Source: Candidatus Kapaibacterium sp. (lineage in GTDB: Bacteria; Bacteroidota; Ignavibacteria; Kapaibacteriales; WFXC01). From it: a DNA stretch of 38,270 nt. A program made the translations under genes and the position numbers. The notes under the pieces are model-generated. The model was not told where the DNA came from. It searched no databases and saw nothing but the letters and a program-made list of their open reading frames with translations. The DNA lies in assembly GCA_015490805.1 (NCBI GenBank), contig WFXC01000028.1:1-38270 (forward strand). Reading direction: 5' to 3'. Positions 1 through 38,270 of the stretch are shown piece after piece; the stretch's first letter is position 1; every line of letters begins with the position of its first letter.

Positions 1-849
1 GTAAATCGGATCAAGCGAAGGCAGCGGTCCCACGATCTTGTAGGTCAACTGGAGTTGTTGTCCCGGTGAGGTGCGGAACTTCAGGTATGGATGCGGATGC
101 TGTGCATCGCTACCGTCGTATACTTCACCAGAGCGCAGAATCCGCCGCGGATCCACATCATCGGGGAAGGATTCAGTGATGCCGGTCTGGACATAAAAAT
201 GCAATACCGGGCGCCAGCGATAGGCGACAGAATTAGATGTTAATCCACTCGTTAGCTGCTGACATGTCCCATTCCACCAGATTCGATACCGCGCCGTGCG
301 GTATGTTGTTAAAGTGTGATGCAAAATTGCGTACCAATACGAGAAACCTGAAGGTGGATCTATGCAGAACTCCACCACCAAATTTGACTGTCCGTCCCAG
401 AGAAATGCATTGTTGAGAAACACATGCTCATTGAGACCAGGCTGTGGCTGCCACGCAGCATTCTGCCATACTGTATTTATGCCAGACACGAAGGGTCCGA
501 ACCCTGTAGGAGTATGCTGATCCAAATTTGTTGTCCCAATTCCAACGGTAAAAGCCACGGGCTCAGTCGGAGTAGAACTAAGACGCTGAACTTCAAGCGC
601 CAATCCTACAATCCGCCCCGGTGGCATTCCTGCAGCTTGTAATTCACTGGCACGAATGATGAACTGGATTTTCTTCGTATATGACCACCCCCTATGATAA
701 GGATTGGACGACCAATACCCTGGCATCCATGTTTCCTGTCCCGCATCTCCATAAACTGTATACACCTGCCACTGTGCTGGCACAGGAACATTGGCAAACC
801 AAAATCCCCAAACAGCCAAACACACGACAAAAGTTAATTTCAACTTCAT
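1..849 (-). CDS. Secreted T9SS-cargo-like protein, partial (C-terminus off left edge)
   Basis: The frame is open from an ATG at 849 to base 1 (283 codons) and has no stop, so the C-terminus lies outside the window. A GGTGGAG ribosome-binding site sits just before the ATG. Residues 1-26 look like a signal peptide (KLK, then a hydrophobic stretch, ending near PAQ). Residues about 50-215 resemble a beta-rich domain common in Bacteroidota surface proteins, recognisable by IIRASELQAAGMPPG, a GIGTTNL...FVSGINTVW stretch and LWDGQSNLVVEFC. A second stretch (FPDDVDPRRILRSGEVYDGS) leads into a new domain. By analogy this is an exported cell-surface protein, possibly with a T9SS sorting tail beyond the edge. 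No enzymatic motif is visible and the specific function is unknown. Confidence 0.75.
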   Translation of the reverse strand, partial: MKLKLTFVVCLAVWGFWFANVPVPAQWQVYTVYGDAGQETWMPGYWSSNPYHRGWSYTKKIQFIIRASELQAAGMPPGRIVGLALEVQRLSSTPTEPVAFTVGIGTTNLDQHTPTGFGPFVSGINTVWQNAAWQPQPGLNEHVFLNNAFLWDGQSNLVVEFCIDPPSGFSYWYAILHHTLTTYRTARYRIWWNGTCQQLTSGLTSNSVAYRWRPVLHFYVQTGITESFPDDVDPRRILRSGEVYDGSDAQHPHPYLKFRTSPGQQLQLTYKIVGPLPSLDPIY

Positions 850-1260
850 TGCTCCACCTGCAACTTTGTTCAACAAACACAATTAACCTCTTTCAAAATT
901 TGGCGCAATTTATCAAATTCTCACCAAACATCCAATACCCCTACGACACTTTTCCACTCCAGCAACTTCTTTCAAGTAAAGTCCAGCAACTTCTTTCAAG
1001 TAAAGCGGTGATCGCATCAGCTCCCATCCTACTTTTTTCCTCGCAGCATCTCACCTTGCGTGGGACAACAAAGAAGGCAACCGGCGCACCAACAATTACC
1101 CTTGCACAACACCGTCCAGCATCTTCCTGCGCTAAAACAAAGGGCTTTTGAGTGCAAGACTGCAGAATGTCCTTCTTTAACCTGAAAATCTCTTAGCAAA
1201 AAACAACTTTCTTTGGGGGATTACCGCAGCCAGTGCTACGGAAACCACCACCTTACAACC
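850..1260. other. Intergenic region without a recognisable gene
   Basis: This 411-bp stretch separates the start of the partial secreted protein (minus) from the stop of the DUF190 gene (minus). The open frames in it have no recognisable protein features and overlap the signal-peptide region of the left-edge gene. It holds a 23-bp direct repeat (959-1005) and a small hairpin at 1224-1241, about 20 bp past the DUF190 stop, with no T-run behind it. It should contain the promoter of the left-edge gene, but I see no clean TTTG/TAnnTTTG pair. Confidence 0.5.
959..1005. repeat. Two tandem copies of a 23-bp direct repeat
   Basis: The 23-bp unit at 959-981 recurs exactly at 983-1005, separated by a single T (24-bp period). 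It lies 110-156 bp upstream of the start of the left-edge secreted-protein gene. It may be a paired regulator site or simple slippage; nothing else in the sequence decides between these. Confidence 0.85.
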
Positions 1261-1602
1261 CTACGAAACTTCTCCTGCTCGATAAAACCGCACCTGTACC
1301 CGCTCTAGCGTGGCTAAACCTTCGCCGATGGCAGGATCGATAATTTCCAGAAATTGCTCGATTTTCTCCGCCGTATCCACGATCTCAATAATAATGGGCA
1401 AATCCTCAGAAAGTCGCAGGAAACGAGCGGTATGAATCCGGCTATGCGCACCAAATCCCTCAATGCCGCGGATGACTGTTGCCCCCGCTAATCCCTGCTC
1501 CCGAGCTCTACGTACTATCCACTCGTAAAGTGGCTGTCCCTGATAGCGATCCGCTTCGCCAATAAAAATGCGCAATAAAAAGCCTTCTTTCGGCAAAGTC
1601 AT
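1261..1602 (-). CDS. DUF190 (PII-like) protein paired with fluoride channel
   Basis: This 113-residue protein matches the DUF190 family: GFLLRIFIGEADRYQGQPLY at the N-terminus, then GLAGATVIRGIEGFG and a hydrophobic IIIEIVD strand. DUF190 proteins have a PII-like ferredoxin fold and are often encoded beside crcB/fluC, as here, where only 4 bp separate the two genes. A role in fluoride homeostasis is inferred from that linkage; the biochemical function of the family is not established. Length is typical. No promoter is visible between the genes, so they are probably co-transcribed, fluC first. Confidence 0.88.
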   Translation of the reverse strand: MTLPKEGFLLRIFIGEADRYQGQPLYEWIVRRAREQGLAGATVIRGIEGFGAHSRIHTARFLRLSEDLPIIIEIVDTAEKIEQFLEIIDPAIGEGLATLERVQVRFYRAGEVS

Positions 1603-1606
1603 TTTG

Positions 1607-1984
1607 CTACCTCCATAATTTCACCACTTCAAATCCCAGAAAAACCGCCAGAAAGCCCAATACCAGATGCAACATCACGTAGGCAATCGCGCTCAGCCAC
1701 TGTCCATCGCGCACAAGGGCAAACATCTCATAGGTGAACGTTGAAAAGGTGGTGAAGCTGCCAAAGAAACCAATAAAAAGAAAGGTTCGCGTTTCAGGAG
1801 TGAACCACTGAAACCACTCAGCAAAGCCATGAGCAACTCCAATGAAGAAACTGCCGACGATGTTCACCGCCAGCGTTCCAACCGGAAAAGCCGCTCCCAG
1901 AAGCTGGTATGCCCATCCAGCAACCCAGTAGCGAGCCACCGCACCAATGAAACCACCGATTCCTACAAGGAAAGCATTTTTCAT
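1607..1984 (-). CDS. crcB: Fluoride ion channel FluC/CrcB
   Basis: This 125-residue protein has four hydrophobic segments and lies in the inner membrane, where the family works as a dual-topology dimer exporting fluoride. Diagnostic motifs are the N-terminal GIGGFIGAVARYW, the NIVGSFFIG segment around residue 43 and FGSFTTFSTF near residue 75, the family's central signature with the phenylalanines lining the pore. The start overlaps a GGTGATGG sequence that serves as Shine-Dalgarno. It is transcribed divergently from flgN across about 100 bp. I looked for a fluoride riboswitch upstream and saw no convincing one. Confidence 0.93.
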   Translation of the reverse strand: MKNAFLVGIGGFIGAVARYWVAGWAYQLLGAAFPVGTLAVNIVGSFFIGVAHGFAEWFQWFTPETRTFLFIGFFGSFTTFSTFTYEMFALVRDGQWLSAIAYVMLHLVLGFLAVFLGFEVVKLWR

Positions 1985-2034
1985 CCATCACCTGCCTATG
2001 TGTTTGTAAAGTTGCTGGCTAAAGACGGACAAAC

Positions 2035-2061
2035 TAACTTTTCCATCAAAACAGCCGATGA
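2035..2061 (+). promoter_or_regulatory. Possible sigma-28 (FliA-type) flagellar promoter
   Basis: TAAC at 2035-2038, exactly 15 bases, then GCCGATGA at 2054-2061. The enterobacterial FliA consensus is TAAA-N15-GCCGATAA, so this differs at two positions and keeps the spacing. The predicted transcript would begin near 2067, just before the GGAAAGG ribosome-binding site of flgN. Late flagellar genes such as flgN/K/L are typical sigma-28 targets, which supports the call. Confidence 0.45.
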
Positions 2062-2082
2062 TAAGTGTGGAAAGGTTCAAGG

Positions 2083-2538
2083 ATGAAAAAGGATAAGCGC
2101 ATGGACGCTGTGGTAAAACATCTCCAGCGCGAACTGGACGTTTTGAGAGACATTGTTTCCACCTATGAGCAAGTGCAAAACGCTATTACGGCGTATAACC
2201 TGCCGCAACTACAGCAGGCAATTGCGCATTTAGATTCTTTGGTCGGCACCCTCCACCAATTAGAAATGCAGCGCTTCCATATTATCAGCGAGACGCTCCA
2301 GATCCCGCTGGCAGAAGCAAAGAAGATTCGCACAACGCAATTATTAGAGCACACCAGCGATTCGCATCTCCAGAAAATGCTGTTTCACTTACAGCAGGCT
2401 TTCAAAGAGCAGACCGACAAGCTCCAGCGAACGGCTGTGATCACCTCGTTCCTGATACGCCGGGCTCTGGAGTTTAGCGAAACTGCTCTGGAAGCTTTAT
2501 TGGGCAAACATCAGTCATTGTACAACGTACAGGCGTAG
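2083..2538 (+). CDS. flgN: FlgN-like flagellar export chaperone
   Basis: This 151-residue, almost wholly helical protein contains YEQVQNAITAYNLPQLQQAI and lies directly before flgK and flgL, where FlgN is usually encoded. FlgN is the cytoplasmic chaperone that keeps the hook-filament junction proteins FlgK and FlgL export-competent. FlgN family sequences diverge strongly, so the name rests largely on position and helical content. I chose the ATG at 2083 because GGAAAGG (2069-2075) lies 7 bp before it; a GTG at 2065 would place this site inside the gene. The stop is 2 bp before the flgK ATG. Confidence 0.75.
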   Translation: MKKDKRMDAVVKHLQRELDVLRDIVSTYEQVQNAITAYNLPQLQQAIAHLDSLVGTLHQLEMQRFHIISETLQIPLAEAKKIRTTQLLEHTSDSHLQKMLFHLQQAFKEQTDKLQRTAVITSFLIRRALEFSETALEALLGKHQSLYNVQA

Positions 2539-2540
2539 CA

Positions 2541-3977
2541 ATGCCATTTTTTCCATCCTTAGAAATCGGAAAGCGCGCACTCTTAGCGCAGCAATTAGGC
2601 TTAGATACTACGTCAAACAATGTCGCCAACGTTAATACTCCTGGCTATTCCCGGCGGCGCATTGAGTTAGTCGAAACAGAACCGGTAAAACTGGCAGCCG
2701 GCACAATCGGCACGGGCGTGCGTGCTGGTAGAATTGTGCGATTGCAGCACGAATTTTTCGACAAAGAAATTCGCAACAGCATCGCAACGAAAAAATACAA
2801 CGAAACCCACATTTTCACTTTCCAGCGACTGGAAGCGATCTTAGGAGAAGGCTCCGATACTGGACTGGATCGTTACATCCAGCGATTCTTTGACGCCCTC
2901 AACGATTTAGCCTTAGAGCCAGAAAGTCTCCAGCGTCGCGAAGCGGTGCTTTCTACCGCAACGTCAATGATCAATGCGTTTCGTACAACGGGACAGAAGA
3001 TCCGGGTTTTGCGGGAAGACATTAAAAGCAAAGCTGAAACGCGGGTTGCAACGATTAACAAATTGCTGGAACAAATTGCCTCACTCAATGCAAAGATCGG
3101 GATTGAATCCATCGAAGGAACCGGTGCCACAGCACCATTAGAAGATCAACGAACCAAACTGTTAGAACAATTGGCGGAATACTTAAATATCGATGTCCGA
3201 TACGACAACAACAATATGGTCAACATCGCCGTCAGCGGTTCGACTATCCTGACAGGTCCTAATGCCCAGACACTGGAGTTAAAAGAAACCATCGACAGCA
3301 CTACACAAGAACGTACGCTCACTTTGAACATCGTCGATACTCAAGGCAATGCAATTCTCCAATTGCATCCAGCAGGGGGAGAAATGGCGAGTTTACTGGA
3401 GCACTACAACGTTCTGTTAGACGACAAAGACAGCAGCAATGGCTTTTCGATTGCGAAACAACTCAACCGCCTGGTAGAAGCGCTGGTGACCCGAATCAAC
3501 GCTATCAGCGTCACCGGTTATGGGTTGAACGATACTGGCACCGCTCCACCGGGACGCAACTTCTTTGATCCTGCCGGAACAACACTGGAAACCATTGCGC
3601 TGGATGCTGCCATCGCTTTTTCCCCGCGGGACATTCCCACCAGTTCTGCTGCTGGGGAACCGGGCAACAGCGCAGTCGCTCTGCAAATGGCAGATGTGAT
3701 CAACGACGAAAACTTTCTGGATAACACAACGCTGATGGACTTCTACACAAACCTCATCGGCAAACTGGGATTGGCAGGGCAAAATGCCAAATTAGGATTT
3801 GACACTGCTAAAGCTGTTGAATCACAAATGATTACCCAACGAGAAGCGATGGCAGGGGTAAACCTGGATGAAGAAGCGGTCCAGTTAGTAAAATTCCAAA
3901 AAGCCTATCAAGCGGCTGCTCGCATTATTTCGGTTGCCAATGAACTGCTGGATACACTGATCAGACTTGGACAATGA
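2541..3977 (+). CDS. flgK: Flagellar hook-associated protein 1 FlgK
   Basis: This 478-residue protein has both conserved ends of FlgK. The N-terminal rod/hook domain has LGLDTTSNNVANVNTPGYSR near residue 20, and the C-terminal helix has AGVNLDEEAVQLVKFQKAYQ, AARIISVANELLDTL and an end at GQ. FlgK forms the first junction layer between hook and filament and is exported by the flagellar type III apparatus without a signal peptide. The variable middle (residues about 200-400) is of ordinary length. It follows flgN by 2 bp and precedes flgL by 19 bp, so the three form one transcription unit. Confidence 0.96.
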   Translation: MPFFPSLEIGKRALLAQQLGLDTTSNNVANVNTPGYSRRRIELVETEPVKLAAGTIGTGVRAGRIVRLQHEFFDKEIRNSIATKKYNETHIFTFQRLEAILGEGSDTGLDRYIQRFFDALNDLALEPESLQRREAVLSTATSMINAFRTTGQKIRVLREDIKSKAETRVATINKLLEQIASLNAKIGIESIEGTGATAPLEDQRTKLLEQLAEYLNIDVRYDNNNMVNIAVSGSTILTGPNAQTLELKETIDSTTQERTLTLNIVDTQGNAILQLHPAGGEMASLLEHYNVLLDDKDSSNGFSIAKQLNRLVEALVTRINAISVTGYGLNDTGTAPPGRNFFDPAGTTLETIALDAAIAFSPRDIPTSSAAGEPGNSAVALQMADVINDENFLDNTTLMDFYTNLIGKLGLAGQNAKLGFDTAKAVESQMITQREAMAGVNLDEEAVQLVKFQKAYQAAARIISVANELLDTLIRLGQ

Positions 3978-3996
3978 ACAAACATAGGGATACCCT

Positions 3997-4995
3997 ATGC
4001 GCGTAACGCAAAATAGCATCGTAGAACAGTACCAATTCAACTTGCAGCGGTTACAAGAGCAAATTACTCAGACCAACTTACGCCTCAGCAGTGGCAAAGC
4101 TTTTCTTTCCCCTTCGGAAGCGCCACTGCGAGCTGTTGATGTGAAACACGTAGAAACCCGGATCAACCAAAATCTTCGATTTAAGACCAACATCGAGAAG
4201 GCAATTACGGAGCTGGACATCTACGAATTTGCGCTGGAAAACTTTTCCACCAATCTTCGCAAAGCTCGATCGATTGTGGAAACAGCAGTTGATCCGGTCA
4301 ACTACGACAAGCCCACCGTGCTGGGTGAGCAAATTCGCCGTATACTCGATGATCTTTTAGAAATCGCCAACTACCAGCACAACGGACGTTTTCTGTTTGC
4401 TGGTACTCGCACAACGGAGGATTCTATCACCCCAACGCCACCAGAAATCACCAAACTCCCCTTTGAGCTGTTACAGGATCCCGCCGCAGTTTCTACGGAT
4501 AACCCTGAAGGCTTGCGAATTGCTTTCAAAGGAAACTTTCAGGCACGTTCTGTTCTAATCAGTGCTAATATCCAGGAACGGATCAACACCCTGGCGAACG
4601 ATGCTTTTGGTTCCAACGGTACAAAGGTGTTCGAGATTTTAGTCGAGATTTACAACGTCCTCACTTACAAACGTGATGGCACAGCCCGGGGAGAACGTGA
4701 TTTTCTGGATATCACTGATGCCCGCAAACTTCAAGCATTAGCTGACCAACTCTCGGACCAATTGGATCAACTTCATAACGAAATTGGTCGGGTAGGCGGC
4801 GTCCGCATTCGGATGGAGACGCAACTTAAACAAATCACTTACGAAAACACTCGCCTCAATGAGCTCAAATCTATTCGTGGAGATGCAGACGTCGCTCAAG
4901 AGGCGATCAATCTTACCAAATTCCAAACGTCACTGAATTACACATTGCGCGTTGGTGCCCGCTTATTTCAAACAACGCTGTTCGATTTCCTGTAA
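3997..4995 (+). CDS. flgL: Flagellar hook-associated protein 3 FlgL
   Basis: This 332-residue flagellin-like protein begins with a helix typical of FlgL (MRVTQNSIVEQYQFNLQRLQ, then TQTNLRLSSGKAFLSPSE) and ends with VAQEAINLTKFQTSLNYTLR, the flagellin C-terminal coiled coil. The segment NGRFLFAGTRTTED is also characteristic. FlgL forms the second hook-filament junction layer on top of FlgK. Gene order flgK-flgL is standard. A 7-bp hairpin follows the stop and may partly separate this gene from motA. Confidence 0.94.
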   Translation: MRVTQNSIVEQYQFNLQRLQEQITQTNLRLSSGKAFLSPSEAPLRAVDVKHVETRINQNLRFKTNIEKAITELDIYEFALENFSTNLRKARSIVETAVDPVNYDKPTVLGEQIRRILDDLLEIANYQHNGRFLFAGTRTTEDSITPTPPEITKLPFELLQDPAAVSTDNPEGLRIAFKGNFQARSVLISANIQERINTLANDAFGSNGTKVFEILVEIYNVLTYKRDGTARGERDFLDITDARKLQALADQLSDQLDQLHNEIGRVGGVRIRMETQLKQITYENTRLNELKSIRGDADVAQEAINLTKFQTSLNYTLRVGARLFQTTLFDFL

Positions 4996-5003
4996 TTAAC
5001 AAA

Positions 5004-5023
5004 CGCTCTATTTTCGTAGAGCG
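5004..5023 (+). other. Hairpin between flgL and motA
   Basis: A perfect 7-bp stem, CGCTCTA / TAGAGCG with a TTTTCG loop, lies 8 bp after the flgL stop and 20 bp before the motA start. There is no T-run, so it is not a standard intrinsic terminator. It could stabilise the upstream mRNA or lower motA expression relative to the hook genes. Confidence 0.5.
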
Positions 5024-5042
5024 GGAGTAACGGTGAAAGCGA

Positions 5043-5885
5043 ATGAGAAGCTCAGCAATCGTTGGCTTTATTTTCGGTTTTGCTATGATTTTCGGTGCCT
5101 ATTACCTGGAGGGCGGCACCGCTTCTACGCTGTTTTTGATTCCGGCACTGATGATTGTCTTCGGTGGCACTATTGCCACAGCAATGATTGGTAGTTCGTG
5201 GCAACATATAGCCCGAATGCCCAAGTTGGTCGCTATTGCTCTTTTCCCACCTGAATACGATCCCGTTGGTATTGCAAAACAAATTATCCGCTATGCAGTG
5301 GTCGCCCGGAAAGACGGCATTTTGGCACTGGAAAAATTTTTAAATCGCACACCCCATCCTTATCTAAAAAAATTGCTCCAACTGGTCATTGATGGCACAG
5401 ATCCCAAAGAGCTGCGCAAGGTTGCTGAGAACGAATTATTGTTTATCGCCCAGCGGCACCAGACCAACATTAATCTGTTTGGTCGAATGGGAGGCTACGC
5501 CCCAACAATGGGAATCATTGGAACGGTTATGGGGTTAATTTCTACCTTAGCTTCAGCAGGTGATGATCCAACCACCTTGATTAAACACATAGCGATGGCA
5601 TTTATCGCCACAATGTGGGGGATCTTATCTGCCAACCTCATCTGGCTTCCCATTGCTGATAAGCTCAAAACGCTCCACGAAGAGGAGGAACAATTGCTGA
5701 AAATGATGCAAGAAGGGATGATTGCCCTACAAGAAGGAGCACCGCCGTCAACGATTAAGTTCAAAGTTGCTTCACTCTTGCCCATTTCTGAACAGGACCA
5801 GATTATTTCAATGTCTACCTATGAAGTAATGCGGGAAAGTTCACCAATCCGGGTGACTATCTCCTCTCCACCAGAAAAGTCATAG
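5043..5885 (+). CDS. motA: Flagellar motor stator protein MotA
   Basis: This 280-residue inner-membrane protein has four hydrophobic segments. The first pair is at residues about 1-52, ending in IVFGGTIATAMIGSS. The third carries GGYAPTMGIIGTVMGLI, with the stator proline. The fourth is followed by ANLIWLPIADKLK. The cytoplasmic loop has VARKDGILALEKFL, the family segment that interacts with the rotor. MotA forms a pentamer around a MotB dimer and couples ion flow to rotation. No motB follows; the next gene is convergent guanine deaminase. I cannot tell from MotA alone whether protons or sodium drive it. A GGTG at 5032-5035 is the likely ribosome-binding site. Confidence 0.93.
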   Translation: MRSSAIVGFIFGFAMIFGAYYLEGGTASTLFLIPALMIVFGGTIATAMIGSSWQHIARMPKLVAIALFPPEYDPVGIAKQIIRYAVVARKDGILALEKFLNRTPHPYLKKLLQLVIDGTDPKELRKVAENELLFIAQRHQTNINLFGRMGGYAPTMGIIGTVMGLISTLASAGDDPTTLIKHIAMAFIATMWGILSANLIWLPIADKLKTLHEEEEQLLKMMQEGMIALQEGAPPSTIKFKVASLLPISEQDQIISMSTYEVMRESSPIRVTISSPPEKS

Positions 5886-5926
5886 CGATCCTCCGGGCAC
5901 TAACTCTACACTCTCTGAGCAGCAGC

Positions 5927-7201
5927 CTACGGCGTACCAGAGTACCGCAATCGGCCGGCAACATAGACTTTAGCCACTGTCAGTTCTTCGTAGCGGTACA
6001 GTAGCAACGGTAAGAGTTGCGGTAAGGATTGAACCTGCCATTGCGAGGGGAAAGAAAAACAGACGATATCCGCCTCCAACCCAGGTTCAATGGTACCAAT
6101 CCGATGTTCCATAGACAGAGCCACTGCTCCACCACGTGTTGCCAGCCACAAAGCCGTTGCAGGATCAACCGTCCCCTTCTCATCCGGCTTGCAGAGCGCC
6201 AGGGTTTTTGATTGTTCAACAGCCTCCCGCGCTTCATAGAGAAGGGCTGTCTGATATCCTGCGGCAACATCTGTGCCCAATCCCACGCGCAATTGCTGAT
6301 CCAGATACCGGCGCAGTGGCATAATGCCACTCTGGAGAAACCGATTAGAGGTTGGACAGTGTGCTATCACTGCCTCTTTCTGGCGAATGATTGCCTGCTC
6401 TGCCGGAGAAAGGTGGATGCAGTGTGCCAGGATGGTTCGCGAATGCAGCAGTCCAAAATGGTGGTAAACTCCGGTATAGTGCGGTTGATCTGGGAATAAT
6501 TCGGCAACCCACGCAATTTCTGCCGGATTCTCCGCCAGATGGGTTTGCACCATCAATTCCCATCGATTGGCAACCGCTGCACAGCGGTGGAGCAATGGTG
6601 GTGAGCAACTGGGAGCAAATCGCGGGGTAATGACATACTGCATTCTCTCCTCTGGCCGATGCCATCGTTGCACCAACCGCTGCATTTCCATCTCCAGTAT
6701 TTCCGGGGATCGGCGCAACGCTTCCGGCACATAACGATCCATCACGGTCATCCCCATCCACAGGCGAATACCTGCTTCCTTTGCTGCTGTAAACGCTGCG
6801 TCCGTCGCCGCCTCGTACGGCGGACCAAAGACAACCGCCGCCGTTGTGCCGTGAGCAAGCAAATCCTGAAAAAACGCTTTCGCTACTTCGTACGCATACG
6901 CCGCATCCTGAAAGGCGGTTTCCGCAGGAAAAATCCACTTTTCCAGCCATTCCAGTAATGTCCCCTCTCCCATTCCCCGCACAGGATACTGCGGTAAATG
7001 CGTGTGCAAATCAATGAATCCCGGTAGCAGCAAAAAGCGCGGGTGTTCTGGCGGTGGCTGTCCGTAGCGCTGCTGATAAGCCACTGTCTCCCCTACAAAT
7101 TCAATGGTCTCACCATGCACAACGCATACGCCATCCTGCCACCACTTCCATTGAAAGTTTGGGATAGGAGTCACAATGATCCCTCGCAGCACTGTTCGCA
7201 T
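5927..7201 (-). CDS. guaD: Guanine deaminase
   Basis: This 424-residue amidohydrolase converts guanine to xanthine and ammonia in purine salvage or catabolism. It has the guanine-deaminase set of motifs: PGFIDLHTHLPQ (metal ligands H66 and H68), GTTAAV, QTHLAEN (H221 and E224), AHCIHLS (H260), CPTSNRFLQSG and GLGTDVAAG (D311). PTSNRFL-SG and GTDVAAG separate it from cytosine, adenosine and chlorohydrolase relatives. Zinc is the expected metal. The start is supported by a GGAGGGG sequence 6 bp upstream. The preceding lipoprotein's terminator lies just upstream, so guaD needs its own promoter or read-through; I could not pick out a -7 box. Confidence 0.93.
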   Translation of the reverse strand: MRTVLRGIIVTPIPNFQWKWWQDGVCVVHGETIEFVGETVAYQQRYGQPPPEHPRFLLLPGFIDLHTHLPQYPVRGMGEGTLLEWLEKWIFPAETAFQDAAYAYEVAKAFFQDLLAHGTTAAVVFGPPYEAATDAAFTAAKEAGIRLWMGMTVMDRYVPEALRRSPEILEMEMQRLVQRWHRPEERMQYVITPRFAPSCSPPLLHRCAAVANRWELMVQTHLAENPAEIAWVAELFPDQPHYTGVYHHFGLLHSRTILAHCIHLSPAEQAIIRQKEAVIAHCPTSNRFLQSGIMPLRRYLDQQLRVGLGTDVAAGYQTALLYEAREAVEQSKTLALCKPDEKGTVDPATALWLATRGGAVALSMEHRIGTIEPGLEADIVCFSFPSQWQVQSLPQLLPLLLYRYEELTVAKVYVAGRLRYSGTP

Positions 7202-7220
7202 TTACATCCCCTCCAGAAAC

Positions 7221-7246
7221 AAAAAAGGCGTGCACAAGCACGCCTT
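7221..7246 (-). terminator. Intrinsic terminator of the L21-L27-lipoprotein unit
   Basis: On the minus strand AAGGCGTGC-TTGT-GCACGCCTT forms a perfect 9-bp GC-rich stem with a 4-base loop, running into TTTTTT. It begins about 30 bp after the lipoprotein stop. This is the clearest intrinsic terminator in the window. Confidence 0.93.
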
Positions 7247-7277
7247 CGACTGCTTTGCTGTTACGAATCAACAAGAA

Positions 7278-8042
7278 CTACAATGTCACGCTATATTTCA
7301 GCAATTTCCGATTTGAGCCACCCAAGAATTGCTGGGCAATGCCCATATCCAGCTCTGTTCTATCCTCAGCTTGTACTGGACCCACTCCCTGTGCATACCA
7401 CGTTCGCTGTACGATTTTGGCTTTTACATCTTGCTGCCCAAAGCCAAAGTCAATACTCATTTCCACGGTACCAGTAATTTCAATCAATACCGCTTGATAG
7501 GTTTGTCCTGCTACCGTTACCGTTTGTGTCCCCAAATTTTTTCCACTCAGCTTCAACGATTTGAAGATCAAACGCGATCCCTGTTGAAAATCCACTGTAT
7601 CGTTAATGTCTACCGTCACAACATCCCACTGATTCACCTGGAAATCAGCAATTTTGATCCAATCAAGCTTCACATTTGTACCAACGCCTCCTAAACCCAG
7701 TGTGTCTGTCCCCAAATATGCCCACACCGTAGTGGCATCTGCGAACAGATAGGAAGTGTCTACTGCCACACCGGTGCTATCGTAACTCACCATAATTGCT
7801 GCCTGCTTGCCTGCCAACTGGGTTGTTCCAATAACAACAGAAGAATCTGTCATTTGCGTTCCGGGTTTCTCTGTCCCGGTGGAATCAACTTCGACCGACA
7901 CATACTTCCACCAATTCCCGACATTCAATGGATAGTAAACCGGAGTACCGCTACCACCCGAAGGTTCTGAGCTGGACTCGCATCCCCAAAAACCAAGAGC
8001 TAAAAATCCTATTGCTGCTATCAACATAACGCCGCGCTTCAT
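7278..8042 (-). CDS. Outer-envelope lipoprotein of unknown function
   Basis: I place the start at 8042 because GAGGAGG sits 7 bp before it and the signal peptide then begins cleanly (MKRGVMLIAAIGFLALGFWG, then C21). The cysteine followed by ESSSEPSGG is a lipobox-like site and a flexible linker, so the 254-residue product is probably lipid-anchored. The mature part starts with YYPLNVGNWWKYVSVEVDST and ends near WYAQGVGPVQAE. I associate this pattern with uncharacterised lipoproteins of Ignavibacteria-like bacteria (inference from memory). The protein is beta-rich with no enzyme motif. It is probably co-transcribed with rplU-rpmA and ends at the terminator at 7221-7246. Confidence 0.72.
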   Translation of the reverse strand: MKRGVMLIAAIGFLALGFWGCESSSEPSGGSGTPVYYPLNVGNWWKYVSVEVDSTGTEKPGTQMTDSSVVIGTTQLAGKQAAIMVSYDSTGVAVDTSYLFADATTVWAYLGTDTLGLGGVGTNVKLDWIKIADFQVNQWDVVTVDINDTVDFQQGSRLIFKSLKLSGKNLGTQTVTVAGQTYQAVLIEITGTVEMSIDFGFGQQDVKAKIVQRTWYAQGVGPVQAEDRTELDMGIAQQFLGGSNRKLLKYSVTL

Positions 8043-8121
8043 CAGTCGCCTCCTCACTTTTTTATTCAACAACGTTATTGAAAACCAACTTTTTTCAACT
8101 AGCTGCCTACGCGACCACCGC

Positions 8122-8403
8122 TCACTGCGCCGGCACTGACTCCACAGGGATCACGTTCACAAACTTCTTCTCTTTTCCTTTGCGGCGCCGTCGCTCGAAT
8201 TTTACAAATCCATCCACCAAGGCAAAGAGCGTATCATCTCCCCCTCTGCCGACATTCTGTCCCGGATGAATCCGTGTTCCTCGCTGACGTACCAGAATAT
8301 TCCCCGCCCGCACAAACTGTCCATCGAATCGCTTAACCCCCAGATACTTGGGATTGGAATCCCGACCGTTTTTTGTACTTCCGCCTGCTTTTTTGTGCGC
8401 CAT
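8122..8403 (-). CDS. rpmA: 50S ribosomal protein L27
   Basis: This 93-residue protein begins [20 protein letters not shown], the invariant N-terminus of L27 that reaches toward the peptidyl-transferase centre, and continues with [20 protein letters not shown] and [17 protein letters not shown]. There is no N-terminal cleavable extension like that of Firmicutes L27. The C-terminus ([14 protein letters not shown]) is normal. The gene follows rplU by 11 bp, the standard order. Confidence 0.98.
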
Positions 8404-8414
8404 TCCTTCGCTCT

Positions 8415-8729
8415 CTATTGTGACACTTCTATGGACTCAATTTTAATCTGCGTATACGGCTGCCGGTGTCCATTCTTCACCCGATATCCTTTACGTCGCT
8501 TCTTCTTGAAAACAATTACTTTTTCCCCTTTGCCGTGCTCGACTACTGTTGCCTTCACCGTCCCAGATACGTAAGGTGTCCCGACAGCTATTTTCTCTCC
8601 ATCCCGCAGATAAAGGATACGATCGAATTCAACCGTACTACCCGGTTCTTCCTGCAATCGGGGCACAAAGATCGTATCATCTGGATGGACACGAAACTGA
8701 AATCCCTGGATTTCCACAATTGCTTCCAT
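8415..8729 (-). CDS. rplU: 50S ribosomal protein L21
   Basis: This 104-residue protein has the L21 fold sequence: [14 protein letters not shown] at the start, then [40 protein letters not shown] and [19 protein letters not shown]. The KKKRRKGYR...GHRQ region binds 23S rRNA. It is the first gene of the L21-L27 pair, and a TATATTTG -7 box lies about 43 bp before its start. It sits 57 bp after the kmo stop. Confidence 0.98.
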
Positions 8730-8771
8730 TTCCTACCTTTATGGTTTCACTTGTTGCTGGTTTGCAAAATT

Positions 8772-8779
8772 CAAATATA
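8772..8779 (-). promoter_or_regulatory. Bacteroidota-type -7 box for rplU-rpmA
   Basis: TATATTTG on the minus strand matches the -7 consensus TAnnTTTG and lies 43 bp before the rplU ATG, in the 57-bp gap after kmo. A matching TTTG 19-21 bp upstream is missing, so this is a half-site call supported by its position. Confidence 0.5.
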
Positions 8780-8786
8780 CAACTTT

Positions 8787-10175
8787 CTATGCGTTTGGAG
8801 CGCCACTGAGCGCTTCAGAACCGCAATAGTAACGATCAAAAATCGCCAGAATTTTCTCCCATCCGGCAGGGGTTTGCCATGTATGTTCGACATCCGGCAA
8901 CTGGAGAATTTCTTCAAACATTCGATCCTGCTTCTGTTGCTCCTCCAGTGCCATACGGTAGGGTAGATCAGGCGAGAAGGTAACCATCGAGTACACAGGG
9001 AGAAAACGATGGGGAAATTCCTGCGTCAACCTGCGCTCAATCGCTTTCCGGAGGAGAAATCGAGGATCAGCGACGTGATCGCGCATCTCAACGAAATTCC
9101 GCATTGCCAGATCGGCAATAGCGTCAGCATTCGGCTTCCGCATTTGTTGATAAATGGGCAGCACGGTTGCCCAATCATCCTGATATTGCTCCAGCAGCTC
9201 AGCAAAAATCCGGCAATCTTCAAATCCGGCATTGACTCCCTGCCCATAGAATGGCACAATAGCGTGGGCAGCATCTCCAATCAGCATTACCTTTCCGCCA
9301 TAGGTCCACGGATAACATCGGATGATTGCCAAAGATGAAGTGGGGTTTCGGAAAAAATCTTCCTCTAAGGTCGGCATCAATGGGACTGCATCTGGAAATT
9401 GCTCCTCGAAAAACCGCCGTACTTCCTGCGGCGTCGACAACTCTTCAAATGACGGTGACCCTTCAAAGGGCAGAAACAGCGTACAGGTAAAACTGCCATC
9501 CTGATTGGGAAGCGCAATCAGCATAAACTGGTGGCGGGGCCAGATGTGCAACGCATTCGGTTCAATCCGCCAGCCACCTCCTTCTGCTGCGGGAATAGTC
9601 AGCTCCTTATATCCGTGCTCGATGTAATGCTGGGAGTACTGAAACCGATCCAGCCGCTGCATTCGATAGCGAACAGCAGAGAAAGCCCCATCGGCACCAA
9701 CGAGATAATCTCCGGCCACCGTCTGTCGCTCACCGGTCTGGACATTTTCCAGCACCGCCGCTGGTCGATCCAGATCGACGTCTACGCATCGCCACTGAAA
9801 AAATAGTTCTACATTGGGCAACTCTTCTGCCGCATCCAGCAGCAAGCGATTCAGTCCGCCACGGGAAACGGAGTAAATTGCCTGTCCCTCCAGCCCATAC
9901 GGCTGAAAGCGGAGCTCTCCATCGATAGGATGAATCATTCGCCCACGCATTGGAATCGCTGCCTGGCGCACTCGTTGCCCGGTCCCAGCAGCATCCAGGG
10001 CTTTCCATCCACGATCTGAAAGGGCTAAATTAATTGATCGCCCGGCTGCGATGGATGCTTTCCGCATATCGGGTCGCTTCTCATACACTTTCACCGCATA
10101 CCCACGAAGCCCCAGAACCCTGGCTAAATGAGCGCCGACCAAGCCCCCGCCGATAATGATTACTGTTGCGTTCAT
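8787..10175 (-). CDS. kmo: Kynurenine 3-monooxygenase
   Basis: This 462-residue flavoprotein hydroxylates L-kynurenine to 3-hydroxykynurenine using NADPH and oxygen. The FAD-binding GxGxxG variant is VIIIGGGLVGAHLA (GGGLVG at 9-14). GRSINLALSDRG is diagnostic of KMO among aromatic hydroxylases. LVGADGAFSAVR and IGDAAHAIVPFYGQGVNAGF are the second and third FAD motifs. FRNPTSSLAIIRCYPW is also typical of KMO. The C-terminal extension (residues about 390-462) is of the usual length. It starts 5 bp after the kynU stop with its own GGAAG site, so it is coupled to kynU and is the last pathway gene of the cluster. Confidence 0.95.
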   Translation of the reverse strand: MNATVIIIGGGLVGAHLARVLGLRGYAVKVYEKRPDMRKASIAAGRSINLALSDRGWKALDAAGTGQRVRQAAIPMRGRMIHPIDGELRFQPYGLEGQAIYSVSRGGLNRLLLDAAEELPNVELFFQWRCVDVDLDRPAAVLENVQTGERQTVAGDYLVGADGAFSAVRYRMQRLDRFQYSQHYIEHGYKELTIPAAEGGGWRIEPNALHIWPRHQFMLIALPNQDGSFTCTLFLPFEGSPSFEELSTPQEVRRFFEEQFPDAVPLMPTLEEDFFRNPTSSLAIIRCYPWTYGGKVMLIGDAAHAIVPFYGQGVNAGFEDCRIFAELLEQYQDDWATVLPIYQQMRKPNADAIADLAMRNFVEMRDHVADPRFLLRKAIERRLTQEFPHRFLPVYSMVTFSPDLPYRMALEEQQKQDRMFEEILQLPDVEHTWQTPAGWEKILAIFDRYYCGSEALSGAPNA

Positions 10176-10180
10176 CTTCC

Positions 10181-11470
10181 CTATCCTTCCTCTGTCACTT
10201 CTACCTGCTCCAGCAGTGTGCCGAAACGGAACACTTCTTCAAAAGTGTTGTACAACGGCACAGGCGCAACTCGCATCACATTCGGCTCCCGCCAGTCCAC
10301 AATGACACCAGATTGCCGCAGTTGCTGAATCACCGATTGTCCCCCACGATGGAAAAAGAGTGACAACTGACATCCTCGCTGCTGAGGATCGGATGGCGTG
10401 ATGATTTCCACTTCCAGCGCAGGATTTCGCTGGACTGCTGTTCGGATAACAAATTCTAAAAAACCGGTTAGTTGCTCGCTTTTCTGACGCAATCGTTCGA
10501 TACCCGCAGCTTCAAAAATTTCCAGCGCCGCCCGATGCACCGCCATTGAAAAGATCGGCGCATTGCTCAGTTGCCAGCTATCGACTCCCTCCATCGGAAT
10601 AAAGCCTTTTTTCATTTCAAATCGTTTCTCTTCCGGATATCCCCACCAGCCAGCAAACCGCGGCAGGTCTTTTTGCTGATGCCACCGCCGATGGACAAAT
10701 GCTCCACCAACGCTGCCCGGTCCAGAGTTCAAATACTTATACGAACACCACGCCGCAAAATCCACGTCCCAGTCGTGGAGTCGGAGTGGAACATTGCCAA
10801 CAGCGTGCGCTAAATCGAATCCCGCCACAGCACCAACTTTATGCGCTGCCCGCGTAATAGCCGGCAAATCAAAGTACTGTCCCGTATAGTACTGCACACC
10901 GGGAAACAGCACCAGGGCTAATTGCGATCCTACCTCTTCGATCTTTGCTACGATATCCTCCGTGCGAAGAATTCGCTCTCCTGCTCGAGGGAACACTTCC
11001 ACCATCCCCTCTTCAGGATCGAAGCCGTGAAACTGGAGTTGGCTCTCAATCACATAGTAATCTGAAGGAAAAGCACCAGCTTCACACAAAATCTTATACC
11101 GCTGCGGCGTTGGACGATAAAAACTGACCATCAGCAAATGGAGATTGACAGTCAGTGAATTCATCGCGACCACTTCATCCGGGTATGCTCCCACCAGATG
11201 CGCCAGCGGCTTTTTGAACCAATGATGGTAGGAAAACCACGGATGCTCTCCTCGAAAATGTCCCTCAACCCCCAGCGCCCGCCATTTTTCCAGCTCCTGC
11301 TCAAGATATGCTGCTGCATTTTTCGGCTGCAATCCCAGGGAGTTACCACAGAAATAAATCGCAGGACGTCCTTCAACTTGCGGAATAAAAAATTGCTCTC
11401 GAAATGTCCGCAGCGGATCTTGTCGATCTAACTGTTGTGCAAATTCCAGGCGATACTCCCAATCGCTCAT
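10181..11470 (-). CDS. kynU: Kynureninase
   Basis: This 429-residue PLP enzyme cleaves 3-hydroxykynurenine (and kynurenine) to 3-hydroxyanthranilate (or anthranilate) and alanine. Motifs include YFCGNSLGLQPK near residue 40, ALGVEGHF and EHPWFSYHHW, GFDLAHAVGN near 218 and the PLP lysine K245 in WCSYKYLNSGPGSVGG. These are characteristic of kynureninase rather than other fold-type I aminotransferases. The ATG overlaps the stop of the upstream decarboxylase gene by 4 bp (ATGA), implying translational coupling. Confidence 0.96.
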   Translation of the reverse strand: MSDWEYRLEFAQQLDRQDPLRTFREQFFIPQVEGRPAIYFCGNSLGLQPKNAAAYLEQELEKWRALGVEGHFRGEHPWFSYHHWFKKPLAHLVGAYPDEVVAMNSLTVNLHLLMVSFYRPTPQRYKILCEAGAFPSDYYVIESQLQFHGFDPEEGMVEVFPRAGERILRTEDIVAKIEEVGSQLALVLFPGVQYYTGQYFDLPAITRAAHKVGAVAGFDLAHAVGNVPLRLHDWDVDFAAWCSYKYLNSGPGSVGGAFVHRRWHQQKDLPRFAGWWGYPEEKRFEMKKGFIPMEGVDSWQLSNAPIFSMAVHRAALEIFEAAGIERLRQKSEQLTGFLEFVIRTAVQRNPALEVEIITPSDPQQRGCQLSLFFHRGGQSVIQQLRQSGVIVDWREPNVMRVAPVPLYNTFEEVFRFGTLLEQVEVTEEG

Positions 11471-12507
11471 TCCACCCGACTCTCCGTTTGCTCAGCTACG
11501 AACCGACTCTTCGGCAATCCAAGAAACTCTAAAGCAGCAGCCGCAAAAATTTCTTCCTTCTGCTCTGGCGATAGAAACGTTGCGTTCTCAACGATGGAAC
11601 CGTGGGTAAGATCGCCCAGCGGAAAAGGATAGTCAGATCCCATCGCAATGCGGCGGGTGCCAAACAGTTCAACGATGTATCGCAACGCTGCAACATCGTG
11701 CGTGATACTATCAACCCAGAAATGGCCCACGTACTCGCGCGGCGGGCGCACGTCGTTCACATTCACCAGATCAGGGCGGCAGTTATAGCCGTGCTGGATA
11801 CGCCCCAGGGTAATAGGAAAAGATCCACCGGCGTGCGCGAATAAAAAGCGCAGCTTCGGAAAGCGATCGAAAACGCCACCGAACATCAGGGAACAAATAG
11901 CTCTGGAAGTTTCGGCTGGCATTCCAACCAACCACGGTAGCCAGTACTTCCGCATCTGGTCCATCCCCATCATATTCCACGGATGAACAAAAATGCAGGC
12001 GCCCAGATCTTCCGCCGCTTCATAAACGGCAAAGAATCGCTCATCATCCAGATTCACTCCCTCAATATTGGAGCCAATTTCGACACCGGGCAAATGCAAC
12101 TCCTGTACACAGCGTTCTAATTCCCGAACCGCCAGCTCCGGTGCCTGCATTGGTAAGGTCCCCAGGGCAACAAATCGAGTGGGATACTGCGCCTGGACAG
12201 AAGCCAGATGGTCATTGAGAAATCGAGACCAATCCAGGGTATCCTCTGGTTTTGCCCAGTAGTTGAACAGCACCGGCACCGTGGACAACACCATCACATC
12301 CACTTTGTGTCGCTCCATATCCTGAAGAATTGCTTCTGGATTCCAGCAATTCTCCTTCACTGCCCGGAAAAACCGTCCGTCATCGTAGACCATATGGGCA
12401 ACGCCGGGTTCGACGTGCTGGATCTGGATAAAACCACCGTATCCGTAGCGGTCTTTCAAGGGGGGCCAGGTTTCTGGCAAAATGTGAGCGTGAATATCAA
12501 TCCGCAT
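11467..12507 (-). CDS. nbaD: 2-amino-3-carboxymuconate-6-semialdehyde decarboxylase (ACMSD)
   Basis: This 346-residue amidohydrolase-fold enzyme removes CO2 from 2-amino-3-carboxymuconate-6-semialdehyde, steering the pathway away from quinolinate/NAD and toward 2-aminomuconate catabolism. The zinc ligands are all present: H6 and H8 (DIHAHILPETWP), H175 (FVHPWNMMG), H225 (FAHAGGSFP) and D292 (MGSDYPFPLGD). FVHPWNMMG and GSDYPFPLGD fit ACMSD better than general amidohydrolases. An AAAGG site precedes the start, and a 171-bp gap with no gene separates it from the dioxygenase gene upstream. Confidence 0.94.
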   Translation of the reverse strand: MRIDIHAHILPETWPPLKDRYGYGGFIQIQHVEPGVAHMVYDDGRFFRAVKENCWNPEAILQDMERHKVDVMVLSTVPVLFNYWAKPEDTLDWSRFLNDHLASVQAQYPTRFVALGTLPMQAPELAVRELERCVQELHLPGVEIGSNIEGVNLDDERFFAVYEAAEDLGACIFVHPWNMMGMDQMRKYWLPWLVGMPAETSRAICSLMFGGVFDRFPKLRFLFAHAGGSFPITLGRIQHGYNCRPDLVNVNDVRPPREYVGHFWVDSITHDVAALRYIVELFGTRRIAMGSDYPFPLGDLTHGSIVENATFLSPEQKEEIFAAAALEFLGLPKSRFVAEQTESRVE

Positions 12508-12678
12508 ACAGCATCCCTTTCTTTGATCAACCTCTTAATCAGCAAAAAATCTTTACCAGAAACTCCAGAAAATCTTTTTCCCCAAGCTGCTTCAATCCCT
12601 CAGCTAAGCAGGATTTTCATCCACAGCAATACCACTATCCCAGGAAAACACTGCTGCCTCAACACTGAACAATCGCCT

Positions 12679-13233
12679 CTAAGACTTTGCCGCTGATGGC
12701 GGTTCCATCACCGTTCCGCACTTCTTACAGGTACGGAGCGTTTCGTTGCTGTAGAACCGTTCCATAATAGGAGGCAACTGGGAAACGATATCGGTGAGCT
12801 GGAAATATTCTTCATAGAGCTTCTCACCGCAGTTCTCACAGAACCACATAAAGCCATCCAGCTCTCCGGGACGCCGTTTCCGCTCAATTACCAGCCCTAC
12901 AGTATTTGCCGGACGCTGTGGGGAGTGTGGAACTCGCGGTGGAAGGAGAAAAACTTCCCCTTCGCGAATCGGGATGTCGACAATTTTTTCTCCATCGTGG
13001 ACGCGCAACGTAATATCGCCTTCGATCTGGTAGAAAAATTCTTCTCCTTCTTCCCAGTGAAAATCTTTGCGGGTATTTGGTCCACCGACCACCATCACAA
13101 TAAAATCCTGCGTTCCTTCTTGATAAATGCAGGCATTGCCAACCGGTGGTTTCAGCAGGTGCCGATGCTCCTCAATCCACTGCTGAAAGTTGATGGGCAT
13201 CTGAATCTTTTTGGCTTCTTCTAACACTGCCAT
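12679..13233 (-). CDS. nbaC: 3-hydroxyanthranilate 3,4-dioxygenase
   Basis: This 184-residue cupin opens the ring of 3-hydroxyanthranilate with oxygen to give 2-amino-3-carboxymuconate-6-semialdehyde. Iron ligands H59 and E65 (KDFHWEEGEEFFYQ) and H103 (PRVPHSPQRP) are in place, as are substrate-binding R55, R107 and E117. The bacterial-type C-terminal rubredoxin-like metal site is complete, with C132 and C135 (FCENCGEKLYEE) and C169 and C172 (CKKCG). It is the first gene of the kynurenine cluster, and a TAATTTTG box lies about 45 bp before the start. Confidence 0.96.
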   Translation of the reverse strand: MAVLEEAKKIQMPINFQQWIEEHRHLLKPPVGNACIYQEGTQDFIVMVVGGPNTRKDFHWEEGEEFFYQIEGDITLRVHDGEKIVDIPIREGEVFLLPPRVPHSPQRPANTVGLVIERKRRPGELDGFMWFCENCGEKLYEEYFQLTDIVSQLPPIMERFYSNETLRTCKKCGTVMEPPSAAKS

Positions 13234-13276
13234 TGCGCTTCCCTTGAGTTGTTCGACAAAATTCCAACGCTTCCCT

Positions 13277-13284
13277 CAAAATTA
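13277..13284 (-). promoter_or_regulatory. Possible -7 box for the kynurenine gene cluster
   Basis: TAATTTTG on the minus strand matches TAnnTTTG and lies 44 bp upstream of the dioxygenase ATG in a 165-bp divergent intergenic region. No TTTG is found at the expected -33 spacing, so support is only from the -7 half and position. Confidence 0.4.
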
Positions 13285-13398
13285 CGAAAAAAGGTGGAAA
13301 AAGCGTGTTCCCCGTCTGTCCGAAGGCACTGAAAAAACCATCTCTGCGTTCACCGGCATTTGTGCTGACAGTCGGTTTCACAACCAGGCGATCGTCCA

Positions 13399-14280
13399 AT
13401 GCTCATTGATGCTCAACTGAGAACGTTTCCTCCAATGGCATTTTCAATGGCGCAGCGGTCAATGCCACCAGAAGACTACCAGCGCTTTGCTGCCACCCGG
13501 CTCTACGAAATCACGTATCTCAACGAGGGACTCCGGATCAAAGGGTGGTTAGCGGTACCGCCACAGGAAGCAGCTACAATGCCGGCAATCATTTACAACC
13601 GGGGCGGCAGTGGTCCCAAAGCAGCATTGACCCCCCTGTCGGCAGCCGCAACCATTGGGCTGTGCGCCAGTTGGGGCTTTGTAGCTGTCGCCAGCCAGTA
13701 CCGCGGCGTTGGGGGTAGCGAAGGACAGGAAGAATGGGGCGATGGCGACGCTCGCGATTCGCTGGCACTGTTGCAGGTTCTTCAGCAATTGCCATACGTT
13801 GATATGGACCGGATTGGTGTCATCGGTGGCAGTCGGGGCGGCGTCGTTACGTTCTTGATGCTCAAACACTCCGATGCTTTTCGGGCTGCTATTACCTACG
13901 GTGCCCCGACGTCACTCCACGACACTCCTGCTAATAGCTACATCCGGCAAATGCTTCGACCGTTTTTACCACCCAATGCCGATGAAGAAGCAGAATTGCG
14001 CAAGCGATCCGTTGTTCTCTGGGCTGATCAACTCTGCCGCACAACGCCCCTTTTAGTGCTCCACGGCGCTGGCGATCGGCGAGTCAATCCGCTCGATGCT
14101 CTGAAACTTGGAATCACACTACAAAAAATCCACTTCCCCTATCGCCTCATCATCTATGACAATGCGGATCATATCCTGAGCGGTCAACGGCAGGAAAGCA
14201 ATGCTCAAATGCGGCGATGGATGGAACGCTTTGTACGCGATCGCGCCCCTCTGCCCCGCACGGGATCTTTTGGCGCATAA
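13399..14280 (+). CDS. Alpha/beta hydrolase of the prolyl-oligopeptidase (S9-like) type
   Basis: This 293-residue protein has no signal peptide. The nucleophile elbow is GVIGGSRGGV (serine near residue 144), the acid is in LHGAGDRRVNP and the histidine in DNADHILSG, giving a complete Ser-Asp-His triad in the order of S9-type hydrolases. The oxyanion-side strand reads IIYNRGGSGPK instead of the usual HGGP. The substrate is unknown. It is divergent from the kynurenine cluster, which lacks a formamidase, so an amidase or esterase role in that pathway can be proposed but not shown. A later in-frame ATG at 13435 is an alternative start, and neither has a strong ribosome-binding site. Confidence 0.82.
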   Translation: MLIDAQLRTFPPMAFSMAQRSMPPEDYQRFAATRLYEITYLNEGLRIKGWLAVPPQEAATMPAIIYNRGGSGPKAALTPLSAAATIGLCASWGFVAVASQYRGVGGSEGQEEWGDGDARDSLALLQVLQQLPYVDMDRIGVIGGSRGGVVTFLMLKHSDAFRAAITYGAPTSLHDTPANSYIRQMLRPFLPPNADEEAELRKRSVVLWADQLCRTTPLLVLHGAGDRRVNPLDALKLGITLQKIHFPYRLIIYDNADHILSGQRQESNAQMRRWMERFVRDRAPLPRTGSFGA

Positions 14281-14635
14281 TGCCTCGCCGATGCTTGAAA
14301 TTTCGTGAAACTGTGCCTCGCCGCCGGTACTACATCCTGGAAGCAACGAAGTTATAGGTGCTCGAAAGAATGCGCTTTAAGCACTCCGCCGGTATCTATA
14401 TCTTGGAAGCAACAGCATCTGATGGTGAATCGCTCTTACCAGCTTCTCAGCCTTCCATAAAAGAAGGCTATTCTTAGAATGGCCTCTCTTCGGCAACGAA
14501 GACTTCCTACTCCAGACAGCCACGCTTGTTCGCAAAGTCAGTTGCTTTCTGCTACAGGGGATAACATTACCTTCTTTTGCAACAGCAGCAATCGAAGTTG
14601 TACTCATTGTATCCATCCCCAGAAGGCCGAATAGA
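14281..14635. other. Intergenic region between convergent genes, with repeats and a hairpin
   Basis: This 355-bp stretch lies between the stops of the hydrolase (plus) and the aminotransferase (minus). I see no credible gene; the longest open frame (79 codons, minus strand, 14377-14616) has no recognisable features. It holds a degenerate direct repeat (14321-14413) and a perfect 7-bp hairpin, AGCCTTC / GAAGGCT at 14449-14469, which might help terminate either flanking unit although no T-run follows. Confidence 0.5.
14321..14413. repeat. Degenerate direct repeat, two copies of 27-28 bp
   Basis: Copy 1 (14321-14347) and copy 2 (14386-14413) both start CCGCCGGTA and end TGGAAGCAAC, with a variable middle; the spacing is 65 bp. 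In one plus-strand frame each, the copies read YYILEATK and IYILEATA, so they could be remnants of a duplicated coding segment. The frames are interrupted by stops. Confidence 0.65.
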
Positions 14636-15838
14636 TCACTGTCTCCCTATCCTGCCGGTCGTCATATCCTCCAATGCTTGGTGCAGTCGCTCCATACCCT
14701 CCCGAATTTGGTCTTCACTAGTCGCATACGAAATCCGAATGCAGCCGGGTTGTCCAAACGCTTCCCCTGGAACGGTTGCAACAGCATATTTTTCCAGCAA
14801 ATAATGAGCAAATTGCTCTGCCGACCAGCCCATTCCCGCAAGGCGTTCTGAGAGATTGACAAACACATAGAAAGCTCCATCGGGCACCGGAAATGAAATA
14901 CCCGGAATCTGATTCAAAAGCTGCACAATGAGATTGCGACGCCGCTCGAACACCTGCCGCATCTGCGCAACTGCTTCTCCTGCCTCCTGCAACGCCACTA
15001 TCGCCGCCTGCTGGACAAATGAGGTTGCGTGTGTCACACTCTGTCCAATGAGCTTTTTCATCTGATCAATCACAGCTTTCGTCGCTGTTGCATATCCGAT
15101 GCGCCAGCCTGTCATAGCATACGCTTTGGAGAGACCATTGACAGTAATCACTCTGGAAGCTATTTCCGGAATGGAACCAATGCTGAAATGAGGAATGCTT
15201 TTGTTAAAAACAATCTTTTCGTAAATTTCATCGCTGATGACAAAAACGTCGTGCTGTACAAGCACTTCCGCCAGCGCCCGAAGTTCGTCGGGAGAATACA
15301 TTACCCCGGTCGGATTCGACGGAGAGTTCAGGATTAAGCACTTCGTCTTTGGTGTAATCGCACTATGGAGTTGCTTGGGCGTAATCTTCCACTGTTGTGC
15401 CTCTCCTGTTTCCAGCACTTTTGGCTCTGCGCCGGTAATCCGAACAATGCTGGGATAACTCACCCAATAGGGCGCTGGGATGAGTACCTCATCTCCATCA
15501 TTGCAGATTGCCAGGAGAGCACAAAAGATAGCGTGTTTGGCTCCTGCGGTAATGACGACGGTTTCGGGCGTTGCCCCTTCAATGCCATTTTCACAGCAGA
15601 GTTTTTCCGCAACCACCTGTCGCAGCGGAAGGACCCCCGGTACCGGGGTATAATGGGTAAAATCCTCCTCCAGTGCTCTTACCGCTGCATCTTTGATAAC
15701 CTGCGGCGTTGCAAAATCTGGTTCACCTGCCGATAGATTGACAACTGCAATACCCTGTGCCCGCATCGCCTTGGCTTTCGCTGAGATCGCCAGGGTTTGC
15801 GACTCAGCAGCACTCAGCACTCGATGCGATAGTTTCAT
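14636..15838 (-). CDS. aspC: Class I aminotransferase, aspartate-aminotransferase type
   Basis: This 400-residue PLP enzyme of the 1-beta subgroup transfers an amino group between aspartate (possibly also other amino acids) and 2-oxoglutarate. Motifs are NLSAGEPDFATP near 34, the NSPSNPTGVMY asparagine region at 171-181, SDEIYEKIVF at 202-211, the PLP lysine K238 in VNGLSKAYAMTGWRIGY, and the substrate-carboxylate arginine in CIRISYA near 375. Specificity cannot be settled from sequence; prephenate or aromatic aminotransferase activity is possible in this subgroup. It is 4 bp after the carboxypeptidase stop and is the last gene of that unit. Confidence 0.93.
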   Translation of the reverse strand: MKLSHRVLSAAESQTLAISAKAKAMRAQGIAVVNLSAGEPDFATPQVIKDAAVRALEEDFTHYTPVPGVLPLRQVVAEKLCCENGIEGATPETVVITAGAKHAIFCALLAICNDGDEVLIPAPYWVSYPSIVRITGAEPKVLETGEAQQWKITPKQLHSAITPKTKCLILNSPSNPTGVMYSPDELRALAEVLVQHDVFVISDEIYEKIVFNKSIPHFSIGSIPEIASRVITVNGLSKAYAMTGWRIGYATATKAVIDQMKKLIGQSVTHATSFVQQAAIVALQEAGEAVAQMRQVFERRRNLIVQLLNQIPGISFPVPDGAFYVFVNLSERLAGMGWSAEQFAHYLLEKYAVATVPGEAFGQPGCIRISYATSEDQIREGMERLHQALEDMTTGRIGRQ

Positions 15839-15842
15839 CGAC

Positions 15843-17348
15843 TTATCCCTTCAAGTTTAACTCGTAAACCTGCTCCAGCTTGTCCGACAGGTAGCGCTGG
15901 AAAGCGGCGATGGAGAGCGGCTGACCACAGACACCCATAACAATTTCCGCTGGTTTCTTCAGCCGTCCGTGATAGTGAATATTCTTGCGAAGCCATCGCA
16001 GAATCGGCTGGAATTCTCCTCGTTCAATTCCCTCTTCGACGTCCGGAATTTCCTTTTGCAACTGCTCCCAGAACATTGCAGCATAGAGTTTCCCCAGGGT
16101 ATAAGTTGGGAAATAGCCGAATCCACCAAAGGACCAGTGGATATCCTGAAGGCATCCCAGTGCGTCCGTCGGAGGTAGCAATCCCAGATCTTCCTCCATC
16201 TTCGCATTCCACGCTTCAGGAATCACAGAAACACTCAGCGTTCCCTCGAATAACTGCAACTCCAGCTCGAAGCGCAAGATGATATGGAAATGGTAGGTCA
16301 ATTCATCGGCGTCGATCCGAATAAATCCTGGTTCAACGACATTGACCGCCCGAAACGCCTCCTGTGGATCAATACCGACAACCTGCTGCGGGAAAACTTG
16401 CGCCATCCGCGGCATATTCCACCGCCAGAACGGCGCACTTCGCCCTATGATATCCTCCCAGAAGAGCGATTGCGACTCGTGAATCCCCATCGATGCTCCA
16501 GAAATCGCAAAGCTTCGAGGGTATTCTCCGCCCAATCCCTGCTCATACATCCCGTGTCCCGCTTCGTGGAGCAGACTAAAAAAGCAGGTACGAAAATCCT
16601 GTGGATGCACTCGCGTGGTCAGCCGAACATCAACGGGAGCAAAGGAGGTACAAAACGGATGGGTTGACAAATCCACCCGTCCTCTGGCAAAATCAAACCC
16701 GACCGCTTTAACCGTCTCTTTGGCAAACTCCACCTGATCCGACTCTGGATAATACTGAAACAACCACCGCCGATCGATAATCCGATCTGTCTGTTGCACC
16801 ACTTCAAGTACCTGTTTCAAAAAGGACTTCAACTCGGTAAAGAGCGGACGGAGCTGTCGAACCGTCATTCCCGGTTCATAGGCATCCAGCAATGCATCGT
16901 ACGGATGTTCCTCGTATCCCAGATATTCTGCCGTTTGCTGCTGCAATTCGATCAACTGTTTCAGATACGGAGCAAAGGCGGGAAAGTTATTTTCTTCTCG
17001 CGCCTGTCGCCAGACTACCTGTGCTTCGGAGGTCAAAAATGCCAGCCGGCGGATATGTTCCTCTGGAAGTTTATTTTCCCGTTCAATATCCTCAACAAAC
17101 AGCTCCAGCAGTCGGCGGCGTCTCCCTTCAACTTCTCCATTATCCAGCAAACGACGCGCCTCTTTCACCAATCGATGGGCTCGTTCTGAGGTTACCAACT
17201 GGTGAATCTGCGCTGCCAGCGTTGCCACCTGCTCCGCCCGCGCTTCAGCCGCTTCCGGCGGCATATAGGTTTCCTGATCCCACGAAAGAACGGACTGAAT
17301 AGCCTTCAGATCCTTGATGTGCTGCATAAAATGGATAATCTCCTGCAT
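15843..17348 (-). CDS. M32 family metallocarboxypeptidase (carboxypeptidase Taq type)
   Basis: This 501-residue cytoplasmic enzyme removes C-terminal amino acids from peptides. Its zinc site is HEAGH at 261-265 with the third ligand E291 in GIHESQSLFWE. The other M32 signatures are THPF (229-232), DVRLTTR (240-246) and the late GGFGYFPTYTLGKLYAAMFW. The N-terminus (LSWDQETYMPPEAAEARAEQ) matches the family and the length is standard. M32 enzymes are well known from thermophiles such as Thermus. The gene lies 14 bp after fadD and 4 bp before aspC in one unit. Confidence 0.95.
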   Translation of the reverse strand: MQEIIHFMQHIKDLKAIQSVLSWDQETYMPPEAAEARAEQVATLAAQIHQLVTSERAHRLVKEARRLLDNGEVEGRRRRLLELFVEDIERENKLPEEHIRRLAFLTSEAQVVWRQAREENNFPAFAPYLKQLIELQQQTAEYLGYEEHPYDALLDAYEPGMTVRQLRPLFTELKSFLKQVLEVVQQTDRIIDRRWLFQYYPESDQVEFAKETVKAVGFDFARGRVDLSTHPFCTSFAPVDVRLTTRVHPQDFRTCFFSLLHEAGHGMYEQGLGGEYPRSFAISGASMGIHESQSLFWEDIIGRSAPFWRWNMPRMAQVFPQQVVGIDPQEAFRAVNVVEPGFIRIDADELTYHFHIILRFELELQLFEGTLSVSVIPEAWNAKMEEDLGLLPPTDALGCLQDIHWSFGGFGYFPTYTLGKLYAAMFWEQLQKEIPDVEEGIERGEFQPILRWLRKNIHYHGRLKKPAEIVMGVCGQPLSIAAFQRYLSDKLEQVYELNLKG

Positions 17349-17362
17349 TCTTTCTGCCGTCC

Positions 17363-19171
17363 TTACTGATACAATTGCTCAATGATTGCCCCATACTTTT
17401 GCTCGATGATGTGTCGCCGAACTTTCAGCGTCGGTGTCAACATTCCATTATCCACCGAAAATGGTTCGACTAACAGTGCAAATTTGCGCACCTGTTCATA
17501 TTTTGAAAATGTCTTCTGCTGCTTTTTGATTTCTCGATCGATCAGCTTTTTAATCTCCGGATGCTCGATCAACTCCTGCTCATTCGCATAGGAAATGTTC
17601 GCCTGTTCCGCATATTCCTTCAACTGTTCAAAATCCGGGACAATCAGTGCGACGTTGTACTCTCGACCATCACCGATTAACACCGCCTGATCGATGTACG
17701 GACTGAGAATCAACGCATTCTCTATGGGTTGCGGCGCAATATTCTTTCCACCACTGGATACAAAGATGTTCTTTTTCCGATCTGTGATGACCAATCGACC
17801 GTGGTCATTAAGATAGCCAATGTCCCCGGTGTGGAGCCAGCCATCTGGATCAATCGCTTCTTGTGTTGCTGCTGGATCTTTAAAGTAACCCTTCATAATA
17901 TTAGGACCACGGGCAAGAATTTCCCCATCGTCAGCAATTTCAACTTCGACATTCGGTAGTGGGGGACCAACGGTTCCCAGTTCCACATTGCCGGGATAGT
18001 TTACGCTGATAACGGGCGAAGCTTCCGTTAGTCCATATCCTTCATAGATCGGAATGCCCAGCGCAAAGAAGAACTCTCCAACTTCTTTGACCAGCGGCGC
18101 GCCACCAGAGATAAAAAATCGCAGGCGGCCACCTGTTCGTTCCCGGATTTTCGCAAAGACGAGACGATCTGCCAGTTGATGTTGCAATCGCAATCCTACA
18201 GGCACACGTCCCTGTTGCTCTGTATAAAACTTCTTCTTCCCAACTTCCAGTGCCCAATAGAAAATCCGCTGCCGAAGCGGTGGTTGCTTAGAAACATTGT
18301 TGAGAATCCGTTGCTGAATGCGTTCGAACAACCGCGGCACGCTGGTCATCACCGTTGGTCTCACCTCCTGCATATTCTTCGCAATGGTCTCGATCGATTC
18401 AGCCAGCGCAACAGTGGCACCGCAGGAAAAAGCAGTATAATAGCCGGCTGTCCGCTCATACGAATGGCAGAATGGCAGGTACGAAAGCAACAGATCGTTT
18501 TCACTGATATCCACCCGGCTGGAAGCACCCTCAACATTGGACAGCACATTCCGATGCGTAAGCATCACTCCCTTGGGATTCCCCGTCGTACCACTGGTGT
18601 AAATAATGGTCAACAAATCATCCGGCTTGACCTGCTGTGCCAGTTCCTGGAACAGCGCTTCCCGCTTCTCAGCCGGCACACTTTGCCGTCCCAGTTCTCG
18701 CAATTGTGCAAAGGTCAAGAATCGATCATCATCTGGCAACTCCAGATCCTCATTGTAAACCACGACTTTCTCCACCGCTGGCAACTGATCCAACACTTGC
18801 AGGATTTTGTTCAATTGATAGCGATTCGATACCACCAGCAGTTTTGCTTCACAGTGTGAAAAAATGTACTGCTCTTGCTCTGGTGTCAAAATCGAAAACA
18901 CAGGAACATCCGCTGCCCCTAAGGCAGTGACAGCAAAATCTGTTACGATCCATTCTATGCGATTCTCCGAAGCAATGCCTACGCGATCCCCAGAGCGGAC
19001 ACCCAGAGCTCGAAATCCCATCGCAACATCAATAACCCACGCTCGCAGTTCATCGTAATGAAGAGAGACATATTGCCCCTGCTCTTTGTACAGGTATGCA
19101 GGTTTGTCTGGATGTTTGCGGAAGCGGTCGGTAATCGCTAAAAACATCGATGGAACCGTTGTGTACCGCAT
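17363..19171 (-). CDS. fadD: Long-chain acyl-CoA synthetase (AMP-forming)
   Basis: This 602-residue protein activates fatty acids with ATP and CoA through an acyl-adenylate. The P-loop motif YTSGTTGNPKG is at 191-201, followed by VMLTHRNVLSN. The adenylate motif GYGLTEASPV is near 378-387, DGWLHTGDIG near 443-452 and the hinge DRKKNIFVSSGGKNIAP at 464-480. The overall order and the LPFCHSYERTAG segment fit the long FAA1-type synthetases common in Bacteroidota and Chlorobiota rather than the shorter E. coli FadD. It lies 13 bp after the upstream lipoprotein stop, suggesting co-transcription. Chain-length preference is not readable. Confidence 0.93.
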   Translation of the reverse strand: MRYTTVPSMFLAITDRFRKHPDKPAYLYKEQGQYVSLHYDELRAWVIDVAMGFRALGVRSGDRVGIASENRIEWIVTDFAVTALGAADVPVFSILTPEQEQYIFSHCEAKLLVVSNRYQLNKILQVLDQLPAVEKVVVYNEDLELPDDDRFLTFAQLRELGRQSVPAEKREALFQELAQQVKPDDLLTIIYTSGTTGNPKGVMLTHRNVLSNVEGASSRVDISENDLLLSYLPFCHSYERTAGYYTAFSCGATVALAESIETIAKNMQEVRPTVMTSVPRLFERIQQRILNNVSKQPPLRQRIFYWALEVGKKKFYTEQQGRVPVGLRLQHQLADRLVFAKIRERTGGRLRFFISGGAPLVKEVGEFFFALGIPIYEGYGLTEASPVISVNYPGNVELGTVGPPLPNVEVEIADDGEILARGPNIMKGYFKDPAATQEAIDPDGWLHTGDIGYLNDHGRLVITDRKKNIFVSSGGKNIAPQPIENALILSPYIDQAVLIGDGREYNVALIVPDFEQLKEYAEQANISYANEQELIEHPEIKKLIDREIKKQQKTFSKYEQVRKFALLVEPFSVDNGMLTPTLKVRRHIIEQKYGAIIEQLYQ

Positions 19172-19184
19172 CCTTATCCCTCCC

Positions 19185-20240
19185 TTACTTAATCTGGAAC
19201 GAGCGAACCATCTTGGTAAAGGTAGGCAAGTAAATATCCTTTTCCGGAATATACCAGTTCAAGGTAATTCGGTACAACCGCTCGTTGACAAGCACAAAGT
19301 ATGCACGCCCAGCGATGTTCTTACCGTACCGGTACTCAAAATACTTTGCAGGCTGTCCCGCAACCGTTGCTGTTTTGACCGCAGTGATCCGGAACCCTGC
19401 TTGCTCATACGCTGACTTGTTGTCCTCAATGACTTTATCCAGCTTTGAAACATTCTTTGCTTCAAATACATCAATTTCCACCGTGCAGTCACTGGGTCCG
19501 CCATCTCCAACAAATTTCACCGAAAACAGGACGTTTTGCTTGTTCTGCACCTTTGCAAGGAAGTTCTCCGGTACTTGAATCGTAAAGTAATCACTAGCGT
19601 ATGCCTTCATTTTCGCCGCTGGTTTAAACGGTTCACGTTCCACGATGACGGTATCCACTTTAACCGGCTCTATTTTGGGAGCGACTCCCAATTTTGCCGA
19701 GGCAATAGCCGTATCAAAAATGGGACGAACAGTTTCCAGAACCCCGCCAAAGCTTTCTAATTGCAGCACCGTCACGATTTGACTGTCCGCTGTTGCCACG
19801 TACTGCTCACCATAAAATTCGCCGTCGGGATATTCTGCGCTGTAGGACCACCAATAGGCTGGTTTCCCGCCTATCGTTGTTTGCTGAACCTCCGAGTACA
19901 AGGAAGGATCTTCAAAAACCCGAACAGAATCCAAGTAACTCTGGAGTGTCGCGGTAGTACTCATCTGGAAGAATACCATTCCAACCCGTGCCCCGGCTGC
20001 ACCTTCAGCCTCATACTGGAGAAACCGTTTCGCCACGCCTTCGGACGAAACAAAGAAGGCACTTTTGCCAGGAACGATTTGCCGCAACCACGTTGCTGGC
20101 GCTTTCATCTCTGCCTTGGTCACGGGTTCAACAAATGTAACAAACTGCTGAACTTTTAACTCCTGTGGAAGCTCGCGTTCACATCCCCATATGCCGAAAC
20201 CGAACAAAAGCGCACCGAATAGGAGTAATCGCAGTTTCAT
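19185..20240 (-). CDS. Lipoprotein with two PsbP/DcrB-like domains
   Basis: I use the ATG at 20240, which has AAGGGG about 8 bp upstream and begins a signal peptide (MKLRLLLFGALLFGFGIWG, then C20) with a lipobox-like end. The 351-residue product appears to hold two related domains. The first (about 40-185) contains IGGKPAYWWSYSAEY and a strand-helix end. The second (about 212-351) contains YFTIQVPENF, VAGQPAKYFEYRYG and a final FTKMVRSFQIK. This arrangement resembles PsbP/DcrB-like (DUF1795) folds; no enzyme residues are evident. A proline- and valine-rich linker (187-210) joins the domains. It heads the unit with fadD, M32 peptidase and aspC and has a complete FCB promoter. Confidence 0.75.
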   Translation of the reverse strand: MKLRLLLFGALLFGFGIWGCERELPQELKVQQFVTFVEPVTKAEMKAPATWLRQIVPGKSAFFVSSEGVAKRFLQYEAEGAAGARVGMVFFQMSTTATLQSYLDSVRVFEDPSLYSEVQQTTIGGKPAYWWSYSAEYPDGEFYGEQYVATADSQIVTVLQLESFGGVLETVRPIFDTAIASAKLGVAPKIEPVKVDTVIVEREPFKPAAKMKAYASDYFTIQVPENFLAKVQNKQNVLFSVKFVGDGGPSDCTVEIDVFEAKNVSKLDKVIEDNKSAYEQAGFRITAVKTATVAGQPAKYFEYRYGKNIAGRAYFVLVNERLYRITLNWYIPEKDIYLPTFTKMVRSFQIK

Positions 20241-20300
20241 CCGTTTTTCCCCTTCATTATTGTACAACAACAAATGCTCTCAAACCCTTTTCCAAAGCTT

Positions 20301-20332
20301 CAAATTTACGGAAAGCGCAGGAAGCAGGCAAA
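20301..20332 (-). promoter_or_regulatory. Complete Bacteroidota-type promoter (TTTG-N20-TAnnTTTG)
   Basis: On the minus strand TTTG (20332-20329), exactly 20 bases, then TAAATTTG (20308-20301). This matches the Bacteroidota housekeeping consensus TTTG-N19/21-TAnnTTTG with no mismatch. Transcription would start near 20294, giving a leader of roughly 55 bases for the lipoprotein-fadD unit. It lies about 90 bp beyond the 3' end of RNase P RNA. Confidence 0.75.
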
Positions 20333-20421
20333 TCTTGAGCAGAAAGTCAGGATTGCCATTGCAAGTTCTTCGTCCACCCAGGAATGCAAAGGGATGGGAT
20401 TCAGAGGAAGATAAAAAATGT

Positions 20422-20880
20422 GGCGGGGTAAGCGATAAGCCGAATTCTGTCTTCTCCACCCTCCTAAGGGCTGGAGGAGGCAACCATTTCTCTTGGGGCA
20501 GTGTTACCACTACCCTCCAGCGGTCTACCCGGATGTGGTGCTTCCCTTTCTGGGAAAGCAACCGGGCGAGCAACCCGGCACTCAAGCCTGGCGGGTTGAG
20601 TCCACATCCTGCTTGACCTTGCTCCGCGTGGGGTTTACCGTGCCTGCTGCATTGCTGCAGCAGCGGTGAGCTCTTACCTCACCGTTCCACCCTTACCTGT
20701 GCTTTCCCTTGCGGAAAGCCATCGGCGGTATCGTTTCTGTAGCACTTTCCGTCAGCTTCCCCCTGCTCCCCATAGGAGCAGGCTTCGCTGCCCGGCGATT
20801 AACCGGCACGCTGCTCTTTGGAGTTCGGACTTTCCTCAGCCGCTTCCAAGAAGCAGCCGCGGTTGCCTGCCTACCCCGCC
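20422..20880 (-). ncRNA. rnpB: RNase P RNA, bacterial type A
   Basis: The minus strand carries conserved RNase P elements in order: GAGGAAAGTCCGAACTCC, ACAGAAACGATACCGCCGATG, AGGTAAGGGTGGAACGGTGA, GCACGGTAAACCCCACG, the L15 region CCGGGTAGACC and finally GACAGAATTCGGCTTATC. The ends were set by the P1 pairing of GGCGGGGTA (20880 inward) with TACCCCGCC (ending at 20422). At about 459 nt it is longer than the E. coli RNA, mainly because of a three-hairpin insertion (20539-20601). A run of six Ts follows the 3' end (20418-20413). It is the catalytic subunit that matures tRNA 5' ends. The 5' end is 7 bp past the zinc-ribbon gene's stop. Confidence 0.97.
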
Positions 20881-20887
20881 GAGCAGA

Positions 20888-21634
20888 TTATGAATCCACC
20901 GGTTCTTTTTCCTGCAATTCCTCCGGATATAGAATACGCCCGCAGTTTTCACAGAAAAATACTCGATAGTAGTTCCGCAGTTCCACCTCCGTCTGTGGCG
21001 GCACCACACTGTAGCATCCTGAGCAACTTCCCCGCTTTAATGGTACCGCTGCATCATCGTGATATTCGCGGATTCGCTCATAGTGCGAAAGCAACTGTCG
21101 GGGCAACTTCTTTACCAACTTTTCTCGCTGACTCTCCAGTCGCTGAATTTTATTCTGCAATCCCCCTTCCAATTCTGCATATTCCTTCTCCAGCGCTTCT
21201 AATTCCTCCTTCATTTCCGCAAGTTGTTCCTGTTCTTGCTCCAATTGCTTGTTAATGTTGTGTTCTTGAATCGCTAGCGTTGCATATCGGTTTTCTTCTT
21301 CTTCACGCTGTTGCTTAATGTACTCCAGCTCCTTTACAATCGCGTCATATTGACGATTCGTTTTGACTTGAAACAACAAATCTTCCAGCTCTTTCTGGCG
21401 ATCTCTCAATGTTTGAATCTTGAGATGGACATCGGTCTTTTCACCAACGACCTCCCGTTGCCGTTCACTGAGTTGCTCAATTTTTTTCTGCTGTTCCTCT
21501 ATGGCTTTGTGCAACTCCTCAATCTGTTCTGGCAACTCACCAAATTCTTCATAAAGCTCATCAATTTTTTGATCCAGCTTCGAAAGCTGAACGACCAATT
21601 CCAGTTGCTGCTTCACACTCAAATCGCGCGCCAT
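20888..21634 (-). CDS. Coiled-coil zinc-ribbon protein (DUF164/CdsZ-like)
   Basis: This 248-residue protein has a long charged coiled coil (about 10-185, Glu/Gln/Lys-rich heptads) and a C-terminal zinc ribbon with C204 and C207 (GSCSGCYSVVPPQ) and C228 and C231 (FFCENCGRILYPEE). This is the COG1579/DUF164 architecture, found in many bacteria, for which nucleic-acid or ribosome-related roles have been proposed. It lies between nif3 (11 bp upstream) and rnpB (7 bp downstream). The order Nif3-zinc ribbon-rnpB is, as I recall, also seen in Actinobacteria, suggesting a functional link, still undefined. Confidence 0.88.
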   Translation of the reverse strand: MARDLSVKQQLELVVQLSKLDQKIDELYEEFGELPEQIEELHKAIEEQQKKIEQLSERQREVVGEKTDVHLKIQTLRDRQKELEDLLFQVKTNRQYDAIVKELEYIKQQREEEENRYATLAIQEHNINKQLEQEQEQLAEMKEELEALEKEYAELEGGLQNKIQRLESQREKLVKKLPRQLLSHYERIREYHDDAAVPLKRGSCSGCYSVVPPQTEVELRNYYRVFFCENCGRILYPEELQEKEPVDS

Positions 21635-21645
21635 ACATCAATCCT

Positions 21646-22479
21646 CTACTTTATTAACACTTCTGCTTGCCATTGTCGAAACAACCGGGTCTGGGGATAA
21701 TACCGCACGGGATTGGGCAACACGGTAGAACGGTAAATTTCAACTTCTCCTTCCGGTACGATACGCTGAAGAAATTTTTCCAATATCATCGGAACAAACT
21801 GTTCCATCTCATAATGTCCAACGTCCACCAGCACACACCGTCCATCGACACTGTGAAAATCGTGGTACTTTAGATCTGCCGTGATAAAGGCATCAACCCC
21901 TGAGGCGATCGCTTCACGCAGGAAACTTCGACCGCTACCGGCAACAATCGCGATACTCTGTACCAATTCTTTGCTTCCAGCCGTAAAACGCAAAGGACTT
22001 TTTAACGTCTGATATAGACGATCCAATAGCTCTGAAATCGTAATCGGATGAGGAAATTTCCCAATCCGTCCCATTCCGTAATCCGGTCGGTCCGGATGCG
22101 GCACCAATGGACCTTCGACTGTTACTCCCAACTGCCGGGCTAAAAACGTATTGGTTCCTTCCGGATGGGCATCCAGATTCGTATGAACCACGATCAAGGC
22201 AATGCGATGTTGAATAAGGTGCGTAACGATACGCCCAACCCGATCAGCATCGATAATCCGCTCTATGGAAGGAAAAATTAAAGGATGGAAACTGATGATT
22301 GCGTCAACGCCTTGCTCTACTGCTTCCTGTACCACGGCATCCGTTACCTCCATCGCTACCAGTAAGCACCGCAGTTCCGTGACGCCACTCTGCACCTGAA
22401 TGCCAATCCGATCAAAATCCTCTGCTGTTTCTTCAGGAATCAACGAAACAAGCTGTTTGTAAAAATCCTGTAACTGCAT
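21646..22479 (-). CDS. Nif3-like dinuclear metal centre protein
   Basis: This 277-residue protein belongs to the Nif3/YbgI/YqfO family, toroidal hexamers with two metals per subunit. It has GIQVQSG near the N-terminus, VDAIISFHPLIF (metal histidine), VVHTNLDAHPEGTNTFLARQ (metal His and Asp), IAVVAGSGRS-type IAIVAGSGRSFL, ADLKYHDFH (metal His) and VDVGHYEMEQ (metal His and Glu). The middle insertion of the longer YqfO type is absent. A GTP cyclohydrolase I label is often attached to this family, but its role is not established. It starts the nif3-zinc-ribbon-rnpB unit and has a TAAATTTG box just upstream. Confidence 0.92.
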   Translation of the reverse strand: MQLQDFYKQLVSLIPEETAEDFDRIGIQVQSGVTELRCLLVAMEVTDAVVQEAVEQGVDAIISFHPLIFPSIERIIDADRVGRIVTHLIQHRIALIVVHTNLDAHPEGTNTFLARQLGVTVEGPLVPHPDRPDYGMGRIGKFPHPITISELLDRLYQTLKSPLRFTAGSKELVQSIAIVAGSGRSFLREAIASGVDAFITADLKYHDFHSVDGRCVLVDVGHYEMEQFVPMILEKFLQRIVPEGEVEIYRSTVLPNPVRYYPQTRLFRQWQAEVLIK

Positions 22480-22504
22480 TACTGATCATCGCTCAAACAA
22501 GATG

Positions 22505-22512
22505 CAAATTTA
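22505..22512 (-). promoter_or_regulatory. Bacteroidota-type -7 box for nif3-zinc ribbon-rnpB
   Basis: TAAATTTG on the minus strand lies 26 bp before the nif3 ATG and is preceded by TTCCG, as in the complete promoter at 20301-20332 (both read TTCCGTAAATTTG). No TTTG at -33 spacing was found; one TTTG sits only 12 bp upstream. Confidence 0.5.
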
Positions 22513-22727
22513 CGGAAGTTTCACCAAAGAATCTGTACTCCTGTGTCCCGGATCAACAACTGCGGTAGGCTTTCGAACTTTGAATTTTTGACAGCTTCCT
22601 GTTGTAGAGCAACCAATAGTATGCCCGAAAGCCATCAATAAGTGAACAATGCTACTTTACTGGACACCGTGTTTCCTGGAGCTCAGTTTTATTTTTGTCC
22701 GACTCTTTCCATTTCCCAGCAATCTTG

Positions 22728-22735
22728 CATATTTG
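22728..22735 (+). promoter_or_regulatory. Weak -7 box candidate for the OmpA-family gene
   Basis: CATATTTG differs from TAnnTTTG by one base and is 29 bp before the ATG at 22764. No convincing -33 element accompanies it. It lies in the 284-bp divergent region shared with nif3, which holds no gene. Confidence 0.3.
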
Positions 22736-22763
22736 CAATTATGACGAACAAAGATCTTAGTCG

Positions 22764-24905
22764 ATGCGAAATCTTAGTGCTTGCGTTTTCCTGCTATTGC
22801 TTACATACAATGTGAGCCTGGGACAGGTAAGGGACACACTTCGTCCCTATGCCTTTGCTACACTCTCAGCCGCCCCAGCATTGAATCTCCATCTTGCCAG
22901 TTTTGGGAAACTGCCGGGCATTCCTTCCTGCTGTCCTGAATACCGCGGTGGTATTGGCATAGGATATCACCTGAGCGCTGGATATGAATGGCTCCATTCT
23001 CCCATTGGTCCTGTCCACCTCGAAGTACTTTTTACCGATGCCAGCGCTACGTTACGCCGTACCGAGATTATTGGCAACACTATTGTGATCCGAAACGCAG
23101 ATACCCTGACCGTTGATGCTACGGTCAAACACCAACTGGAAAGCTCCCTTCAGGCAGTTGGTATCAGCGTTACTCGCATCCTTCAGCTCACCAAACGCCT
23201 TGAGTTCTGGGGCGGTGTACAACTCTGGTATTTCTGGAACAACACTTTCAATCAACAGGAACAATTGCTGGAACCCAGAGCAGCAACTTTTGCAGACGGT
23301 CGTCGCATCCGAAACGCTTTTCAAGGAGCAATTCCCAACTTCGTGCCTTTTCATCTGCTCCCCACCGTTGGACTACGGTACCATCTGCCAGTTGGACAAT
23401 TCGCTACACTTACGCCCTTTGCTGCGTACCGTATCAGCCTCCTTCCGTTGACCTCTGTATCGTGGTATTCATCACAGCTTCTTCTTGGAGCAACCTATCG
23501 TCTTCCTTTGTTACCCTCTCCTCCACCGCCGATTCAGCGAGACACCGTGTACTACCGGGACACGGTACAACGCTTTATCGTCGGACTTCCTCGCGACACT
23601 GTAGTCTTGCTTTCCAGATCCCGAAAAGTTGAAGAACACACGACAGACAACGTCCACCACATTGTCACCATCTATCAGGAACACTATGAACACCGCATTC
23701 GGAAACTGCCGATATTCCAGGTGGCACTGAAAGTCTTTGGTGTTGAAGATAGCACCACGACGCCGGTGGATACTCTCCACATTATCGAAGAAGAAATTTT
23801 TGAAACACTTCCTCTGCTGCCGTATGTGTACTTCCGCATCGGTGACTCCAGCCTTATGGGAGCACGACTTCATCTGCTGAGCGCAGAAGAAGTCCAGCAC
23901 TTTGATCCTTCCGCTTTACCCCCGGATCCTTTACGGCTGTACCGTGAAATTCTGAATGTGATTGGATATCGCCTGCGTCAATATCCGGAGGCAACACTGA
24001 CCATTACGGGCTGTAATAATGGCGTTGGAAAAGAACGCAACAATCTGTCACTCTCAGCCGCCAGGGCTCGGGCAATCCAGCAGTATCTAATAACCCGCTG
24101 GCGCATCGACTCTCAACGCATCCAGCTCCGCTGGCGGAATCTTCCTGCAAATCCCACAAACCCGACGATCCCGGAAGGGCAGGAAGAGAATGCCCGGGCA
24201 GAGCTATCCAGCTCCCACTATGAAATCCTTGCCCCTTTGCGACTTCGCCAACTGGATTACAAAGCGCTTCCTCCTCAACTGCTCTTTGTGGGTTCCAACG
24301 TCGGGGAATCTGCTATGCAGCAGTGGCAGTTTACCCTCAAAACTGAGCATACCTACTTCCTCAAACAACGGGGTATGATGCCTGTAGAACCTCGAATTCA
24401 ATGGCGTGTCCCTCCAGACCAACTGCGGCATACGAAGCACCTCTATGCAGCATTTACTGCCACGGATCCATACGCCCAAACTGCCAGCGTTACTCGCACA
24501 CTGCCCATTCATTTCACCAGTTACCAGCAACGCCGTAAACTCTTTCGCAGCGGAAAACAAATCGAGATTTTTTCACTCATCCTTTTTGATTTTGATTCAG
24601 CAGAGCTCACTGATGCTCACTTACGTATCCTGGAGACCGTACGGCAGCATATTACCCCCTCTTCCACTGTCAAAATTTACGGCTATACGGATCGGATCGG
24701 ATCGCCTGGCTACAATCAAGATCTGGCTCGCCGGCGATGCGAAAATGTTGCTGCTCTACTTCGCTCGGCTGTTTCTCCAGAGAATCTTCACATTTATCCT
24801 ATCGGCAGCAACGAGTTATTATATGACAACGACCTCCCGGAAGGACGGGCATATTCCCGCACCGTTCGCATTATCATTGAAACTTCGCTAGACCAGAAAC
24901 CGTAA
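22764..24905 (+). CDS. Outer-membrane OmpA-family protein with two OmpA-like domains
   Basis: This 713-residue protein has a signal peptide (1-20, ending SLG before QVRD). Residues 27-250 read like an outer-membrane beta-barrel, with alternating aromatic strands. A proline-rich linker with DTVYYRDTV repeats follows. The first OmpA-like domain spans about 354-482 and the second 600-706. The second has LILFDFDSAELTDAHLRIL, YGYTDRIGS (D643) and DLARRRCENV (arginines at 656-658), the residues that bind peptidoglycan diaminopimelate. The first keeps SAARARAIQQYL but has GCNNGVG where GHTD is expected, so its ligand aspartate is N419. The likely role is anchoring the outer membrane to the cell wall. 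Confidence 0.85.
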   Translation: MRNLSACVFLLLLTYNVSLGQVRDTLRPYAFATLSAAPALNLHLASFGKLPGIPSCCPEYRGGIGIGYHLSAGYEWLHSPIGPVHLEVLFTDASATLRRTEIIGNTIVIRNADTLTVDATVKHQLESSLQAVGISVTRILQLTKRLEFWGGVQLWYFWNNTFNQQEQLLEPRAATFADGRRIRNAFQGAIPNFVPFHLLPTVGLRYHLPVGQFATLTPFAAYRISLLPLTSVSWYSSQLLLGATYRLPLLPSPPPPIQRDTVYYRDTVQRFIVGLPRDTVVLLSRSRKVEEHTTDNVHHIVTIYQEHYEHRIRKLPIFQVALKVFGVEDSTTTPVDTLHIIEEEIFETLPLLPYVYFRIGDSSLMGARLHLLSAEEVQHFDPSALPPDPLRLYREILNVIGYRLRQYPEATLTITGCNNGVGKERNNLSLSAARARAIQQYLITRWRIDSQRIQLRWRNLPANPTNPTIPEGQEENARAELSSSHYEILAPLRLRQLDYKALPPQLLFVGSNVGESAMQQWQFTLKTEHTYFLKQRGMMPVEPRIQWRVPPDQLRHTKHLYAAFTATDPYAQTASVTRTLPIHFTSYQQRRKLFRSGKQIEIFSLILFDFDSAELTDAHLRILETVRQHITPSSTVKIYGYTDRIGSPGYNQDLARRRCENVAALLRSAVSPENLHIYPIGSNELLYDNDLPEGRAYSRTVRIIIETSLDQKP

Positions 24906-24942
24906 TTTTCGGCTGATCGTTTCAGTATTACTCTTGGATATG

Positions 24943-25398
24943 TTACCGAGGCAAGCGCTGAGGTTTTCGGCGATCCCGAAGCTTTTTGAGAGCCTCCCGA
25001 AACCGGGATTCAAAGATCAGGAATTTTGCAAATTTCTCTTCTCCCAGCACCTGTCGAATTTCTGTCAGCGATCGTTCAATAGTCCGGTTTAACTCCCGGT
25101 GCGCTTGCACCAATTCTGAGTTGTACTTTCTTACCATCTCCGTGTCGTGCAATCGCACCGCTTCGTTCAGTCGGGCAGTAAGCTGACGAATTTTTTTTCG
25201 CTGCGCCTCCACTTGCTTTTGGGAACGATTGTAAACAACAAAGAACTTCTCTGCTACTTGATCATCCAGATCCAGATACTCAATAAGCTGCAACTTTTTG
25301 AACTGTTGCAATTTCCTGAACGCTGGATTCTGTGGTTCAGCCTGCATATGAAAGAATCCCAGAAAAACCCATCCAATCACTACCAGTAACATCAGCAT
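24943..25398 (-). CDS. Spy/CpxP-like periplasmic protein
   Basis: This 151-residue protein begins with a signal-like hydrophobic segment (MLMLLVVIGWVFLGFFHMQA) and is otherwise helical and highly charged. IEYLDLDDQVAEKFFVVYNR followed by a Q/E/K-rich helix resembles the Spy/CpxP/ZraP (LTxxQ-type) periplasmic chaperone and metal-sensor family, although the LTxxQ motif itself is not clear. It lies 17 bp after the anti-sigma gene, and sigma-anti-sigma-Spy trios are a common envelope-stress module. A role in sensing misfolded envelope proteins is inference from that context. Confidence 0.68.
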   Translation of the reverse strand: MLMLLVVIGWVFLGFFHMQAEPQNPAFRKLQQFKKLQLIEYLDLDDQVAEKFFVVYNRSQKQVEAQRKKIRQLTARLNEAVRLHDTEMVRKYNSELVQAHRELNRTIERSLTEIRQVLGEEKFAKFLIFESRFREALKKLRDRRKPQRLPR

Positions 25399-25415
25399 TT
25401 TGTTCCGTTCCCACC

Positions 25416-26243
25416 TTATAACGACTCTCCCGCGGATTGATCCCTACTTGTTTCTTCTATAAACCACCCGATATCGAGCCAGAAATCTCCAGTTTCCTCA
25501 TTCTCATCTTCGATCGATGCCAGACTCTCTACCAATTGCTCGACCTCTTCCGGCTGCGTCAACTCATCTTCGTACCAGACTTCCGCAAAAATTGGTAGTT
25601 CTTCCAAAAGCCCACTGTCCTCTGTGCTCTCTTCTATCAGCACCAGATCTGGCATCGATTCCTCTGCAATCCACTCTCTGGCAGCCGGCGTAATGAGGGC
25701 AACTGCAAGCAACACCATCGTCAGTCCCAGCGCCAGAGCCCATTGCCATTGAAATCGCCACCGCCGCTGTGACCGGTGCTGCAGTTGTTCAGCAACAAGT
25801 ACCGAGAGTGCCCGTGCTTCTCGCTCGTACTTTTGCTGCCATCGCCCTGCATCAACCGCTTTCAGGGTTTGTTGAATTTCTTCATACGCGCGCTGCAAAA
25901 AAGGATTGCGTTCCAGCGCTGCCGCAATACGGTGTCGCTCCTGCTCCGGCAGGGCATTGGCATAGTAGTCTGGCAGCAGATACTGCAATTCCTCAGCTTC
26001 CATCCGCAACTGACGGAGCTGAGTGATAACTCGATTCGCTATTGGTGCTGCTTCAATCTCGTACTTCTTCGACAGTTGAGCAGCTTCAACGTACTGCAAA
26101 ACCGAACGGCAGAATTCCCATTCCTTTTGCAATGCTGCATCGTGCCGTATGGTTTCCTCAACCATTTGCTTCTGAGGATCGGGCAACTTTCCTGTTACCA
26201 GATCCGGCAATTCGTCACGCAGTGCTTTACTTTGGAATTTCAT
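25416..26243 (-). CDS. Membrane anti-sigma-like protein with a duplicated domain
   Basis: I use the ATG at 26243, 8 bp after GGGAG; this gives 275 residues and a 17-bp overlap with the end of the sigma gene. The N-terminal half holds two copies of one module, residues 12-78 and 90-156, which align without gaps: LPDLVTGKLPD vs LPDYYANALPE, YVEA vs AVDA, KKYEIEA vs QKYEREA, QLRQ vs QLQH. One membrane helix (about 167-185) follows, then an acidic C-terminal region rich in Glu and Asp. Position and topology fit a sigma-factor regulator. The His/Cys zinc motif of ZAS anti-sigma factors is absent. Regulation of the neighbouring sigma is inference. Confidence 0.72.
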   Translation of the reverse strand: MKFQSKALRDELPDLVTGKLPDPQKQMVEETIRHDAALQKEWEFCRSVLQYVEAAQLSKKYEIEAAPIANRVITQLRQLRMEAEELQYLLPDYYANALPEQERHRIAAALERNPFLQRAYEEIQQTLKAVDAGRWQQKYEREARALSVLVAEQLQHRSQRRWRFQWQWALALGLTMVLLAVALITPAAREWIAEESMPDLVLIEESTEDSGLLEELPIFAEVWYEDELTQPEEVEQLVESLASIEDENEETGDFWLDIGWFIEETSRDQSAGESL

Positions 26244-26808
26244 AACCATACTCCCGCAACTTTGCACCAATTTTCTTAATAGCGTGGAAATAATTGGCTT
26301 TGAGTCCGCCGACACTGGTACCGGTGACTTTTGAAATTTCTTCGTAAGACATTCCTTCGATATAGCGCAAGACAAACACTTCCCGTTGTTTCTCCGGCAG
26401 TTGCAGAATAATGCGATCCAGAATATCCTGCAACTCCCTGCCCTCTACCTGCTGATCAGGTGGTGCTTCGGCGGATACCAGCCGCTGGTTTGGGTCAAAA
26501 TCCTCCGGGATTGGTAAATCCCGACGATACTTGCGCACCCACGACGCTGCCGCATTCCGGGTAATGGTATAAAGCCAGGTTTTGATGCTACTTTCGCCCC
26601 GGAACTGATGAATATGCTGAATGGCACGGAGAAAGACTTCCTGCGAAACATCCAGAGCATCCTCGCGAGATTGCAGGAACCGGTAAGCCGTTGCATACAC
26701 AAAAGCCTGATATTTACGTACAAAAGCAGCAGCAGCGGCTTCAATATCTCCATCAGCAAACGCCTGCAAGATTTCCGCGTCACTGGGCACCGCCAAACTA
26801 AACCCCAT
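26227..26808 (-). CDS. ECF-type RNA polymerase sigma factor
   Basis: This 193-residue protein has region 2 (DAEILQAFADGDIEAAAAAF near 10, then AYRFLQSREDALDVSQEVFL and TWLYTITRNAAASWVRK) and region 4 (LPEKQREVFVLRYIEGMSYE, EISKVTGTSVGGLKANYFHA). The linker is proline- and acid-rich. It resembles sigma-E-like ECF factors and is followed immediately by its presumed anti-sigma partner, with a 17-bp gene overlap. No strong ribosome-binding site precedes the ATG. A promoter recognised by its own sigma factor could lie in the 83 bp before it, but I could not identify one with confidence. Confidence 0.94.
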   Translation of the reverse strand: MGFSLAVPSDAEILQAFADGDIEAAAAAFVRKYQAFVYATAYRFLQSREDALDVSQEVFLRAIQHIHQFRGESSIKTWLYTITRNAAASWVRKYRRDLPIPEDFDPNQRLVSAEAPPDQQVEGRELQDILDRIILQLPEKQREVFVLRYIEGMSYEEISKVTGTSVGGLKANYFHAIKKIGAKLREYGYEIPK

Positions 26809-26891
26809 CGTTATTGCAAACTTTCGTTTTTGCCAAAAACCAGCTTTTCGACTGGCAGACGCGGTGAAAAGTTTAACCTTCGTGGCGCTGC

Positions 26892-27374
26892 TTAATCCAC
26901 TCGCTCAACCGAAAGGATCTCCAGTTCCAACCATCCTGCTGGTACTTTGACTTTCACCGTTTCCCCTTCTCGCTTCCCCATCAGCGCTTTGCCTACCGGT
27001 GACGTCACCGAGATTTTGTTCTGATTGATATCCGACTCTTCCGGACTCACCAGAACGTACTCCATCTCATAGCCATTTTGCACATTGCGCACCCGGACCC
27101 TGGTCAGCAATGCCGCAACGCCCGGTTCAAACTCTTTCGGATCAATCGTCCGGGCTCGTGAAAGGATGTCCTCCAGGTAGGCAATGCGTCGCTCTAAGTG
27201 CGCCTGTTCCTCTTTTGCAGCATCATAATCGGCATTTTCCCGCAAATCACCGTGCGAACGGGCATCCGCAATTTTCTGAGCGACTTCCTTTCGACCACGT
27301 GTCTTCAAATCTTTCAGTTCCGCTTCTAACTCCTGAATCTTTGCCTTCGATAAATAGACAAACTTTGCACTCAT
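26892..27374 (-). CDS. greA: Transcription elongation factor GreA
   Basis: This 160-residue protein has the N-terminal coiled coil with ADARSHGDLRENADYDAAKE, whose acidic tip inserts into the RNA polymerase channel to stimulate transcript cleavage, and the C-terminal FKBP-like domain with ISVTSPVGKALMGKREGETV and VKVPAGWLELEILSV. The D/E pair at the tip is intact. It lies 46 bp after ribBA and 83 bp before the sigma gene. Confidence 0.96.
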   Translation of the reverse strand: MSAKFVYLSKAKIQELEAELKDLKTRGRKEVAQKIADARSHGDLRENADYDAAKEEQAHLERRIAYLEDILSRARTIDPKEFEPGVAALLTRVRVRNVQNGYEMEYVLVSPEESDINQNKISVTSPVGKALMGKREGETVKVKVPAGWLELEILSVERVD

Positions 27375-27420
27375 TGCTTCTATTCCTGCTTGTTCCTCTT
27401 ACTCACAGTCAACTGGAACA

Positions 27421-28674
27421 TCACTTCAGACAAAAGGGAAACAATGCGTCGTCCCACTGTGGCAACTGATGTCCCATTTTGTCCCGCTTGGTCCTCAGAT
27501 ACTTGCAATTATGCGGATTTGGTGGTATGACGATTGGGACATTCTCGACAATTTCCAGACCATATCCTTCCAGCCCCACTCGTTTCTTGGGATTATTAGT
27601 CAGAAGCCGGATTTTCCGAACTCCCAGATCTCGCAAAATTTGTGCCCCAATTCCGTAATCGCGGGCATCCATCTTAAATCCCAGATGGAGGTTCGCCTCC
27701 ACGGTGTCCATTCCCTGCTCTTGTAGCTTATAAGCACGCAGCTTATTCAACAGCCCGATCCCTCGTCCTTCCTGTCGCATATAGACCAGCACGCCTTTGC
27801 CCTCTGCACTGATCATTTCCATTGCCTTGTGTAGTTGATCGCCGCAGTCACAGCGCAGGGAATGGAGAATATCACCGGTAAGGCAGGAAGAGTGCACGCG
27901 TACCAGCACAGGCTCATTTTCTTCCCACTCGCCTTTTTTCAGTGCCAGATGGAGTTCACCGGTGGTAAGTTGCGTATAAGCAATCAACTGGAAGTCACCA
28001 TACTTAGTCGGCAAGAAAACCTCTACCTCGCGGCGAATCAACCGTTCGTGCCGCATACGATAGGCAATCAGGTCATTGATCGAGATAATTTTCAACCCAA
28101 AGCGCTGTGCCAGCCGGCGCAGTTCCGGCAGCCGTGCCATTGAGCCGTCATCATTCATTATCTCCACTAATACCCCTGCCGGCTCAAATCCAGCCAGCCG
28201 GGCTAAATCCACTGCCGCTTCGGTATGCCCTGCTCGCCGCAAAACGCCACCTTTTTTTGCCCGAAGCGGAAAAATGTGCCCCGGACGCGCCAGATCTTCA
28301 GGACGCGTCTTCGGATCAATCAATGCCCGGATGGTCTTCGCTCGATCCTCTGCTGAAATACCGGTCGTAACACCGTGTCCTTTCAGGTCAACCGAGACGG
28401 TAAAAGAAGTCTCGTGCAGTGCCGTGCTTTCCGGCACCATCGGATCCAGCCGAAGCTCTTCACACCGCTCTTCCGTCAGCGCCACACAGATCAACCCCCG
28501 CCCATATTTTGCCATAAAGTTCACAATCTCCGGGGTTACATTCCGCGCCGCGGTAATAAAATCTCCCTCGTTTTCGCGTTCTTCATCATCGACAACGATG
28601 ACTAATTGCCCCTGCCGGATTGCCTCTATCGCCTCCTCAATGGTGTCCAACGTCCGCTGCTCTTGTGTTCCCAT
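27421..28674 (-). CDS. ribBA: Bifunctional RibBA (DHBP synthase / GTP cyclohydrolase II)
   Basis: This 417-residue enzyme feeds both branches of riboflavin synthesis. Residues 1-205 form 3,4-dihydroxy-2-butanone-4-phosphate synthase, with [17 protein letters not shown] (acidic metal loop), [14 protein letters not shown] and [17 protein letters not shown]. Residues about 210-417 form GTP cyclohydrolase II, with the zinc site [36 protein letters not shown] and [10 protein letters not shown]. All key residues I know for both halves are present, and the length is normal for the fusion. It lies 17 bp after yajC. Confidence 0.97.
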
Positions 28675-28691
28675 CCGCTGAACGTTCTCTA

Positions 28692-29024
28692 CTATTTTTT
28701 CTCTACAACACTGGCAACTGCATTTTTATCCACTTTCACCCGAACATTATCTGCAATTTGTAGCAGAATGGTACCATTCTCGATCTCAGAGACCGTTCCA
28801 TAAATACCACTTGCCAGCACCACCCGATCCCCTTTGCGCAAATTCTGTAGCAGCTTCTCGTGCTCCTGCTGTCGCTTCTTCTGTGGTCGGATGATGAAAA
28901 AGTAAAAAATAAGAATGATCGCACCGAACATTACAAAAGTCGAGATCAGCCCCGACATTGGATCTCCCCCACCACCCTGCTGCGGTGGCGGTGCAAAACC
29001 CAGAATCCACATCATCATTGGCAT
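28692..29024 (-). CDS. yajC: Preprotein translocase accessory subunit YajC
   Basis: This 110-residue protein has one N-terminal membrane helix ([20 protein letters not shown]) followed at once by [20 protein letters not shown] and [17 protein letters not shown], the YajC signature, and a small cytoplasmic beta domain. YajC associates with SecDF in the Sec translocon. The N-terminus (residues 1-22) has a PPPQQGGGG stretch often seen in Chlorobiota/Bacteroidota-type YajC. tgt upstream and yajC form the common tgt-yajC pair; secD and secF, which often follow, are replaced here by ribBA. Confidence 0.95.
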
Positions 29025-29059
29025 AACCTTCCATTTGTTTCTAAAATCCCGTTAGAAAT

Positions 29060-30202
29060 TTATGTTGCCACTCGTCCCGTTGCCGTCCACTGCTGAATAA
29101 ACGATTCTTTCCATTGACGGAATCCGTTTTGCCGTATTTTCTGGCGAGCTGTCTGCACCAGCCACTGATAGAATGCCAGATTCTGGAGCGTTGCTAACTG
29201 AAGTCCGAGGATTTCCTTTGCACGGAACAGATGGTGAAGATAGCCGAGGGTGAACTCCTGGGAAACGTAATATGGCAATCCCGGATCGATTGGCTCACGG
29301 CTGCCGCGGAATTTCGCATTCCGGATATTGAGCTTGCCACGCGTTGTAAACAATTGTCCATTGCGGGCATTACGGGTCGGCAGGACGCAATCGAACATAT
29401 CCACTCCACGATCGATAGCTTCCAGAATGTCAACCGGTGTACCAACCCCCATTAAATATCGGGGTTTCGCCACTGGAATCCAATCGGTCGACCAATCCAC
29501 AACCTCCAGCATTTGTTCTATTGGCTCTCCAACCGCCAGGCCACCAATAGCGTAGCCGGGGAAGTCCATTGCTATCAGCGCTTCCAGGCACCGCTGGCGC
29601 AAATCTCGATACACCCCACCCTGCCCGATAGCAAACAACCATTGCCGCCATTCGTAGAGCGGCGGCTTCGATTGCCATTGTTTCCGACACCGCTCAGCCC
29701 ATCGAATCGTCCGATCAACCACCCGCTGCATCTCCCGGTACGAAGTCGGATAGGGTGGGCATTCATCCAGCACCATCATAATGTCAGAGCCAATGCTCCG
29801 CTGAATGTCAATGACTTTCTCCGGTGTAAAAAAATGCTTCGATCCATCAATGTGGGAGCGAAATTCCACGCCGTCTTCAGAAACCGATCGGAGATCCTGC
29901 AAAGAAAAGATTTGAAATCCGCCGCTATCAGTCAGAATTGCCCCATTCCACTGCATAAAGCGATGGAGTCCGCCAAAAGTCCGAAGCACCTGCTCGCCCG
30001 GTCGGAGGTACAGATGGTAAGTATTCCCCAGAATGATCCGGTAGCCCAATTCGTGCAACTGACGCGGTTCCACCGCTTTGACAGTGCCCTGGGTACCAAC
30101 GGGCATAAAAACGGGGGTTTCAACCGCACCGTGATCCGTGGTTAAAATTCCCGTTCGGGCTTTTGTGTCCTGCGCCTGATGCTGAACCCGAAAAATCTCC
30201 AT
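29060..30202 (-). CDS. tgt: tRNA-guanine transglycosylase without its zinc ligands
   Basis: I place the start at 30202 (MEIFRVQHQAQ), which gives a normal 380 residues; the gene overlaps vanZ by 61 bp. TGT exchanges guanine 34 in the anticodon of GUN tRNAs for preQ1 in queuosine synthesis. Catalytic and binding residues are present: D92 (LTDSGGFQIFS), QGGVYRDLR, GLAVGEP, GVGTPVD and nucleophile D271 (DMFDCVLPTRNARNG). The four zinc ligands (C-x-C-x2-C and the histidine 26 residues on) align with L309, Y311, S314 and Q340, so all four are lost. The DNA supports each codon. It may have lost the zinc and stayed active, or diverged in function. Confidence 0.93.
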   Translation of the reverse strand: MEIFRVQHQAQDTKARTGILTTDHGAVETPVFMPVGTQGTVKAVEPRQLHELGYRIILGNTYHLYLRPGEQVLRTFGGLHRFMQWNGAILTDSGGFQIFSLQDLRSVSEDGVEFRSHIDGSKHFFTPEKVIDIQRSIGSDIMMVLDECPPYPTSYREMQRVVDRTIRWAERCRKQWQSKPPLYEWRQWLFAIGQGGVYRDLRQRCLEALIAMDFPGYAIGGLAVGEPIEQMLEVVDWSTDWIPVAKPRYLMGVGTPVDILEAIDRGVDMFDCVLPTRNARNGQLFTTRGKLNIRNAKFRGSREPIDPGLPYYVSQEFTLGYLHHLFRAKEILGLQLATLQNLAFYQWLVQTARQKIRQNGFRQWKESFIQQWTATGRVAT

Positions 30203-30642
30203 TGTCCAATCCGCTTGCGCCACTGCTGTTTTCCCGCGAAAATCCACCGTGCCTGGGTCGCCGCAATGATCCCCCCGATCACGTCCGCTATCCAGTCCCA
30301 CACATCCGCTTCCCGACCGGGAACAAAGGACTGGTGGATCTCATCCAGGCAACCAAAAAGTGCGACAGCAATTACGGTGATCCAGAAACTCCGCTTTCCG
30401 ACCTCAGGTACTTTCCACTCCAGCACCATCCAGAGAAATGTTCCACCAAAAATCCAGTAAGCAAGCATATGGAGCACTTTATCACTCCACTCAAACCCCA
30501 GATCGATCCGGGGCGGCTGCGGAATGTGCGAAGCAACCGTGATAGCCAGCGCAACCATTAACCACGGCAACCAGAAGGTCCAATGCGAAGGAGGCAGCAC
30601 AGAAACAGCATCACCGATCGCTGGATGTTGTGACTGACTCAT
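30142..30642 (-). CDS. VanZ-family small membrane protein
   Basis: This 166-residue protein has about four hydrophobic segments and the VanZ-like pattern DKVLHMLAYWIFGG near residue 55, then GCLDEIHQSFVPGREADVWD and WIADVIGGIIAA. In this family the H-x3-Y and DE-xH-Q acidic/histidine positions are conserved. VanZ itself gives low-level teicoplanin resistance, but most homologues are of unknown function. The ATG overlaps the nnr stop by 4 bp, and the 3' end overlaps tgt by 61 bp, so it is embedded in the operon. Confidence 0.85.
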   Translation of the reverse strand: MSQSQHPAIGDAVSVLPPSHWTFWLPWLMVALAITVASHIPQPPRIDLGFEWSDKVLHMLAYWIFGGTFLWMVLEWKVPEVGKRSFWITVIAVALFGCLDEIHQSFVPGREADVWDWIADVIGGIIAATQARWIFAGKQQWRKRIGQWRFFGFSIRRRTQKPEREF

Positions 30643-32258
30643 CCAATTCCCAACCCGTTTTGCAATGCTGGATCCTCCGAGCGACGATGTAACGCAGCAA
30701 AAGCCTGAGGAAGGGAATCAATCAGTGCAGAAGCGGTCAAAGGCTCATACGCCCACCGTTCTACGTACAATTGCCCCGCTAACCGGTGAAGTGTCACACC
30801 CAGCGCCGCAGCCGTCAGCGGTTCATAGCCCTGTGCCAGCAGCGCGCCAATGATACCACTGAGTACATCGCCACTGCCAGCCGTTGCCATTCCCGGATTT
30901 CCCTGCGTATGCAGAAACGTTCGCTGCCCATTGGTAATAAAGGTCGGGACATCTTTGAGCACCACTACACACTGCCACTTCTGTGCCCACTGCTCTGCCA
31001 ACCACATCCCGCTTTCCCGAACTACCGGATACTCACTGCCTGTCATCATACAGAACTCTCCCAGATGTGGTGTCACGACGCATTGCGAATGCAGGGACTG
31101 CGCGGCGGGAACCGCCCGCAGTCCGTCAGCGTCGATAAGCACGGGAATGTCCAGTTTCAGAATCTCTGATAGCAACTGTTGGGCAACGGTCTGTGCTGCC
31201 TTTGATCGTCCCAGACCAGGTCCCAGAATCACCGCATTAGCCGCCTGAATCTCTTCGATCAACCGTGGAATTTCCCGACGGGCAATAACACCCTCTTCAT
31301 CGGAATGCAGGGGAACAGTAATCACCTCAGGCTTAATTTGTGAATGAATGGCAGGTGCGTACAACTTGACCAGCCCCGCTCCGGCAGCAATAGCTGCATT
31401 GGCAGCCAGCGCCACAGCGCCCGGCATTGTACGATGTCCGCCGATCACCGCAACGGTACCATAATCTTTTTTGGTCGTTCTGGGCAATCGAGTGTGTAGG
31501 ACCGAGCGAACCATCGGGAAATCCACTACCGCTCGGTGGCCAAAGCGAGCAACGACATTAGCCGGAACTCCCAGGTTCGCAACGAAAACTTTTCCGCTAT
31601 ACTGCGGACCATCGTTGATCAGCAATCCCGTTTTCAAAGCCCCCATCGTTATGGTCACATCGGTACGGATCGCAACATCAATGGCTCTGCCGGTTTCTGC
31701 ATCAACACCGGTTGGAACATCGATTGCCACTGTCATTGCTGGCGACATCGTCGATTCCGCTAAATATTGCAGCAAAGAGCGGATAAGTCCGCGGGGATTC
31801 CCGCTTCCACCAATCCCCAGCAGTGCATCCACAAGGAGATCTACGCTCGCGGGAATGTGCTGAAAATCTTCTTCAACAACCAGGTGATGCACCTGCACTC
31901 CCAGGCGCCGCAGGCTCTCCAGATTCGCCCGTGTTTCTGCCGTCATTTTCGACTCATCGCCAATCCAGCAGACGATTGGAACGGTAATCCGGGACAAATG
32001 GCGGGCAAGGGCAAACCCATCACCACCATTGTTACCGGGTCCACACAGGAACAGAGCCGTCGGCGTATGCGAAGCAAACTGTTGCTGAATCATCGGACGC
32101 AAAATTTCATAAGCCGATCGGGCAGCATTTTCCATCAACACAATCGAAGCAACGCCCAGTTGCTCCATTGCATAACGATCTGCTTGCCGCATCTCTTCTG
32201 GCAAAAGGACAACCCGCTCACCCACGGGAACGTCTGCTAATCCCGGCTGTAACGCCAT
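30639..32258 (-). CDS. nnr: Bifunctional NAD(P)HX epimerase/dehydratase
   Basis: Start chosen at 32258, with GAGGGG 6 bp upstream; a longer frame would run into the divergent M20 gene. The 539-residue product repairs hydrated NADH and NADPH. The N-terminal YjeF_N-type epimerase (about 15-215) has LMENAARSAYEI, CGPGNNGGDGFALARHL and VDALLGIGGSGNPRG. The C-terminal ADP/ATP-dependent dehydratase (about 265-525) has GTVAVIGGHRTMPGAVALAA, VILGPGLGRS, VLIDADGLRA, VVTPHLGEF and NPGMATAGSGDVLSGIIGA. Both halves are complete. It is the first gene of the long minus-strand run. Confidence 0.96.
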   Translation of the reverse strand: MALQPGLADVPVGERVVLLPEEMRQADRYAMEQLGVASIVLMENAARSAYEILRPMIQQQFASHTPTALFLCGPGNNGGDGFALARHLSRITVPIVCWIGDESKMTAETRANLESLRRLGVQVHHLVVEEDFQHIPASVDLLVDALLGIGGSGNPRGLIRSLLQYLAESTMSPAMTVAIDVPTGVDAETGRAIDVAIRTDVTITMGALKTGLLINDGPQYSGKVFVANLGVPANVVARFGHRAVVDFPMVRSVLHTRLPRTTKKDYGTVAVIGGHRTMPGAVALAANAAIAAGAGLVKLYAPAIHSQIKPEVITVPLHSDEEGVIARREIPRLIEEIQAANAVILGPGLGRSKAAQTVAQQLLSEILKLDIPVLIDADGLRAVPAAQSLHSQCVVTPHLGEFCMMTGSEYPVVRESGMWLAEQWAQKWQCVVVLKDVPTFITNGQRTFLHTQGNPGMATAGSGDVLSGIIGALLAQGYEPLTAAALGVTLHRLAGQLYVERWAYEPLTASALIDSLPQAFAALHRRSEDPALQNGLGIG

Positions 32259-32341
32259 CTCGATCCCCTCACACTGAACCCTATCACCGTTCGTTTGCTT
32301 CCGGCGTGCAGTAGAACGTTCAACGGCGGATTCTTGGTGTA

Positions 32342-33541
32342 ATGCTACAAACAATGCTGCAAACGGTGGCAGCACTGGAACCCCGGCTTCAGCAATGGCG
32401 TCGGTGGTTGCATCAGCATCCAGAGCTTTCTTTTGAAGAATACGAAACTGCCCGGTTTATCCGGTCGGTGCTTGATGAACACGGTATTGCCTACACCACT
32501 GCTATTGAAACAGCAACCCTGGCGATCATTGGTCCTTCCGACAATGTGCAGCTTGCACTTCGAGCGGACATTGATGCACTGCCCATCACCGAAGCCACTG
32601 GTTTGCCATTTGCGTCCCGTCGTCCGGGCATAATGCACGCCTGCGGGCACGATGCCCACACCGCAATGCTCCTGGCGGCAGCCGTAGCATTGAAGCAGTA
32701 CGAATCCTCCCTGCCATATGGGATTCTCTGCATCTTTCAGCCGGGCGAAGAAAAATTACCGGGAGGCGCAAAGCGCCTGATTGAGGATGGGCTTTTCGAT
32801 GAATTCCCCATCAAAAAAATTTTCGGACAGCATCTCAATCCTGAACTACCGGCAGGAACCTTTGGATTCTGTCCCGGCTTTTTTATGGCAGCAACGGATG
32901 AACTCTTCTGGAATCTCTCCGCTCCGGGCTCTCACGCAGCGCAGCCTCATCGGTCAGCAGATCTCATCACCACCGCCGCATCCCTTATACTGCAACTCCA
33001 GACCCTGATTTCCCGAATGCGCGATCCCTTAGAACCTTCGGTATTGTCCATCACCGCCATTCACGCTGGCAGTGCCACCAATATTCTGCCCGATACTTTA
33101 CAAATGGCAGGAACGCTGCGGACCTTTTCTCCGGAATGGCGTCAAAAAGCAAAGGAGCACATTGAGCGTATTTCCTCAGCGCTCGCCACTGCCGCAGGCG
33201 CCACGCTGTCGCTGCAAATCAACGAAGGCTATCCAGCTCTGTGGAACGATCCAGAGACCACCGAAGCCGTGTCTTCGCTCGCCCGGCAACTTTTTTCAGA
33301 CGAGCAGGTCGTCTCCATCCAGCCCAAACTCTGGGCAGAAGATTTCGCCTACTACACTCAATATGCAGCAGGCTGCTTCTGGACCTTAGGTGTTCGTCCC
33401 AAAGAAGCACCCCAAGCAGCAGGGTTGCATACACCAGATTTTAACCCCTCAGAATCTGCTTTTTTGTATGGCGCCCAGCTTCTGGCGGCAATTCCGTGGG
33501 CTTTTCACGATGCTGCGCATTCTGCCCATTCCCCTCCATAA
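32342..33541 (+). CDS. M20 family amidohydrolase (N-acyl-amino-acid hydrolase type)
   Basis: This 399-residue metallopeptidase-fold enzyme has HACGHDAHTAMLLAAA at residues 99-114 (metal ligands C101 and H103), QPGEEKLPGGAKRLIEDG (catalytic E136/E137), GQHLNPELPAG (H164) and the later metal histidine in AAGLHTPDFNPSE. The dimerisation insert with AAQPHRSADLI lies in the middle. These fit subfamily M20D, which includes hippurate hydrolase, IAA-amino-acid hydrolase and N-acetyldiaminopimelate deacetylase; the substrate cannot be fixed from sequence. No signal peptide is present. An alternative ATG lies at 32354. It is divergent from nnr across about 80 bp. Confidence 0.92.
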   Translation: MLQTMLQTVAALEPRLQQWRRWLHQHPELSFEEYETARFIRSVLDEHGIAYTTAIETATLAIIGPSDNVQLALRADIDALPITEATGLPFASRRPGIMHACGHDAHTAMLLAAAVALKQYESSLPYGILCIFQPGEEKLPGGAKRLIEDGLFDEFPIKKIFGQHLNPELPAGTFGFCPGFFMAATDELFWNLSAPGSHAAQPHRSADLITTAASLILQLQTLISRMRDPLEPSVLSITAIHAGSATNILPDTLQMAGTLRTFSPEWRQKAKEHIERISSALATAAGATLSLQINEGYPALWNDPETTEAVSSLARQLFSDEQVVSIQPKLWAEDFAYYTQYAAGCFWTLGVRPKEAPQAAGLHTPDFNPSESAFLYGAQLLAAIPWAFHDAAHSAHSPP

Positions 33542-33544
33542 ATC

Positions 33545-33596
33545 CATTTTTCACTTCAAAGCCAAAATCCACGTCTTTAGCAATCAGTGAAAAATG
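33545..33596. repeat. Exact 11-bp inverted repeat upstream of the HTH gene
   Basis: CATTTTTCACT at 33545-33555 and its reverse complement AGTGAAAAATG at 33586-33596 are separated by 30 bp and lie just before the small HTH gene (ATG at 33626). Possible explanations are an operator pair for the HTH protein, an RNA stem, or a remnant of a transposon end. No copy was noticed downstream of the gene. Confidence 0.8.
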
Positions 33597-33625
33597 ATTT
33601 GAACGCGAATGAAGGAAGAATTTTG

Positions 33626-34081
33626 ATGCAACCGCCGACATTCTTTCTTTTCGACTACGAAATTGCAGCATTGCAAACTATTGCTGCAGATCGGTCGCTC
33701 GATCGCCTTCTTCGTGAACAAGCACAAGCCTTGCTTCTACTGGCCGACGGCGTTCCGATTAACATTGTTGCCGAACGTTCCGAGTTATCTTTGCCGGATC
33801 TGGAACACTTAGCCAATGTTTTCCTCATTCGGCTGGACCTTCCACCGTTGCAACGCCTTCAAGAAGCGGCTTTGCTGGATACAGAACCGCGCAAAACGCA
33901 GGCGGTTGTCCAAATGCTGAGCGAATTTCATTCTCAGAATCCCAAACTGTGGAGCTTCCCTCTCTCCAGATGGAATGTTAAACTTGTCCAGTACTATCTT
34001 CAGCAGCGGGGTATTACCATTAGCCGGGAAACGCTGCGCAAAGCAGTGCGACGCGCCGCAGAGCAACACGGCGCACTCTGA
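33626..34081 (+). CDS. Small DNA-binding-like protein related to IS630-type transposase N-terminus
   Basis: The ATG at 33626 has AAGGAAG 7 bp before it and gives 151 residues; a GTG at 33587 is less likely. The protein has two helix-turn-helix-like segments. The first (about 28-68) begins LREQAQALLLLADGVPINIV and includes a SELSLPDLEHL recognition-like helix. The second (about 109-145) reads WSFPLSRWNVKLVQYYLQQR, then GITISRETLRKAVRRA. Paired HTHs followed by a W...L...L pattern are typical of IS630-type transposase N-termini, but no DDE catalytic domain follows and the gene ends cleanly. It may be domesticated as a regulator or be a cut-down remnant; no transposon ends were recognised. Confidence 0.6.
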   Translation: MQPPTFFLFDYEIAALQTIAADRSLDRLLREQAQALLLLADGVPINIVAERSELSLPDLEHLANVFLIRLDLPPLQRLQEAALLDTEPRKTQAVVQMLSEFHSQNPKLWSFPLSRWNVKLVQYYLQQRGITISRETLRKAVRRAAEQHGAL

Positions 34082-34332
34082 GCTTCCTCAATTTCCCCCT
34101 CTTCCTTCCTCTCTACTCTGCTTCCCTCCAATACTTGAGTCGGCAACAAGACAGTCACAATTCCTTCTAATCTTTTTTCCTCCAGCCAAATGGTGCAACG
34201 AAAGGAGTTCGAAAATTGCAAAAAACGCCCTGTATCTTACTGCCCCGGCGGCTTATTTTCCGGTACCCACCGCCCTGTTCCACCAAAACGCTGTATTTTT
34301 GCGCTCTGTCAAAAAACAAAAGTCCTGAGGCA
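34082..34332. other. Intergenic region with pyrimidine tract and lipoprotein promoter
   Basis: The stretch 34084-34128 is almost all C and T on the plus strand (polypurine on the minus). No gene fits in this 251-bp interval. Its 3' part carries the TATTTTTG box at 34294-34301 before the lipoprotein gene. Confidence 0.5.
34294..34301 (+). promoter_or_regulatory. Bacteroidota-type -7 box for lipoprotein-beta-CASP genes
   Basis: TATTTTTG, within GTATTTTTGCGC, matches TAnnTTTG and lies 32 bp before the lipoprotein ATG at 34333. No TTTG at 19-21 bp spacing is seen upstream. Confidence 0.45.
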
Positions 34333-34800
34333 ATGAAAAGTCTATGGATTTTCGCCAGTTGCCTTCTGCTCTGCGCTGCGTGTGCGCCGCCCTATACCTT
34401 TCAGTTTAAGATGCTCGATCCTGCTGCCTCAACCCGGCTGCTGGTGTTGCGCATCGATAAAAGCTGTCCTGATACGCTCGGCAGAGCACTTCATCAGGCG
34501 TTGCTGGATTACCAGATCCCGAATACCTTCGATTCGGTCATTCTGCGCAACACCTCTCACACGGCAAATCCTGCACCGTTATTCCTGCAAGCAGGATTTG
34601 ATGGGATGCTCCGGCTTCGCTGCGATACCGACACATCGATGACGCTGCAACTATTCCAGCTTGCTCCCCGCCATCTGCTCTGGGAAGCTAAAGTCGCTCT
34701 GCAAACATCGCGGATCGAGGATGCTGTTGACGCACTGTATGATGCCGTAGAGCACTTAGTAGACAGTCGGATGGTTCAGCCGCGGCAGGCAGAGCAATGA
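34333..34800 (+). CDS. Small lipoprotein of unknown function
   Basis: The ATG at 34333 begins a lipoprotein signal peptide (MKSLWIFASCLLLCAA, then C17) with a good lipobox, LCAAC. A GAGG lies just upstream. The product is 155 residues. After the cysteine comes APPYTFQFK, then a compact domain containing LLVLRIDKSCPDTLGRALHQ, FDSVILRNTS and a final helix (ALYDAVEHLVDSRMVQ). I do not recognise the family. The stop overlaps the beta-CASP gene start by 4 bp (ATGA), so the two are translated as a unit. It is probably anchored in the inner or outer membrane facing the periplasm. Confidence 0.75.
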   Translation: MKSLWIFASCLLLCAACAPPYTFQFKMLDPAASTRLLVLRIDKSCPDTLGRALHQALLDYQIPNTFDSVILRNTSHTANPAPLFLQAGFDGMLRLRCDTDTSMTLQLFQLAPRHLLWEAKVALQTSRIEDAVDALYDAVEHLVDSRMVQPRQAEQ

Positions 34801-36173
34801 AAATCCAATTTCTGGGAGCAGCAGGAACGGTTACCGGATCGAAATTTCTTCTAACCATTGGCAAATCCCGGATTCTCATCGACTGTGGACTCTTTCAGGG
34901 ACTCAAACCCCTCCGCCGACTGAACTGGTCACCGCCACCTGTTGATCCTGCCTCGGTCGATGCGATCATCCTCACGCACGCCCACCTGGACCACTGCGGC
35001 TACCTGCCGGTCTTTGTCCGAAACGGATTCCGTGGACCCATTTTGTGCACCCCTCCGACCAGAGACCTTGCCAGACTCATTCTGATGGACAGTGCGAAGT
35101 TGCAAGAAGAAGATGCGGCTTTAGCAAACCGACTGGGTTTCAGCAAGCACAAGCCAGCACTGCCATTGTATACACGTGCTGACGTTCGCCGAACGCTCAA
35201 GCAGTTTCACACGATTCGGGATCACCTGTGGTACGAACTACGACCCGGCTTGCGCTTCCAGTTTCTGCTGGCAGGACATATTCTGGGTGCCGCCTCGGTA
35301 CTACTGGAAAGCCGGCATTTCCGCATCGTCTTTTCCGGCGACATTGGACGCTATCACTCGCTGCTTATGGATCCACCGCAAACGCCGGAAACTGCCGACG
35401 TTGTCGTAATGGAATCCACCTATGGCGATCGGCTCCATCCGCAGGAACCGGTCGAGGATATGCTGGCACAGATCATTCAGCAAACCTGGGACCGTCGTGG
35501 CGCTCTGCTCATCCCCGCTTTTGCCGTCGGGCGAACGCAGGAAATTCTCTACCTGCTCTGGAAACTGCGGCGCGATAAACGCATTCCTCGAATGCCCGTG
35601 TACCTGGACAGTCCAATGGGACAGGCTGCCACGAAAATTCTGCTCCAATATCCGGGATGGCATCGACTGCCGCCAGATACAGCAGCCCGGATGGTTCAGG
35701 CTGTCCATCTGGTTCGATCGATGCGCGAGTCCCGGTCGCTCCAGCGCTCTCCGCATCGAAAAATCATTATTGCCGGCAGCGGAATGTTAGAAGGGGGACG
35801 CATCTTGGGCTACCTGAAACACACCCTCGGCGACGCCCGTTCTACGCTACTGTTCGTTGGCTACCAGGCTGAAGGAACCCGCGGCAGGCAACTGCTCCAC
35901 GGGAGCAGAGAGATTAAAATCCACGGAAAATATTACCCGGTGCATCTGACGGTGCATCACCTCTCCTCGCTCTCCGCTCACGCCGACCAGGCAGAACTGC
36001 TCCAGTGGCTGGGCTCCTTCCATCACCTTCCCGATAAAATTTTCCTGGTTCACGGTGAACCGCACGCGGCTGACGTTCTCCGTGTCCGCATCCACGACCG
36101 CTTCGGCATTGAACCGGCTGTCCCTGCTTTACTGGAAACCGTCCGTCTTCCCGCTGTCTCCGCGCGCACTTAG
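34797..36173 (+). CDS. Metallo-beta-lactamase/beta-CASP hydrolase (RNA-processing type)
   Basis: This 458-residue protein has the MBL metal site THAHLDHCGYLP (H61, H63, D65 and H66), LAGHILGAAS (third histidine) and FSGDIGRY (aspartate). The beta-CASP part has ESTYGDR, IPAFAVGRTQEILYLL, YLDSPMG, IIIAGSGMLEGGRI and the late HHLSSLSAHADQAELLQWL and FLVHGEPHAAD motifs. This is the COG1236-type exonuclease architecture, related to CPSF-73/RNase J and probably zinc-dependent; RNA is the expected substrate. No KH domain is present. It shares an ATGA overlap with the lipoprotein gene, an unexpected partner. Confidence 0.93.
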   Translation: MKIQFLGAAGTVTGSKFLLTIGKSRILIDCGLFQGLKPLRRLNWSPPPVDPASVDAIILTHAHLDHCGYLPVFVRNGFRGPILCTPPTRDLARLILMDSAKLQEEDAALANRLGFSKHKPALPLYTRADVRRTLKQFHTIRDHLWYELRPGLRFQFLLAGHILGAASVLLESRHFRIVFSGDIGRYHSLLMDPPQTPETADVVVMESTYGDRLHPQEPVEDMLAQIIQQTWDRRGALLIPAFAVGRTQEILYLLWKLRRDKRIPRMPVYLDSPMGQAATKILLQYPGWHRLPPDTAARMVQAVHLVRSMRESRSLQRSPHRKIIIAGSGMLEGGRILGYLKHTLGDARSTLLFVGYQAEGTRGRQLLHGSREIKIHGKYYPVHLTVHHLSSLSAHADQAELLQWLGSFHHLPDKIFLVHGEPHAADVLRVRIHDRFGIEPAVPALLETVRLPAVSART

Positions 36174-36308
36174 CGACTATCACGCCTGCAATGCAAACTA
36201 CTCGCACGGGTGCAACGCTGCGTAGCGCAAAACCTTAGCCCCACCACGCCTGCAAAGACAAACGCTCCCTTACATACTGGCTCCCTACTCTTATCCAGCA
36301 TCTCCTTA

Positions 36309-36333
36309 CTGCTACACAATCGCTGTGCAGCAG
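36309..36333 (-). other. Strong hairpin next to the stop of the right-edge gene
   Basis: CTGCTACACA at 36309-36318 can pair with TGTGCAGCAG at 36324-36333 (9 of 10 pairs, one A-C mismatch, 5-base loop). It lies 2 bp after the stop of the minus-strand secreted-protein gene. No T-run follows on either strand, so termination by this hairpin alone is uncertain. The rest of the 36174-36335 gap holds nothing recognisable. Confidence 0.5.
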
Positions 36334-36335
36334 CA

Positions 36336-38270
36336 TCAGTGTTCTACCCAGAACACCACGAGATGCGACACTCCTCCCCGCAACTGAACCAGCAGGTAGT
36401 AACTGCCAGCCGGCAGCGTCGACACTGAAAGCCGACGAACAGTGCCAGGATATTCCCCGATGCATCTACCATCGATGGTATACAACTGCACCCTGCGCAC
36501 CTGAGCGGCAACGGAAGGATGATACCGAATCATCAGCGCTTCGCGTGCTGGTGCTGGATACACCGTGATTCCTGTCGACCGCTCTCCCTTCGGAGATTCC
36601 GCTACGCCGGTCACCGCAAAATGCAGGACCAACAAATGGTGTGGCGCAACTTCGGTGGTGGAAAAGAGATCGCCATCTCGCCACACGACAGCACACTGCC
36701 CATTGTGATCCATCAACTGCCGAATTCTTCCCGGCGACGGAAGCCGCAGCACGTTCCACGCTTCCCCATCCCCGGTATAGAATACGGTTCCCGTTGCTAA
36801 CTCTTTGCCCACAACGATCACCCGCTCCCGGGGACGCGAAGCAGCAAGTGAGATGGAAAATTCCTCATAGATTTTCGGCAGCCAGTACGTATACCACCAC
36901 AACTGCTCCCAGGTGTTTCCGCCGTCACTGCTGGAAATCAAAACGGCATCCCAGCCGCCGCTGGTAGTCCAGAGTGCGGCAACGAGATCAATATGCGCAG
37001 TGTCATAAACTTTCACCGATCGAACCTGCACCACACTCATCCCTTCACCGGCATAGTGCGTCACAGCATCGATCAGTGAACGCTGCTCCCAGTGCTTTCC
37101 CCCATCGCTTGTCTTCCACAGTTGAATATCGCTTTCTTTGTCCTCTACAATCAACACGCCACGGGCAGAATCAAAGAACCGTCCGCCTCGAATATAAACC
37201 AGTGGATCCAGATCCAGCAATCGCCGCCACTTTTTCTCACCATATCCGGACACCAGGCATACTCCTCTGGTTCTGTGCATCCCCGGCACTATCTGAAAGC
37301 CGGCAAGAGCGAATCCTCCACTGCCATAAGGAAAAATATCACTGATCCAGACAGAATCGAATCGCACGATTTCCCACGTCTTGCCGCTATCCTCCGATCG
37401 CCACCCGTTTGTATATCTCGATCCAACAAACACCGATTGTCCATTCCACAACCACTGGAATGCTCGCTCGCCGTGATACCGGTACTGCGAAAAGACGGTA
37501 TCCCGCCACACATCGATGACCGGCAACAATGAAACCGTGTCCCATTGATGTCCATCATACCGCACCAGTTGCGGCGCCCGCGGATAGCCCAGCAGGGCTA
37601 AGAACCGATCGCACCCTTCCAGTTTCACTCCTGCAACGGTTGACAGTGGCACGATTCGATCCCACACCCGGCGATACCAGTCCGTTCCTCCCGCCTGCGG
37701 CTCCACGGCAACAATGGTATACTGCGATCGTTCCCCATACACAATCCGCCGACCATCGAGAATCCGAATTCCCCACCAGGTGATGGGATAGCGTCTTTGC
37801 AGATCTGATGGAGAAGTTGTATCCACCCGAAATGGAACTTTGCTCCAGCTCTGTCCTCCATCGGTCGTCTCCCATACCGGCTGCCAGAGAGCCTCTGCAC
37901 TCTCCCCGACAATCCATCCCCGCTGCCCATCGACAAACCAGATTCCCCGAAGCCTGTCCGCATCCAGCGATGGCAATGCTTCCAGATCCATCTGCCAGGT
38001 CTGTCCCCCATCGCTCGATCGGAGTATCCCTGAAAACGCTCCAACGGCGTACCAGTGGGAAGGCGTCGCCGCCACATCATACAACGTCCGCCCCAATGCA
38101 TCTCCTTCCTGCACCACCACCCAGCTCTCTCCCCTATCCGTCGACCGCACAATCACTCCCCTTTCTCCCACCACAACCACCTCATCCCCGCGCCAGCCAA
38201 GCCCCCACAAATCCTTCTCCGTCCCACTTGCCCGTTCCTCCCACCGCATCCCTCCATCCGTTGACCGTAC
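36336..38270 (-). CDS. Secreted T9SS protein with BNR/sialidase-like repeats, partial (N-terminus off right edge)
   Basis: The frame remains open from the stop at 36336 to the window edge (644 codons). The residues before the first methionine (38249) read VRSTDGG, itself one of the repeats, so the true start lies beyond the edge. The repeats are of the Asp-box type: STDRGESW, SSDGGQTW, TTDGGQSW, SEDSGKTW, TSDGGKHW and SSDGGNTW, spaced through a beta-propeller such as those of sialidases, Vps10 or YCF48-like proteins. The C-terminal about 85 residues form a T9SS type A sorting domain: TGITVYPAPAREALMIRY, a VRRVQLYTIDGR strand and STLPAGSYYLLVQLRGG. It is expected to be exported and fixed at the cell surface or released. 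The ligand or substrate is unknown. Confidence 0.85.
   Translation of the reverse strand, partial: VRSTDGGMRWEERASGTEKDLWGLGWRGDEVVVVGERGVIVRSTDRGESWVVVQEGDALGRTLYDVAATPSHWYAVGAFSGILRSSDGGQTWQMDLEALPSLDADRLRGIWFVDGQRGWIVGESAEALWQPVWETTDGGQSWSKVPFRVDTTSPSDLQRRYPITWWGIRILDGRRIVYGERSQYTIVAVEPQAGGTDWYRRVWDRIVPLSTVAGVKLEGCDRFLALLGYPRAPQLVRYDGHQWDTVSLLPVIDVWRDTVFSQYRYHGERAFQWLWNGQSVFVGSRYTNGWRSEDSGKTWEIVRFDSVWISDIFPYGSGGFALAGFQIVPGMHRTRGVCLVSGYGEKKWRRLLDLDPLVYIRGGRFFDSARGVLIVEDKESDIQLWKTSDGGKHWEQRSLIDAVTHYAGEGMSVVQVRSVKVYDTAHIDLVAALWTTSGGWDAVLISSSDGGNTWEQLWWYTYWLPKIYEEFSISLAASRPRERVIVVGKELATGTVFYTGDGEAWNVLRLPSPGRIRQLMDHNGQCAVVWRDGDLFSTTEVAPHHLLVLHFAVTGVAESPKGERSTGITVYPAPAREALMIRYHPSVAAQVRRVQLYTIDGRCIGEYPGTVRRLSVSTLPAGSYYLLVQLRGGVSHLVVFWVEH

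What the first reader, a model, noticed from the sequence alone, without database searches (positions are those of the whole stretch)
29060..30202. tRNA-guanine transglycosylase that has lost all four zinc-binding residues
Bacterial TGTs carry a structural zinc held by C-x-C-x2-C and a histidine 26 residues after the third cysteine. Aligned on the flanking DP and YLHHL anchors, these positions here are L309, Y311, S314 and Q340. I retranslated the DNA at 29276-29261 and 29185-29183 and each codon is unambiguous. The catalytic aspartates (D92 and D271), the guanine-binding glutamine and the GLAVGE motif are intact, and the gene sits in the usual tgt-yajC context, so it is not an obvious pseudogene. 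Coordinated loss of the whole site suggests a zinc-independent TGT or a changed function.
Basis: partly seen in the sequence, partly recalled or inferred. Interest (0 to 1): 0.75.

Follow-up and report, generated by a model that had tools for sequence, protein, structure and literature searches.

The report
Queuosine tRNA enzyme without its zinc
The enzyme that puts the queuosine precursor into tRNA is said in textbooks to need a bound zinc, but this bacterium and almost all of the Bacteroidota relatives examined have lost the zinc-holding residues while keeping everything else, so a very common form of the enzyme probably works without the metal.

Summary
The gene at 29060-30202 (-) is a full-length bacterial TGT (TIGR00430, 502 bits) whose four zinc positions are L309, Y311, S314 and Q340. 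It is the only TGT in a 97%-complete genome. The two congeners agree at all four positions, dN/dS is 0.05-0.08, and QueC, QueD, QueF, QueG and QueA are present. It is therefore a working queuosine enzyme, not a decaying gene or an artefact.

It is not a peculiarity of this gene. All 58 readable TGTs of its order lack the cysteines, and so do 42 of 52 readable families sampled across the phylum, including Bacteroidia, Rhodothermia, Balneolia and Chlorobia. Ignavibacteria-type relatives keep CCCH. The tree needs 5-6 changes, and a single origin of the loss is rejected (p-AU 0.014), so the site was lost repeatedly. In 169 zinc-less sequences the readable catalytic, preQ1-binding, tRNA-binding and dimer residues are invariant. 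The fourth position is only ever H or Q. An AlphaFold model superposes on Z. mobilis TGT (Z 50, rmsd 1.5-1.7 A).

Best reading: an ordinary preQ1-inserting TGT with a metal-free C-terminal subdomain. Changed function is not supported. No paper in the searched library reports the loss. Activity and metal content are untested.

The parts
29060..30202 (-). tgt, tRNA guanosine(34) transglycosylase, 380 aa, zinc ligands absent
   Evidence: TIGR00430 502.6 bits, PF01702 520.5 bits; only TGT in the genome
29276..29278 (-). L309, position of zinc ligand Cys 1
   Evidence: alignment to E. coli and Z. mobilis TGT
29270..29272 (-). Y311, position of zinc ligand Cys 2
29261..29263 (-). S314, position of zinc ligand Cys 3
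29183..29185 (-). Q340, position of zinc ligand His; H or Q in all 169 zinc-less sequences
29927..29929 (-). D92, catalytic general acid/base (Z. mobilis D102)
   Evidence: D in every readable sequence: 164 of 164 zinc-less, 50 of 50 with zinc site
29390..29392 (-). D271, catalytic nucleophile (Z. mobilis D280)
   Evidence: 169 of 169 zinc-less, 50 of 50 with zinc site
29168..29296 (-). C-terminal 'zinc' subdomain, residues about 303-345, including dimer-interface positions F317, Y321, H324, E330
   Evidence: AlphaFold2 pLDDT 95-98 in residues 301-350; Y321 168/169, H324 and E330 169/169
28692..29024 (-). yajC, next gene downstream
   Evidence: PF02699 101.5 bits
30142..30642 (-). VanZ-like gene upstream, overlapping the start of tgt by 61 bases
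   Evidence: PF04892 47.8 bits

Best explanation
This is the genome's ordinary, working tRNA-guanine transglycosylase. By inference from conserved residues it attacks G34 of GUN-anticodon tRNAs with D271 and inserts preQ1, which QueA and QueG then turn into queuosine. What differs is structural. The small C-terminal subdomain, which in E. coli and Z. mobilis is pinned by a Cys3-His zinc and forms part of the homodimer interface, is held together without metal. The likely replacement is a hydrophobic plug at the first ligand position (L/I/V/F), a small polar residue at the third (S, or D in many Bacteroidia) and an H or Q on the helix at the fourth, making hydrogen-bond and packing contacts where the ion used to be. 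Shown: the sequence change, its spread and recurrence, purifying selection, conservation of all other functional residues, and a confident model of the same fold. Inferred: metal-free enzyme activity. Inferred more weakly: the hydrogen-bond and hydrophobic clamp.
For: TGT equivalog far above cut-off. Single TGT in the genome, with QueA, QueC, QueF, QueD and QueG. dN/dS 0.02/0.23 and 0.015/0.32 against the two congeners, with one non-synonymous codon change per comparison in residues 295-350. All 58 readable TGTs of the order lack the cysteines. Forty-two of 52 readable phylum families lack them, 9 keep CCCH, 1 is mixed. In 169 zinc-less against 50 zinc-site sequences, D92, D146, C148, Q194, G221, D271, R277, R280, H324 and N341 are invariant where readable, and E226, E330 and Y321 nearly so. 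Position 340 is H 109, Q 60 and nothing else. AlphaFold2 pLDDT 95-98 in the subdomain; Z 49-50, rmsd 1.5-1.8 A over 362-373 residues to Z. mobilis TGT. QueC of the same genome keeps CX7CX2CX2C, so the loss is specific to TGT.
Against: No activity or metal measurement exists here. Work on E. coli TGT (Chong et al. 1995, cited in PMC9508795) is taken to show that zinc is required for activity. AlphaFold gives confident folds for metal sites whether or not a metal is present, so the model does not prove metal-free stability. The pairings of D with H and of a hydrophobic first position with Q are strong in raw counts (Fisher p about 6e-12 and 2e-11) but are not significant once relatedness is allowed for, so the clamp model is weakly supported.
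Confidence: 0.86

Rival explanations
1. The protein has changed function or substrate and no longer makes queuosine tRNA, for example a different RNA, a different base, or a non-catalytic partner like QTRT2.
For: All four residues of a site said to be required for activity are gone.
Against: Both catalytic Asp, the preQ1 pocket (D146, C148, Q194, G221, V224, E226) and tRNA arginines R277/R280 are kept in every readable zinc-less sequence; QTRT2, by contrast, lost its catalytic Asp (PMC6165067). It is the only TGT in a genome with QueC/D/F/A/G.
Confidence: 0.05
2. Zinc or another metal is still bound through other residues of the same subdomain.
For: H324 is kept everywhere and H340 in many relatives, and the acidic D at position 3 in Bacteroidia could in principle be a ligand.
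Against: The window protein has no Cys after C272, and 115 of 169 zinc-less sequences have none in the subdomain. Position 2 is highly variable and position 1 mostly hydrophobic or Gly. The window itself has L/Y/S/Q, which cannot form a normal zinc site.
Confidence: 0.05
3. Sequencing or assembly error, or a decaying pseudogene.
For: None found.
Against: Same residues in three congeneric genomes; dN/dS 0.05-0.08; open frame with confident fold.
Confidence: 0.01
4. Loss was a single event at the base of Bacteroidota, with the CCCH forms in Ignavibacteria-type families regained by horizontal transfer from outside.
For: The quick 107-row tree's starred branches force only one change.
Against: In the 26-row careful tree the best topology needs 6 changes, bootstraps 5-7, and one clade of zinc-less TGTs is rejected at p-AU 0.014. 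L172 (FSNH) lies among CCCH members of its own family f15 in both trees.
Confidence: 0.15

Closest known systems
Bacterial TGT (TIGR00430; E. coli and Z. mobilis Tgt, PDB 1pud, 1q2r)
   Same: Whole length, fold, catalytic Asp pair, preQ1 pocket, tRNA arginines, dimer-interface residues; 46-48% identity to Z. mobilis TGT.
   Different: Cys3-His zinc site absent (L, Y, S, Q).
Zinc-site TGTs of Ignavibacteriales/Melioribacteraceae, probably the window's own class (L040, L042, L160)
   Same: Orthologous gene, similar sequence (54-56% identity for L040 and L042).
   Different: Retain CCCH.
Bacterial GluRS with and without zinc in the putative zinc-binding domain (PMC4381286)
   Same: A tRNA enzyme whose zinc-binding subdomain keeps its fold and function after the ligands are lost in many lineages, using alternative side-chain contacts.
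   Different: Different enzyme; there the zinc-free state was tested biochemically.
Zinc and non-zinc forms of ribosomal protein S4 (PMC3087516)
   Same: Recurrent presence or absence of a structural zinc in a conserved translation protein.
   Different: Different protein; only the title and the start of the abstract were read.
QTRT2, accessory subunit of eukaryotic TGT (PMC6165067)
   Same: TGT fold with altered conserved residues.
   Different: The opposite pattern: QTRT2 keeps zinc and lost catalytic residues; this protein keeps catalysis and lost zinc.

Membership tests
Bacterial tRNA-guanine(34) transglycosylase (Tgt) | Match over TIGR00430 equivalog cut-off along the whole protein | tested here: met
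   502.6 bits against 306.75, residues 8-372
Bacterial tRNA-guanine(34) transglycosylase (Tgt) | Catalytic Asp pair (Z. mobilis D102, D280) | tested here: met
   D92 and D271
Bacterial tRNA-guanine(34) transglycosylase (Tgt) | preQ1/guanine pocket and tRNA residues (D156, C158, Q203, G230, V233, E235, R286, R289) | tested here: met
   D146, C148, Q194, G221, V224, E226, R277, R280
Bacterial tRNA-guanine(34) transglycosylase (Tgt) | TGT fold including C-terminal subdomain | tested here: met
   AlphaFold2 pTM 0.90; Z 49-50, rmsd 1.5-1.8 A over 362-373 residues
Bacterial tRNA-guanine(34) transglycosylase (Tgt) | Structural zinc, C-x-C-x2-C and His | tested here: not met
   L309, Y311, S314, Q340. 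As 169 orthologues in the phylum also lack it, this is a variable rather than a defining feature, but the literature treats it as a hallmark (PMC6165067)
Bacterial tRNA-guanine(34) transglycosylase (Tgt) | Base exchange of G34 in GUN tRNAs | not testable with these tools
   needs an assay; indirect support from the QueC/D/F/A/G set
Bacterial tRNA-guanine(34) transglycosylase (Tgt) | Homodimer | not testable with these tools
   interface positions kept: F317, Y321, H324, E330
Archaeosine TGT (TgtA) | TIGR00432 equivalog cut-off | tested here: not met
   132.2 bits against 350

The most novel reading that the evidence does not exclude
The structural zinc regarded as necessary for TGT is dispensable in nature. 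It was lost independently at least twice, probably 4-6 times, within Bacteroidota and related classes and replaced by a metal-free core, so that most TGTs of this phylum, including those of gut Bacteroidales, are zinc-free enzymes. This is not stated in any paper found here.
Probability: 0.7. Interest if true: 0.55.

Novelty: new variant of a known kind. Interest (0 to 1): 0.45.

Why it matters
TGT is listed among the zinc-requiring enzymes of the queuosine pathway, an argument used to link queuosine to metal homeostasis (PMC9508795). If most Bacteroidota TGTs are metal-free, that link does not hold for a major group that includes abundant gut bacteria, a likely source of queuine for the host. 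The many natural zinc-free/zinc-bound pairs, including both states inside one family (f15), make it directly testable what the metal does for folding, dimerisation and tRNA binding. It also warns annotators not to treat the missing cysteines as a sign of a defective gene.

Tried and rejected
Pseudogene or sequencing error: rejected by three congeneric genomes and dN/dS. A second, normal tgt: none in the genome. Relocated cysteines: none in the C-terminal subdomain (sequence). General loss of zinc sites in this organism: rejected, since QueC keeps its four cysteines and the window encodes a protein with a C4 zinc ribbon at 20888-21634. A unique loss in this genus: rejected. A single loss in the phylum: rejected by the AU test on a 26-row tree; the same test on the larger 107-row tree did not finish. 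Covariation of the four positions as proof of a clamp: strong raw association that disappears under independent pairs on the tree. Papers: no paper in the library joins TGT, zinc and Bacteroidetes, and related searches found no report of the loss; subscription papers are mostly not covered.

Full report
Observation. The minus-strand frame at 29060-30202 encodes 380 residues and matches the TGT equivalog TIGR00430 with 502.6 bits and PF01702 with 520.5 bits over the whole length. Against E. coli and Z. mobilis TGT the zinc ligands Cys-Cys-Cys-His align without gaps to L309, Y311, S314 and Q340. The only cysteines are C148, C172, C205 and C272, so no other cysteine is available in the C-terminal subdomain.

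Not an error or a relic. Both other genomes of the genus carry L/Y/S/Q at the same four positions. dN and dS against them are 0.020/0.232 and 0.015/0.322. In residues 295-350 there are 12 and 14 synonymous codon differences and one non-synonymous each. The genome, 97% complete, has no other TGT.

Pathway context. The genome has QueC, QueD (two PTPS matches, one beside QueF), QueF, QueG and QueA. QueH was not found, as expected when QueG is present. A complete route from preQ0 to queuosine with a single TGT implies that this TGT performs the insertion step (inference). QueC of the same genome keeps its cysteine-rich zinc site (CYQSEDHACGVCESC), and a C4 zinc-ribbon protein is encoded in the window (20888-21634). 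The organism has not abandoned structural zinc in general.

Distribution. The state was read in 219 TGTs: 169 without the cysteine triad and 50 with it. In the window's order, all 58 readable TGTs, from ten families, lack it. In a sample of one to four genomes from each of the other 44 families of the phylum, 9 families have CCCH, 32 lack it, one (f15) has both states (three CCCH, one FSNH), one has no TGT (f44) and one is split by a frame break (f46). With the window's ten families that is 42 of 52 readable families without the site. A DNA pattern for C-x-C-x2-C at the right distance from the Y-x-x-H motif hits most of the same-class families and one other family, and none of the 25 genomes of the window's order in that sample. 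Hits elsewhere in the phylum are of the kind and number that the reversed control pattern also gives. Named representatives show what the groups are: CCCH in Melioribacter/Ignavibacteriales, Calditrichota, Armatimonadota and Bacillota; GSDH/GTDH/GCDH/SLDH/LGSH in Bacteroidia; LHAQ in a Rhodothermaceae record; FSCH in Balneolales; FNCQ in Chlorobiaceae. The 80 named loci were the best matches to the window protein, so they are not an even sample; the family-by-family sample is the one to count. The window's order is probably the Kapaibacteria group: the named Kapaibacterium record L037 has the same site (VASQ) and nearly the same flanks as family f2 of the order.

Number of losses. With the four ligand columns removed, a 107-row maximum-likelihood tree needs five changes, though starred branches alone force only one. 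A careful 26-row tree needs six (5-7 over bootstraps), and holding all zinc-less rows together is rejected (log-likelihood 40.5 lower, p-AU 0.014). Outgroups have CCCH, so loss is the simpler direction. Partial sites (FSCH, FNCH, CTSH, CASQ) show that erosion need not take all four at once. The H-to-Q step at position 340 is separate and repeated (13 changes at least). So the window's 'all four lost' is the end state of two processes rather than one coordinated event.

What is kept. In the zinc-less set, every readable sequence has D at 92, D at 146, C at 148, Q at 194, G at 221, V at 224, E at 226, D at 271, R at 277, R at 280, H at 324, L at 325, E at 330 and N at 341; Y321 is kept in 168 of 169. 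By Z. mobilis numbering these include the nucleophile D280, general acid/base D102, the base-recognition residues, the tRNA arginines and the dimer-interface positions Y330 and H333 (position roles from established knowledge of the Z. mobilis enzyme; the PDB titles include mutants at Y330, H333, W326 and E339). W326 is F317 here, another aromatic. In the former ligand positions, position 2 is free to vary, position 1 is mostly hydrophobic or Gly, position 3 is mostly S, D or C, and position 4 is only H or Q. Positions 3 and 4 therefore remain constrained without zinc.

Structure. AlphaFold2 on an alignment of 38 sequences from the window and the search for related loci gives mean pLDDT 89.6 and pTM 0.90, with block means of 95-98 across residues 301-350. 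It superposes on Z. mobilis TGT over residues 1-374 with rmsd 1.5-1.7 A and Z about 50 (Foldseek TM-scores about 0.9). The fold of the subdomain is thus predicted to be unchanged. The method does not model metals, so this shows compatibility, not metal-free stability.

Mechanism proposed. A normal ping-pong base exchange at G34 with D271 as nucleophile, in a homodimer whose C-terminal subdomain is locked by side-chain packing and hydrogen bonds instead of zinc. The precedent is bacterial GluRS, where zinc-free versions of the zinc-binding domain keep the fold and function through other contacts (PMC4381286). The raw pairing of D at position 3 with H at position 4 (53 of 54) and of a hydrophobic position 1 with Q (58 of 60) fits such a lock, but the tree-corrected test has too few independent contrasts to support it.

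Known or new. Reviews and papers call zinc a hallmark or requirement of TGT (PMC6165067; PMC9508795; PMC4425180). No paper in the searched library combines TGT, zinc and Bacteroidetes, and further searches found no report of the loss. The library lacks most subscription papers, so novelty is provisional. The TGT chains found in the PDB search look like Z. mobilis, E. coli, eukaryotic and archaeal enzymes and a few others; none was recognised as from Bacteroidota (organism names are not in that output, so this rests on the entry codes and alignments).

Verdict. Observation confirmed; zinc independence likely; changed function unlikely. The interesting unit is not this gene but the phylum-scale, recurrent loss of a supposedly required structural metal in a core tRNA-modification enzyme.

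Noticed in passing
G000:C17:23582-24604 (L238) and G000:C16:39002-40183 (L237): Nearly all genomes of the order carry two QueA paralogues. The second is about 430 aa with inserted segments yet still passes the NCBIfam QueA equivalog cut-off. Why two are kept is unknown.
   Followed up: partly
L218 (G176:C1:156835-157896): A Chlorobiaceae-like genome (family f41) has a second, very divergent TGT-like protein (66.6 bits) besides its normal-length tgt.
   Followed up: no
L240 and L241 (G231, family f17): One genome of the same class appears to have two different TGTs, both with an intact CCCH zinc site.
   Followed up: no
L217 (G226:C1:2356013-2357085) and G196: In G226 tgt is split between two overlapping reading frames (possible frameshift), and no TGT was found in G196.
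   Followed up: no
window 8787-12507 (-): Adjacent genes for an FAD-binding monooxygenase, a kynureninase and an amidohydrolase suggest a kynurenine (tryptophan degradation or NAD) cluster.
   Followed up: no
window 2541-5885 (+): Flagellar genes (flgK, a flagellin/FlgL-like gene, motA) suggest a motile organism.
   Followed up: no
window 30142-30202: The VanZ-like gene overlaps the start of tgt by 61 bases on the same strand, which suggests coupled translation.
   Followed up: no
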